DNA from: Diphasiastrum complanatum
Taxonomy: Eukaryota > Streptophyta > Lycopodiopsida > Lycopodiales > Lycopodiaceae
Assembly: GCA_029204225.1 (NCBI GenBank)
Contig: CM055100.1
Location: 54,061,539 to 54,125,538, forward strand
DNA: 64,000 nt
Reading direction: 5' to 3'
The notes below the pieces were generated by a model. That model ran no database searches. It was given only the letters and a program-made list of their open reading frames with translations, and was not told the DNA's origin. A program made the translations under genes and the position numbers. Positions 1 through 64,000 of this stretch are shown piece after piece. Positions within the stretch are counted from its first letter, which is position 1; every line of letters starts with the position of its first letter.

Positions 1-300
1 TCAGCTAAGAACATGGAATAGTCCTAATATGGTAGACTGGCCTTCCAGTGTTCGAGATTATTGGTCCCGCCTAGATTTAATTCCACATCGAGGCCTGTTG
101 GTGACTAATGACCTTGAGAGGACCTGACACTCTAATTGAGACATATGGAGTAGTGCATGTATGTGTGACTGATATAGGCAGGAGGTATGCATGAAGAGCT
201 GTGACCTATTTATAGTTGACCTGCATGGGGATTGCATGTGCTCATGCACATGATCCTACTCTCTATATATTGAGGTAGTGATTATTTCGTCGAGACTTTG
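1..300 (+). repeat. LTR fragment, gypsy-A-like (copy 1)
   Basis: Positions 1-179 repeat almost exactly at 1308-1468, starting at TCAGCTAAGAACATGG. The block GACTAATGACCTTGAGAGG matches, with drift, the gypsy-A LTR block at 21730-21790. A TATA-like CTCTATATATTGAGG at about 262-276 has the same wording as the reversed gypsy-A LTR at 32390-32404, as expected for an LTR promoter. The fragment is cut by the window edge, so its true start is unknown. It is probably a diverged subfamily of the gypsy-A LTR. Confidence 0.55.
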
Positions 301-1004
301 GTCTAGGTCAGATTAAAGCTTTATTCCACTGATCCAATCCATAACTAAATGGTACTTGGTAGCCAATCAGTGAACCTAATTTAATCTTTACCACTACTTC
401 CCATATTCATGAATATCTCATAGCTCAAAATCTTCCAAATCTCCTCTAGTTCCAGATTATTCAAAAATAATCACTAGAGATTCTCTCTATTCACACAAGA
501 TAGTTCCACCATTGCACACAAACGAGATTCCACAAAAGAAATCTATGCACTGGTTGATCCCATGAAAGTCTTATTCCTATCGTTTTCTTCTCCCCCTTTT
601 AAAAAGAAATTTCACAATTTCAATCAAAAAGTTCCCAGGAGACAACGTATAAGATACCAAAATTTTGAAAAAATCAGTAATGAGTATCAAATACTATTAC
701 AATTCGGACTTTTTCCTTAAAATCATAAAACATCTTATCCCGAGTGATAGAAACATTACTTCCAATAGTCAACTGTCAAATAGAGTTAATCAATTGGGCT
801 CAGGAAGTCTAAATTCCTCTTAATCAATCGAAACACCAATTGATTCTGAGATATATTCACAAACCTGAAATGGAAGTGTAGATTGATATAGCTTTAATAG
901 TCCTTCAGAACCTAATTCTACACTCGAAGGAATTATATGAATCTCAATCCAATTGTATTGTATTTAAGAAATTTCTAAAAAGTAGAGGTTTTAAAATAAA
1001 GTAA
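300..1004. repeat. Unclassified dispersed repeat, related to 27880-28500
   Basis: No open frame of note. About 430-1000 resembles 27880-28500 in the same orientation. Shared stretches include CTAGTTCCAGATT, the CCTTTTAAA...GAAATT block and GAGTGATAGAA, in the same order at similar spacing. It is therefore a dispersed repeat, probably non-coding retroelement sequence. Its class could not be assigned. Confidence 0.4.
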
Positions 1005-1300
1005 AATCACCCAGTGTTTCATGTATTTGGGATTACATGAAGGTGACAAATACTTCTTTTGGATAAAATCAACCCATTTAGAAAATTTATATCTTAGTGT
1101 ATCTTTGGGAATTTGATTAGTATTCATGAGTAGAGGCAAACAATTGAACAGTTGTTGCATCTCTGAGTACTTATTCAGATGGAAAGATTAGATTAACAAT
1201 AATGGTTCATGGGTAAGTCTTGAAAGCTTAAGGAATAATGTCATGTTTTCTTTTTCCCGTTCTAAGGACAGAACCTGTTTAAGGGAGGAAGAATCTTATG
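1005..1300 (+). pseudogene. Decayed 3' end of gypsy-A-like pol
   Basis: The sequence from CACCCAGTGTTTCATGTA (about 1009) aligns along its length with the end of gypsy-A pol at 15846-16145. It includes the CATTTAGAA..CTTAGTGTA..TTTGGGA block, the TTCTAAGGACAGAA stop region and a purine tract AAGGGAGGAAGAA just before an LTR start. In gypsy-A this segment encodes the integrase C-terminus and chromodomain. Here the frame is destroyed by substitutions and indels. It directly precedes the second LTR copy, as the 3' end of an element should. Confidence 0.55.
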
Positions 1301-1468
1301 GCCATATTCAGCTAAGGACATGGAATAGTCCTAATATGGTAGACCGCCCTCCAGTGTTCGAGATTATTGGTCATGCCTAGGCATGTTGGTGACTAATGAC
1401 CTTGAGAGGACCCAGACACTCTAATTGAGACATATGGAGTAGTGCATGTATGTGTGACTGATATAGGC
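1301..1468 (+). repeat. LTR start, gypsy-A-like (copy 2)
   Basis: Second copy of the 1-179 sequence, differing by scattered substitutions and a missing segment near 1378 (CCTAG-ATTTAATTCC in copy 1). It follows the purine tract of the decayed pol end, so it reads as the beginning of a 3' LTR. It stops abruptly at about 1468, where copia-1 sequence begins; copy 1 continues differently from that point (GGCAGGAGG). Confidence 0.55.
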
Positions 1469-1481
1469 TTCAAATTCAAAA

Positions 1482-2350
1482 ATGGCATCAATGGGTGGTT
1501 TTTTGCTTGAAGCTAGTGAAAGACTTACATCCACTAATTATGCTACTTGGATAGTTCGAATGGAGTCTTTGCTTGTACTTCATGATTTTTATGACATAGT
1601 AATTGAGGTGGAAGCAGAACCTCAAGGAGGAGTTGAGTTGGCTAAGTACAAAAAGAGATGTAGAGTTGCATTACATTGCATAAAAATGAATGTAAGTAAT
1701 GAACTTTTGAAAGAAATTTCATCTTGTACCACATCCAAAGAGGCATGGGATTCATTAAAAGCCATTTATGGATCCAAGAACACTTCAAGGATACTCACGC
1801 TTAGGAATGAAATCCTTCAAAGCATGAGAGGAAGTAGTGAAAGTGCCCAAAATTATGTCTTTAGGATCAAATCTTTGAATAAGGAGTTGTCTTCTATAGA
1901 TGATAAAATCAAAGATGATGAATTAGTTCAAATCATTTTGAATGGATTAGGAGATGATTATTCCAATCTTGTTTAAACCTTTGCTATTCAAGATTCACTT
2001 CCTAGTATTGAAAAACTTCAAAGTGTGCTTGTTAGTGAGGAGAGTAGAATGCTTCATATCAAAAGTAGGATGAGTTCCTTATCTTTGAATGATGGTGATG
2101 AAAAAGCTAACTTTTCTTTGAAAGGCAAGAAGAAGAAGTTTCCATCCAAGAAGACTCAAGACATGGAGATGGAGAACAAAGATGGAGCATCAAGTTCCAA
2201 AGGCAAGAGCAAGAAGGACAAGAAGAAGCTAAAATGTTTCTTTTGTGGAAAAAAAGGACATTTTGCATCCGAGTGCTACAAGAAGAAGAATGCCCAAGAG
2301 AAGGACAATCAAGCAATCTTGTGCTTGAGGAGGAGGAAGAAGGCAATCTA
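1482..2350 (+). pseudogene. gag: copia-1 gag (interrupted)
   Basis: Start ATG at 1482. The first 164 codons give a UBN2-type copia Gag (TNYATWIVRMESLL, TSKEAWDSLKAIYGSK) and end at TAA 1974, where copia-2 keeps a glutamine codon, so this is a point-mutation stop. Reading resumes around 1977-2357 with a lysine-rich segment and the zinc knuckle CFFCGKKGHFASEC at about 2240-2281. Gag would package element RNA in cytoplasmic particles. The start codon lies directly after foreign LTR sequence, so the native leader is gone. Confidence 0.8.
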
Positions 2351-2735
2351 TCTTTGATGGTATCCTCACCACAAACATCTAATCAAGACACGTGGTGGAT
2401 TGATAGTGGGGCAAGCTCTCACATGTCTCACCAAAAAGACTACTTTTCTGATCTACTTTCTTACAATAGTTCTAAGAGATTTATCTTCATTGAAAGTGAT
2501 CAAGAATGTGAATTGTAGGTGTTGGATCCATTCCTTTATGTCTAGGATCATCTAAAAAAGTAGATCTAGACAATGTTCTTTATGTACCTTCAATTACAAA
2601 GAACTTGTTGAGTGTAGGACAACTTATGGATAGTGGATTAGATGTACATTTCAAGCATGGAACATGTTCTATCTTGAAAGATAAAAAAATGTATTGCTAG
2701 TAGTTTCAAGCAAGGGAGGTTATTCAAATCGGATG
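2351..2735 (+). pseudogene. copia-1 protease (retropepsin) region
   Basis: The frame beginning before 2355 encodes WWIDSGASSHMS, the copia aspartic protease active site (D-S-G), at about 2393-2430. A stop at 2516 and a frame change interrupt it. The following sequence still encodes the conserved KNLLSVGQ-like motif (about 2600-2620) that precedes the integrase zinc domain. The protease would cleave the Gag-Pol polyprotein. It is not translatable as one piece here. Confidence 0.7.
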
Positions 2736-3890
2736 CTAATGTGATGGTTGGAAGTGTGAACATGGCAAGGGAGGAGCTCACTCAAGTGGAATTATGGCAC
2801 AAAAGGTTAGGCCATCCTAACTACAAAGCTATGGAGACCATGGTGACAAAGGAGCTAGCAAGAGGACTTCCCAAAACCATATCCAAGTGTGGCAAGCTTT
2901 GTGAAGCTTGTGGACTCTCCAAATCTCATAAGCTTCCTTTCAAGAGATCTTTGATAAGATCTAACTCTTCTCTTGACCTTATACACTCGGATGTTCATTC
3001 ATTTTGACATGAATCAAATGGTGGAGCTCTTATGTATGTCACTTTTATTGATGATAAATCAAGATACTCTTGGGCTTGTCTCTTGTCTAAGAAAAGTGAA
3101 GTTTTTGAGTCCTTTGAGAGGTTCAAAACTCTTGTGGAAAAGCAACTTAATACTAGCTTGAAAGGGAGGGGAGTACATCTCCAATAGGATGAAAGAGTTT
3201 TGTGAAACTAATGGCATAAAGAGAGAGTTTACTTGTACATATCCTCCACAACAAAATGGAGTAGCTGAGAGAAAGAATAGGACACTATGTGAGTGTGCTA
3301 AAGCTATGAGATTAGATGCATCTCTTCCTATTTCATTTTGGGGAAAAGCTATTTTATGTGCAAACTTTCTTTGTAATAGAATGACTAATAGTGCCATTAA
3401 AGGACTTACACCTTATGAAGTATTGTTTGGCAAAAAGCCAAATCTTAGTGATTTAAAAGTTTTTGGATGTACCTGTTATGTACATATTCCTTTAGAAACA
3501 AGGAAAAAGGAAGATGCCACTTCTTTCAAAGGCATCTTTGTTGGTTATAGTGAAAGTAAGAAAGCTTATAGGATATATGATCCTATTACAAAAAAAGTTG
3601 TTGCTAGTAGAGATGTACTTTTTGATGAATCTCTCCAAGCCAAAGGAAAGGTGACTTCCAACAACACTCAACTTGTCAAAGATCATGCTATGGCTGAGGA
3701 GGAGCTTCATGAAGATGAAGACCAAGTGGAACCCACTCCAAGTCCAAGGGTGCCAAGAAGATCAACAAGGACAAGGATTGAGCCATCAAGGCTCACTTAT
3801 AGTGACAAAGGGGAGCAAAGGGAAGATTCTCAACTACTCAACTCTTATACTTTCTTGACTACTATGCTTGAAGGACCAACTAGTTTTGAG
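2736..3890 (+). pseudogene. copia-1 integrase (deleted core)
   Basis: The HHCC zinc domain is present at 2741-3000 (LWHKRLGHP ... CEACGLSKSHKLPF). The core begins with DLIHSDVHS, then a stop at 3004 and a frame change. Around 3150-3180 the sequence jumps from the segment ending LNTSLK to YISNRMKEF-like coding. The stretch that carries the second catalytic aspartate (TD.GGE) is missing or scrambled. The glutamate motif PPQQNGVAERKNR is intact at about 3240-3280, and the C-terminal FVGYSESKKAYRIYDP motif at about 3540-3580. The integrase is therefore dead by deletion plus frameshift. Confidence 0.75.
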
Positions 3891-5421
3891 AAAGCAAATA
3901 AGTCTCAATATTGGAGGAAAGCTATGCAAGTAGAGTTTGATGCATTAGTGGAAAATCAAACTTGGAAACTTGTTGATTTACCTTATGGAAAGAAGACTCT
4001 TACTTGTAAATGGATATATAGATTGAAATATAATCAAGATGGTTCCATTCATAAGTACAAAGCTAGACTTGTAGCAAAAGGTTTTTTGCAAGTCAAAGGC
4101 ATAGATTATGATGAAACCTTTGCACCTGTTGCAAATCTTGTGACCATTAGATTAATCATATGTCTTGCAACTTCTGTCAAATGGGAGCTCTTCCAACTTG
4201 ATGTGACAAATGCTTTCTTGAATGGATTCTTGGAAGAGGAAATCTACATGTGCCAACCCAAGGGCTTCATCAAAGATGGAAAAGAAGACAAGGTGTGTCT
4301 CTTGAAGAAGAGTCTTTATGGACTCAAGCAAGCACCAAGAGCATTACTCTAGGTTGCATTCCTATCTTATTTCCATTGGATTTATTGTAAGTTCTTATGA
4401 ACCATCATTGTACTACAAATGTAATGATGGAAAGATCATTATCTTAGTTTTATATGTTGATGACATTATACTCATAGGAAATAATCTAGATGGCATCAAG
4501 AATGTAAAATTTTCCTTGTCTAGTGAATCTAAGATGGTAGATCTAGGACTTCTTAAAGTTATACTTGGAATAGAAGTCACTAGAAGTAATGATTCTACCT
4601 TCATATGTCAATCTAAGTATGCTAGATCAATCTTAGCAAGAATTGGCATGATTGATTGTAAAGGAGTTGAAACTCCTATGGAACTAAGTGTAAAAGTTTC
4701 TAAGGAAAGTGATGAAGCATCCTTTGAGGACATCACTACCTATAGAATGCTTATTGGCTCCTTGATATACTTAACCATCACTAGACCAGATCTTAGTTTT
4801 TGTGTTGGCAAGTTGAGTCAATACATGCAAAGTCCATTAATATGTCATTGGAAAGGAGCAAAAAGGGTGTTAAGGTACATCTCGGCTACAAAAGACTTTG
4901 GCATAGTTTATGAAAGGACTAATATCTGTTTGAGAGCATATTCGGACTCAAGTTTTGTAGGTGACAAGATGGATAGAAGATTTATAAGTGCATTTGCTAC
5001 ATTCTTATGTGGAGGAGCTATATCTTGGCTTTCCAAAAAACAAGATACCGTCTCTCTTTCATCAACAGAATCTGAATATAAAGCTATGACAACAACAACA
5101 AAGGAGGTTCTTTGGCTTAAAAGGCTTTTGGAGGAGCTACATGTGATCAAGGATGAAGACATTCCATGCATATATTGTGATACTCAAGCAGCTCAACAAC
5201 TTGCAAACAATCCAGTCTTCCGTGCTCGAACAAAGCACATCGAGATTGCACATCATTTCGTGAGAGAGAAAGTGCAAGCAAAGGAGATCAAGCTTATTCA
5301 TGTTTCATCATTAGATTGCATTGCTGATATACTCACCAAGGCATTGCTTAAAGATCCATTTATAAAATTAAGATTGGCTCTTGGAGTTATAGATAGATCT
5401 ATGCTAGATTTAGCAAGCTAG
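3890..5421 (+). pseudogene. copia-1 reverse transcriptase and RNase H
   Basis: RT fingers and palm read from 3900: LVAKGFLQVKGIDYDETF and LFQLDVTNAFLNG (first catalytic Asp). A small deletion near 4340, after SLYGLKQAPRA, shifts the frame. The second frame continues with LYVDDIIL (about 4450-4480), retaining the YVDD pair, and runs to TAG at 5419. RNase H motifs AYSDSSFVGD and STESEYKAM (about 4935-5090) and KHIEIAHHFVREKV (about 5235) are present. This is the best preserved part of copia-1. One frameshift separates it from the upstream half. Confidence 0.8.
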
Positions 5422-5433
5422 ATTTTTGAGGAG

Positions 5434-5615
5434 TGTGAAAAATACAAAAATAAGTTTGGTAGAGGCCAAAAATCTTGTATATAGGATAGACACACATGTG
5501 TGGAGCCTGTTTCCACGTGTGAAACTAGTGTACTTTTCATGTACCATAATCATATATGTTGTACATATGATTTAATTCAAGTTCTAGTGGCTAAAATGGC
5601 CAAAAACTAGTTTTC
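5434..5615 (+). repeat. copia-1 partial 3' LTR
   Basis: Directly after the pol stop comes TTTTTGAGGAG, a weak purine tract, then TGTGAAAAATACAAAAATA, a plausible LTR start (TG). Copia-2's LTR also starts TGTGA. Only about 180 bases remain before the sequence switches at about 5615 to reversed gypsy-A leader. No matching 5' LTR exists in the window, so the boundary rests on position and the TG start. Confidence 0.5.
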
Positions 5616-6500
5616 TAGATTTGTAGCCTGATTTGAAGTTTCTTCGACCATCTCGATTTATCTAGTACTGGAAATTACTAAAATCAGTTAATACCTGATT
5701 AACCATTAGTAAAGTACTGTTGACCAAATTGTTTTGAATTTTTGAATTTTGATTGTTTTTAAAAATTTTACGTAATTTAAGAATTCGTCAAAAAAGATAA
5801 CTGAAATTGAAAAAACCATTCGCTGTTCGATTCCTAGTCTTACTAAATTAATGTCTATTAGGCATGCATAACATGCGACATTAACTGATTTTTTTGACTT
5901 TACGAAATTTTACGTAAATTTCAGTTCTATGGAAATTGTCAACCATAAATCTTGATTTGTGTCCTAAAAGTTAGAGCACATGCGTATAACCACTCAAAAT
6001 ATAGGCAAATGCATCATGCATGTCAGAATCACTATGAGAATCAACATGCAATCACTCCATGCAAGTACAGTACCAAAAATTAGGAAATTGACTAGCATGC
6101 AATCAGAACAATTTCAAATTTTGCCAATTCTATTCACAAAATTGCAAAATTTCAAATAATCATAACTATGGCTAAAGGAGACCAAATTAGGTGTTGTAAA
6201 GTTTAGAACAGAGGGAGATCTAGTGATCAAAACACTTGCCACATCAGTCTGCCACCTAGACTTCACACATGCAAGATCAGAGTAGCCAAAAATATGTAGG
6301 AGGGCACACTTTTTCTAGACCAAATCATCAAAAAGCATGCAAACACCCTACCAAACACAAAAGTGATGCTACCAACAGTCTTTAATGGTCCATTAGACTT
6401 TCAGGATGCATTCATACAGGTCCTATGTAGAAGTCAAAATAGATTCAAACTTGATGGACATGAAGCATAAGCCACCAGCCATCAAGTTACAGGTCCGATA
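5616..6500 (-). repeat. Reversed gypsy-A leader with Gag start
   Basis: Read on the minus strand, this matches the gypsy-A leader at about 10800-11700: the GCATGCAT / TTTTACGTAA-rich stretch, the GAGTGGTTATACGCATG block and the segment around TGATATTAACTGAATTTAG just before Gag. On the minus strand the Gag start at about 5670 reads MVEETSNQ, against MAEETSNQ in gypsy-A, and stops within about 15 codons. It is a separate truncated copy. The right limit is set where similarity fades, near 6500. Confidence 0.7.
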
Positions 6501-6519
6501 TAACAACAAATAACTGCCT

Positions 6520-6910
6520 TTTGGCATGGAAATTTGCCATGCCACACGATGTCTTAGTCGATTTCGGTGAAATATTGTGTTGTGGGAGAGCCACGCGTGG
6601 CTCTGCCACGTCAAAAGCTCCGGCGACAAATTTTGGCTCGTCGTCTCGTATTTTTTCAAAAAATAAGTCGGTGTGGCTAAACCACGCATGGCTCTGCCAC
6701 GCCCTCATTTTCGGGTGACTCTCTACTGCTGCTCACTCCGTAGAGGTAAGAAATTTCAAAGAAAAAAGTAAGCATGACACTGCCACGCGTGGCAATGCCA
6801 TGCCTGCATTTTGTTTTGCAACACGTGTCAATAAAAATTGACTGTCTTTGAAATATTGCCACGTGTAGCAATATTCCAAGGACAGTCAATTTTTATTGCC
6901 ACGCGTGGCA
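6520..6910. repeat. Cluster of CCACGCGTGG palindromes with a near-perfect hairpin
   Basis: The palindrome GCCACGCGTGGC or a close variant occurs near 6591, 6682, 6782 and 6898. A long inverted repeat lies at 6829-6859 and 6868-6898 (CAATAAAAATTGACTGTC against its complement, with few mismatches) around a CACGTG centre. No open frame explains the region. It could be the end of a small inverted-repeat transposon or a foldback repeat. Element ends with a target-site duplication were not identified. Confidence 0.6.
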
Positions 6911-7790
6911 AATTTTTTAAGTATTGCCATTTTTTTAAAAAGTGAATCAATTTTAGCTATAGTCATATGTGTGAATTTGAAGTACCTAACTATGTTAAAC
7001 TCAAAATTCACGTGAAGTAATTATTAAATGAACAATCTGAAATGTTAAATTAAGTGATTTCGAGTGACATCAAATTTGAGATATATTGTGTGATAGGGGG
7101 ATTGAATTCAAACAATCCAAATGTACTAAACACGATATTGGTCATTTTTTATGAGTTATTTTTAAAGCTCATAAGCTTGGCATTAATTGCATTATGAGCA
7201 GCCATAGGGAGCATGAAATTGAACTTATTTGAATATCCTAAACACAAGATTACTCTAAGTTGATCAAGCAATTAACAATGCAATCTCGATCTAATCATAT
7301 ATTTATAGCCTTTGGTTAAATTGGCTATGTATTTAGTCAATGTGTTGATTACAATATATAGAGGGCCAATAAAGACAAAGTGTCAGTGCCAATGTTATAA
7401 GGATGATGTTAAAAACCTTAATAGCATAGATAAAATCCATGATCAAAAAATTCATTAATGTTTGCAATGTTTAAATTTTTGATATCAATTCAAACATTAG
7501 TCTTGGAAATTGTTCTATCATTAATTACAATTGGATGTAGAAGATGAAAATTGTTGGTTGATAACAATCAAAATGTGTATGTAGAGATGTGTTGTGCTCA
7601 CACATGTAAAAAAAAAGATGCAATAATTAACGTATAATATATATATATGATATCAAACGAAGGAAAAAAAATGAAAAATTAAAAACACATCCTTTGAAAA
7701 CAAAATTTGACCTAAACGTTATGATCATCCCAAAGATCAACCAATTCTACAAAAATAATTGCTGCACCAAAACAACTGATTTTAATCCAA
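6911..7790. other. AT-rich stretch, no gene seen
   Basis: About 880 bases of AT-rich sequence with A-runs and a short TA repeat (7636-7650). No significant frame, RNA gene or repeat boundary was recognised. It may be the terminal region of the CACTA element to its right, but no CACTA terminus was found. Confidence 0.5.
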
Positions 7791-8520
7791 TTAAATATCA
7801 TCATAAGATTCAAACTCATCGGCCAATATATCTTGCAACTTATCTCCACTTAGATGGACTCCATCATCACTAAAATATTCAACCCCAACTACTTCATTGT
7901 CTTCACTAAAATAATTAGTACTATCTTTTTCATTTGCAACGTCCTCCCATTCATTTGTAGAATCTTCAATATCTAACATGTTTGAAGATATAATTTTTAT
8001 ATTCTCGTTAGATCCTATGTTGAAGGGTTTCAAATCCTCCATCTCATCCTCAACATATGCATTTCCAAATATGTGCCTTGAATGTGGCTTAATTTGAAAA
8101 ACATACCACCAATCGTTGTTTAATCGGTCAAGATGAAAAAATACCTACACATTCAACAAATTATATGCTCGTTAAACAATAAAATATTCTAACGTCCACC
8201 GAAGATATATGACAAAGTGTTATAGATGTGTGATACATTATTAATGATCAACAAACTAAGAAAATTATAAGTTGTAAGGCAATGGAATTATACATGCTCG
8301 CAATGATGAGGTGATACCAATGTGTCTGAAAAATCCATGCTTAATGTCTTGGTTGAATCAATAGCAAAAAATCCACTAGCATCTTTCTTCACAATTGCAT
8401 TTGGTCCTCTGTAATTGATTCTAAACCATTTCACATCAAACAAAAGATATGAACCATTTTCACCAAAACGCACTTCGTATATTTCTTGGATTGTGCCTAC
8501 ATACTCAAGCTCTCCAGAAT
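7791..8520 (-). pseudogene. CACTA (En/Spm) transposon fragment, DUF4216 domain, two exons
   Basis: Minus-strand reading gives EYVGTIQEIYEVRFGENG, then YLLFDVKWFRINYRG and VKKDASGFFAID, the DUF4216 signature of the TNP2-like protein of plant CACTA elements. Exon 1 ends at 8294 after HHCEH. A GT...AG intron spans 8293-8145, with GTATAATT at the donor and GTGTAG at the acceptor. Exon 2 (8144-7791) resumes in frame with VFFHLDRLNNDWWYV, an acidic tail and a stop. Both exons are open, but the protein is cut upstream at about 8520, so the transposase core is missing. No terminal CACTA repeats were found. Confidence 0.65.
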
Positions 8521-8965
8521 GTAAAAATTACAGCAAATAAGGATCCTAAAACACTTGAAATGATGAGGGAAACAATAGATTATGATTTCATAAGATTAGC
8601 ACAACTTGAACCATCAAAATCCATCAAAAATCCATGCTTGAACCTCACTAAATGGCCCAAATCCTTGAAGAAGGCTTCACACGTGTGAAAGTACGGCCTC
8701 CCACAGTCTGAGTACATGATCCATCAATGGTGCAATTGTCTCATACAGTGCAATTGTTTGAGTACTTGTGATTACTAATGATTACAGGATTGAATGTAGG
8801 TCTGGTCTACAGTACTCAGACTGTGGGAGGCCGTACTTTCACACGTGTGGAGTCTAACATGGATACAGTGAAACAATTGCACCATTATGAGAGAAAATCA
8901 TGAAATTGCTTGATTGATTTTGGTGAGATATCATCACCTATATATACATGATCCATCACAGTTTT
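8521..8965. other. Non-coding stretch holding a long perfect inverted repeat
   Basis: No gene seen. The main content is the inverted repeat listed separately (8678-8849). The sequence right of it (8860-8960) contains CAATTGCACCATTATGAG, a partial reverse match to GGTGCAATTGT inside the loop, so the original palindrome may have been longer. The origin is unassigned. Confidence 0.5.
8678..8849. repeat. Perfect 38-bp inverted repeat, 96-base loop
   Basis: Arms 8678-8715 and 8812-8849 are exact reverse complements over 38 bases, starting CACACGTGTGAAAGTACGG. The outer end of each arm contains the palindrome CACACGTGTG. The loop holds two copies of GTGCAATTGT. RNA from either strand would fold into a long stem, like a foldback element or hairpin precursor. 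Perfect arms in otherwise decayed DNA imply a recent origin or repair by gene conversion. Confidence 0.85.
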
Positions 8966-9346
8966 GGATAGGTATAAATGGTGCCATTTTATAAAATGGG
9001 AAAGGCCCTTGCCCCTCAATCCTATTGGCTAATATTCACAATGATCCTGTCCATTCAACTTGGACCCATCTTGATCCAAGGGTCCACAAAAAGTACATTG
9101 GTAATCACAAGATTCATGTGAGTCCCAATTTGGACCCAACTCTAAAAAGTAATCTCTAAGTTTAAAAATGACTTTGGGCCTCTAGTTTTATTTTAATTCC
9201 AAGGCCCAAGTCAAGTTTATTTTATTTACAACTTTACTTGCGTGCTCATTGGGCCATGGGCTTACGCGCGCAGGATGCCATGCCCTCGCAACACATTTTA
9301 TTAAATGATTTTATTTATTTGTATTTTGTTGGGAATACCTCCAACA
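8966..9346 (-). repeat. gypsy-B LTR fragment (5' part, reversed)
   Basis: Nearly identical to 38637-39010, which is the start of the gypsy-B LTR on the minus strand. Shared blocks include GGCCCAAGTCAAGTTTATTT, TTACGCGCGCAGGATGCC and TTGATCCAAGGGTCC. Read on the minus strand it begins TGTTGGAGGTATTCCC at 9346. Similarity stops at about 8966, so less than half of the 849-base LTR remains. Confidence 0.75.
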
Positions 9347-9799
9347 TATGCCCAATTCGACAATTGGAAAATGCTCACTAGATTTAATTATGTACATATG
9401 ACCCCAATATGAAAATGGTGTCCCATATAACAGTAATGGTACTATAGTAGGCCAACAAGAATATCTATTTCTATCAAAAGGTTTCACTATTGATTTTAAT
9501 TCAGTTGGAAGTTCAGGCTCAGACAAAGAATAAAGACATTTCTGGACAACATATGTACAGTACGCAACATTTTTTTTTTTCATTTTCAAATTGTGTCAAA
9601 ATGTGTCCAAGTCTTGTTCTTTTTTTCAAAGGAGTAGAGGACGTGGAAGGAGTGTGGTGGAGTGAATAGAATCAACGTGAGGTGTATAGTGACTAGTGAC
9701 ATCATGGATATCCTCGTCATCAACTAGGGCACCATCTAATGCCAAAGAAGATCCAAAATCAATGTCCCTGATTTTGTTTGTAAGATCATCAATTGTGCA
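9347..9799. other. Unassigned sequence between gypsy-B scraps
   Basis: The longest minus frame (9589-9311) runs into the gypsy-B LTR, so it is chimeric. It contains no domain recognised here. A second minus frame (9850-9626) overlaps gypsy-B coding on the plus strand. No gene can be supported. Confidence 0.4.
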
Positions 9800-9948
9800 G
9801 TGTGACACCAAAGAAAATTTCGAGTTGTGGTTCAGAAAAGTAAATAACATTGTGGATCATATCTCAAGAATACAGACAACACAAGTTAATACTAAAGTGG
9901 ATGATGAACTTCCAGATGCTGCATTATTTTATGTTGAAGTTTGGACGT
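9800..9948 (+). pseudogene. gypsy-B RNase H end fragment
   Basis: Plus-strand reading NFELWFRKVNNIVDHISR followed by DDELPDAALFYVE parallels gypsy-B's FEFRIVVRKEKQHYMADHVS and DDELVDAALFYVD at 24845-24980. It is a short piece from the RNase H/integrase linker of another gypsy-B copy. It ends at about 9948, where the gypsy-A LTR fragment begins. Confidence 0.6.
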
Positions 9949-10068
9949 GACCCGAAAGTAACTAATATCCTTGTGAGGCCCGTAACACACTAAATGGAGT
10001 TAGTACAAGGTTTGGGACAATGGATGCATGTGTAGAGTTATCAATAAGAATTCTATGAATAGAGGATT
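9949..10068 (+). repeat. gypsy-A 5' LTR fragment
   Basis: GTGACCCGAAAGTAACTAATA and the following TAGAGTTATCAATA..AATTCTA match the 3' LTR at 21728-21800 and the reversed LTR at 32490-32610. The first 100 or so LTR bases are absent, as is about 400 bases of the distal LTR (compared with 32495-32096). The LTR promoter and PBS are therefore missing from this copy. Confidence 0.65.
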
Positions 10069-11674
10069 ATTGGAGAATTGTGCTAGGAAATCAATTTTTT
10101 TGGAGTTTTAGCATGTGTAGCTCAAAACTAGTTATGGATCTGAAATTTCCAGCAAGGTAATTCACTTTGAAGTAGTTGAAATTCAGGTTGCATGTTGGAT
10201 CTTCCCATGTATTTGGATTCTAGGTTCTTTTGTGGCCAAATTTGACTTGTTTTCCATGATTTTGGCACAAAATGGAGGGCAGAATTCAAAATCCAGCAAG
10301 TTTAGATCAATTGGTTGGTTATAACTCTGTATTTTGGATTGCATGTGGATTTGAAAAACGTTCTTGCCATTAAATTCCAATTGGGCATGGTGAAAAAACC
10401 TAGAAAGGGCTGAAATTCATGATTTTTGCTTGTTTTTTCATGAAATTGGATGGTAGGAGGTTGTTGAACATCAATTGAAGCTGGAAAAAAGATGAATCAT
10501 AGTCTTTTGAAGCTGTCCTAGAAGTTAGAGTCAAGAACTCTAGCAATTGGATTTATAGGAAGTCAAAACCTGTCAAAAATTGACCAATTTTGGTGAATTA
10601 TGGGGGGTGGATTTCTCTAAATCCATAAGGGGATCATTCTGGATTTTCTTACAGCATGATTTGTATTCCTTTTCACCTTCCCATAAAGCTATCAGACCTA
10701 TAAATTGATGGGTAGAGTCTTATGTTTCAATTCCATCAAGTTTGTAGCAATTTTGACTTCTAGAAATCAAGAATTCATGGTTCTCAGCCCATACTGCTTC
10801 ATAGGATCTGTATGAAGGCTTCATGGAACTCATAGAGACCATTTAAGTTTGTTTGGATCATCACTTTTAGGCTTGATTGAGTGTTTGTAAGTTTTTAAGC
10901 TGATTGGCCTTGAAAAAGTGCGCCCTCCTACAGGTTATTTGGCTGTTCTGAACTCGCACATGTGAATCCCAGGTGGCAGACTGACATGGCAAGTGTCTTT
11001 TTACTAGGTCTACCTCTGTACTGAGCTTTATAGCACCCAATTTGGTGTCCTGTAGCCAAAGATATGATCATCTAAAGTTTTGCAATTTTGTGAGCAAAAT
11101 TGGTAGAATTTTCAATTGTTCTGATTGCATGCATGTTAATGTCCTATTTTGAGGTACTGTACTTGCATGGAATGTCTGCAGGTTGATTATCAAATTGATT
11201 TTGACATGCATGAGTGGTTTAGATCTATTTTGAGTGGTTATACGCATGTACTCTGACAGTTAGATACAAAATTGGGTTTTATAGCTGACAATTTTCGCAG
11301 AACTTGATTTTTACGTAAAATTCCGTAATTGTGAAAAATCAGTTTAATGTCGCATGTCTTGCATGCCTAATGAACATTAATGTAGTAAAATTAAGAATCG
11401 AACAGTGAATCAAATTTTCGATTTCAATTGTTAATAATTGAAAGTGGTTTATTACGAATTTTTTGAAAACGTAAAATTTTTAAAAAAAATTAAAAGTATG
11501 TAAACTCAAAAATTTAAGTTTATTTCAGTTTCTTGTAATGTCTATGAAATTGACTAAAAATAGTGATTTGACCATGCTGGAGTCAATTTCAGTCAATTTT
11601 TGGTCAACTGTACTTCACTATGAGTTAATTTGATATTAACTGAATTTAGTAATTTTCAGGATAGATATATTGAG
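10069..11674 (+). other. gypsy-A 5' leader
   Basis: About 1.6 kb without a significant frame, ending at the Gag start codon. It is colinear with the minus strand of 32096-30690, for example GGCACAAAATGGAGG, ATGGATCTCTC-type and GCATGAGTGG..GAGTGGTTATACGCATG blocks. Its last part also matches the minus strand of 6500-5616. Long untranslated leaders carrying packaging and dimerisation signals are usual in gypsy elements. Retention of the same blocks in three copies shows this is a genuine family segment. Confidence 0.65.
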
Positions 11675-13312
11675 ATGGCCGAAGAAACTTCAAATCAAGT
11701 TCCAAATCCAGGCGCGCCATCTTATATGGTGATTTGTCAACAGTTGAGTACAGCGCTCAATGATATGAATAATCATAATCAGATGAGAGATCAGCAAATG
11801 GAGGTTCTGTTGAATCAAGTCAAATTGATGTCTTCACCCAATCTCGGTCTTCAACTGGAGGTTTATGCGGGCGAGAAGAAGGAGAAGAAACCTGAGGTCG
11901 TCGAGGACTGGCTGGCCAACTGGAGTAGCTACTTCAATCTGCACGGTGTTCTTGATGAGAAGAAAATTGAAAGTGTCGTGCTGTTCTTACACGGCAAAGC
12001 GTCATCGTGGAGGCGAGATTTACCGGTGAAGCCAACTACTTGGGATGCGTTTGTGAAAGTTTTCAAGAAAACTTTTGTAGTTGCTGATGACGTGGACTAC
12101 TACCTGAAATTCGTGAACTGCATGATGGGTACAAAGAGTTTAGATTCTTATATCCAGGAATTCATGGACCTATGGAATAGGGTTCCATCATTCGATGCAA
12201 AGTTGGCACTTTGGCAGTTTGTCCTAGGTTTGCCAACCGACTATCAGATCGAATGCAGGCTAAATGTGCTTCAAAATCTCGAGGATGCGTTTCGGATTGC
12301 GAAAGCATATGATTCCACAGTGGTGGCATCCAGGAAGCAGTTTGTGCAAATTCCAACCACTTTGAAAACCAAGAAGGGTAAGAAGCGCGGCCCAGACCAA
12401 GCAAAAAAATTTGATGAATTAGATCAAGCAGCATCGAAACCCAGGAAGCCGAAGAGAAAGAGATTCAAGAAATCTATGTCCCTTGAAAAGGCTAAGAAAG
12501 AGAACTTATGTTTCATCTGTAAGAAGCCTGGACATATGATGAAATTTTGTCCAGAAAGGAAGAAAGTGTTTGCTCACATGATTGAGATCCCAGGAGGCAA
12601 TGGTAAGACTTTGGAAATTAACCTGATTGATTGTGAGTGTGGATGTTCTTTTAGTACTACTTCTTTCTTGCCTAATGAACTTTTCCATTTAATTGACACA
12701 GTTAAAGATCAAGAAGTGAGTATTTTATTGGACAGTGGTTCAACTCGTAATTTTAACAATTCTCGTCTTGTGCAGAAACTTAGCTTGGAAACTGAAGCCA
12801 ACAATCATAGATATAAAGTTTATCTAGCTTCAGGAGCAGAGTTGGAGACTTGGAACATAAAAGTACCGAAGCTCCCTTTGATGCAAGGACACACGGAATT
12901 AGTTAATTTTCATGTTTTAGACCTAGCCCGTACTGATTTAATCTTAGGTTATGAGTGGTTATTTAGTGAATCGCCTTCTCTGTTGATTGATTTTGAGAAG
13001 CATGTTGTCACTTTCAAGGAGGGTGCCAAGGTAGTTACATTATTTGACAATAATTTTGTATGTCCGTTGGATTTGATTTCTATAGTCAATAAAATGGAGA
13101 CATTGGATTATTCTGAGTATGAAGATTTTTCAATATGTGTTATTCCAATTGTGGATGTTCCTGAAATAAATCTAAATAGTTGTGAATTCTCAACAATTCT
13201 TAACTCAGTAAATGTAGATCATGAACAAGCAGTGAAAAAACAGATTATAAATGAATTTAGGGATGTTTTTCCATCTGAATTAACTCATGGTTTACCACAT
13301 CTAGGTCAGTAG
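11675..13312 (+). CDS. gag: gypsy-A Gag-protease frame
   Basis: The start is taken at ATG 11675 (MAEETSNQ), because a reversed copy shows the same beginning and the upstream in-frame ATG at 11630 lies in leader-like sequence. The frame gives 545 residues. A retrotransposon Gag domain covers about residues 60-230 ([29 protein letters not shown]). A basic stretch leads to the zinc knuckle [14 protein letters not shown] at about 283-296. The retropepsin active site [11 protein letters not shown] lies at about 350, and the frame ends within the protease/RT linker at TAG 13310. The frame is open although pol downstream is wrecked. Confidence 0.8.
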
Positions 13313-13317
13313 ACCAC

Positions 13318-14010
13318 ATGATTGAGTTGATTCCAGGAAGTCAACTTGTCTCTAGACAACCTTATAGGTTCTCTCAGAAAGAGGAGATAGAGATTTCAAA
13401 TCAAATAGAAAACTATCTGAGGATGAGACATATAAAACTTGGTAAATCACCATGGGGCACTCATGTTCTTCTTAAAGCGAAGAAAGATGTAGGTTTCCGG
13501 ATGTGTGTGGATTACAAGGGGCCTAATAAAGTGACTATAAAGAAAAAATATCCATTACCCAGGATGGATGACCTTGTAGATCGCTTGGGTGGAGCACGGT
13601 ATTTCACCAAGATAGATCTCAGGATAGGGTACCATCAAATAAGAATTAAGTCGGAAGATGTCCAAAAGATGGGATTTCGTTTAGATTTGGTCATTATGAA
13701 TTCTTAGTGTTGCCATTTGGATTCAAGAATGCTCCAGCAACATTCTAGCAAATGATGAACGATTTATTTCGTCCATATTTGGGGAAGTTTGTGGTTGTAT
13801 TCTTAGACGACATTCTCGTTTACAGTAAATCTTTGGTGGAACATGTAGAACACTTTAAAATTATCTTGATGAAACTCCGTCAAGAGTTACTCTACGCTAA
13901 AGAGTCCAAGTGTGAATTCTTTAAGCAAGAGTTGTTTTATCTCGGTCATAAGATCACATAAATGGGATCAAGATTGATGAGGATAAAATCAAGATTGTGA
14001 TTGAGTAGAA
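13318..14010 (+). pseudogene. gypsy-A reverse transcriptase
   Basis: RT motifs in order: [69 protein letters not shown] (first catalytic Asp), then a frameshift and stop near 13700. A second frame from 13752 gives [14 protein letters not shown], the catalytic Asp pair. A further stop near 13960 precedes the connection domain. The catalytic residues are recognisable but the frame is broken at least twice. Confidence 0.8.
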
Positions 14011-14804
14011 AATTTCGGGAACTGTGAGGCAAGTAAAGTCATTTTTAGATTTTACACTTTTCTTCAAGAGATTTATTGAGGATTATGCTAAGTTAGCAAC
14101 ACTGCTTAATAATCTGACAAAAGGAGTTGTTAATAAAAAGAAAAAGAGGAATCAACCTAGTCCGCCTGTTGTTTGGAACGAGGAATTGAATCAATGTTTT
14201 GAAAAACTTAAAACAATGATTGTTTCAGCTTCCATGTTACAAATTGCAAATCTAGCTTTACCTTACGTTGTGAGAACGAACGCAAGTGATGTTGCCAGTT
14301 GGAGCTGTTCTATTACAAATGGATAGGCCACTAGCATTTGAGAGCAAAAAATTCACTGGTCCTCAGTTGCGTTATACTAAGCAAGGAAAGGAATTGTTTG
14401 CTATAGTCCATGCACTTAAAACTTGGAGACACTACTTGTATGGTAGTAAATTTGTAGTGTATACAGATCACTAGTCTCTTAGGTGTTTTTGTAATCAACA
14501 TGATCTTCAGGGGAGAAAAGCTCGATGGGCTGAATTGATGCAAGAATTCGATCATGAAATTTGTTACATAAGAGACAACTCTAATCAAGTTGCAGATGCT
14601 CTTAGTCGGATCGGTGAACTGAATGAGTTGTCATTCACCCAGATTTCTATGGATCTATATCTTTCGCCGAGAGAAAAATATGAATTAGATTCTCATTTTG
14701 GTCACATTTGGAACATTCTTCAGGCCAGAAGAAATGTGGACAGTGTTGAGTCAGAAACACAGGGGACTCAACTAAGTAAGAAAAATAAGAAGATTGTAGA
14801 ATAG
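14011..14804 (+). pseudogene. gypsy-A RNase H
   Basis: Fragments in several frames: the RT thumb/connection (SFLDFTLFFKRFIEDYAKLA), the RNase H start near VVRTNASDVA (the usual TDAS is TNAS here), then after a frameshift PLAFESKKFTGPQLRYT and [21 protein letters not shown] followed by a stop at 14472. After that comes [13 protein letters not shown] and VADALSRIGELNEL. The first aspartate of the DEDD set reads Asn, so the enzyme would be impaired even without the frame breaks. Confidence 0.75.
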
Positions 14805-15580
14805 TTCACCATTCGAGATGGATTACTATTTCGGAATGGAAAAGTTTGCGTACCTGGTGATGATGAGCTCAAACGTAAGATTTTGTTTGAATGTCATGAC
14901 ATACCCTGTGCAGGACATCTCGATATACACAGGACTCTGGACTTGGTAAAGAGGGAATTTTATTGGCCAAAGCTCAAGCCATATGTCGAGTCATATGTTA
15001 TTAAATGCAAACCCTGTCAACTAGCAAAGGCTGAATGCCATAAGGCTGGTGGTTTGTTGCATCCGTTAGATATCCCAAGTAAGAAATGGGAAAGCATATC
15101 TATGGATTTTGTAGTTGGAATTCCAAAGACCCAACGACAAAATGATTCTATTTGGGTTGTAGTGGATCGGTTAACTAGGTTAGGTGCATTCATACCAGTC
15201 AAGTCAACTATAAAGGCTTCTGATTTAGCCCAGATCTTTGTTGAAAGATTATTTCGGTTGTATGGTCTGCCAAGTGACATTGTTAGTGATAGAGATCCTA
15301 AGTTCACAGGTCACTTTTGGTCAGCAGTTTTCCATAAACTTGAAAGTTCTTTGAGTTTAAGTTCTTCTGATCATCCTGAATTAGATGGCCAGACAGAAAG
15401 GACTAATTAAACTATGAAAGATATTTTGAGGACGTATGTTTCACACATGCAATCTCATTGGGAAGATTATCTACCACTGGTTGAGTTTGCATATAATAGT
15501 AGAGAAAATTCTGCTACAGGTTATAGTGATCTCCAGTAAATGTTGAGACAAAGTCTGTTAAGATCCAGAAGGTTGCTGAT
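14805..15580 (+). pseudogene. gypsy-A integrase core
   Basis: The HHCC zinc domain reads ECHDIPCAGHLDIHRT ... CKPCQLAK (about 14890-15030). The core has SMDFVVGIPKTQ (D), then IVSDRDPKFTGHFW (D) and DHPELDGQTERTN (E), all within the open stretch 14883-15410. A TAA at 15408 follows, with further damage to 15580. It would insert element cDNA in the nucleus. All three DDE residues are visible, but the protein is cut. Confidence 0.8.
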
Positions 15581-16113
15581 TTTTTGCATGATATGCAAGA
15601 AATGTTGCAAGTGGCTAAGGATAGTATCCGAGTGCTCAAGATAGAGCTAAACACTATACCGATCTTAAGAGATCTCCAAGAGATTTTAAAATTGATGATT
15701 GGGTATATCTTAGGATTCCAAAAAATTCTAAGACATTACATACATGGAAGCATTATAAGATGTCTACCTGTTATTGTGGACCTTTCAAGATTGTACATAG
15801 AATTGGTTCTTTGGCGTATGAACTTGATTTTCAAGGAAAATCGACTGCACACCCAGTGTTTCATGTAAGTCATTTGAAACTAAGTTTACATGATGGTGAT
15901 ACAGTTGGATCGGATGAGGATTTATCCCATTTGGAAGATTCATCGCTTAGTGTACCTTTGGAACCTGAGAAAGTGCTCAGAACCAGAGATAAACAATTGA
16001 GAAATCATTCTATATTTGAGTGCTTAATTCGGTGGAAGGGTCATACTAAGGATGATGATTTGTGGGAGAGAGTTGATAGCATAAAGAAGAACTTCTCGTA
16101 TTTTAGTTTCTAA
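15581..16113 (+). pseudogene. gypsy-A integrase C-terminus with chromodomain-like end
   Basis: The open stretch 15760-16113 carries YCGPFKIVHRIGSLAYEL, HPVFHVSHLKLS, and a chromodomain-like tail KVLRTRDKQLRNHSIFE then CLIRWKGHTKDDDLWE. Chromodomains on plant gypsy integrases bind modified histones and direct insertion into heterochromatin. Upstream, 15584-15760 is frameshifted. The tail stops at 16111-16113, 15 bases before the purine tract. Confidence 0.7.
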
Positions 16114-16128
16114 GGATAGAAACAGTTT

Positions 16129-16140
16129 AAGGAGAGAAGA
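16129..16140 (+). promoter_or_regulatory. gypsy-A polypurine tract
   Basis: AAGGAGAGAAGA directly precedes the 3' LTR start TGTTATGTCCAT at 16142. Position and composition fit the plus-strand priming site of an LTR retrotransposon. The decayed relative at about 1290 has AAGGGAGGAAGAA in the same place. Confidence 0.65.
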
Positions 16141-16141
16141 A

Positions 16142-16153
16142 TGTTATGTCCAT
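16142..16153 (+). repeat. gypsy-A 3' LTR, first 12 bases
   Basis: TGTTATGTCCAT begins the 3' LTR. It is interrupted by copia-2 and resumes at 21639. The reversed LTR at 32708 reads the same across the insertion point (TGTTATGTCCATGGCC), which confirms that the two pieces were once joined. Confidence 0.75.
16149..16153 (+). repeat. copia-2 target-site duplication, left
   Basis: TCCAT, identical to 21634-21638 on the other side of copia-2. A 5-base duplication is standard for copia integrase. In the uninterrupted gypsy-A LTR only one TCCAT is present. Confidence 0.9.
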
Positions 16154-16806
16154 TGTGAGAGATTTCAACTAGTTTAGTCTAGTTTAGTCACATTATGGTA
16201 AGTTGTCAATAAGAGGCCAAAACTCATTTTAGACTTAGAAATAAACTTTTTGAAGTGATATTAGTTTAAAATACATTCAATAAACACTTTTTGAAAGTGT
16301 GGGAAAGTTGGTAGTTGATTTTGAGAGAGATTCAAATTTGAACCTTGGGTACATTGAATCTCGACCCAAAACTAGTAGGGTTTACATTTCGGAGGGAAAG
16401 CCAAGTGGCCAAATAGGGTTTGGAAACTCTATAAAAGGATTAACTCATGGAGAGACACATCTTCTCTCTTCTCTCTCTCATTTCATCATTATACATGGTT
16501 CCCTTTGGGTTCTACTACTCATTGGTGCACTCTCTTGGTGATATCTTGCAATCTTGTGTGTAGAAGGCTCATATTTTGTTATTTTCGGTTCCACATGTGT
16601 GAAATACAGTAGGGTACTGTATTTGTATGGACAACAAACATATTTTATGTTTTGGTTCATGTTTGATCAAGTTCTCTTAGAGTTTGCATCTCATTTTGTA
16701 TGTAGATGCTGATTTTTCTACGTTGGCAGGATTGTTGGTTTGCTCCTTATTGTAACCAAAGATCAGGGACATGGATTGGATCTTGAATGATCTGAAATCC
16801 TTCACA
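16154..16806 (+). repeat. copia-2 5' LTR (653 bp)
   Basis: Starts TGTGAGAGATTTC and ends AATCCTTCACA, TG...CA as usual. The 3' LTR has identical ends and length. A TATA box TATAAAAG lies at 16430-16437 with CTCTCTTCTCTCTCTC downstream, a likely U3/R promoter. The TATA sequence is TATAGAAG in the 3' LTR. Confidence 0.95.
16430..16437 (+). promoter_or_regulatory. copia-2 LTR TATA box
   Basis: TATAAAAG in the middle of the LTR, preceded by GGAAACTC and followed about 25 bases on by a pyrimidine-rich stretch suitable for transcription start. It would drive the full-length element RNA. The position is normal for plant copia LTRs. Confidence 0.6.
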
Positions 16807-16820
16807 TGGTATCAGAGCTA
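16807..16820 (+). promoter_or_regulatory. copia-2 primer-binding site (tRNA-iMet)
   Basis: TGGTATCAGAGCTA abuts the LTR end with no spacer. TGGTATCAGAGC is complementary to the 3' end of plant initiator methionine tRNA, the usual primer for copia reverse transcription. Confidence 0.9.
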
Positions 16821-17408
16821 TTGTGTTTCAGGTTATGAAAGGATCAGCCATCTTTAGCAATGATTTGGAGGAGTTACTAATGCTAGAGCATGCTAGATTG
16901 ATTTCTACTCAAAAATCAGCATTTTTGCATGTGTAGAATTGATCTTTTGTAGGTCAAAACTCATTATAGGGTTATATACTTGATCAATTCCAATTTCACA
17001 CCTGGTTTACTGGAATTAGATGAATTTTGGTGCATTAGGAAGGTCTCATTGGAGTCTACAAGAAGATATATCAAGTTTCTAGAAATTGCGTGTAGAATTT
17101 GAGATATTCAATTTTTTGTGATTTTGTCAAAACCCTAATTTTAATTGGATCTCTAGTTTGTGAGGTTACTAAAATTCATTTGAGTGTGTTTCAATATTAG
17201 AAAGTGGCAAGAATCATTAGATTGCGGATAGATCATAGGTTGATCAAGATTTCACTATTCTATGTGTTGATTTTCTAGTTAGAAGTGCTAGAAGATATTT
17301 GAGAGGTTCCATATCTTTGTGATTTCTTCTTGAGTTCATTTGTTGACATTCAAGAGAGTTCTTTGTGCATTGGAATAGGTTGAAAGAAGAAGATCAGGTC
17401 ACTTCAAC
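16821..17408 (+). other. copia-2 5' leader
   Basis: 588 bases between the PBS and the start codon, without a long frame. It is the expected location of packaging signals. No further structure was recognised. Confidence 0.7.
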
Positions 17409-20300
17409 ATGGCTACAAGTGGAGGCTTTATGTTGGAGAGCAATGATAGACTTACCTCAATCAACTATTTTACTTGGAAGGTGAGGATGGAGTCCTTATT
17501 GGAGATGAATGAGTTGATGGAGATTGTTGCAGGTGTGGAGGAGAGGCCCCAAGCACCTCAAGATCAAATGAGGTATAATAAGAGGGCCAAAAGGACTCTA
17601 CACATGATAAAGATGAATGTTATCAATGAGCTTCTCAAGGAAGTTGGTAAGTGCACATCATCTTTGGAGGCTTGGAAAGCTTTGAAGAAGCTTTATGAAT
17701 CCAAGTCTACATCAAGAGTGCTTACTCTAAGGAGGCAAATCTTTCAAAGTTTGCAAAAGAAGGAAGAGAGTACTCATGCTTTTGTTTTGAGGGTTAAGGC
17801 ATTCAATGATGAGTTAGCATGTATTGATGAAAGCATTAAGGAGGTAGAACTTGTTCAAGTTATACTTTATGGCTTGTTGGATGATCATGCTAATCTTGTT
17901 CAAAGTTTTGCTATTCAAAAGACTTTGCCAAGTATTGTGGATTTGCAAGAGATCTTGGTGAATGAGGAGTATAGGCTTCAATCAAGAGGAGGTGGATCTA
18001 CATCGACATCTCAATATGAAGAGGAGGCTATGTTCATCAAAGGCAAGTTCAAGGGAAAAGGCAAAGGCAAGTGGTCTAAAGGGCAACATCAAGGTGAGAC
18101 TTCTTCTTTTGGCAAAAATAAAGATACGTCAAAGGTAAAATGCTTTTATTGTGGAAACAAAGGGCATTTTGCAAATGAATGTTTGAAGAAGCAAAGAGAT
18201 GAAGGTAGCAAGCAAATCAACTTTACTACTAATGATGAGGATCTAGGTGGTGGTGGTTCTCTTTTGATGAGTTCTTCAAGTCCAATATCAAGTGAAGGTG
18301 ACAAAGATTCATGGTGGATTGATAGTGGAGCTAGTTCACACATGACTAGTCACAAGGAGTTCTTTACTTCTTTGGTCACTTATGATGGAGCCAAGAAAGC
18401 AATTCACATGGCCAATGGTGGTGAGTGTGTGATCGAAGGTATCGGTTCAATTTCTATTTGTCTCTCTACTTATAGGAAAGCAAGACTTGATGGTTTTCTT
18501 TACATTCCTTCACTTTCAAAGAATTTGCTAAGTGTTGGTCAAATGATAGAGAAAGGATACATGGTAAAGTTTGGTGGTGATGCTTGTTTCATTACAAAGG
18601 AAGAAATCTTGGTTGCTAGGGGCAATAGACAAGGTAGACTTTTCAAGCTTGATGCTTTTGTTATAGCTAACAAAAAGGATGGAATGGAAAAGGCAATTGG
18701 TCTCAAATTTTCAAAGTTACCTTTTAGCATCAATAAGATTGGCGGATCTTATGCAAAGTCTAAAAAGCTTTCTTATGTTAGATCTAGGTCAAGATCTAAT
18801 ATGCTTCTTGGAGATGTTCATCTTTGTGCTAACTTGGATAGTCTTGAGGATATTGATGGTGTTTCAATGGTTCTTCATGGCAAGTGCAAGCACACAAAAG
18901 GTAAGGAAAGAGCTAACTTCATCAATGGAGGTGAAGGTTCTTCCTTGGAAAAGATTGTTGTTAATGATTTCTTTGATCATATGTCAAAAGATGTTGCTAG
19001 GTGCATTCATGAAGGAGGTGGTTCTTCTACATTCTTTTGTGATGAGTCCAAGAAGGTCATTTTTCCAACAAGTGGAGTCACATTTATTCATAAAGTGAGT
19101 AGATCAAATGGTTCTATCAAGAGACTTGGTGAGGGAGATAGTCACAAGTCAAGGAGAAGAGAAGTATGTGAAGAGTTCAAAGTAGGATGTACTTTGAATG
19201 ATGTCATTGTGAATGATAGTGAGGAAGAATCATTATCATATGATTCATTACCTAAAACATTGAGTAGAAGTTCTTGTTTGAAAAAAAAGAGTACTTCAAT
19301 CATCCTTATGTTGAAGGTACTAATCATTTTTTTCATGGCTTCTAGTGTCTTTGAGGTGTCTACTTCTTATGATGCAATCATTAAGAGGGAGTCTTATGAA
19401 GGAAAGAGCAATGGAAGATTGGTTCTTGGGAAGATCCAAGGCATGGATCTCACATCTCTTCATCAACTCAAAGGATTCTATGGTTGTGAATTGATCACTC
19501 ATAATCAAGATGGCAATAGGTTGGTTGGAGAAGACTACATGGAGCAAATCGAGAGGCAATTTCTTCAAGGCAAGGGAGATATCATTGGTGAGCTTATTGA
19601 GGTTTGTTATGAACTCAAGAAGGCTGGATTTATTAGGTTTGATACTCATCTTCACCTACTCTACTTCATGTTGGATGGAAAGTTTGGAATCTATCTTTGG
19701 ATTTATGATGGTGACATTGGTGACATTGTTTTCACTAACCTTTGTAGAAATTTGAGATCAAGCAATGATGAGTTCTTGTTGGATCTAGATCATATGTTTG
19801 AGAGAGAGTATTTCCAGAGGTTCAGGTATGAAGATATTCATATCTTTGATATCTTTGATGATCAAGAGAAAGGTAAGCAAGTGGAAGTGACTCGCTTTGC
19901 TTCACTCACATGTTTTGGAGATTCTTCTTGTGTAGATGATGTTGTGCAAGTAGATGGATGTCTTCATGATTTTACAACAAGTAATGGATCTGAAAAACAA
20001 AGTCTGTTCAATGACTTTGATGGTCAAGAGGAAGATCAAGAGGTTGGTCTCAAAGGTCTTCAACAACACAAAAGGAAAGGTGGCAATTTGGAGCTAGTCA
20101 AGAGCATGAAAGGAACGTTATTTGGCAAAGATGTTATGGATCTATTTTTGCAGCTTATTGAAGACTCAAGTAAGGTCAAAGGAGAAACAAGGAAGTGTTG
20201 TTCAAGTTTACTTTACTTGTTCTATCTCATGTTTGAGCTATTTCATGTGGAAGTGTGCAAATTGTCAAGATATGGACAAACTAGCTACATTGTCTTGTAA
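17409..20300 (+). CDS. gag: copia-2 Gag-protease fused to a novel 540-residue region
   Basis: 963 codons without interruption; the start ATG 17409 (TCAACATGGCT) aligns with copia-1 Gag. Residues 1-230 are UBN2-type Gag. The zinc knuckle CFYCGNKGHFANEC is at 245-258. The aspartic protease WWIDSGASSHM is at 302-312, followed by the usual copia segment with KNLLSVGQM to about 420. The normal next motif, LWHKRLGH of integrase, is absent. Residues 421-963 match no family I recognise: a basic Ser/Arg stretch (450-463), a hydrophobic run at 631-648, acidic segments, and a second hydrophobic run at 933-948. Faint RT/RNase H-like strings occur at 710-713 (YMEQ), 756-770 and 833-844, lacking the YVDD pair. 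Gag-PR could still be made and packaged. The role of the rest is unknown. Confidence 0.9.
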   Translation: MATSGGFMLESNDRLTSINYFTWKVRMESLLEMNELMEIVAGVEERPQAPQDQMRYNKRAKRTLHMIKMNVINELLKEVGKCTSSLEAWKALKKLYESKSTSRVLTLRRQIFQSLQKKEESTHAFVLRVKAFNDELACIDESIKEVELVQVILYGLLDDHANLVQSFAIQKTLPSIVDLQEILVNEEYRLQSRGGGSTSTSQYEEEAMFIKGKFKGKGKGKWSKGQHQGETSSFGKNKDTSKVKCFYCGNKGHFANECLKKQRDEGSKQINFTTNDEDLGGGGSLLMSSSSPISSEGDKDSWWIDSGASSHMTSHKEFFTSLVTYDGAKKAIHMANGGECVIEGIGSISICLSTYRKARLDGFLYIPSLSKNLLSVGQMIEKGYMVKFGGDACFITKEEILVARGNRQGRLFKLDAFVIANKKDGMEKAIGLKFSKLPFSINKIGGSYAKSKKLSYVRSRSRSNMLLGDVHLCANLDSLEDIDGVSMVLHGKCKHTKGKERANFINGGEGSSLEKIVVNDFFDHMSKDVARCIHEGGGSSTFFCDESKKVIFPTSGVTFIHKVSRSNGSIKRLGEGDSHKSRRREVCEEFKVGCTLNDVIVNDSEEESLSYDSLPKTLSRSSCLKKKSTSIILMLKVLIIFFMASSVFEVSTSYDAIIKRESYEGKSNGRLVLGKIQGMDLTSLHQLKGFYGCELITHNQDGNRLVGEDYMEQIERQFLQGKGDIIGELIEVCYELKKAGFIRFDTHLHLLYFMLDGKFGIYLWIYDGDIGDIVFTNLCRNLRSSNDEFLLDLDHMFEREYFQRFRYEDIHIFDIFDDQEKGKQVEVTRFASLTCFGDSSCVDDVVQVDGCLHDFTTSNGSEKQSLFNDFDGQEEDQEVGLKGLQQHKRKGGNLELVKSMKGTLFGKDVMDLFLQLIEDSSKVKGETRKCCSSLLYLFYLMFELFHVEVCKLSRYGQTSYIVL

Positions 20301-20980
20301 TATCTTATTGTTGGAGTTGTACTAGCATTCTTGGCTGGTTTTGCTGATGGAAATGAAGCTATTGGAGGTTCATTATGTCACTCATCCATGGCTAAGTTCT
20401 CAAGTGTTGAGCTACTTGGTGCCAATGTTTGGAGATTGTAATTTTTGGTGAATTCATGATCATTTTCTTGTGTCAAGTAGATCTTGAAGATGGACTAGTG
20501 CAACCTACTTGGTTTATGGAGTCATGTGGTGCTGGATTTGCATCATTTATGTACTCACCTACTCATGGATTTCCAAGGTTTGATGGTTTCTTGTGGCAAG
20601 ATGGATATTGAGGCTCATTCATGGAGTTTTATGGTGGAGACATATCAAGAAAGGACAAAGTTGGAGGAAAAAGCAAGCAAATGGTCATCATTCACATTTA
20701 TTGTTTGGTTGCTGTAATTTTCCAGAGAGTTCAAAGTTTGAAACATGGAGGAATCATTTCATTCACATTCTATTTGGTTCTTCATATTCTAGTTATATCT
20801 TGATGTGTAAAATTGATGTAAGAGATAGTGAAGCATCCAATTTGGACACTATTCTCTATATCAATTATGAAAGATACTTTAGAATCTTAGAAAGGAGATC
20901 TATACTTAGAATGGAGATCATTCTAAAGTTGGATCAAAGTTCTATTGTCAAAACTATGCCAAAACTAGTTGAAGAGGGAG
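20301..20980 (+). other. copia-2 3' internal region and purine tract
   Basis: About 680 bases after the stop, with several overlapping short frames. The longest (20593-20985) ends exactly at the purine tract GAAGAGGGAG (20971-20980) and would encode MPKLVEEGV there. Copia pol often ends just before the purine tract, so this may be the remnant of the pol 3' end. No domain is recognisable. Confidence 0.5.
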
Positions 20981-21633
20981 TGTGAGAGATTTCAACTAGT
21001 TTAGTCTAGTTTAGTCACATTTTGGTAAATTGTCAATAAGAGGCCAAAACTCATTTTAGACTTAGAGATAAACTTTTTGAAGTGATGTTAGTTTAAAATA
21101 CATTCAATAAACACTTTTTGAAAGTGTGGGAAAGTTGGTAGTCGATTTTGAGAGAGATTCAAATTTGAACCTTGGGTACATTGAATCTAGACCCAAAACT
21201 AGTAGGGTTTACATTTTGGAGGGAAAGCCAGGTGGCCAAATAGGGTTTGGAAACTCTATAGAAGGATGTAACTCGTGGAGAGACACATATTCTCTCTTCT
21301 CTCTCTCATTTCATCATTATACATGGTTCCCTTTGGGTTCTACTACTCATTGGTGCACTCTCTTGGTGATATCTTGCAATCTTGCGTGTAGAAGGCTCAT
21401 ATTTTGTTATTTTCGGTTCCACATGTGTGAAATATAGTAGGGTACTGTAATTGTATGGACAGCAAACATATTTTATGTTTTGGTTATGTTTGATCAAGTT
21501 CTCTTAGAGTTTGCATCTCATTTTGTATGTAGATGCTGATTTTTCTACGTTGGCAGGATTGTTGGTTTGCTCCCTATTGTAACCAAAGATCAGGGACATG
21601 GATTGGATCTTGAATGATCTGAAATCCTTCACA
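20981..21633 (+). repeat. copia-2 3' LTR (653 bp)
   Basis: Starts TGTGAGAGATTTC directly after GAAGAGGGAG and ends AATCCTTCACA. It aligns end to end with the 5' LTR; differences include TATAAAAG to TATAGAAG and two single-base indels that cancel in length. Confidence 0.95.
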
Positions 21634-21638
21634 TCCAT
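21634..21638 (+). repeat. copia-2 target-site duplication, right
   Basis: TCCAT, a perfect copy of 16149-16153. Confidence 0.9.
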
Positions 21639-21800
21639 GACCAGTACATAGGATATAGTATACTCCTAGTCTTGGATACACGGTACTCCAGTGAAACAAG
21701 CTATTAGTTTGCCACGCCATACTGGATGTGACCCAAAAGTAACTAATATCCTTGTGAGGCCCAGAACACACTAAATGGAGTTTAGACAAGGTATGAGATA
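21639..21800 (+). repeat. gypsy-A 3' LTR, continued
   Basis: GACCAGTACATAGGATATAG onward matches the reversed gypsy-A LTR at 32708-32540, continuing exactly where the 12-base piece before copia-2 stops. It ends near GTATGAGAT at about 21800, where gypsy-B sequence begins, so most of this LTR is missing. Confidence 0.75.
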
Positions 21801-23360
21801 TCTCTTGCCAAGATTGCGGTTATGGACATTGTTTCAAGAATTGTCCATTTAAACCTGGAACCAGTGCACCTCTTAACCTCATTGTCAAACAACAATCAAC
21901 AGTTCTAGCAGGTTTGCCAACGAAAGGTCGACACGACTACGCTCCTGTGTTAGCTGTTACGCGAGCACAGAAGAGGGAGGAAGTGTCTCCCTCACCACCA
22001 CCATCGGTCACTAACGACCAACCCTCAACTTTAGCGCCATATCCAAATGGGAGGGAAGAGAAAAGACAGTACCAGAAAATAAGACACTGCGTACAAAAAG
22101 CACAAGAGGAGAAAAAAGAGCAAGAACGAAACAATCCCACAGAACCTCCAGTCGGCGTCGAATGGGATCTACAAACAGGCTCACCACTGTGCATTGATCA
22201 GAATGATCGGTTGCACCAACATGAACCGCCTTTTCACATGGTGGAGCCTGAGGAACCACGCACTGACAGGCTCACACTCTTGCTGTCAAGCCACTTTAGT
22301 TTACCCCTCGGAGAACTACTGCGGATTGCACCATAAGCGAAAAGCCTTTTAGCTGAATGGGCCAAGGCGGATGAAGAGCCAATAGCGCCTAAGCCCATCT
22401 ATTGTGCGGGCTATGATGAAACAAGTAACGTCCTCCACATCGAAGCAGCATGGGAAAGTGAGGAACACAACATCACTTTGCCAATCAAACACAAGAGATA
22501 TGAGGATGAGGCGGCAGTGGTAGATGGAGGATCGGGTGTCAATCTGATCTCCACTACTTTGTACGAAAAATGGGGATTACAAGGATTGAAGCCAACTAGA
22601 TTCACTATCAAGTTAGGAGATCAATCCTGTGTGAAACCAAAAGGTGTAGTTGCTGATATTCCCGTAAAGATAGCAGGCATCCAATATGTGATTACTTTTG
22701 TGGTCATGGATATATCTGAATCTCCATCTGCATACCGTATTTTACTGGGAAGACCATGGTTGAGGGCTGCGCAAGTAGTACACAACTGGGGTATAGGGAA
22801 ACTCACCTTCGAGAACAGAGAACAGGCTATAAAGGTAGATCCAACCACATGGGCGGTAAAACCTATTGCACCTAAAGCTGATGATGGATCATCCACTAAG
22901 GAGATTGAGCTGACTGATGAACAAGTCTTACACCACATGGACCCAGATCATTACGGAACCAAGAAGGTACTAGCTCAACCACCACAAAGGTCTGCTATGG
23001 CGAAAGTCTCAAAGATTGAACCACCCAACGCACCTACGAATAAGAAGAATCAGTTGAAGCAACACTACAACCAGGTGATCCGATGGAGTGACCTATCCGA
23101 AGAGGCAATAGCTACAGTAGACGTTGATATTCGCAACCATGAGGCGAATGTCACAGCAGTCCCAATGAAAGACAACAAGGATGAACCCATCAAAATGACA
23201 AAAAAGAGCAAGAAGAAGGTGTTGGATTCCTTGAAGTCAATCAAGTTGGACTCAGATACAGTGTCATCTTCTACACAGGTGACAGAAAATAAAAAAAATG
23301 ACCAGTCGGGCCAAGATCAATATGCTGAAAGAGGAATTTCGAAGAGCTCCAGTTCATGAG
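21801..23360 (+). pseudogene. gypsy-B gag end and protease
   Basis: The beginning matches the end of the reversed gag at 35480-35100: CGYGHC.KNCPFKP, then SAPLNLIV. One in-frame TAA at 22334-22336 separates two stretches in the same frame. The protease active site reads VVDGGSGVNLIS (DGG in place of D[ST]G) at about 22517-22552, with the flap/end motif ILLGRPWLRAA. The frame changes near an A8 run at 23290-23297, probably a slippage indel, before RT. Confidence 0.75.
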
Positions 23361-24330
23361 ATGCCTGATACTTTCAAGAATTATACATTGAACGACGTGG
23401 TAATCATGATGTCGCAAGCCCAACGAGAATCTGATCAAAGTCAGACACCAGCGGAACAAGTCTTCGAGGGACCTGCGCTAACACAGCCGATGAATCTTGC
23501 GGAACCAGGAGAAGAAGAAAGGATAGTGTATGTGGGAGAGCAGTTAACACCCATGCAGGTCAAGAGACTACGATCCTTGCTGGTGGAATATAAAGATTGT
23601 TTTGCCTGGAGCTATAGTGATCTAAAGGGCATTCCGCCAACAGTAGTCCAACACACCATACCTTTGGTGGACGGAGCAGTCCGCAAGGTAAGTCGTTACT
23701 ACCGCTGCAACCCGAATTATACAGAACTAATCAAGCAAGAGTTGCAGAAACTTATGGATGCATATTTCATTTACGAAATCGAGCTCATGGAATGGGTATC
23801 GCCGATAGTTATAGTACCCAAGAAGAATGGCAAAATGCGTATTTGTGTGAATTTGAAGGAGCTTAATGCAGTCACCAAGAAGGACCATTTTCCTTTACCA
23901 TTTACGAAAAGTGTCCTTGATAGAGTAGCTGGTGACGAAGCCTACAGTTTTTTGGATGGCTTTAGCGGCTACAACCAAGTGAAAATAGCCCCCCAGGACC
24001 AGCACAAGACAACATTCACCACGGAATGGGGAACTTATGCCTATAAAGTGATGCCATTCGGACTTTGCAATGCCCCAAGCACTTTCCAGCGAGTCATGCA
24101 GGCGACATTCAAAGATTATTTGCAAAAATTTCTAGAAATTTTCGTGGACAATCTGTGCGTGCATGGACCAGATTTAGAACACTTATCCAATGCTACAAAA
24201 ATGTCGCGAATACCAAATCTCCTTGAATCTAAAAAAATGTCAATTCTAGGTGACACATGGCTTGATACTCGACCATATAGTGTCAAGACACGGGATCACC
24301 ACAGATCTATCAAAGATCAGGATCATTGTT
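23361..24330 (+). pseudogene. gypsy-B reverse transcriptase, active site mutated
   Basis: The frame from 23298 encodes VSPIVIVPKKNGKMRICV, AYSFLDGFSGYNQVKIAP (first catalytic Asp), TTEWGTYAYKVMPFG and then IFVDNLCVHG where FVDDL is expected. The second Asp of the catalytic pair is replaced by Asn (GAC to AAC). After about 24180 the frame is scrambled; pieces of the RT connection appear in other frames. The enzyme would be dead even if translated. Confidence 0.8.
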
Positions 24331-24960
24331 GATCTACCACCACCGGGGACGATCCGCGAGGTCTACATTTTTCATGGGTCATGCTAACTATTATAGGATC
24401 TTCATTCTTGATTTTGCGGAGTTAGCCAGACAAATTTACAAGCTCACAACGGATCCACATTGGAATGAGGAAGCTCTAAAGGCTTTCCAGAAGATTAAGG
24501 ATGCATTGGTCTCAGCACCAATCCTACGACCACCCAATTGGTCCATTGAGTTCCACGTGCATACGGACACATCGAAGTATGCAGTTGGAGCAGTCTTAAC
24601 CCAGCCAGGTGAACACAAAAAGGATTTTCCAATCCGATTCGCAAGCCGACAACTAAGTGATACCGAAATGAATTATTCAACCACAGAGTGAGAAGCACTG
24701 GCAATTATCTATGCGGTTAAGAAGTTTCGACACTATTTGATGGCCACACATTTTGCTTTTTATACCGACCATCAACCCTTGCTATATCTCATTAATAAAA
24801 CTTGCAACACCAGGAGAATCACCAGATGGCTCCTATTGTTGTTGGAATTTGAATTTCGAATAGTAGTTCGCAAGGAAAAACAACACTACATGGCAGATCA
24901 TGTGTCAGAATTAGGAAAAAGGAGATTGCAACCCAACCCGACGATGAGCTGGTAGATGCT
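24331..24960 (+). pseudogene. gypsy-B RNase H
   Basis: Frame 24326-24691: HANYYRIFILDFAELARQI, then EFHVHTDTSKYAVGAVLTQ (catalytic D region) and FASRQLSDTEMNYSTTE, followed by a TGA. The same frame resumes with ALAIIYAVKKFRHYL and FAFYTDHQPL (24750-24780). It loses frame near 24930 before the DDELVDAALFYVD linker. The second, archaeal-type RNase H of Tat elements was not seen. Confidence 0.75.
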
Positions 24961-24972
24961 GCCTTATTTTAT

Positions 24973-26238
24973 GTGGATACAGTACTAGAATGGGTTGCCG
25001 ACATTGTTGAATATCTAATGCGGGGCCAACCAGACAAATCACTACCAAAGGCGGAACAACGGAAATTGATCTTGAAAGCTAGACCTTATCAGCTGATTGT
25101 TGGCCAGTTGTACCGAAGAGGTCCAGACAGAATTCTTCGGCTGTGTATTTTTTCTTATGAGACCACCCAGATCATTTCGCTTTCACATGAAGGCATGGGT
25201 GGAGGTCATTTTGCATCTGACATTACAGTTCGCAAGATTCTGCAATCAGGATGTTGGTGGCCAACGAATCATAAAGACACAGAGGAATACCTGAAAAAGT
25301 GCGATGTGTGCCAAAGGGCAAGAAGACCAACGAGATTGAACTATGATCTACTGCATCCAGTCTTAGCCCAAGCACCGTTCAAAAAATGGGGATTGGATTA
25401 TATTGGTCCAATTCACCCTGCAGCAAGGAGTTCTCAGGTTCGATACATAATCGTAGCCACAGACTACCTCACCAAATGGGTCGAAGCCAAGGCAGTACGA
25501 GTAGCTAACGCTAGGACCACTGCCAAGTTCCTTTATGAAAATATCGTTGTGCGCTTCGGGTGTCCGGTGGAACTAGTAAGTGATCGCGGAAGCCATTTCA
25601 TCAACGAGACCATCAAGGTCCTGTTGGAGGAATTCTTCGTGATCCACCGAACCAGTACGCCTTATTATCCTCGTGGTAATGGGCAAGCAGAATCATCCAA
25701 TAAGATCCTGTGTAGCGTGCTCACGAAAACAGTTGAAGCTAGCAGATCAGATTGGGAACACAAGTTGCATGCTACACTGTGGGCATTCAGGATAGCATAT
25801 AAAGGGAGCACTGATCAAACACCCTTCCAATTGGTATATGGTCAGGATGCTGTGATGCCAGTAGAGTTTTTAGTTCCTTCATTAAGGATTGCCACCGCGC
25901 AACGTCTTAATGAGTCCAAATCTCTACAGCTACGTCACGAAGCTCTGCATAAACTCTATGAAACACGCTTACTAGTTGTACATGCACTGGCAGTTGAAAA
26001 GGAAAGACGCAAGGCTTGGCATGATCGCAGATTACAAAAGAAGGATCTTCGTTCAGGAGATCTGGTCCTGATGTATAAAACCAAGGCGATCAAAGGGATT
26101 TTAAAATTCATGGGCGAAGGTCCTTATAGGATCAAGGAAATTCTTAATCATGGGGCCGTGAACTTAGAACATCTTGATGGGACGCCCTTCGACACACCCA
26201 TCAATTGTAGCCGATTGCACAAGTACTGGCCACCATAG
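24973..26238 (+). pseudogene. gypsy-B integrase
   Basis: 421 open codons. Zinc domain: HEGMGGGHFASDITVRKIL ... CDVCQRARR (about residues 72-116). Core: WGLDYIGPIHP (D), VSDRGSHFIN (D) and YYPRGNGQAESSNK (E), so the DDE triad is complete. It ends with the usual KFMGEGPYRIKEIL and a stop, without a chromodomain. The domain is intact, but upstream breaks prevent its translation from the normal polyprotein, hence pseudogene. Confidence 0.8.
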
Positions 26239-27300
26239 TAAGACAGATCCAGATTGGGAGTGGCACATTACAAAAAGCTAATCTGCTCAGCCATTAGCGC
26301 TAGATCTAAGGAGATCAAGCCAAATCAAGCTAAATCCATCAAGATTCAGCCAGATCTGGCAGGATCGGGGAAATTTATCAGAATCCAAAGAGGATCCAGA
26401 TCCTGATAGGGTAAAAAAGAAAGCAGATCATCAGATTGACTGAGAGATCTACTACCAAGAATCCATCAGAACTTCCAAAGCACTACCAACAGTCAGATCA
26501 AGCCTGGATGAAGCTGATTACAGTTTACAAAAGTTAAAAATAAAAAAATCTCGAGATCTCTTCAACAAAACACTTTGAAGGAGCACTTTTTTCATAATTT
26601 TTTGAGATCTCCTGGAAGATAGCTCTTGAAAATTGGACAGTCACTAGATCTGACCTGGATGCATCCATGAAAATCTCTACGAGAGTTCTTGATGGAGGAA
26701 TCATCATTTTTTAGTGTATGCGAGAGTTCTTAGAAGCAAAATTTTCAGAACCCTCACAGAGCATCAAGATCAACTTACCAACTCTTGCAAGGTGCCTAAA
26801 TGGAATCAGAGCAGTGAAATTAGCCTACCTACATGGTCTGATCTTGAAAATCCAATCATAGGAATAAGTTGTGCGAGAGATTTCTTCCTGCAAGAGTTGA
26901 ACCCTTGCAGAAGCTTCGCATAGCAGTCAAATCACCTTCTGAACTCTCGCAGACTTTCCTGAGGTCTTAGAATTTTGTGAAGAAGGTGCCTGCCAAAATT
27001 TGGGTGGAACTGAACAAGGAAAAGTGAATTTCACCTAATACGCACTCTAAATTCCGCTATATAAGGGCTGAATTCGAGTCATTTGTCACCTTTGCTAGCG
27101 AAGCTCTGCCAAAATTTCCATTGAAAATACCAAGTTTTTTGTTTTCAACCAAACTTCCTACTGCTCATATCAAACACCGATCTACGCTCTGAACTACAAT
27201 CGTTGTCCTCCAACACTCATTATTCTCAGTTTTCTATTGTTTCCTTCCATTTTTCAACGTTTTTCTACTTTTTCGACCACTAATCATCATTGCTAACATG
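26239..27300 (+). other. Region downstream of gypsy-B pol with GCGAGAGTTC repeats
   Basis: No frame of size. The decamer-like motif GCGAGAGTTC or its complement recurs between 26680 and 26970, in sequence resembling 37060-37700 in the same orientation. A TATA-like CTATATAAGG at 27057-27066 is followed by pyrimidine-rich sequence and an ATG at 27298. This looks like a promoter/leader arrangement, possibly an LTR remnant or the start of another element. Confidence 0.45.
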
Positions 27301-27600
27301 GCCTCCTCATCCTCTGAAGGCTCTGGCGCCAAATAGATGATCCAACGTGACATCCCCGAGGCCACGCAGATTTGGCCTCTACCCTCTGACACTTTGATCC
27401 AACCATGGCTGCAGACAACCGGGCCCCTCCTTGAAGCAATGGATTTTTACTCGGCGCTCTTCCATTCTGAGATTGACATGGGCCTCGCCCTTATGAGAAT
27501 AATCTCACTATGACCCAGTACATAAACACATTCTTACCTGGCAGATTCCTCCAGAACCCACATATGTTACTCACATACCTCACTGAGATCTTGTAACTCA
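27298..27600 (+). pseudogene. Broken frame of unknown element
   Basis: From ATG 27298 the reading is MASSSSEGSGAK, a TAG, then about 57 further codons in the same frame (IPEATQIWPLPSDTL, LLEAMDFYSALFHSE) before a TGA at about 27511. One stop in an otherwise plausible Ser-rich start suggests a decayed coding sequence. I do not recognise the product. Position after a TATA-like box and pyrimidine-rich leader suggests it was transcribed independently. Confidence 0.35.
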
Positions 27601-30600
27601 GCTACAAAATATTTTCTATTTCTCATGAGTAAATAACATATTCAAAAAAATCTCTGAGACGAATAAAATTCACTCTCAATAGTTTTCCAATCCAATTTCT
27701 TTTAATAGCATAATTTCTTCCACTCAAACAACCCCTCTCTGATCCTAGTACTTAAACTAAGATTAGATTGACCCAATATACAACTCTCAGACTTAAATTC
27801 TAATCAAACTTACTTCTATTCCAATCAAAATGAAATTAGTATTTTTTGACCTTTTACTGTACTACTTATAGATAATGATTCAAATTCCAAACTTGTTCTA
27901 GTTCCAGATTGTCCACACAATCCCTAGAGAATTCCTCATATTCGAAAAGTTCCAATTAGGCATATTACTCTGAATCTATCCGAAATTACTTTCAGACCAC
28001 ACCTCATTTCTATACCACAGTTGGTTCTCTTTCAAAAAACTATGCAACCTACAGATTCCCAAATAGAATTTTATCTCACCACTTCACCCCTCCTTTTAAA
28101 GAAATTATAAATTTCAATAAAAGTTAGCTGGAAAGATGATATATGAAAATATCTAAATCCAAGAAAAGTCAGTAATAAGTGCTTCCACTAAAAAATTCAC
28201 TTCATTACAAACAGGACTTCTCCTTCAAATATTTTCAATCTGAGTGATAGAAGCTACTATTCCATCGAAATCCATATATGCAATAGAAATATTCTAGGTT
28301 TAAAAAAAATTGAAACAATTTAGCCTTAGAATTTATCTGAATTCCAAGTCTATTCACACAAGTAGTAGTTTATATGACATAACAATCTTTCAGAAGAATA
28401 ACTTCATGTTGGAAAGAATCATATAAACAGTCTGATGTCTTATTTTCAAGAAATTATTAAAAAGTAAAGGATTAATCAAAAAAGTGAGAAATAGATTTGA
28501 GGGCCTTTGATTTTGTAAATAATGAGATACATTGGGATCTAGATTAGACCTCAAAAAATTTCTAAAATACCCCACATTTGATCGAATGGTTTTCTTTATT
28601 CCCATATCGCGACTAGGTACTAAAACACACCATTGATCATTAGATCTTTATAGTCCTAGAATTTCCTTTCCAAAATTACTGATGTCTCATACCATCAGTT
28701 TTTCCTTCTAGAAAATCCTTAACCGCCTTTGTCGCGAAGTGGCTCGAATCAGTCCTAACTGACTTCAGAAGAATGTGCGCTGGAAGCGCCTCTTTGGTTC
28801 GCTGCCCAGACTTGCTAGATCAAGAAATGCGTGAAGAAACTTAGCCACAGGAGAAGAGGATAAAAAACAACCAACTTTGCCCTTGGAAATATGACATGTC
28901 CTTCAAACAATCAACGTAACCTTTACAAAGTCCACTCTTAAAACAAAGGTGCCCTTGCAAATATGATAGTAGGCAAGGCCTTCATTAAATAGAGCGTTTA
29001 GCAAATAAGAAGTGCCTTCAAACCATAAGCACATGTATGGGCAAAGTGGTCTTTAGAAATGCATGAGCTGAACATTTGCATATTTGAAGAAAATTAATAT
29101 TCGAATCTGCCTTGCAATAGCAATCCGAGTATTGGCTCAAGCCCTTTCAATAGTCACATAAAATTTGAATACCCTTCCTTAGAAAATAAGCTAATGCATA
29201 AACAAATGTAGTATATTTAATAACATTTTATGCATTGTAGTAAGAGAAAAGGCTTAGGATTTTAGCAGTAAGAAGCCAAAAACATTAACAAATTGACGGA
29301 ACTAGGCCACCATAGCCTTATCTGATATTCTAGAGATCCTTTGATCATCTAGTTGTCCTATAATCACTATAGGATATTATCTCTTGTTCCCAAACACTGG
29401 AGAATCCATTTATTTGGATGACATGCGCCTACCAGATGGATACCATAAATCTACATCTGATTATGTGACTTAAATAGAAGAATTAATATGGTTCACTATT
29501 ACACTCTGAACCTTTCTGGTTATTGACAAGCTTCAAAACCCTACAGATGCATCAAATCTAGGGACAAGCTTCTGTCAACTAACAAATCCAATGTAATTCA
29601 CGTATCAGATTCCACTTCTAACATCACAATTGACATCCAAAACTGCGGATAACTCAATGATTACAAAGATATCAGTTAAGAATTCAACTAAATGAATTCT
29701 ACCCAAAAATTAATAACTAGTATTAAGCAATTATTCACAGGGATTACAGAAATCCTAACTACGAAATACATTTCCTGATCACACTTACTACCTCTGATGT
29801 CCACTCTTCTTCCCTCCTTTGAATTTTCAGTTCCCTGAAAATCTATTTCTGCTAAGGTACCAAGAAGACGTAATGACATTAGTAAATATTTAAAAATTAA
29901 TTACAGTAGGAAAAAGTCCAAAACAATTTCATTTCTGTCTAATACCTGGGTTGAATATCTGATATCAAAAATCATTTACTAGTATATGAAACCGTACTAG
30001 TCTGATCTTTTGAATATAATTCACCATAGGATTTTATTGGAAATAAAATCAGTTATGTAATTTCTATTATTACAAATTTTTCAGTAAAATTATCCTTTTT
30101 TTTTTTTATTGATTGGTTTGGCATTACTCCGTTAATATTGACAAAACTTATCCAAACATGAAATTACATGAATGGAAATCCCACCAATAGGATTTCAGTA
30201 ATTCTTGAACCGTATCTTGTCAGATTTATTGTCTAGATAAAGAATACTATTGCCACTCATTCAACTTGGTCATTTCATATTGTTTGACAATTTTAATCAA
30301 ATTTAACGAGTATCTTACACAAACGTTCACTTGACTGATTTTTAGCGATCAACATCGACTAGAAAACTATCAGACAAGTAATTGATTTCAAATTTTTACC
30401 AAATTGAAATTCAACAAAAAAGAAAAAAAAAATTCAAATTTTAACTTCCAATCTGGGAGTTTCCAACTCCAAAAGTTAAAAGAATGATAGTATAGGAAAA
30501 CCTATCGGCAATTTCATTGCGGTTCCTTTTGTCAATTTTAACTTATCTATCACCGAAAAATAATTTAGACTTAGTGAAAATCAGACTGATAAACTCAGTT

Positions 30601-30689
30601 TAATCAATTCACTAATCTAAACTGATTCCATAGATAGCAAAAAAATAATCGAAATTTTGATTTTTTCAGAAAACTCAATTTTTGCTTTA
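27601..30689. other. Long AT-rich stretch; part is a dispersed repeat
   Basis: No supported gene in about 3 kb. 27880-28500 is related to 430-1000 (same orientation). The rest has only short frames and many A/T runs. It lies between gypsy-B and the reversed gypsy-A leader and is probably decayed retroelement DNA, but no domain can be named. Confidence 0.5.
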
Positions 30690-32095
30690 ATTTACGTAAT
30701 TTGAAAATTCTGACAAAAATATTGTTAGTACAAAAGGCAATCGAATCGAAAAAATCAAAACATTGTCCGATTTCTAATGTTATTAACCCAATGTCAAATT
30801 GTCATGCAAAGGACACAAACATCAGTCACAAACGTCATTACGGAATTTTTTACGTAAACTTTAGTTTTACGGAATTTGTCAGCCATTGATACTAATTTGT
30901 GACCCAACTGTCAGAGCACATGCGTATGACCACTCAAATCGATTGTAAATCCCTCATGCATGTCAGAATCACTCTGAGAATCAGCATGAAACTAATCCAT
31001 GCAAGCATAGTACTACAAATCAGGAAAATGACTAGCATGCAATCAAAACAATTTCAAATTTTGCCAATTTTACTCACAAAACTGCAAATTTTCAAATGAT
31101 CATAACTTTGGCTATAGGACACCAAATTGGGTGCTGTAAAGCTCAGTATAGGGGGAGACCAAGTGAACAAGATGCTTGCCACATCAGCGATCAAAGTGTC
31201 AGAAAAACGTAGTAGCCTGCATTTCCACAAGACAATAACATGCAAAAACGTGCAAACACCCATCCTAGACCAAAATTGATGCTACCAACAGTCTTAAACA
31301 ATCAATTAGACTTTCATGAAGCATTCATACTGATCCTAAGATGCAATATAGGCTGAGAACGAAGATTTCTTGACTTGTAGAAGTCAAAATAGCTTCAAAC
31401 TTGATGGAGATGGTGCATTAGCCACCGGCCATCATTTTACAGGTCTGATAGCTTGCTGGGAAGGTAAAAAAGAATGCTAATCCTGTTGTAATTAATTTCA
31501 GAATGATCTCCTTATGGATTTGGAGAGATCCATCCCCCAAAAATCACCAAAAATGGTCATTTTTTGTACTTTTTTTATTTCATACAAGTTCAATTGCTGG
31601 AATTCTTGGTCCTAACTTCAGGGAAAGCTTCAAAAGATTTTGGTCCACCTCTTTACAAGCTCTACATGGTGTTTTACAGCCACCTACTATCCAACTTTAT
31701 GAAAAAACAAGCAAAAATGATGGTTTTTGGCTATTTCCTGGGTTTTTTATCCCAATAAAGTGGAAATTCATGACAAACAACTCTTTTTCTAACACATGTA
31801 AACCAATTTATAGAATTATAATCATCTAATTGGTCTGATCTTGCTGGATTTTGGTTCTTACTATCTATTTTGTGCCAAAAAAAAGCATGAAAAACCAGGC
31901 AATTTTGACCAAAACATAGCCTAGAATCATAAATCATTGGAAAGAACCGACATGCATCATTAATTTCATCATTAATGAACCCTAAAATGAAAGTACACTT
32001 GCTGGAAAATTCGGACCCAAGATTTGATCTACACAAGAAAAAGCTCCAAAAAAGCATCACATATTGGCTTTCAAGGACAATTCTCCATAAAACCA
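30690..32095 (-). repeat. Reversed gypsy-A leader
   Basis: The minus strand from 32095 down follows the gypsy-A leader (10072-11400) block by block: GGAGAATTGT, CCAGCAAG, GGCACAAAAT, TTTTTGCTTGTTTTTTCAT, CTCCAAATCCATAAGG, GCATGAGGGATTT, GAGTGGTCATACGCATG. Similarity ends at about 30690, before Gag. It is continuous with the LTR to its right. Confidence 0.75.
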
Positions 32096-32708
32096 CAAAG
32101 AATCCCAAGAGTAATGGATCTTAGCAACATGCAAATTGAAACTGGGATAGTACACCCACTTGCACCCTTGCTATCCACCTTGGAAGAGAATTCCATTGAT
32201 CCAATCCAAAATTTCGACGAAAGGTAGCCCTTCTCCATGTTCTCCACACTATGGAGCAACCACCCAACCAAGTAGAAGCAACCAATCAACTCTAGAAACT
32301 TCACCCCCAAGCCAAGGAATAAGAAGCATGAAGGTAGACTGAAACCCTGGCAATGAATCAATGATCACAATGAGTAGGGCGAGTTTGGCCTCAATATATA
32401 GAGCCAAAAGCAACCTGGGCACATAGTCATGCATAGCCCTAAGCTCCCTATACATAGATTCACCTAGAATAGAGTCCTAAGCATGGACCAACTATTCGTA
32501 GAATTGCTATTGATAACTCTATACATGCATACACTATCTCATACCTTGTCTAAACTCCATTTAGTGTGTTCTGGGCTCACAAGGATATTAGTTACTTTCG
32601 AGTCACATCCAGTATGATGTGGCATAACTAACAGCTTGATTTACTAGAGTACCGTGTATCCAAGACTAGGAATATATTGAATCCTACTTACTGGCCATGG
32701 ACATAACA
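32096..32708 (-). repeat. Reversed gypsy-A LTR (most complete copy)
   Basis: On the minus strand it begins TGTTATGTCCATGGCC at 32708 and contains the GACTCGAAAGTAACTAATA block and the TATA-like CTCTATATATTGAGG (32404-32390). It gives the uninterrupted version of the LTR that copia-2 splits. The exact LTR/leader border between about 32390 and 32096 is not fixed, because no clear PBS was found. Confidence 0.7.
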
Positions 32709-33129
32709 GTTAGACATCCATTGGATCTTGAAACTTAGTGTTTTTCTTGGTGTATGAAACTTTCACATGGTAGTAGACATTTGGTTTCCTATCTTTCAAA
32801 TTTATTGAAGTGATCCATATGTTTTTATGCAAGGTTGAAGACAAGCTCAAAATTTGGATCCAAAGATGCCAAGAGCAATGGAGGCAATTTGATGCATTTT
32901 TCTCAAGCATTGTCATATCTACTTTGCCATAAAGGGGTCCATCTTGAATTAGACTGATATTCTATTTATTTCCTAATCCTAATAGTGCATTTGAACTAGA
33001 TTTTGTCAGTATAAGTTAGATCTAAATTTGGTCTCCATTGGGTAGTGATATCCATCAAAATTATTACATTGCATTGTTGCCAACCTTCAAGGAATGGCCA
33101 AGTGTGTAGAAGGATTGAAAATTTGTCCT
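32709..33129. other. Unassigned interval
   Basis: About 420 bases with no gene or recognised repeat. It may include the beginning of the family-F LTR. Confidence 0.4.
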
Positions 33130-33851
33130 AGTTAATAAGTGAGAGAGATTTCGCACCCTGCGTGTGTAAGTCCAACCCGATGATCAAATAGAGATTTGAT
33201 AAATTAAAAAGTTAATAATTTAAAGACTTTAGGCCTTTTTGCGAAACTTCTAATGTCGCAGTACCCAGAAGTCAAGTTAGTGAATAAAATAGGGGTTCCC
33301 ACCAAAATTCATTTTCAAATTGGGTTCCTCCAATTAATGAATGGGTTCCCACTCTTTTTTTAATTTAAATAGTTAGGGAGGTAAGAATTGGCCAATAGGA
33401 ATTGAGGCCAAGACCCTCCAATCCACTATATATGTGGTAGTTTCGAATCATTGTACATGTTCTCTCTTCATTTCAATACAAGCAGGTTGGCCCTCTTATG
33501 GAATGGATCAAGAATATCTTTGCTCTCTATCTCTTTTTCTCCATCTCTCATGCTCTCTTTGTATTTGCTATTTGTTGGATTTGATGTTTATTGGGATTGA
33601 ATGTTCTTATGCTTTTTGTCAGAGAGAAGAGGAGAGACAAGGGCGAGTTTCTGTCATTGTGGATTAGGGTTAATGATTGTAGTGTTAATGCTTAGTGTTA
33701 ATGGATCTTAGTGTTAGTGTGCACATGCTGGATTTTGGATTATGTTATCGCTCTCATGGGAACAAACCTCTGCGTGACAAGTACCCTCATCTCCTTGATG
33801 CTTGTGAGCTTGGATCTAGGTTGAAGCTAGGATAGAAATTAGCCCACTACA
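33130..33851 (+). repeat. Family-F gypsy LTR (left end uncertain)
   Basis: Ends ACTACA at 33851, four bases before a tRNA-Asp-type PBS. A TATA-like CTATATATG at about 33425 and pyrimidine-rich CTCTATCTCTTTTTCTCC near 33520 fit a promoter and R region. GCCAATAGGAATTGAGGCC resembles GCCAATAGGATTGAGC in the gypsy-B LTR, so the families are distantly related. The 5' end could not be placed. Confidence 0.5.
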
Positions 33852-33855
33852 GTTT

Positions 33856-33874
33856 TGGCATCGTTGCCGGGGAC
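33856..33874 (+). promoter_or_regulatory. Family-F primer-binding site (tRNA-Asp type)
   Basis: TGGCATCGTTGCCGGGGAC. Plant tRNA-Asp ends ...CCCGGCAACGGCGCCA, and this sequence pairs with it except at one or two positions (CAT for CGC). Athila/Tat-type elements commonly use this primer. The gypsy-B reversed copy uses the same site. Confidence 0.75.
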
Positions 33875-35099
33875 CTATGCCAATTTTTCAGTTTGCAGCA
33901 TGTTTGGATAGTTGTTAGCTTGCATTTGGGCATCTTGTTTTGGCATATTAGGGTTAAAATTGCATCTTAGGGTTAGATTGGCATAAATTTTGCATGATTT
34001 GAGTGGTTTTTTTTGTTTGAAATCTAATTTTATTGTTGAGCAGGGAAAGCCATACAAATCACAATTCCCAAGATCCATTTGGATCTAAGAAATAAAAAAA
34101 AACATTAAAAATTTTTGCCAGATTTGGTGAAGAAGAAGACAATTTCATCATCAAACTTGATAACTTCTTGCTCTTTGGAAAAGAACCTTCGTCGAGTTGC
34201 ATACAAGACCAAATTCATACAGAGTATCTTCGAATTAAAAGGCAAAGATTGATTCCCAACATATCTCCGGAAACAAAACAAAAACAATCAGAAAACCACC
34301 AAAAATCCTTAAAAAACAGAAAAAGAACCTTCGTCCGATTTGCTACACATAGGTGTGATTCAGATCTATCTATTGTGAGGTCGACAAAGATTAATACCAA
34401 AAGTAGAAGGCCAAAGTGACTGTTCATCTAGTTGTTGGTAACCTTTTGAGAAAAATTTATACCTTTATGCAAAAATATCAATTTTTTGAGAACATCTTTT
34501 GCCTAAACCTTTGCCAGAGTCAGTGTCAATCTAACTTGCTATTTTTGATAATCCGTGAGTTGGGCAAACATTAAACCAAGGTCCGTTGTCATATTGACCT
34601 AGTTTTGTCAAAAAAGACTATTTTTTGCAAAAATAACACTATTACTCTTGAATCTTTGCCTACTTTTCTAAGGATTCTAATTATAATATTTCATCATTTT
34701 GGAGTTTGGCGAAGGTTAGTAGATCTGTCGAGATCATGCAAAACGTCTAATTTTATCCTCACAAAGCTTCAAAAACCTTATTGTTCGCCAGACAGGACCT
34801 TCGCCAGTTCTACCCTAGTTTTATCTATGTCAGATTTACCCACTGTCAAGTCGATGAAGGTTATTTTGATCAAATTTGTCAAAAACAGCCAGATCAACGG
34901 TTTCTTTATCCAAAATAACAGTGAAGAACCTTCACCGAGTTAGTCTTTGCCTAGGAAACCTTTGCCCGTACTATTTTTGGGTTATGATCTACCAAATCTA
35001 GCCATTGTCAAATTTTTGGGACATTTTGTTGCATTTTTTATTTGATTTTAAAAATCTTGATTTTAGAAGTGTCGATCACTTGATCAAAGATCTTTTTTC
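33875..35099 (+). other. Family-F leader with ACCTTCG repeats
   Basis: Follows the PBS. It has no clear gag, but the motif ACCTTCGTCGAG or ACCTTCGCCAG recurs (near 34185, 34328, 34797, 34928), with reverse versions GCGAAGGTT and GATGAAGGTT between them. It ends at about 35099, where reversed gypsy-B sequence starts, so the rest of the element is absent. Confidence 0.5.
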
Positions 35100-36060
35100 A
35101 TTCGACACCAACTAGAGGTTCCGCAAGATTATCTCTTTCTTGCTCTTTTTCCTCCGCTTGTGCTTTCTATACCTAGTGTCTTATTTTCTGGTACTCTCTT
35201 CTTTCTTCCCTCACATTCGGATATGGCGCTGAAGTTGAGGGATAGTCGTCAGTGACCGATGGTGGTGGTGAGGGAGCCACTTCCTTCCTCTTCTGTGTTC
35301 GTGTAATAGCTAACACAGGAGCGTGGAATTGTCATCCTTCCGATGGCATCCCTGCTGGAACTGCTAGTTGCTGTATGACAATGAGGTTAAGAGGTGCACT
35401 GGTTCTAGGTTTAAATGGACAATTTTTGTAACAATGTCCATAACCACATTCTCGACAGAAGGATGTATATTGTCCCTTGTAGGGACATTCTGCAATTCTG
35501 TGTCCTTCGCCGCATCTATAGCAACTGTAGTTTTTTCTGCCTTGTCGCTGAGTTTGAGCTGCATAGGCCGCAACATAATCATTTACAGCAGGATCCATAA
35601 ATGGTTCATCTAGTCCGTACCATTGCTGATGCTCAGGTTGAGGTGGCATTTGCATCTCTGGTTCTGCTGCTGTCAGGTTTACATGGGCCATTTGTTGATT
35701 GGATGGCCCTGGTGGAGCAGATAAGGCCATACATTGTGGTTGATTTGGTGTGCCGTACCTTAGTGCCACGTTTGGTGCCCCTTGATGGTAAGGATAGGAA
35801 GTCTGATAAGGACTTCTCTTCTGTTGAACAATCCGGGGGCTAAACGGACAAAATGTTGTATCGTGCAATGTTTCATTGCACAGATGGTAGAATCTATGTG
35901 TCAGTCTCAGATTTTGTTTTAGGATTGAACACTCGTTCACTGTATGATTTTGCATGCACACTAAACACCATACATTCTCCCGTCTTGGATACTATAGTTG
36001 GTTTGGTTCCGGTTGATGTGACGTTACTGCTATAGCTCCTTGTAAGGCTTTCAGTTTCTA
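35100..36060 (-). pseudogene. gypsy-B Gag zinc-finger part
   Basis: The open minus frame 35961-35332 (209 codons) contains a Cys/His stretch LCNETLHDTTFCPFSP, a Pro/Gln-rich spacer, then two knuckles: CYRCGEGHRIAEC and CRECGYGHCYKNC. The plus-strand copy carries the second knuckle as well. Downstream (35330-35100) the sequence matches 21950-22150 but is frame-broken. The start of this stretch is not a true start; it continues the gag above after a frame break near 36000. Confidence 0.75.
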
Positions 36061-36860
36061 GTCAAATTGCGTCGTAAGTTGCTCCATCTGTTGTTTGTGT
36101 AATTTTGTCATTTGCTCCAATAGCAGGTCTGTGGATAGAGCAGATGCGTTTGATGATGATGATGAGATCGAGGGAGTAGGAGTATGGGTGGATGGATATT
36201 TGTCGTCGGATCCCTCATCCTCTTCCCTGATGGCATCTTCCATAGCTTCTTGCAGAGTAGCGTACTGTTCCCATCGTTTCAGTTCTCTTCTGATGCTTCG
36301 TGGTAGTCCGGCTAGGAACCACATGATCACCACGTGATCGGGAGTTAGGACTACACTGCATTCGGATCGTAAGTGTTTGATTCGCTCAATATAATCCCTG
36401 AACCTTTCTCGTTTTTCCATCTTGACTTTGCTCAGTAGGAGAAACGGGTCTTTCAAGAAGTTTCTTGGTTTAAAGCACGTAATGAGAGCCATCTTAACCA
36501 CTTTCCAGGTGGATTTTTCTTCCTCTGACAAGTTAAAAAACCAGTCTTGAGCCACTTCCAATAAGGACATAGGGAATAGCATCAGCTTCTCCACAGGTGT
36601 TCATTCACCGCAGATTTCACAAGCTTGCTCATAGATATGGAGAAATCAGATGGGATCTGATGATCCGTCGTATTTAGGTATTTCCATCCGTGGTGCTCTC
36701 CGGACTGCTTGCAAGGGAGCAACAAGTACGAGTTGGCCCATTGGATCCATTGGTGCTGGTTCCGGTTCTGCCTCTTGTTGCACAGTTGCTAATCTAGGAA
36801 GGTGTGGTGCTTGATTTGCTATCCTTTGTGCTATTGATCATGCCAATATCAGATTCATCC
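36058..36860 (-). pseudogene. gag: gypsy-B Gag N-terminal and capsid part
   Basis: Minus frame 36594-36058 reads LLEVAQDWFFNLSEEEKSTW, KMALITCFKPRNFLKDPFLL and RFRDYIERIKHLRSEC, the retrotransposon Gag (PF03732-type) pattern, then a Ser-rich tail and a coiled segment. The same frame extends upstream to about 36850 through MEIPKYDGSSDP with two stops (near 36650 and 36600). Gag would form particles in the cytoplasm. Confidence 0.7.
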
Positions 36861-38140
36861 GATGGTGGGTTCCAAAGTGATTAGATCTTGCTTATACAGT
36901 AGGATGCAGTCTGGATCTATAAGGATCTAATCAATTTGATTGGCCGGAAGTGAATTTTGGGCCCTTTACGGTGATTTTTCCTTGATAACTTTTTACTCCT
37001 TGCACTAATTGACTTGAGATCTTGACAGTAGTTGGATCTGATGAGATCTTTTCATTGATCTAGTCTGCGAGAGTTCTCTTGTGCGAGGGTTGGATGTGCG
37101 AGGCTTCTTTAGCTATTTTTGCAGGTAAAAAACTTGATATTTTTCAGATCTCTGGGAAGTAACTCTCGCAAGGCTCACAATAGCTGGATCTAGGCAGATC
37201 TCACTATAGAATTCTCTATGAGAGTTAGCTCTTGCAAGAAGTGAAAATTTCATTGTCTACGAGAGTTCAAAACCACTTTTTTGGCTTGATCTTCACTAGA
37301 TCTTCACACCAGACTTCATCACTGATGTAAATTGACATTCTGAATCGATTGAGAGGGTCTGCAAGAGTTCTTACTGGAAAGATTTGTTGGATCTTCACTT
37401 TTTAGTGATTTTTTTGCACTTAAATCCAATTTTCTACTCACTAGAATCAGACTAACTCTTGCAAGCTCTTCTGTGTCCTTGTCTCACTGAGATGGAACTT
37501 CAAAATCCTCTGCGAGAGTTCTTGACCACTGGAACTAAAAATTTTGTTGTCTGCGAGGTTTCACTAGTACTTTCTCACATTTTTTCACTGGGAACTCTCG
37601 CACAGACACTTAGACATCAAACTAACTCTCGCAAGCTTCTCTGTGTCTTGGTCTCACTAAGATGGAACTTCAGAGGGCTTTGCGGGAGTTCCTATGAAGA
37701 TTTAAATTTTTTGGAATTTTTTCAAGGGTTTTTTGAATTTTTTATGATCTTTCTGTGATTTTTACAATCTTCTTGGAACTAACTCTTGCAAGCTTCTATG
37801 CAGGTCTGGGACAGTACCCTGGAGCTGCTGCCAGTCATGCAAGAGTTAATTCTCACTGATTTTGGAGATATAAAAATCTGATGAGATTTTAGGCTCTTTC
37901 CCCCTCCAAAATGCAGATTAGTGTGTTTTTTGGATTTTGTTTGGCTGATTGGTTTGGGTTTCAAGCCCTTCGAGGCTGTTCAGGGCCTCCTCTACCCTCT
38001 CACACCTCCTTCGCTAGATGTGAATAGTCCAAACACAAAAAATTACAGAAAACTAACTCTATACTCCCAAAAATCTACCTAAAACTACTCTAAAAAGCAA
38101 GAAAATAGCTAAAATGCAGCTAAACTAGTTAGTGAAAACC
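36861..38140 (-). other. gypsy-B leader with GCGAGAGTTC repeats
   Basis: About 1.3 kb between gag and PBS with no coding. GCGAGAGTTC and AACTCTCGCAAG alternate many times between 37060 and 37800, so hairpins are possible. A block of about 75 bases near 37449 recurs near 37617 (offset about 168), each with TCTCACTGAGATGGAAC-like sequence. Similar motifs occur after gypsy-B pol at 26600-26970. Confidence 0.55.
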
Positions 38141-38160
38141 TATCCTTGACAACGGCGCCA
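38141..38160 (-). promoter_or_regulatory. gypsy-B primer-binding site (tRNA-Asp type)
   Basis: On the minus strand TGGCGCCGTTGTC follows the LTR end with one spacer base. It matches the 3' end of plant tRNA-Asp (TGGCGCCGTTGCC expected) with one change in the first 13 bases. This fixes both the LTR border and the element's orientation. Confidence 0.8.
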
Positions 38161-38161
38161 C

Positions 38162-39010
38162 TGCAGGGTCGAAGATCTTGCGTAGTATAGCCCTCTCGCC
38201 TGTCAACAAGGGTTAGATCACTGGATAGGTACCTAACTTTGCATAGATGCTATTTTTAGTTAGTTTCCTACTTTCTCCCTTAACTCTACTCACCACTAAC
38301 TCTACTCTCCCTTAACTCTACTTGCCACTAACACTACTCTCCCTTAACTCTACTCCTCTACACTAACATTCATCATGATTGTAGGTGAAAGGAAGGGGAT
38401 GATTAGAAAAGATGGAGGGAAAAGAAGATAAAGAGAGAGATAAAGGGAGGGTGGAAGTTAGCTCAAATGCACATTATACTTGCTAATGGAAAAACATAAA
38501 CTATTGAAACCAAAAAAGCATGAACTTGAAAGCAATTGAAAACAACAAGAGCAATAGCAAGCATTGAATTGCAAATGAGGATGCTTCTCTTCCAAAATTG
38601 GTAGAGTTTCCTCCTTCTCATTAAGCATGAAAATAGTGTACAAATGGTGCCTTTTTATGAAATGAGGAAGGCCCTTGCTCAATCCTATTGGCTAATATTC
38701 ACAATGATCCTATCCATTCATCTTGGACCCAACTTGATCCAAGGGTCCACAAAAAGTACATTGATAATCACAAGATTCATGTGAGTCCCAATTTGGACCC
38801 AACTCTAAAAAGTAATCTCTAAGTTTAAAAATGACTTTGGGCCTCTAGTTTTATTCTAATTCCAAGGCCCAAGTCAAGTTTATTTTATTTAAAACTTTAC
38901 TTGCATGCTCATTGGGCCATGGGTTTACGCGCGCAGGATGCCATGCCCTCGCAACACATTTTATTGGATGATTTTATTTATTTACACTTTGTTGGGAATA
39001 CCCCCCAACA
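38162..39010 (-). repeat. gypsy-B 5' LTR (849 bp)
   Basis: On the minus strand it starts TGTTGGGGGGTATTCCC at 39010 and ends TCGACCCTGCA at 38162. The first 375 bases match 8966-9346 closely. A tandem array of about 32-base units (CTCTCCCTTAACTCTACT...CACTAAC, plus strand) occupies 38273-38367, three units. No second LTR is present. Confidence 0.75.
38273..38367. repeat. Tandem repeat, three units of about 32 bp
   Basis: Unit CTCCCTTAACTCTACT then CCACTAAC repeats about three times with small changes inside the gypsy-B LTR. Such arrays are common in LTR U3/R regions and vary in copy number. Confidence 0.75.
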
Positions 39011-40400
39011 AAGAGGTGAAGTCAAGTTGTTGTCCAACATTCTCCACATTCCAAATCTGACCAAGAATCTGCTCTCAGTTAGCAGAATCACTGATTCAAG
39101 TCGTAGGATCGAATTTGGTATGGAATGTTGCACAATTCTTGACAAATCCCGGAAGGTTCTAGCCTACAGAAGAAGAAGCGGCTATCTTTACAAACTCAGC
39201 CATTGCTACTATTCTAACAGTCAAGATCTTCACACAGCCACTTCTAAATCAACTGATATGTTGTGGCATTTCAGACTTGGCCATCTTAACTTCAACAATA
39301 TTCAGAAAATGTCAACTCAGAGTCTAGTACAAGACCTGCCCTCTATCAGCAAGCCAACTTCTCCATGCGAAAGCTGTATTATTAGCAAGCATGCTAGAAG
39401 TCCCTTCATTTCAGACTCAGTTCATACATCAAAGGGCTTGTTCAACCTTGTACACAACAACATTTGTGGCCCGATGCAGACTGTTTTCACAGGGGGAGCT
39501 CTCTATTTTCTAACCTTCATTAATGCCTTCTCTCGAAGGACTGCTACCTACTTTAGAACAAATCTGAAGCATTTAAGTTCTTCAAGTAGTTCAAGACATC
39601 TACAGAAAATCAGACCCAAAGGAAAATCAAAGCTCTACGTACAAATGGAGGGGGAGAGAACATCTCCACAAAATTGAAGGAGTTCTGCAAGGTCAGTGGA
39701 ATATATCAACAATATACAACCAGCTACTCACCTCAATCCAATGGTGTAGTTGAACGGAAGAATCGAACACTCATCGAAAGTGCCAAGAGCATGCTGGCCC
39801 ATGCCTCTCTTCCAAAGAAATTCTGGGCAGAAGCTGTTACTACAACTGCCTAATTGCAGAATCAATCCATTAGCAAAGCCCTGAATGGCAAGACACCTTA
39901 TGAGGTGTGGACAGGATCAAAACCATCACTCAAAAATATTCGAGAGTATGGATGCATCGCTTTCACTCAAATCCCTGAAGATCTAATAATAAAGCTGAAT
40001 GATAAGAGCAGGAAGACGATCTTCATTGGCTATCTCCCAGATCACAAGGCATACAAGCTCTACAATTTGGATATCGAGAATACATTCACCAGTAGAGATG
40101 TCATTTTTGTGGAAGACTAGTTCATCGACCACAAAGGGCTTTAAAGTTGCTGATAAATCCGACCCAAGGATCGAACAACCAGACAATTTTGATCCAGGGA
40201 TTCAATTGCAGAATATCGACACTCACTCAGACAATGAGTCAGAACCTCAACGAGTCAACCCACATCAGAGGATCGAAGTTCAACCAAGAAGGTCAAACAG
40301 GTCCAGACGGCCTCCATCCAGATTTATGGATGATCCGGCCCGCTACTTTGTGCAGGAACCAACCATTGTTTTTGAGGCTATGTCTACTCCTGATGTTAAC
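39011..40400 (+). pseudogene. copia-C integrase
   Basis: Zinc domain LWHFRLGHLNFNNIQKM ... CESCIISKHARSPF (about 39260-39410). The core starts NNICGPMQTVF, where the first catalytic Asp position reads Asn (usually D.CGP). A frame change near 39640 removes the second Asp region from the main frame, although GGENISTKLKEFC follows. The Glu motif SPQSNGVVERKNR is at about 39730. A TAA at 39851 comes after AVTTTA. The C-terminal FIGYLPDHKAYKLYN is at 40025-40070, then TSRDVIFVED and a stop at 40118. Confidence 0.75.
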
Positions 40401-41800
40401 CAGTGGAAAGTAGCGATGGACACCGAATTCGATTCTCTGATGGAGAATCAAACATAGACATTCACTAAGCTGCCAAAGGACCGAAACCCAATTCCATGCA
40501 AATAGATATTCAAGACGAAGTACGACGCTGAAGGAAGGCTAAATCATTACAAGGCCAGGCTAGTCACCAAAGGATTTTCTCAGATTCCAAATCTGGATTA
40601 TTCAAAAACCTTCAGCCCAGTTGTCAAAGATGTTTCGATCCACCTACTCCTCTCCTTTGCAGCCGCAACAGACCTTGAAGTTCACCAGATGGATATCCAG
40701 ATGCTTTCCTCAATGGAACCATCGAAGAGAAAATCTATATGACGCAACCAAAGGGATACGAACTCAACTGCAAGCAACAGCACCTTGTATGCAAAATCTA
40801 CAAGGCGCTCTACGGCCTAAAACAATCACCTAGATCTTGGTTCCAGAAGATCAATGCATTTCGGCAGACTCAAATGTCTACTTCAAGTCTGTATCAGATT
40901 ACTTCATCAACATCACTCTCTATGTAGATGATACACTCTTATCCAGTAATAATTTGAATTTGATGAAGGATACAAAATGCATGTTGGCCCAGGAATACAA
41001 GATGACTGACATGGGTCCAGCCCACTATTGTCTCGAAATCCCAATCCAACGAGATCGACCTAGCAGACGGATTTTTATCAGTCAGCAACGATATCTCAAC
41101 AACGTGCTGGAAAAGTATGGAATGGCCAACTGCAAACCAAGTCACTTTCCACTCGACCCTAGACTAAAGTTATCAAAGGAACAGTCTCCTCAAACTGAGG
41201 CAGAAAAGGAGGAGATGAAGCGCCACCCGTTTCAATCCATCATCGGATCACTAATGTACGCAATGGTCTGCACGTGACTATACCTTGCATATTCGATCAG
41301 TACACTTAGCTAGTTCTTGTCAAATTCAGGCTTAACTCATTGGAAAGCACTACCAAAGGTCATGAAGTACATCCAAACAACGCAAACTCTCAGCATCTGC
41401 TAAGGAGGCAGCTAAACTGCCAACATCCTTGAAGCCTACACAGATGCGGATTGGGCAGGAGATTTCTACACCATAAAATTAACTTCTGGATTTGTATTCT
41501 TATACAATTAAGGCCCAATCTCATGGAACAGTCGAAAGCAAACCTCAGTTGCATTATTATCAACGGAATTCAAATACATAGCTGTCACAAATGCAACCAA
41601 AGAGGTGATCTGGCTAAGGCAACTGCTTGCAGACATCAACCTTGCACAACCACTTCCTACAACAATTTATTGTGACAATCAAAGCACAATAGCGTTATCT
41701 CTCAATCCAAGATTTCACTCTCGAAGCAAACATATTGAAATAAGGTATCATTACCTTGGAGAGAAAGTGCATAGCAAGGGAGCAACATCTCTGATTTAAC
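40400..41800 (+). pseudogene. copia-C reverse transcriptase and RNase H
   Basis: Readable in pieces: VAMDTEFDSLMENQT (40415) then a stop; KARLVTKGFSQIPNLDY; HQMDIQ with a frameshift before FLNGTIEEKIYMTQPKGY; KALYGLKQSPRSWFQKI; ITLYVDDTLLSSNN with the YVDD pair at about 40920; GSLMYAMVCT followed by a stop at 41276; TDADWAGDFY (41440) for RNase H; KHIEIRYHYLGEKV (41725). Stops and shifts occur throughout. Confidence 0.75.
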
Positions 41801-41840
41801 GATATGCTAAATCTGAAGATCAAGGTTTTTCAGGATCCAC

Positions 41841-42560
41841 ATTAAGGGGGAGTGTTATTTCTTATGCTCAGCCTTAAACAAATCATTCAAGTAATGAGCC
41901 TCCTGAAAATCGACGGCCGACTATATGTTTTGGACCTTCGCATTTTTCCCTTTGAGAATTTTTGTGCATTAATCGTTTTTAAGGCACCTTAGCCTTTTTC
42001 TCACCTTTTTTGCACCTTCTTGAAAAATGCAACACAGTGGCCCCAATGCCTTGGAATCCATTTCAGCCCACCTTCGTCTTTTTCGTCTTTTTTCCTGCCT
42101 TTGCTCTAGAGGCACCTTCAAGATTTACATATCTTCAATCTAAGGGCACCTGCGGGTTTTTCGGGTTTTTCTACATTGGAAGACCGACGTCGCCAACTTA
42201 TCATCAACTCTAAAAACAGCTGGACAACCAAGTATCCTAGATGCGGTTACCAACTTTGTACATATACAAAAACTGGAGTAAATGGCATTTAAGGCTTATA
42301 AGATATTTGTCTCTAGACACTTGTAAACATATATATACTAGCTGAATCAAGCTATGTATGACTTCCTTTTCAATCAGAGTTATCCGTAGCCAGCGTTATC
42401 ACGCTCAGCAAGCTGAAGTTATTACTTCAAGCCATTGTACTCACTGTTGATATTAATCAGAGTGCAATTTTTGTCTCACTACTGTAGTGTTCATTTGCAC
42501 AATTTGTATGAATCATTCTTCTTGAATATTTATGCTGCTAATTGTTGTGTTTCCGTTCCT
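41841..42560 (+). repeat. copia-C purine tract and 3' LTR
   Basis: ATTAAGGGGGAG (41841-41852) is the purine tract, and the LTR starts TGTTATTTCTTATGC at 41853. A TATA-like ATATATATACTA lies at about 42329-42340. The right end is not fixed, because no 5' LTR is available; CCTACA at 42558-42563 is one candidate. Between there and 42625 some 60 bases are unexplained before gypsy-A sequence starts. Confidence 0.6.
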
Positions 42561-42625
42561 ACACGCCTACGCTCAAAGCTTCGAGCTTCTACTGCCGTTG
42601 TCATCCCCACTTTTTACGACAACCA

Positions 42626-44220
42626 TATCTCTAGACAACCATATCGATTTTCTCAAAAAGAAGAGATAGAGATTACTAATCAAATTGAAAATTATCTTAA
42701 GATGGGTCACATTCAACCTAGTAAGTCACCATGGGATGCTCAGGTTCTTTTGAAAGCGAAAAAGATGGAGGCTTCCGGATGTGTGTGGATTCCAAGGGGT
42801 TAGATAAAGTTTCTTTTAAAAATAAATATCCAGTGCCCCGAATGAATGATCTGGTAGATCGATTCGGTGGAGCTAAATACTTTACAAAAATAGATCTTAG
42901 AATTGGGTATCATAAAATTAGAATTAATCTAAATGATGTGCAAAACATTGGTTTTTGGACGTATTTGGTCATTATGAATTTCTTGTGCTTCCTTTTGGGT
43001 TGACGAATGCACCTACGATATTTCAACAAGGGATGAACGATATTTCTCGTCCATATCTGGGTCAATTCATAGTTGTATTTTTAGATCATTTGCAGTAGAA
43101 CTCTTAAGGAGCATTTGAATCATCTTAAGACTATCTTGAGGATTCTCAGAAGAGAAAATTTGTTTGCTAAAGAATATAAATGCGAGTGCTTCAAGCATGA
43201 GTTAGTGTACTTCACTCATATTGCAATCAGCATGATCTGAGAGGTCGTAAAGCTCGCTACGCAGAGCTTATGTAGGAATTTGATCATGACATCCGATATG
43301 TCAAAGGCATCTCTAACCAGGTTGCAGATGCTCTTAGTCGGATTGGTGAATTAAATGAACTTTAATTCACCCAAATTTTCACTAATCTATATCTTTCATT
43401 GAGAGGAAAATGTGAAACAGATTCTCATTTTGGTTGCATTTGAAAAATGGTTGAGATTGGAAAAATGAGAGTGGAATAGAGATTAACTCACATGGATCTC
43501 AAGTTCCTAAGAAAGATAAGAAGATAATGGAACAACTTTCCATTCGAAGTGGTTTGCTATTTTGGAATGGGAAAGTTTGTGTACCAACAAATGATGAAAT
43601 AAAGAAAAGAATTCTTTATGAATGTCATGAAGTACCATGTGCAGGTCATACATGTATACATAGAACTTTGAATTTGGTCAAAAGAGAGTTTTATTCACCA
43701 GAAATCAAGCCATTTGTCACGTCTTATGTGGTTAAATGTAAACCTTGTCAGCTAGCCAAACGAGAATGCATAAAGGCTGGAGAGTTGTTACACCCCTTTA
43801 GATATCCCTCAGAAGCGCTGAAAAAACATATCTATGGATTTTGCAGTTGGACTTCCCGAGACTCAACGTCAAAATGAATTTAACTAAGTTAGCTACGTTC
43901 ATACCAGTTAAGTCAACCACAAAGGCTTCTGATTTAGCCCACATCTTTGTGAAAAGATTATTCAGGCTTTATGGATTGCCAAGTGATATTGTTAGTGATA
44001 GAGATCCTAAATTTACAGGTCACTTTTGGTCCGTTGTATTCCATAAGCTAGAAACTTTGCTTAGTTTTAGTTCTACTAATCATCCTGAATCAGATGGTCA
44101 GACGGAAAGAACTAATCAGACTATGGAGGATATGATGAGGATATTACCCACTTGGAGGATTTATCGCTTAGTGTACCTTTGGAACTTGAAAGGGTGCTCA
44201 AAACCAAAGATAAACAATTG
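42626..44220 (+). pseudogene. gypsy-A copy with internal deletions (pol only)
   Basis: Starts at [16 protein letters not shown], equal to 13345 of gypsy-A. RT motifs [15 protein letters not shown] are present. The catalytic LDD region near 43080 is broken (VVFLDH). A deletion of about 500 bases joins YLGH-like sequence at about 43225 to the QHDLRGRKARYAELM segment. Integrase zinc domain and core follow (CHEVPCAGHTCIHRT, IVSDRDPKFTGHFW, NHPESDGQTERTN). A second deletion near 44140 joins the core to the THLEDLSLSVPLE tail. Confidence 0.75.
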
Positions 44221-44559
44221 ACTTTCGCTACTTTTGTCTTGTTCTACTGATTCTGTTATTCCCGCTTGTTATGATATATATTTCTGATTTTAAATACTGG
44301 CATAATAATCCAATCTTCATTCATTTTTCGCACTAATTATGGTAAAGCTGTACCTGTTATAGTAGTGAATTAGTTTTGTTATTACATTAACTATCACTAC
44401 TATTATCAATTATCCTAGTCAATAATCACTGTAGTTATTCGACTACTGCATAGGCTATTTTCCAACAGTCATGGATACCTGAAGTAAAGTAGTTTGCAGA
44501 TAGAGGCAGCCAAATCAAACGTGATTTGAAGTGGAAATAAAATTTCAGCACTCCCTCTT
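44221..44559. other. Unassigned AT-rich interval
   Basis: 340 bases between the gypsy-A copy and reversed copia-D. Nothing recognisable. Confidence 0.4.
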
Positions 44560-47500
44560 AGTTCAATCTCAAACACTTTAAATAATCTTCGAATTCATCA
44601 TCTTCTTTAAGCTTCTGCTTTTTTATGTTCCAAGAAATTGGCACAAAAGATAGATAGAAGACTTTTTGGTATCTAAGTCTCCTCTCCAATCTAAATCAGC
44701 GTAGCTGAATAAGGACAATGAAGTAGCAGCAGTACACCAAAACAGCAAAGAACTTGGTTCTTTGTTGATTGAATGTATTTCATCACTTATTTGAGTGCTT
44801 TCCAATGTTGAAGTACATGATTTGACATGAATTGTTAGAGTGTGCTTATTTTATATGTTGGATCAGGTTTGTGCACATCATTGCATAGATCAATTAGCCA
44901 ATAAGTGAGTGGTATGGATAGTTTTTTATATCCAAAACTTCAATAGGTGTTGAAGGACACAAATATTTGCTAAGTCTATGTCTTGAATCCATTGGTGAAT
45001 AAATCAGCTTTTATAATGTATTGTAGATACCTTTGTTGTCTTAAAAGAATTGTTTTCTTGGCTCTATTTCAAAGGATTTGAATGTCAATAAATTAATGAA
45101 ATGGTGCTAAATTCGTTGAGCTCTATAGAAATATTTGATTTGGTACTTTTGAGTAGTGAAGTACTATTGCTTAAAAAAAGACATTCACCAATGTGAGGTA
45201 CAATGATTATGTAATTTAGACCATCATATTTAATGTAAACATTCATGTCAACAACTTCCTTTTGAAAATCCACTTGCATTCAATGATCCACTTTTTGGCA
45301 AGGCGTTTCACAAGAGTCCATGTCTAGTTTGTTGGATTATTCCCCTTCCTACTAATCGACTGATGAGTTTTTAATCTTCATCCTACTGTTTATCCAGTTC
45401 TACGGATTCTCTCGTGTTTTACATAGTTTGCATAATTACAAATGTTTTTACACAGTCTACAGGAGTACACGGAGTTTGACAATAGTGTCGGGAATTTTCT
45501 CTCACTACAAAACCCGACACTATCATCTTTTTGCTACAGTCAATTTTCTCTTAAAGCGACACAGTCAAAAATTTCAAAAAAAAATGTAGTGTTGCGTTTT
45601 TCGCATTTTTCGCCTGTCAGGAATTGTGAGTAAAAATGCAGTGTCGCATTTTTCACATATTCCAAAGTGCCTCAAATGTTAAGAAAATGACTTTGGCAAA
45701 GTGTAAGGCTACCCCAATATTCAAGAAATGAGATTTTGCGACATTGTCGCATTTCTCACAAAAATCGCATTTTCGCTTTCTCCCTGATGACAGTTAAGTT
45801 CATTTCTGCAGAGTGACAGTCACGTTCATTCATGCAGACAAACTGTTTACGGCCAAATGTCACTGCTTATCAACAAGCAACTTTTGAGAAGAACGGGATG
45901 AATGCCAACAAACTCCAGCCAACTGGTAGCCACATTTGACGACCTAATTGCTTAGTATAAATAGTTGTTCATATTTCAACATCTTAATTTAGAGACCAAT
46001 TATTGAATACTTAGCTGTCTCTCAAGCCTATGAGCTTGAATACTCTTGAGCATTCTAGCTCAGTTCTTTAGAGTTGATTAGAGATTGCTATTGCGCTTAC
46101 TGCTTATCAGTAGTTGCGCTTAATTCAGACTTATATTCTAGCTGCTCAGAGATAGCTGAGAGTACGTAGCTTCAATCCGCAACTTGTTGTACTCATTTAC
46201 ATCTGTTTCATTTTCATACTGAATCAATACTATCTTTTATTGCATTCAGGTTTGTCTCAAAATGTATGTGTTTCTATAAATCTTCACGATAGATTATTTG
46301 TCTGATAATTCAATGCTTAAATGTTTGGCTACGTAATCTACTAATGATTTCAAAGTTAGTTCCTATAAGATCAACGTGATTTTTATCACTATTGTTTTGT
46401 TCGAAATTGATAGGCGTAGTCATGCATGAAGAAAGAGAAAGATAGTTTATTCCGCTGCGCACGATAAGTTTTCTTTCTTGTCGTTTGAATTATTTTTATT
46501 CGATTCTTTTAGACCTATCTTTTTATACACCTCTTTCCAACATAGTTTTTTGTTAGTGAAGTGTACTCACTATCCATTGCTAGTTTTCACTTTTCAGAAT
46601 CCACATCAGACAATACACCTTGAATAGTAAGAGGTTCTTTGACTGCTGTCTAGAGGGCTTGGGGAGTAAATCTTTCTGGTGGATGCATCATCCGACTAGG
46701 TCTTCAAATTAAGATCTGAGATAGAAGGTGAATGAAAAGGTATAGAATGTGGAGATATTTGCAAACAATGGTTCAATGTTCGAACCAGAAACTATTCATG
46801 TTTCTTCGTTTTGATTTCATGAAATTTGTCTTCTATGAAGATTACATGTCTCCTATTAAATGTCTTACCATCTTGTACATCATAGACTTTGTAAGCCTTA
46901 TAATTTAATGGATATCCAATAAATATACACTTGGTGTTAGTATAGTCAAAAATTTTATTTTGTTCTAATGGGATTTGTGCAAAACAAACACATTCGTAAT
47001 TTTTTAGATGATTTATAGATGGCTTTGTATCTGACCAGACCTCCTTCGGAGTATTGTTGTTATTATTCTTAGTATTGCACTAATTCTAAAGATACCAGGC
47101 TATTGCAATAGCCTATGCCCAAAACTTGTTCAAAAGGTAGCAACAATTAGCATGAATTTTGCAGACTCAAGAAGAGCTCAATTCTTTAGGATTTGCATTG
47201 AGTCATAAAGATCACAATGAATTTCAATAGCTTTGTGAGCTTGGCCTTAAGAAAATCTTGACCTAGCATGCTTACCAAGAAGACAAGTCTCACAAGTTTG
47301 TTTTGGTGAAGACCTATTAATGTCTAAGCCAGTGACAAGGTTGTTGAAGAACATATAGTAAGTAGATCTCATATAGAGATGTCCTAGGTGTCAAAAGTAG
47401 GTGTAGACAAATATATTCCTTATGATGAGAGGTCACACTCATGGCTTAATGTACAGAGATTACTATTCTTATAACCTTTGACCAGAACATTCAAATCAAT

Positions 47501-47990
47501 TTTTTGAATAAAACATTATTTTACATCGAAAATTATACTATGGCCTTGATGAGTAAGTTTACGTATGGTAATAGGTTTTTATTAGAGTTAGACATATAAA
47601 ACATCATCAATATGTCGAGATGAATCATCATTCAACATGATAATAATTGTTTCTTTGTCTTCGATTTTGTGAGAGTTTGAGTCTCCAAGATGAATTGAAT
47701 CGTCATGATGTGAAGAAGAAAAATGTTTGAACTAGTCTTGTTGAAATGTCATATTTTGAGTTGCACCATAATTGAGATACGAGTGATTAGAGTCTAAGAC
47801 ATTGTCTGACTCTGTCATAAACAATCTTCAATTGGATTGGTCTTCTAAAATATCAGTAATTGTAACGTGAACCTGTTGGTTTTTTCTTGCAAGAATTTTG
47901 TAGTCCTTAATATCATGACATTTCTTTTTGCCATACTTGCAAAAGAGTTTGGCATGTTGATGTTTTGACTTATCCTACTATGATGGATGT
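44560..47990 (-). mobile_element. Reversed Ty1/copia element copia-D, heavily decayed, split by a solo LTR
   Basis: Minus-strand pieces in copia order from right to left: knuckle remnant CKYGKKKCHDIKD (about 47950), protease-site remnant YGATQNMTF (about 47770), zinc-domain remnant TCETCLLGKHARS (about 47290), integrase end CIFIGYPLNYKAYKVYD with HVIFIED (about 46930-46840), a linker, and RNase H SYADLDWRGDLDTKKSS (about 44720). Most RT is missing. Stops and indels are frequent, so it is an old relic. The solo LTR at 45330-46542 interrupts it. Confidence 0.6.
45330..46542 (+). repeat. Solo LTR (1,213 bp) with perfect TSD
   Basis: Starts TGTTGGATTATTCCCC and ends CTTTCCAACA, with inverted ends TGTTGG/CCAACA. 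It is flanked by TAGTT at 45325-45329 and 46543-46547. A TATA box TATAAATA at 45955-45962 gives plus orientation. No internal coding and no second LTR are present, so it is best explained by recombination between two LTRs of a full element inserted in copia-D. TGTCGCATTTTTC-like motifs recur at 45620-45780. Confidence 0.8.
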
Positions 47991-50900
47991 TGTGTAAATT
48001 GTTATTAAAAAGTACTCAAAAGGATGCCATGAATTGGATTATAGATCTTTGAAAGTTGGAACCCTGATTCTTGAATTTTGGGAGCAAAGTGTGGAGCAAA
48101 ACGCGAAATTTCTATTTATTTATTAAGAGCACTTCAAATATTTACAATATTGACAGTTCTTAATTATTGATATTTTTGTTAAGTGATTAAATTTGCTTAC
48201 CATTTAAAATCCTTCGACTACTAAGGTATTCAATGAAATCTTGATTTAATAATCTTTTTGGTTATTTTAGAAAAAAATGAGAAATTTTTTAATGCAATGT
48301 TAATCAAACTAGTTAATAACTTAAATTATGTATAGAAAATTGTAGTTCAATTTTTATTGCATGCTCATTTTTTTCTAATAATGTGATGATATAAAATTTG
48401 AAAAAAAAAATATTGCATTATTTTCAATGGGTTTACGGAAAATTATAAATTAATTATTATATATCTATCAAATTTAAAGACATTTTTTAACAAGTTTAAA
48501 TATTTAATTTACCTATTTTAATATAACATAAGTTCAAATTCACGTTACAGTTTTTTTTAGTGTTAATATTACCTTGATTTTTGATTTTTTTTTTAAATTG
48601 ATTGTAGAAGTATTGTAAATTAAGAATATGATTAGTTTATGCTTATAGATTATTGTCAATTTTTTTAAAAAATTGAGTGACATTTTAGTTTTCTGATAGA
48701 CTATTGGTATTATTTAAAATAAACAAAATTTAATTAAATTTTTGTAATTTATTTTTACTCAATTATTTGACAAAATCTAAAATCATTTTATATATAATGT
48801 TTAAAATTTTACGGTTTTAAAAAACTATTACTTTCTACAATTTAAGTCTTTGATTTTTCATATTAAAATGACATTTGATGCTGAAATTTGTTATAAACAA
48901 TTTCTGTGAGAATTCTATTTTAAAGCACTATTTAGTTTTTGATTAATTGATATATAATACAAATGTTGAAACGATTTGTCATGATATAATTAATGTTATG
49001 ACAATCAATCAATTAATTACATTTATAATATAATATTAAAAAGCACGATGCTATTATATGACAATTATTTATTTAAAAAAATGTTAGGCCAAGCTTGTTT
49101 GCATAGATTATAAACTAAAAGATGATTAAAGAATATATATTTATTAATAAAACTATTAAATTCCACTTGTTAGAATTATTTTTAATCCCTCTCTCATATA
49201 TGTTTTATTAATTTGCATTATTTATTTGACTATAGCTAGATTGTGATGGATTATACAACATATTATATTGTCATTTCAATTGCATTTGAAAAGCCTTTGT
49301 CATGCACAGATGTATGCTACATGATATGATATCATGAAAAATGTGCAAATTCATGTAATATTGATTTTATCTAACAACCAATTATCTTGTGTATTGTAAG
49401 GAATATGGGTGCAATTTTGCTACTTTTAGTATTACAACATCAGTCAAATTCTACTTCTGTATTATAACATGTGTATTATCATAAAAAATGAGCTTTTAGT
49501 AAGCCATGTGGGACCCACAATCTGAAATTGACTTAAAATTATTTCTATATATGAGAATTACATGTACTAACCATTATAACTGAAATGGTTTATCTATACA
49601 ATTGATACACTTGACTAATCCATAATTTAAAACCTAGATTGACTTGCAAATATTATATTGTATATTAAACTATCGAGTACTTGGGTCGAGAGTCAAAAAT
49701 AAGGTTGAACGAGTAGAATTGCAAGCGAGATACAAACATAGGCTATACAAAATTTATGAAACTTAAAACTGGTAATTGCCAAATAACAAATATTAAAAAA
49801 AATGGTATGTTTACAAAAACGAATGATTACTGAATGTTAGTTAGATTGTTGAGAGTGATTGAAGAGGGTGCCCTTAGATTGAGAGAAAACATATTAATTG
49901 TTTGATGAACATAATAAATGTTTTGATTGAAAATAAATCATTATTTATTGACATCAGAACTTATTGTGATAGTAAAATCATGTATAATATTTTATTAGTT
50001 TGTCCATATTTAAAAGGTTGAATACAAAGACGTATTTAGATTTATTGTTACTTTTACTATTTTTAATGCGTATTTTTGTGACATGCGCAAATGTTATCAT
50101 TAAAATCCGAGTCAAGTTATCATAGTGGTAAATAATACTTGAACTACAAATGTAATATACTATATTATACTAACTTTATTGAAAAATAGTATAATATTAC
50201 ACTAAATGTCTGAAGCCAGTCCATAATATATTATAATCTGAAATGCACGATAAAGATAGAAGATGTTAGAGTAGCTTGATACTAAATCTTGTAGACATGT
50301 AACTATTCCATTAGTGCTAATCAAAATTGTTGAATGAGATCAAACTAGTAATTTTTAAAAGCTATATAGATAATGAATGAACTATGCATGGTTTTTTAAC
50401 ACTTTTACCCACCACTTGATTGATTTTGTCATTGTTATTTTGGAAGTGGACATTGAAATGCATGGCAGTTTTTTTTTAGTTCTTATTAGATGTACTAATT
50501 AAGACTTAATAAATGTTGAGTAGCATGTTCTCCTACAACTATGTACCATGGTAACATACATTTGTTGAAGTGACATGTCAGATCAATCTACAACTCACAA
50601 GGTGTACACAAGTGGATTTCAAAAGTATCTCATTACCACAAGCAAATTGGCAGTCTATCTTGGTGATAATCCGTCTAAGTTTGTGATTTTGAACCTCCAC
50701 AATTATACATGAGAATCTATAACTCTCGTAGAATTTGATTTGTGGATCTATCGATGAAGAAGAGATTCTCTTTCTTAGAATACGTTTTGATGCATAGTGT
50801 GGGAGTCACATGTAGGTGTGTCCAATCCTTCAATTGACATGATTGACATGGTCTATTTGGGTTCGAGACAGGCTATTTAGAGTTGGTTAAAGATGTCTAA

Positions 50901-51101
50901 TTTCTCGATGCTCGTAAATTGGAGGTCTATAGATTGGTCTTGGTTAATGTATGACACTAGAAACTGCTCCTTGCCAAAAATTTATGCAAAAAAAAAAAAG
51001 AATTCTTATAGAGTGGCAAGGTCAATCTATTGGAATATATTAAGTGTAAAATTCTCTACCATGAACAAATATTGGAGTGCAGAGTTTTCCAAAACCATAT
51101 A
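47990..51101. other. AT-rich gene-free stretch
   Basis: About 3.1 kb with very high A+T, especially 48100-50300. No frame above background, no repeat boundary and no RNA gene seen. The last 200 bases are the flank into which gypsy-E inserted. Confidence 0.6.
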
Positions 51102-51459
51102 TGTTACGAGCTCGTAACCAGTGCAGAACCCTAGAGAACACAGATAGGTCAGGTACCATAGTCAGAGTCGTGTCCAGCGTACATGACCAATAGGGCAAGA
51201 CAATGTGAGTAGTGTGCCCCAGCACGGTCCATAGCCATGGCGGGCCTAACACAGCCGAGGGACCCTGTCAGCAGGATAGGGCCCCTAGTTGGGTCCCGAC
51301 GTGCAGTCGGTCACGTCAGTGCCACGTGGCCGACACTTGGCAGTAGCATGCTACCAGTACTCACACTGGGCTAGGAGGGGCTTACTCTATATCAGGGAGT
51401 AAGCAAGGTTGGGTGGATCAGTTAGTGTTTGCCCTACTGTGGTGTTAAAAACTATTATA
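51102..51459 (+). repeat. gypsy-E 5' LTR
   Basis: TGTTACGAGCTCGTAACC to GTTAAAAACTATTATA. It aligns fully with 57017-57375. The 14-base palindrome TTACGAGCTCGTAA lies at its start (51104-51117). Confidence 0.9.
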
Positions 51460-51460
51460 C

Positions 51461-51473
51461 TGGTATCAGAGCC
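51461..51473 (+). promoter_or_regulatory. gypsy-E primer-binding site (tRNA-iMet)
   Basis: TGGTATCAGAGCC, one base after the LTR. It is complementary to plant initiator Met tRNA, as usual for chromoviruses. Confidence 0.9.
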
Positions 51474-52251
51474 ATCTCCATCTTTGGGAGCTTAGTAGCA
51501 GCAGTAGAGAAAGTTAGAAAGGTGTACATATACTTGGAGATTTTCAGAAACTAGAAGAGCAGGGCCAGCGCTGTAGGAACAGCTTCCTACTGACCAAAAG
51601 TTTGTAGAAAAGTTTGCTTTTTAGATAGAAATTAGTCCAAATTTCTAGAGCAGGTCCAACACTGCAAATTCAGTCTTCATCTCTGATTTTTGCCATCAGA
51701 TTCAGGGAGTCAGAACGGATTTTTGAGAAGAAAAGGTGGTGCTGATCCATCGCTGATAGTACCCTCATATATCCTGATTTTCAGAATCACCTTTGGTCTC
51801 AAATCAGAAGAATTTGGAGCAATCAGGTCGCTATCCAGTCAGCAAGGGCAGAGAGCCACCAAAATCAGAAAGTATTTGTATTTTTTGGACCAACTGAGAC
51901 GCTGATCAGAAAGCGAGAGGGGGAAGCAAGAAATTCCAGATTTTCTTTGCATCTTTTTCAGCTTTCTACTCAATTTTTCAGAGCCACAGGTCTGCTAGTA
52001 GGTCAGCGAGCAACTTCCTCCAAGATTCTGAAAATTTGAAACACTATTTGGGCTTCAAACTTGGATTTTTCCGGGACAGCAGATCTGAGATTCGTTGTGG
52101 AAGAGCTGAGAGGGTTCCTCTTTGTATTTTCTTTGGAAGTACAGTCCTCAGAAATAGCTAAGTCATCTTTCCTTTCCCTTGTACAGTTGTAAATTAGTCT
52201 TTTAGACTTTTTTCCTTCAAAGGTTAAGGTAGCTCTCTTTCAGTTCCGAAG
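51474..52251 (+). other. gypsy-E leader
   Basis: About 780 bases, Ser/Gln-type short frames only, ending at the Gag start. No further element recognised. Confidence 0.6.
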
Positions 52252-53480
52252 ATGACCACTCCTCAGGGACTCGATCAACCCCAGGAGAGAGGCTTCGATG
52301 AACTTGAAACAGAAGCCTTGGCTTACAAAAAAGGAAAGGAACCCATGGAAGTGGAAGAACAGGAACAGTTCGCTGAAGAACTCGACGAACTGGTTACCAA
52401 GGAGCAGTTTCTCCAATTGGTAACAGAAGTGGATGAACTGAAGTTGGCATTAGCCAATTTCAAGTCCAGTGTGGACGACTCGTTCGCTGAACTCAAAAGC
52501 TTGATTTTGAGTTCCGCGAAAGGAAGCCTTCCCTCCACTTCTCAGTTATCCCCTTCTCCACTTCCATGAGTTTCGGGTGAGACTTTACGATCTCACCCAG
52601 TGTTTTTAAAGATTTAAAGCCTCCTACTTTTAATGGGAAATAGAAGGATAGAAATGCAGATATTCTACAAACATTCCTCAGCAAATGGAAGAACATTCAT
52701 GCTCTTAAACAGACCCCTGACCATTTGCAATCTATTGAGGCCAGTCTTTCCTTAGGGCCTATGGCCTATAAGTGGTGGTTAAATTTTCAGGAGACTGGGC
52801 AGACTCCCCGGTCATGGAAAGCTTTTGAAGAAGATTTCCTAAGAGAATTTCTACCAGAAAATGAACTTGATAGAGCCTGGGAAGCCTGGGAAAGAACAAT
52901 AATGGACAAGTCCCTCATCCAATATTTCTCGCAGTATCGAGAAGCAATTTTAAAGATTAAAAATATGGATGACTATCAAAAAATTAGGGGATTTGTCTGT
53001 GGCCTCAAAGATGAATATAAAGTAGAGGTCTAGAGAAACTCGCCTACTACCCTTGAGCAAGCTCTCAGATATGCTCAAATCTATGATGATTCAGTGGGTA
53101 GGAAGAGGGCGAGATAACAACCACTTTTTGAGCAGCCTCCTCAGAAAGACTTTCAATTTAAAAAGAAATTTTCAAAAAGAAAGAAAGAAGATAAATTTAA
53201 AGTGAAGCTCCTCAGAAACACCCTTCACTCATACAGTCCTTAAAAACAGATGCTTTTGAGAAAGCCAAACAAGAACGTTTGTGCTTTGTGTGTATGGGCA
53301 AGGGACACACAGTCAGACAGTGTCCCAAGGGGCCTTTCACGAATAAAGATAAGAAAGATAAAAAAACAAGTTCATTCGTTCAGACTGTATGTTTCCCTAG
53401 TGACTCGGCAGCTTCCGAGATCAAAGTGTATCATGAAGATTATGAACATTGTTGCTAGCTGACCTCTGCAATGCTAGCGA
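52252..53480 (+). pseudogene. gag: gypsy-E gag
   Basis: ATG 52252 starts an acidic N-terminus with a coiled-coil-like stretch (LVTEVDELKLALANFKSSV), stopped by TGA at 52567. Another frame continues PPTFNGK, a TAG, then ADILQTFLSKWK and YKWWLNFQETGQ, AFEEDFLREFLPEN, the Gag capsid pattern (52725-53033), ending at TAG 53031. The zinc knuckle CFVCMGKGHTVRQC is at about 53283-53324 in yet another frame. At least three breaks make it a pseudogene. Confidence 0.75.
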
Positions 53481-53952
53481 GACCCTTCAGCTTTGGGCTG
53501 CATGACCTAGTACGTATGCATGGAAAAATTTGGTAACCAGCCAGTAAGAGTTATGGTTGATGATGGGGCAACCCATAATTTCATCAACTACACCCTTGGG
53601 TAAAAAGCTTAAACTACCAGAAGTACCTAGTCAGCATAGGTACATATTTTCATTAGCTAAGGGTGAAGATAAAAAAATATGGGAAACTATGGTAAGTAAG
53701 TTAAATCTTGGTATGCAGGGGTACCAAGATGAAATAAACTTTCAGACAATGCACCTAGATCGAACAGACATTGTTCTCGGGAGAGATTGGCTCTACAGTT
53801 TAGGACCTTCCCCCCACAGAAACTATCAGGAGAACACCCTCAGCTTTCAGCATAAAGCCCAAGAGATCCAGTTGCATGGGGAGCATGATGTTCCCAACAG
53901 CCCTATGGTCTGCAGTTCAGAGCTCTCTCAGCTAATCGGAGATGAAGACTGA
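53481..53952 (+). pseudogene. gypsy-E protease
   Basis: VMVDDGATHNFI at about 53550-53586 is the active-site region (D-D-G-A where D[ST]G is usual). After a frame change the end motif DIVLGRDWLYSLGP is at about 53768-53810. The frame stops at TGA 53950, inside the tandem duplication described separately. Confidence 0.65.
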
Positions 53953-54031
53953 ATTTGCAGCGGAGCATGATATTCCCAACAGCCCTATGGTCTGCAGTTC
54001 AGAGCTCTATCAGCTAATCGGAGACGAAGAC
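53881..54031 (+). repeat. Tandem duplication, offset 82 bp
   Basis: 53881-53949 and 53963-54031 are 69-base copies with three mismatches, both beginning GAGCATGAT and containing TCCCAACAGCCCTATGG. The 82-base offset is not a multiple of three, so the duplication shifts frame and brings the TGA at 53950 into the protease/RT joint. Confidence 0.85.
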
Positions 54032-55470
54032 CATCAGATTTGCCACATGGTTTACCACCTAGAAGAGAGGTAGATCATGTAATAAACCTAGTACCAGGTA
54101 CAGCACCTGTTTCTAAACCTCCGTATCGGGTCAGCCGAACAGAGGATGAAGAAATAACTAGGCAGTTAACAGATTATCTTGGGAAAGGCCAAATTCAGAC
54201 CAGTAGTTCACCATGGGCCTCACCAGTCCTATTGGTGAGAAAGAAAGAGAGGTCTATGCGTCTTTGCGTAGATTATAGAGCCCTCAATAAAGTCACAATT
54301 AAGAATAAATACCCTATGCCTCGGGCAGACGAGTTGTTTGACCAACTCGACGGGACTAAATTTTTCAGCAAAATAGACCTCAGATCGGGATATCATCAAG
54401 TCCGTATAAAATCAGAAGATGTCTCGAAAACAGCTTTTAGGACTCGTCACGGTCATTATGAGTTTAAGGTGATGCCATTTGGACTCACAAATGCTCCAGC
54501 TACCTTTATGACCTTGATGAACAGTGTCCTCAGACCATACTTGGGTAAGTTTGTAGTCGTATTTTTAGATGACATCCTCATCTACAGCAAAACAAGGAAG
54601 GAGCATCTAAAACACCTCAGAAAGGTGTTTCGACTGTTCAGAAAGCATAAGCTTTATGCTAAACAATCCAAGTGTGAATTCTTTGTTGAAGAAGTAGCAT
54701 ATTTGGGTCACATTATCTCTTCAGATGGGATTAAGATGGACCCAAATAAGGTTAAAGCCCACCTCAGTTGGCTGAGACCTCAAAATATTTTGGAACTTCA
54801 GATCTTTCTTGGTCTGGCAGGATATTACAGACGATTTGTCAAGGAATATGCTCAGATAGCAGTTCCCATGACCAATCTCCTTAAGGGGAAGGGAAAGGAG
54901 TTCATTTGGGAGTCCGCACAGCAGGAGAGCTTTGATGCTCTCAAAACAGCCTTAGCTACAGCACCAGTTTTAAAAGTCGTCGACCCCAATCAGCCATTTG
55001 TGGTCAAAACAGATGCTAGCGACTTTGCAGTAGGTGTTGTGCTAACTCAAGGTGGACGACCAGTTGCGTTCGAGAGTAAAAAACACGAGCCAGTTCATAC
55101 TAGGTACAGTGCCTATGAAAAGGAACTCTTTTCTATAGTCCATGCCCTTAAGACTTGGAGGCATTATTTGTATGTTGCTAACTTTGAGGTCCTGACAGAC
55201 CATGAGAGTCTCAGATACCTTTGCAATCAACCTGAGCTTAGAGGTCGGAAAGCTCGTTGGGCAGAGTTGATGCAAGAGTTTGACATGTCTATCAGATATA
55301 GACGTGGAAAATTCAATACAGTAGCAGATGCCCTTAGCAGAATGCCTATGATAAACGAGCCGAGTTTTACTCAGATTCATAATGAGTTACTCGAGTTCTT
55401 GAGAGGGAAATGTCAGCATGATGCATTCTTCTCTACTATCTGGAACTCAGTCCAGAACAGACAGTTATAG
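54032..55470 (+). CDS. gypsy-E reverse transcriptase and RNase H (open)
   Basis: Open from before ATG 54040 to TAG 55468. [81 protein letters not shown] (catalytic pair intact) and [15 protein letters not shown]. RNase [37 protein letters not shown] (the catalytic E region), [10 protein letters not shown] and [11 protein letters not shown]. All expected catalytic residues are seen. Normally translated as part of Gag-Pol; upstream breaks would now prevent that. The first ATG in this stretch is incidental. Confidence 0.85.
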
Positions 55471-55670
55471 GCTCCAGAACCGATTCCCGGGGCTGGTGCC
55501 AGTTCATCCAAGAATACGGCAGCTTCGTTGAGGATGATGATGAGTCCGAGTATACGTCGTCAGATGATGTTGAGGATTCTGAGCCTGTATTACCCAAGCA
55601 AATCCTAGTGGTTGAGGGTCAGTTGACTCAAGGATTCAAATGGAAATAGTATTCCATTCAGGATGAGTAC
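55471..55670 (+). other. gypsy-E RNase H-integrase linker (broken)
   Basis: The TAG at 55468 is followed by about 200 bases with an acidic coding pattern in another frame (SSEDDDESEYTSSDDVEDSE-like) and a second stop at 55648. Homologues read straight through here. Confidence 0.55.
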
Positions 55671-57005
55671 TTGCTCTATAGAGATAGAGTATGTGTCCCC
55701 AATTTAGAGGATTATAGGCAGCAGGTCCTATATGAATGTCATGACAATCCTAGTGCGGGACACCTAGGCATACAGAAGACCTATGAGCTTCTTCGTAGGC
55801 AATTTTTTAGGCCTAGTATGAAAAAGGACGTCCACCAGTATGTAACCAGTTGCCAGAAATGTCAAGTAAATAAAGTAGAGCGTTTAAAGGCAGGAGGGTT
55901 GTTGCATCCCTTAGAAATACCAGCTGGTAAATGCGAGAGTATCTCCATGGATTTTATAGTAGGCCTGCCTAAAACCCAAAAGGGTAATGACGCTATATGG
56001 GTCACAGTTGATCGTCTGACCAAAATGGCTCATTTCATTCCGACCAAAACAATCGTTAAAGCTCCAAAGTTAGCGAGGTTGTTTGTAGACGGGCAATTTA
56101 AATTGTATGGTCTACCTTTCGACATAGTTAGCGACCGGGATAGTAAGTTTACTGAAAATTTTTGGAGGGCAGTATTCCATCATCTCCATACTAAACTTAA
56201 TATGAGTACCACCGACCATCCACAGACGGACGGTCAAATAGAAAGAGTAAATCATGTGTTGGAGGATATGCTTCATGCATGCGTCAACAAGAAGCAGACT
56301 AATTGGGAGGAGTATCTCTCGATACTAGAGTTTGCTTACAACAGTACCAAACATTCAGCTACGGGATACAGCCCATTTATGCTGATGTACAGTTTTCAGC
56401 CACGCTCACCCACAGTTGTAGGGTTTAAACAAGAAAAACTTGAAGCAGCCAGAAACTTATTAGAGGACCTAAACCAGATCATAGAACATGCTAAGCGTAA
56501 CATTAGGCAGTCCCAAGATCGAGATAGGCACTATGCAGATCCACACAGACGGGATGTGCAGTTCTCCACTGGTGAGAAAGTCTACTTGAGAGTCCCAGTT
56601 GACTCTAAAACCCTCAAATCAGGAGTGTGTGCTAAGTTGTCTCCAAGGTATTGTGGTCCCTTTACCATCAGTAGGAGACTAGGCGAGGTCACCTATGAAC
56701 TAGAACTCCCACACAACATTAAGGTTTTTTCAGTCTTTCATGTAAGTCAGTTACGAAAAGCCTTAACCAGATCAGATAATCTGGTAGGGGACAGTGTTCT
56801 AGTTCTCCCATTGGATCCTCAGCAACCTCCACATGAACCAGAGGAGATTCTTGATAGTAGAGAGACGCAGACTAGTCATACTCTATACCGAGAATATCTG
56901 GTTAAGTGGAATGATCAGCCTGTTGAGAATGCCACTTGGGAAAGAGGTTGCGTCCTTCGCAAGATTTTTCCAGACTTTGTCTTAGAGGACCAAGACGGTT
57001 CTTAA
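55671..57005 (+). CDS. gypsy-E integrase with chromodomain (open)
   Basis: 444 open codons from the stop at 55648 to TAA 57003. Zinc domain: YECHDNPSAGHLGIQKT ... CQKCQVNK. Core: SMDFIVGLPKTQ (D), IVSDRDSKFTENFW (D), DHPQTDGQIERVNHVLED (E), so the DDE triad is complete. C-terminus: YCGPFTISRRLGEVTYEL, FHVSQLRKAL, and chromodomain EILDSRETQ then YLVKWNDQPVENATWE, ending with RKIFPDF. It would bind element cDNA ends and chromatin in the nucleus. The ATG at 55671 is not a native start. Confidence 0.85.
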   Translation: MLYRDRVCVPNLEDYRQQVLYECHDNPSAGHLGIQKTYELLRRQFFRPSMKKDVHQYVTSCQKCQVNKVERLKAGGLLHPLEIPAGKCESISMDFIVGLPKTQKGNDAIWVTVDRLTKMAHFIPTKTIVKAPKLARLFVDGQFKLYGLPFDIVSDRDSKFTENFWRAVFHHLHTKLNMSTTDHPQTDGQIERVNHVLEDMLHACVNKKQTNWEEYLSILEFAYNSTKHSATGYSPFMLMYSFQPRSPTVVGFKQEKLEAARNLLEDLNQIIEHAKRNIRQSQDRDRHYADPHRRDVQFSTGEKVYLRVPVDSKTLKSGVCAKLSPRYCGPFTISRRLGEVTYELELPHNIKVFSVFHVSQLRKALTRSDNLVGDSVLVLPLDPQQPPHEPEEILDSRETQTSHTLYREYLVKWNDQPVENATWERGCVLRKIFPDFVLEDQDGS

Positions 57006-57016
57006 GGGGGAGGGAG
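57003..57016 (+). promoter_or_regulatory. gypsy-E polypurine tract
   Basis: AAGGGGGAGGGAG between the integrase stop and the 3' LTR. Typical plus-strand primer. Confidence 0.85.
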
Positions 57017-57375
57017 CGTTACGAGCTCGTAACCAGTGCCGAACCCTAGAGAACACAGATAGGTCAGATACCACAGTCAGGGTTGTGTCCAACGTACATG
57101 ACCAACAGGGCAAGACAGTGTGAGTAGTGTGCCCCAGCACGGTCCATAGCCATGGCGGGCCTAACACAGCCGAGGGACCCTGTCAGCAGGATAGGGCCCC
57201 CAGTTGGGTCCCGACGTACAGTTGGCCACATCAGTGCCACATGGCCGACACTTGGCAGTAGCATGCTACCAGTCCTCACACTGGGCTAGGAGGGGCTTAC
57301 TCTGTATCAGGGAGTAGGCAAGGTTGGGTGGATCAGTTAGTGTTTGCCCTACTGTGGTGTTAGGAACTATTACAA
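57017..57375 (+). repeat. gypsy-E 3' LTR
   Basis: CGTTACGAGCTCGTAACC (first base T to C relative to the 5' LTR) to GAACTATTACA. It is one base longer than the 5' LTR because of an extra T near 57361. Confidence 0.9.
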
Positions 57376-60300
57376 TATGGTAATATGGCATGTTGACATT
57401 ATGATACTTTACCAACAATGGATTAAAAAAGTAGAGTTGTTTGATCACTTAAGGACTTGTTGATAAGCATTTTGTAGGAGGATGAAAAAATCGTTTGCAA
57501 GAGGGACAAGATGTTTCACATGCTCAGGTTGGGTTGGTTTGGCAGGCTGCAAGCCTTTCAAGGTTGCATGATAGTTACAAATTATCTCTAAAGTTTGCTA
57601 GTGTGAAAATATAAGGGGATAGAAAAAAGTTGGGAAAGATGAAATGCATGTATGTTGATGTGAGTATTTGTAGTGCGCCTAACGAATAATTTGGAATTAA
57701 AATGATAAAACATAGAGCATTGATTACTCTAAGTGGATGGCTATAAAAAAATTCACAAAATATGAAAAACCATTCTATAGAGATACACTTGACTACCACT
57801 ACAAAATTAAACAAGTCTTATGTTCTTCTATCATGTACTTATATAAATTCTCTAATATTTCATTAGAAAAAAGTGAGGGAGGGGGAGATTTGTTAAGCTT
57901 TATTAACGCACAAATCTTTTGAGAAACAAATTGAAAATTGAAAAATAGAGAAAAAGTTGGTGCCAATGCAAGATATTGAAAATTTTTAATTGCTTTCATC
58001 TTTGTTTTTATTGAACCACTCGAGGTAAGAGGACCTTTCGTCCAGATTTACCGTTAATTCCCATTTTGTTGCTAATTGTAGATTTATTTCACTTTCCATC
58101 TTTGTCTCATAAGATTGATTTAAGACAATTATGTTGTCTTCTACTAGGACATGTTACTCTTATAATGTCCTTCCCTTTTGAACTGCTTGTCGGTGATCTT
58201 TTGGTCATGTTGATCGTATTGTCCTTTTTTTAAGCAACTTAGAAATCACATTTCTCCACCTAGTTTTTTTTGTTTCTATTTTATCTTTTATATACTTGAT
58301 GATGTGTCCTCCTTTATTTTGAGATTTTGTTTAGCCTTTTAGAAGTTATCATGTATTGTCCCTTCTAACTATTTCATTATATCCTAGGCTTCTTTGGAGT
58401 TGGTTTCATATTGTTGATTGTTGACATCTTGAAGGATTGTCAAGCTGTCGAATAGCTTTCAACTTCTTTGTTTCTTCTTCTTCATATTTGTGGTCGTGAT
58501 TGATATGGGCCTAAAGATTCGGTAATTGTGTTTTGTGATTTTTATTTTTTACTTAAAGCTTCTTATTTGGGCCTTCTACTTCATTCATCCAATTGTTTAA
58601 GGAATCAACCATCCATGTCTTCTTATTTAAAAAGAAGAAAAAGAAACTCAAAAGTCTTGGAGAATTGTACAATGGTGTACAATGAAAATTATGTAGTGAG
58701 TGCAATAGTGGTGGATGTCATAATGATGGTATGATTGATGGTGGTTACTATTGTGGATGTGCTAGGAGACAATACTATCATTTTTCCAAATGATGTGCTT
58801 TGTAGGAAGTTGCCCAATTTTAAACAAACATCAAACAAGAAAGTGCAAAGAACCAAAAAACATTGTCATAGCTTGGTGTGGAATCACTGATAAAGGCATG
58901 AGCATGCTTGTATCAATAAATAATGTAGGTGAGATGACAGAAAGTGGAGGTGGTTTTGCAATGAACATTATGCAATGTTGATATTGATGCTAATGTAGCT
59001 GCAAATAGATCTACTTGTTGTGTTACTGCAATGTCACCTTTATACAAATGCTGGCGATGGTAGTCTACAAGATGCTTGCTACCAAAATGGCCTAGGTGAG
59101 ACAAGATTGATCTTTGTGCTGGCATGTCTCAAATATTCATAGTGAGTTGAATCATTAATGAGACCTCTTATCGTCAGGCGAGTAGGTTTGTTGAGGGTTA
59201 TGCATGTCTATTTGGTTATGAAGGCTACCAAGGCATCATGAGTGTTGGTATTAAATTCAAAGTGCTCAATCAGGTATATGAATACAATCTTGGAAATCAT
59301 GTTGGTGTGCCGAGTCTCCACCAACAAGCAATTGGCCACCATTGAGACATTGACTATAAGGTTAAGCTGATAAGTGATTGATGAGCTGAGAATCCCATTA
59401 TTAATGAGTCGACATTGTATAAGGCTCTTACCCTCTAGGCCAAGCGAGTCTTCAATAGTTTTTTGGTTGACGCTTGGGTTTTAGGCATAAATTTTTCCTT
59501 GGGAAGGAGAAAGGCTTGGTTAACCATGTTCCCAGCGATATAATTGGTTATGAGATTGTCATCCTGAAATCAAGATATTGACAACGATAAATAGGACGTG
59601 GGGCTATTCCATTTAGAATTTCTTAAGAGTTAGCAAGGCTAGAATGTTAAGATCTCCAAAGTTATTTAAACTCATTTGTGGTGCTTTTCGAAGGGGGCCT
59701 CTCACATTAACTAAATGAAATTGCAATAGTCTCGAGACTCGTAGAAATACAAATGATCTTGGAATTAGGCTCCAGCATATGCTCTCACAGCAACAAAGGA
59801 TATTTGCACATTTTGAACAGAGAGACGCTTTGAAAGTGGCACAAAAGAATGTTCAGACTTGTCATTTATGAGTCTAGTTAGAAATGAATTTGATTTTAGT
59901 TTGTAAGATGTGTTGATGGTGCACCCAATTTTTAGTTTGATCCACATAGATATTTCTTAAAACTAATGCAGATAAAAATACATCAACGTTATCAGAATGC
60001 ACAGCATTACGTGTACATAAGAGAATATGATCTATTAATGCGAGTTAAGATGCTGCAAAAACATCCATCCACAACCCACTGGCAAGCATTTATTGGAATG
60101 AAACTAGCAAATCTTTTGATCAAAACCGGCAATAACAAGTTTTTACAGGACTAACACAACTTCAAAAGGAGGATCTCTTAGATAAAAACCAGCGAACTAG
60201 ATGATAGCTGACATTAGGGTTTGCCATCCACCCAGGTAAAAGTTAAAATAAGCTGAAACAGGTCAGTGCAGCGATGAATTCAGAAAGTTCAGGTCACTTA

Positions 60301-61073
60301 ACAATGTTCCAACTGAAGAAAGAAACATTTTATCAAACTTGCGTATGCAATAAGCACAGGGCATAGTCCTCGTAGCACAGTACTTATAAGAAACATTTAT
60401 CCAACAACCCAAAAGCACAGATATGCAACATACATTTTTATGATTAAAGAAGATGAAGAATGGCTGCCATACCTTATACTGCAACAGATGTTGAGATTGG
60501 AGCAGCAAAATTCAAGCAGAACAGATCAAGTGTGGCAAAAAAAGCTGCAGTTACTTCTTGAACAGCAGGTTTGCTTACAAGCTTACCAGGAACGGTGGCT
60601 TTCCCCAACTATTCTTATTGCTAGTTGGCAAAACAATGGTTTAAGTCATCAATAACTTAGGCAGAACACATGTTTAATACACCTAAAAAGAATAGATGAG
60701 CTCCACCACGATCAGCTCGTATGCTGATTGGAAGCACAAACATAAAATCAAGGGATAATAAATGAATGAATGAGTTCGCCAGGATCAGCTACGTCGCTGC
60801 TGGCAGATTCCGGAAACTTAAGCCTCCATCTTGGGGAGGCTGAGACATGCTTCCTGGGGTACCGGTCAGTGGTCTGCAAGAAGGCGGGACGCTATAGTAC
60901 CAAGCCTGTGAACAGAAGGAAAATGAATGAGGCAGATTGCTCCAAGGCGATGCTGCTGAATAAGAAAAATTCCTTTCCATTAAGTACCCTGACCTTGAGA
61001 TCCGTTCTTCCAAGCAGCACTGTAGCTGATCGTGGGGAAGCTCGTTGATGGGTTAACGTAGCTAGAGATCAGC
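57376..61073. other. Unassigned stretch between gypsy-E and the GATL gene
   Basis: No supported gene in about 3.7 kb. 58480-58090 read on the minus strand contains ETNSKEA, a stop, then DIMK, which recalls the UBN2 motif TSKEAWDIL of copia Gag. A very old copia remnant is possible but unproven. 59000-59960 is of intermediate GC without frames above 70 codons. 60170-61073 lies downstream of GATL and should include its 3' UTR. Confidence 0.45.
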
Positions 61074-62174
61074 TTATTCATCTGCGTATTTGGTTTTAAT
61101 GAAGAGATCGTAAGGAGCCCACAAACTGTCAATGGGGCAAGGATGACCAGAGTCCAGCCTCAACCAGGGTTTACCCTTGCCACTCCAATGCAACAGGCTA
61201 ACAGGTCCTGGATGCAAATGCCGGCAGCTGCCCATGGCGTTATCTCCACCCAAACCGTGCTGATTCCATCTATGCTCAATGGGCTCCACAAATCCAGCAA
61301 ACACCAACAAGAAAGGAGGCAATGAGCCAAGCTCATATATTCGCTTCTCCTTCTGAATCTCCATCCACATCTCAATTCTTCTTGTATAGTTTTGCTGCCG
61401 CCATTTTGTAAGATCAATGACCATCACGCCGGTGTTGAAATAGCAAGCAATTCTTGTTTCAAAGGTGCTGGCTAGAGTAGAGTTAGACCAAAACGAGGGA
61501 GTAAAGTACTTTGTGAAATTAACATGGCAATATTCTGGAGCTCCAAGAGTGTGAGATCCTAGGCTGGTGCCCCAAAGCTTTGCAATGTCATCCACCACGA
61601 TCAGGTCAGAATCGAGATAGATTACCCTTTGGATGCAGGTCTCTAAAATTTCTGCCAAGTAACTACGAGCATAATTTAGAGGCTGTTCTAAGTCTTGCCG
61701 CACGGATGCCGATATCAAATCCTTCACCAATTTTACATCAAAGTAATATACTTTGAATCGTAGATAGGGAAACGTGTTTCGCAGTAGGGTTTTGAGCTCG
61801 ACGTCCCCGTGGGACACCAGGAAATGAAAGATCAGATTTTCGGGGCAGTCTGAATGCTGAACAATGGATAGAATGGCAGCCATCGATCCCCGCAAGTAGA
61901 CTGCATCCAGAGTCATGGCGATATGCACCGCAGTAGCATCGCAAACAGACTCGGCTTCGCTCTTGTCCACACTGCTCGGCAGGCAGTGGATTCCATTGCG
62001 AAATGCAGGGGCTTCTTGGAACAAAGCTGGCCCAGTAGGAACTTTATGGGTGGCAAATAAATCCTCGTGCGCTCTTATAGCTTCAACAGGAACATATAAT
62101 TTGATCAACGGAAGAAGAATCAGTGAAACCCATGAAGCATAAAACACAGGCTCCAAATTTCCAGACCATCTCAT
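61074..62174 (-). CDS. GATL: Galacturonosyltransferase-like protein (GATL, GT8 family)
   Basis: Single exon, 366 residues from ATG 62174 (MRWSGNLEP) to the stop at 61074. An in-frame ATG lies 35 codons upstream (62279), but GATL proteins usually begin MRW/MLW-like followed directly by a hydrophobic anchor, seen here as [15 protein letters not shown] (residues 10-24). The GT8 nucleotide-sugar and Mn site [11 protein letters not shown] is at 186-196, [17 protein letters not shown] at about 210-226, and the family end motif [11 protein letters not shown] at 327-337. Length and motifs match plant GATLs, Golgi proteins tied to pectin or xylan synthesis in the cell wall. No stops or frameshifts, the only intact host gene here. 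The precise substrate is not predictable from sequence. Confidence 0.9.
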
Positions 62175-62946
62175 GATTTTTTCACCGCCAGAGAACAATG
62201 AATTTAAAAGCTCCAATATCGCAACAAAAGCTGGAACTCCTGAGCGAAAATTCTTAACCCCGAACAACCTCTGTTGCAATCTGCTTCAATGTCTGACACT
62301 AAATCTATGAAACCAAGTATTTGACGCACGAAACGTTTATACCGACTCCCCTGCTGATTATAATTAGCAAACGTGTGCTGATTAGATTTCAGCAAAGTGA
62401 TCACAGTTTATTAACTTAGGTAGTGAAAACGATACCGGAGGCCAAAGTCTTGTATCAATTGACAAATGAATTACACGATAATGGCTTTCTTTTCTAATCT
62501 AACTCGCTCACCGATCGCTCTCATCCACGTTTTGATGACAAGCTTCACGCTATCTCATCAATCAAGTCGCTGTGAATCAAGCACTCCCAAAAAAAACATC
62601 CCAGAAATACGAAGGCAACTTGAGAATGCAGAAATTACAGCATTGAATTTTTGAACACTACTTAGTTCCTACCAGGAGGAGGACTGATTGATTTACAAGG
62701 AAATGTGTGACTGCAAGATAAAACCAATCCTGCTTGACTTCAACACACGGAGCACAGCAACACAACAACGCGTGAAATTTTGCAGCGAAGCCACCATGAA
62801 CGTGACTGAGTCACTCTCAGCATGTACATAGGTTGTATGGCTGTTGTGGATGGGGTGGAAAAGACGAGGGGAGCCTAGAGGAGTAAAAAAAAAAAAACCA
62901 AACGTTCGTGTCCCATCCCATCTCTTCTGTCTTCTTTCTCCTTCCT

Positions 62947-62954
62947 CTACTATA
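62947..62954 (-). promoter_or_regulatory. Possible TATA box of the GATL gene
   Basis: CTATATAA/TTATATAG about 775 bases upstream of the GATL start, followed (in the minus direction) by an A/T run near 62899-62887. The distance implies a long 5' UTR. This is only a sequence match to a TATA box; transcription data would be needed. Confidence 0.25.
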
Positions 62955-63237
62955 TAATTCTCCCCATTCACTCGTATTTTTTTAATCATAAACTTCTCAC
63001 TCGGCATTTAAATAAGTTTGGGGTTGAATCATTTTTCCTGGATCCCCAATCAAAATGTTACTTCAGAAGTGGGTTTTCTAATCGATTTCTTCACATCCAG
63101 TAGCAGCGGGAATCATTCCACCGATGATCCCGTTCCATAGCCCCAATTAGCTATTTTCGACTAGCCAATTGATAACTCAGGTAATGTACGAGCAGCTTCC
63201 AGGTGGGAAACGTGGGAAAGAAAAGATTTGAGGAGGT

Positions 63238-63273
63238 GGGTTGGGTTGGGTCGGGTCGGGTCGTGGGTGGTGG
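63238..63273 (+). repeat. G-rich tract, potential G-quadruplex
   Basis: Seven GGG runs, five of them spaced by exactly two bases (GGGTTGGGTTGGGTCGGG...). This fits the G3N1-7 rule for a quadruplex on the plus strand. It lies about 1.1 kb upstream of the GATL start, which is on the opposite strand. Confidence 0.8.
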
Positions 63274-63807
63274 GCAGCACCCAGCTGGATCCTTCCTTAG
63301 CTGGAGGCAGCGTGTGGAATGGGCAAATGAGCAGCATACTACAACAACAACATCAACAAATAACAATTTTTTTAGCACATGCCACACACACACTTCACGT
63401 TTTGTGTTGACCACGTATTGCCTCCCACTTCAAACCAAAAACAAAAACTACCCCCATGCCCCCTTCCTTCTTTACCCTAAGTTGTTTTCTTGAAGCAAGG
63501 TCCTTGCATCCAACTCATAAAATGGTTCACTTCTCCTCACAATTTGCTAATCTTATAATTATAAGTGGCTTAGTCAGTAACCGGAGATGCAAGTTAACGA
63601 AACTTAGAACTTCTTTTGAAAACTTCAAAACCCTAACTCTTTATAAATAGAGCACATGCGCTCTCTCTATTAAGCACTCGTCCCAAATATTTTTGAACTT
63701 TTTAGAATGTCGAATTTTCACCTCAAAAGATCGCCAACTACAGTCACTAAGATTTTAAGGCACACATGGCGCAATGAAAGGCAACAATCTGTTTTTCTCC
63801 ACAACAA

Positions 63808-63810
<3 letters not shown>
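63274..63810. other. GATL upstream flank, no gene seen
   Basis: Mixed sequence with CACACA and CAACAA runs and short frames only. Nothing further can be supported. Confidence 0.5.

Positions 63811-63899
<89 letters not shown>
63811..63899. repeat. (TC)44 microsatellite
   Basis: 89 uninterrupted bases of TC. It makes the Ser/Leu-repeat frame seen there an artefact. Likely length-polymorphic. Confidence 0.98.
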
Positions 63900-63900
<1 letters not shown>

Positions 63901-64000
63901 GCTACTTTTTGCCCTTATTAAAAATTTATTTTTCATCATTTTAAAGCTATGAAACCCTAAGTTTGATCAACAAGCATTCACATCTATGTTGCAATATGAA

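What the first reader, a model, noticed from the sequence alone, without database searches (positions are those of the whole stretch)
16154..21633. Complete, fairly recent copia element with Gag-protease joined to an unknown 540-residue region instead of pol
Both 653-bp LTRs, PBS, purine tract and a perfect TSD are present, and the 963-codon frame has no stops while every neighbouring element is riddled with them. After Gag, zinc knuckle and protease, integrase and RT are not recognisable. Non-autonomous plant LTR elements usually have no coding or only Gag. One that kept Gag-PR and a further long open region suggests that the extra protein is, or was, under selection.
Basis: partly seen in the sequence, partly recalled or inferred. 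Interest (0 to 1): 0.88.

Follow-up and report, generated by a model that had tools for sequence, protein, structure and literature searches.

The report
Gag-protease retrotransposon with decayed, open pol
It is one copy of a very abundant plant jumping-gene family that makes its own coat protein and protease but carries, where the copying enzymes should be, a worn-out yet still uninterrupted remnant of them, so it probably borrows working enzymes from relatives.

Summary
The element is real: two 653-bp LTRs, TCCAT duplication, PBS, purine tract, 963-codon frame. The extra region belongs to a high-copy family: 40 of 40 scored places match essentially its whole length. The window's stop is private: 15 of 15 other independent copies have a sense codon there and 14 of 15 read on; 4 of 80 rows are open over 1203 codons, stop to stop. 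The "unknown protein" is largely decayed pol in its original frame: codons 705-799 match the copia reverse-transcriptase core (hhalign E 1.2e-5; 0 of 100 decoys as good), with YVDD changed to YDGD, Gly in 37 of 37 rows. The integrase part is suggestive, the last part (X') probable. Gag-PR is under purifying selection; the decayed region shows little or none at the amino-acid level, although its frame stayed open. RT-bearing relatives exist, and so do recombinants carrying part of the region. Best reading: a semi-autonomous copia family that supplies Gag-PR and borrows RT and integrase (borrowing inferred). The open but unconstrained pseudo-pol is the new part.

The parts
16149..16153 (.). target site duplication TCCAT (left); right copy at 21634-21638
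16154..16806 (+). 5' LTR, 653 nt, TGTGAG...TTCACA
16807..16818 (+). primer binding site TGGTATCAGAGC (initiator-Met type; type recalled)
17409..20300 (+). open frame of 963 codons in this copy, Gag-PR plus decayed pol; its stop is private to this copy
17409..18668 (+). Gag (Retrotran_gag_2, residues 27-193), CCHC zinc knuckle (18141-18182), aspartic protease Pol_BBD with DSGAS at 18321; under purifying selection
18711..19904 (+). X1: decayed pol in frame; similarity to relatives' pol stops being obvious after about codon 433
18759..18797 (+). integrase-like stretch SKKLSYVRSRSRS, cf. SKSHRLPYTRSISRS of L029 (suggestive only)
19521..19805 (+). decayed reverse-transcriptase core (codons 705-799): DYMEQ, YxLKxA, YDGD at 19704-19715
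19905..20959 (+). X': segment also found in place of RT in L029, L030 and L033; probably a second decayed RT
20301..20438 (+). same frame open for 46 more codons after the private stop, hydrophobic start
20593..20985 (+). 130-aa ORF in another frame: last part of the family frame after a 2-nt length change in this copy; runs through the purine tract to a TGA formed at the LTR start
20971..20980 (+). polypurine tract GAAGAGGGAG
20981..21633 (+). 3' LTR, 653 nt

Best explanation
This is one copy of a high-copy, semi-autonomous Ty1/copia family. Shown: it keeps Gag and protease under purifying selection; its reverse transcriptase is a remnant with a broken YVDD (YDGD), and no integrase is recognisable; copies sit at different sites with their own 5-bp duplications, so the family moved. 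Inferred: it makes its own Gag-PR particles, packages its own RNA, and borrows RT, RNase H and integrase from RT-bearing relatives. Shown: the remains of pol drifted far in sequence but stayed in one open frame, which in other copies runs to the 3' LTR like an autonomous polyprotein. Inferred: what is kept is openness (translation to near the 3' end) rather than a particular protein, for instance because an early stop would leave a very long 3' UTR and expose the RNA to nonsense-mediated decay. Parts of the region were exchanged between families, probably by template switching at short matching sequences.
For: Family: 40 of 40 scored places (6310 first-look candidates) cover positions 1-4 to 1632 of the region at 94-100%; 80 of 80 scored at protein level (16440 candidates; list ranked by score, which favours unbroken copies), 56 of 80 without a stop inside. 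20 fetched copies plus the window represent 16 independent insertions; of the 8 with two full LTRs recognised, 6 have perfect own TSDs, LTR K2P 0.014-0.039. RT: X-family alignment vs a 36-sequence copia RT profile E 1.2e-5, score 42.8, best of 100 column-shuffled decoys 27.4; Gly for the first Asp of YVDD in 37 of 37 rows (32 after near-identical rows are dropped), YGLK in 27 of 37. X' has the place and length of RT in L033 (891 vs 890 nt in L034). RT-bearing relatives: L034 has RT after integrase; 104 RT places scored, 4 open over 1325 codons stop to stop. Recombination: L030 joins window-type Gag-PR to L029-type integrase at ACAAAAAGGATGG; L029 and L033 switch from RT start into X' at ACAT; the window's right end fits, but for one base, a deletion between two CTATGCTA repeats seen in L033. 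Selection: NG86 ratio Gag-PR 0.48 (CI 0.36-0.66; wrong frames 0.74, 0.90) vs X 0.79 (0.61-1.07; wrong frames 0.76, 0.76), bootstrap P 0.007 for the difference. Openness: in 32 copies X has N/S at 0.95 of neutral but 10 stops of 481 changes where 24.2 are expected (P 0.001); wrong frames 25 vs 31.0 and 40 vs 36.3. Tail lengths from codon 964 to the LTR: 683 nt in 8 copies, 509 in 3, 875 in 1 (differences 174 and 192, multiples of three); 2 nt short in the window and L016; end not found in L021 and L027.
Against: Most variation among copies is post-insertion and says little on selection; the stop deficit is also present among singletons (7 vs 16.9), which selection before insertion cannot fully explain, and Gag-PR shows no stop deficit (11 vs 11.9). 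Singleton versus shared N:S in X differed at p 0.052 with 16 copies but not with 32 (p 0.35). Integrase homology is not significant by profile (E 0.021; 1 of 60 decoys as good) and X1 shows no diagonal word enrichment with IN. X' vs RT fails by profile (E 0.67); DNA local tests gave p 0.002 (L033), 0.043 (L029), 0.084 (window), but that test is poorly calibrated: of 8 controls 5 fell below 0.05 and Gag vs RT scored 0.0003. X' against the window's other copia RT gave only z 1.9. No RT-bearing element with LTRs as close as the family's own was found; the other LTR types read are 79% (L033) and 86% (L024) like the window's. No expression data.
Confidence: 0.8

Rival explanations
1. The decayed pol acquired a new protein role (for example a structural Gag extension or regulator) and is under weak amino-acid selection.
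For: X1 codon states shared by at least 2 of 32 copies give 0.57 (CI 0.36-0.91) vs wrong frames 0.82 and 0.75; coding-like three-base periodicity in two of three X1 parts beyond an open-frame null; two hydrophobic stretches; open frames in many copies.
Against: Confidence intervals overlap the wrong frames; X' shows none (1.02; 1.0-3.2 against L029 and L030, no wrong-frame control there); overall N/S neutral (0.95). Periodicity is also expected of former pol.
Confidence: 0.2
2. A foreign or host gene was captured in place of pol (Bs1-like), an extra protein.
For: No match in 5.8 billion proteins at E <= 1, none in PDB, no Pfam family above cut-off; joints with microhomology; X' moves as a block between families.
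Against: RT core found by profile with decoys, in pol order and frame; a captured plant gene should have plant homologues and none was found.
Confidence: 0.08
3. Plain decay: pol was lost recently and the open frame is a leftover that has not had time to break.
For: Neutral N/S; LTR K2P only 0.014-0.039; private stops and frameshifts in many copies; intact over the extra region in 16 of 32 (an undercount because of alignment ends).
Against: The RT remnant is only about 31% identical over 89 columns to the related RT, while the Gag-PR lineages differ by dS about 0.67. At LTR-derived rates (10 indels per 117 substitutions in the 8 independent LTR pairs; 5% stops) that much drift in X1 would bring some 20 stops and 30 indels on one branch (my estimate), yet several copies have an unbroken frame.
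Confidence: 0.15

Closest known systems
RLG_Sabrina_SA and RLG_WHAM of wheat (PMC9744471, passages read)
   Same: High-copy 'semi-autonomous' families that encode only GAG and protease; RLG_Wilma proposed as autonomous partner.
   Different: Gypsy; the passages say RT and INT are absent, not present as an open decayed frame. Here Copia, one frame through decayed RT.
RLG_Quinta / RLG_Cereba of wheat (PMC11302176, passages read)
   Same: Non-autonomous GAG plus a domain of unknown function; partner with same PBS and LTR ends; recombination by template switching proposed.
   Different: Gypsy, centromeric, no protease mentioned for Quinta in the passages; its DUF1 is of unknown function, perhaps acquired later. 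Here the 'unknown' part could be traced to pol.
TR-GAG elements, e.g. AT5TE33540 of ATCOPIA63 (PMC8704663, passages read)
   Same: Non-autonomous copia with one ORF; new insertion detected there.
   Different: ORF of 562 aa for GAG; no protease or pol remnant described in the passages seen.
Pol-less Athila families (PMC2410132, passages read)
   Same: Non-autonomous copies keep ORFs under purifying selection and recombine with distant families.
   Different: Gag and Env kept, pol lacking rather than decayed in frame (that Athila is gypsy-type is recalled).
Bs1 of maize (PMC13317346 passages; PMC7264820 parts 1-2 of 3)
   Same: LTR element with a chimeric ORF.
   Different: Extra parts are host gene segments; here they are pol-derived.

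Membership tests
Ty1/copia LTR retrotransposon | LTRs, PBS, PPT, short TSD | tested here: met
Ty1/copia LTR retrotransposon | copia-type Gag and Pol_BBD protease | tested here: met
Ty1/copia LTR retrotransposon | functional pol in the order PR-IN-RT-RH (needed for an autonomous member) | tested here: not met
   no IN/RT by Pfam; RT core only as remnant; the order is seen piecewise in relatives L029, L033, L034. The element is therefore filed as a non-autonomous derivative
Semi-autonomous (GAG-Pro) element | Gag-PR kept under purifying selection without RT/IN | tested here: met
Semi-autonomous (GAG-Pro) element | autonomous partner with matching PBS, LTR ends, PPT | tested here: inconclusive
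   L033 shares purine tract, pol end and a 79% similar LTR; an RT place on C2 lies about 360 nt before an LTR 89% like that of L024; PBS of an RT-bearing element was not read and no direct partner identified
Bs1-like gene capture | captured host gene segment | tested here: not met
   no homologue; RT profile match
env-like additional ORF | separate sense ORF after pol with transmembrane segment | tested here: not met
   region lies in place of pol, same frame; hydrophobic stretches present

The most novel reading that the evidence does not exclude
Selection keeps the frame open without caring for the protein: a retrotransposon RNA is favoured if ribosomes can run from Gag to the 3' LTR, so dead pol is carried as an open, freely drifting tail (shield against nonsense-mediated decay, or spacing for RNA packaging). 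Domains of unknown function in other non-autonomous plant elements may be such pseudo-pol.
Probability: 0.4. Interest if true: 0.75.

Novelty: new variant of a known kind. Interest (0 to 1): 0.5.

Why it matters
Abundant non-autonomous plant elements often carry 'unknown' domains. Here one is traced to decayed reverse transcriptase by comparing many copies, where single-sequence searches of very large databases failed. If the frame is indeed kept open without amino-acid constraint, it is a natural test of how translation and RNA decay shape mobile-element RNAs, and a warning that a long open frame need not mean a working protein.

Tried and rejected
Protein searches of the extra region, as region of the whole ORF and alone: none at E <= 1. 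Pfam, PHROGs, NCBIfam, PDB: nothing above cut-off beyond the protease (weak sub-cut-off hits such as I-HmuI_NUMOD-like were ignored). Viral contigs: none. AlphaFold2 on the single sequence: mean pLDDT 31.8, useless, so no fold search. A protein-kinase reading by eye (note) found no support in Pfam or PDB and turned out to be the RT core. The hypothesis that X is an env-like ORF from downstream of pol (note) was dropped when L033 and L034 were read. Inversion of RT: reverse complement of X' no better than shuffles. HMMs of IN, RT and RH against X rows and 500 decoys were inconclusive: 2 to 48 decoys as good for IN, 1 to 12 for RT, no RH hit in 5 of 8 rows. Global alignments: DNA X1 vs IN z 4.3, X' vs RT+RH z 3.3, controls 1.0-2.7 (which used a wrong reading frame for the X1 protein); X1 core vs IN core z 3.7 in DNA, 2.7 in protein, where X1 vs RT scored 2.5 and vs Gag 1.9. 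A neutral-decay simulation of the 963-codon frame gave 1-2% intact, but this copy does carry a private stop at 964.

Full report
1. Observation. The element at 16154-21633 is as described: LTRs of 653 nt each, TSD TCCAT, PBS, purine tract, and a 963-codon frame from 17409 to 20300. LTR K2P is 0.025. Pfam recognises Gag, a zinc knuckle and the protease, and nothing above cut-off after residue 384. The extra region has coding-like three-base periodicity in most of its parts, weakest in codons 561-690 and at the end.

2. Single-sequence searches failed. No homologue at E <= 1 in two protein searches restricted to the region. The whole ORF found 45 proteins with copia-type Pfam domains, matching at most 48% of the query. 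No PDB hit, no PHROGs or NCBIfam hit, a useless fold model.

3. The host genome. The window lies in a 1.745-Gb assembly, unnamed here. DNA of the extra region gave 6310 first-look candidates; the 40 scored all cover it from position 1-4 to the end at 94-100%. The protein gave 16440 candidates, 80 scored, all covering residues 1 or 2 to 543; 56 of 80 have no stop inside, and 4 of 80 are uninterrupted over 1203 codons stop to stop; these 4 have the same score and may be duplicates of each other. The list is ranked by score, which favours unbroken copies, and first-look numbers are not copy numbers. I fetched 20 copies in full: with the window they represent 16 independent insertions, since L009, L012, L020, L022 and L025 share flanks with others. 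Of the 8 independent insertions in which two full LTRs were recognised, 6 have perfect own TSDs (window, L010, L011, L013, L017, L023; not L016 and L028); K2P 0.014-0.039.

4. The frame is longer in the family. At codon 964 all 15 other independent copies have a sense codon. In 14 of 15 the frame goes on for 30 codons or more (L021 runs into other sequence), in 8 of 15 through all 134 codons looked at. L023 is open to a TGA made where the LTR begins, ending KLVEEVV in that copy. The relative L033 ends its RNase H with KLVEEGV at its LTR. From codon 964 to the LTR the length is 683 nt in 8 copies, 509 in 3 and 875 in 1, differences of 174 and 192 that keep the frame; the window and L016 are 2 nt short; in L021 and L027 the end was not found. 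In the window the continuation is therefore split by the private stop and a length change; the ORF 20593-20985 is its last part.

5. Relatives with pol. Copy L024 carries LTRs only 86% like the window's. Probing with that LTR led to L029-L032. L031 and L032 are the window type, 94-95%. L029 has Gag-PR (77% DNA identity), an integrase region (with one stop, and a frameshift upstream) and the first 30 or so residues of RT, then directly X' (window from about 19905); L030 is a hybrid with window-type Gag-PR joined out of frame to L029-type integrase. Integrase DNA of L029 is itself abundant: 40 of 40 scored at 98% or more. Two downstream pieces of such elements were read: L034 goes on into RT and part of RNase H; L033 has X' between RT start and RT end/RNase H. 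RT protein of L034: 162707 candidates, 104 scored, 4 of 104 open over 1325 codons stop to stop without a stop. One RT place (C2) lies about 360 nt before an LTR 89% like L024's.

6. What the extra region is. X' in L033 has the place and length of RT in L034 (891 and 890 nt). DNA alignment of X' with RT exceeds shuffles (z 5.05, 4.98, 3.3 with RNase H added); controls ranged from -0.9 to 1.9 (not counting X1 vs the window's other integrase, 3.2, a likely homologue) and 1.0 to 2.7. Short-word matches are enriched on the main diagonal: above the highest other band in 7 of 9 settings (e.g. 65 vs mean 33, highest other 60). A local test is weaker: p 0.002 for L033, 0.043 for L029, 0.084 for the window, and its controls are not clean (5 of 8 below 0.05, Gag vs RT 0.0003). 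Profile comparison finds nothing (E 0.67). So I call X' only probably RT-derived. For X1 the evidence is firm in its second half: the family alignment of codons 636-833 matches a copia RT profile at E 1.2e-5 over 89 columns, 31% identity; none of 100 column-shuffled decoys came near (42.8 vs 27.4). The matched line contains YMEQ, YGLK in 27 of 37 rows and L(L)IYDGDI against LLIYVDDI; Gly stands for the first Asp of YVDD in 37 of 37 rows. The integrase stretch is suggestive only (E 0.021, 1 of 60 decoys as good; no diagonal enrichment). That YVDD and YGLK are RT motifs is recalled knowledge; the aligned RT is L034's.

7. Selection. Across 16 copies the NG86 ratio is 0.48 for Gag-PR (CI 0.36-0.66; wrong frames 0.74 and 0.90), 0.71 for X1 (0.53-1.0; 0.81 and 0.71) and 1.05 for X' (0.62-2.2; 0.63 and 1.01). 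With only states shared by two or more copies: Gag-PR 0.31, X1 0.52 (0.29-1.03), X' 1.08. In 32 of 37 copies (five dropped as near-identical): X1 0.66 (0.50-0.89; wrong frames 0.86, 0.68), with shared states 0.57 (0.36-0.91; 0.82, 0.75); X' 0.89 and 1.02. Between L029 and 9 other copies Gag-PR gives 0.27-0.33 at dS 0.61-0.70, X' 1.2-2.5 at dS 0.02-0.13, so X' was exchanged later than the lineages split. Against a spectrum from the non-coding parts, Gag-PR shared changes are at 0.38 of neutral (p 0.004) and X shared changes at 0.73 (p 0.22) in 16 copies. X in 32 copies has N/S at 0.95 of neutral but 10 stops where 24.2 are expected (P 0.001), while the wrong frames fit (25 vs 31.0, 40 vs 36.3). 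Against this: the deficit also holds for singletons (7 vs 16.9), and Gag-PR shows none (11 vs 11.9). So openness is favoured by the data but not proven; amino-acid constraint is weak (X1) or undetected (X').

8. Mechanism. Supported: mobile family, constrained Gag-PR, RT remnant without YVDD, RT-bearing relatives with shared purine tract and pol end. Inferred: supply of RT and integrase in trans, and template switching as the source of the hybrids (short matches at the joints: ACAT, CTATGCTA, ACAAAAAGGATGG). The reason for openness is inferred; decay of RNAs with long 3' UTRs in plants is described in PMC6277124 (passages read), but nothing here measures it.

9. Known kinds. Wheat Sabrina_SA and WHAM and Quinta are the nearest in lifestyle; TR-GAG and Athila are next. 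Ten literature searches (one search found none) listed no paper whose title or shown start of abstract describes an in-frame decayed pol kept open in a Gag-PR element; this covers only the open library and only what the listings show.

Noticed in passing
window 15469-22200 vs G000:C9:53918372-53925103 (L009): The element and its flanks recur inverted about 150 kb away at 99.94% over the 6732 nt fetched, with the same TSD: a recent inverted segmental duplication or an assembly artefact.
   Followed up: partly
window 1308-5421: A second, broken copia element with Gag, protease, integrase and RT/RNase H pieces; its Gag is 48% identical to this element's.
   Followed up: partly
window 16140-16153 and 21634-21800: The element sits in or next to the start of the 3' LTR of an older gypsy-type element (chromodomain-like end at 15760-16113 by eye, untested); 21634-21800 recurs inverted at 32535-32701, 90%.
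   Followed up: no
window 61074-62279 (-): 401-aa ORF that looks by eye like a plant galacturonosyltransferase-like (GATL) gene; name recalled, not tested.
   Followed up: no
L015: Besides the 5'-truncated copy, a stretch 66% identical to the Gag part lies nearby in the opposite orientation: another copia relative.
   Followed up: no
L011, L014, L015, L033: L011, L014 and L015 have tails 174 nt (58 codons) shorter than most copies, apparently at the place where L033 of the other lineage is also shorter.
   Followed up: partly
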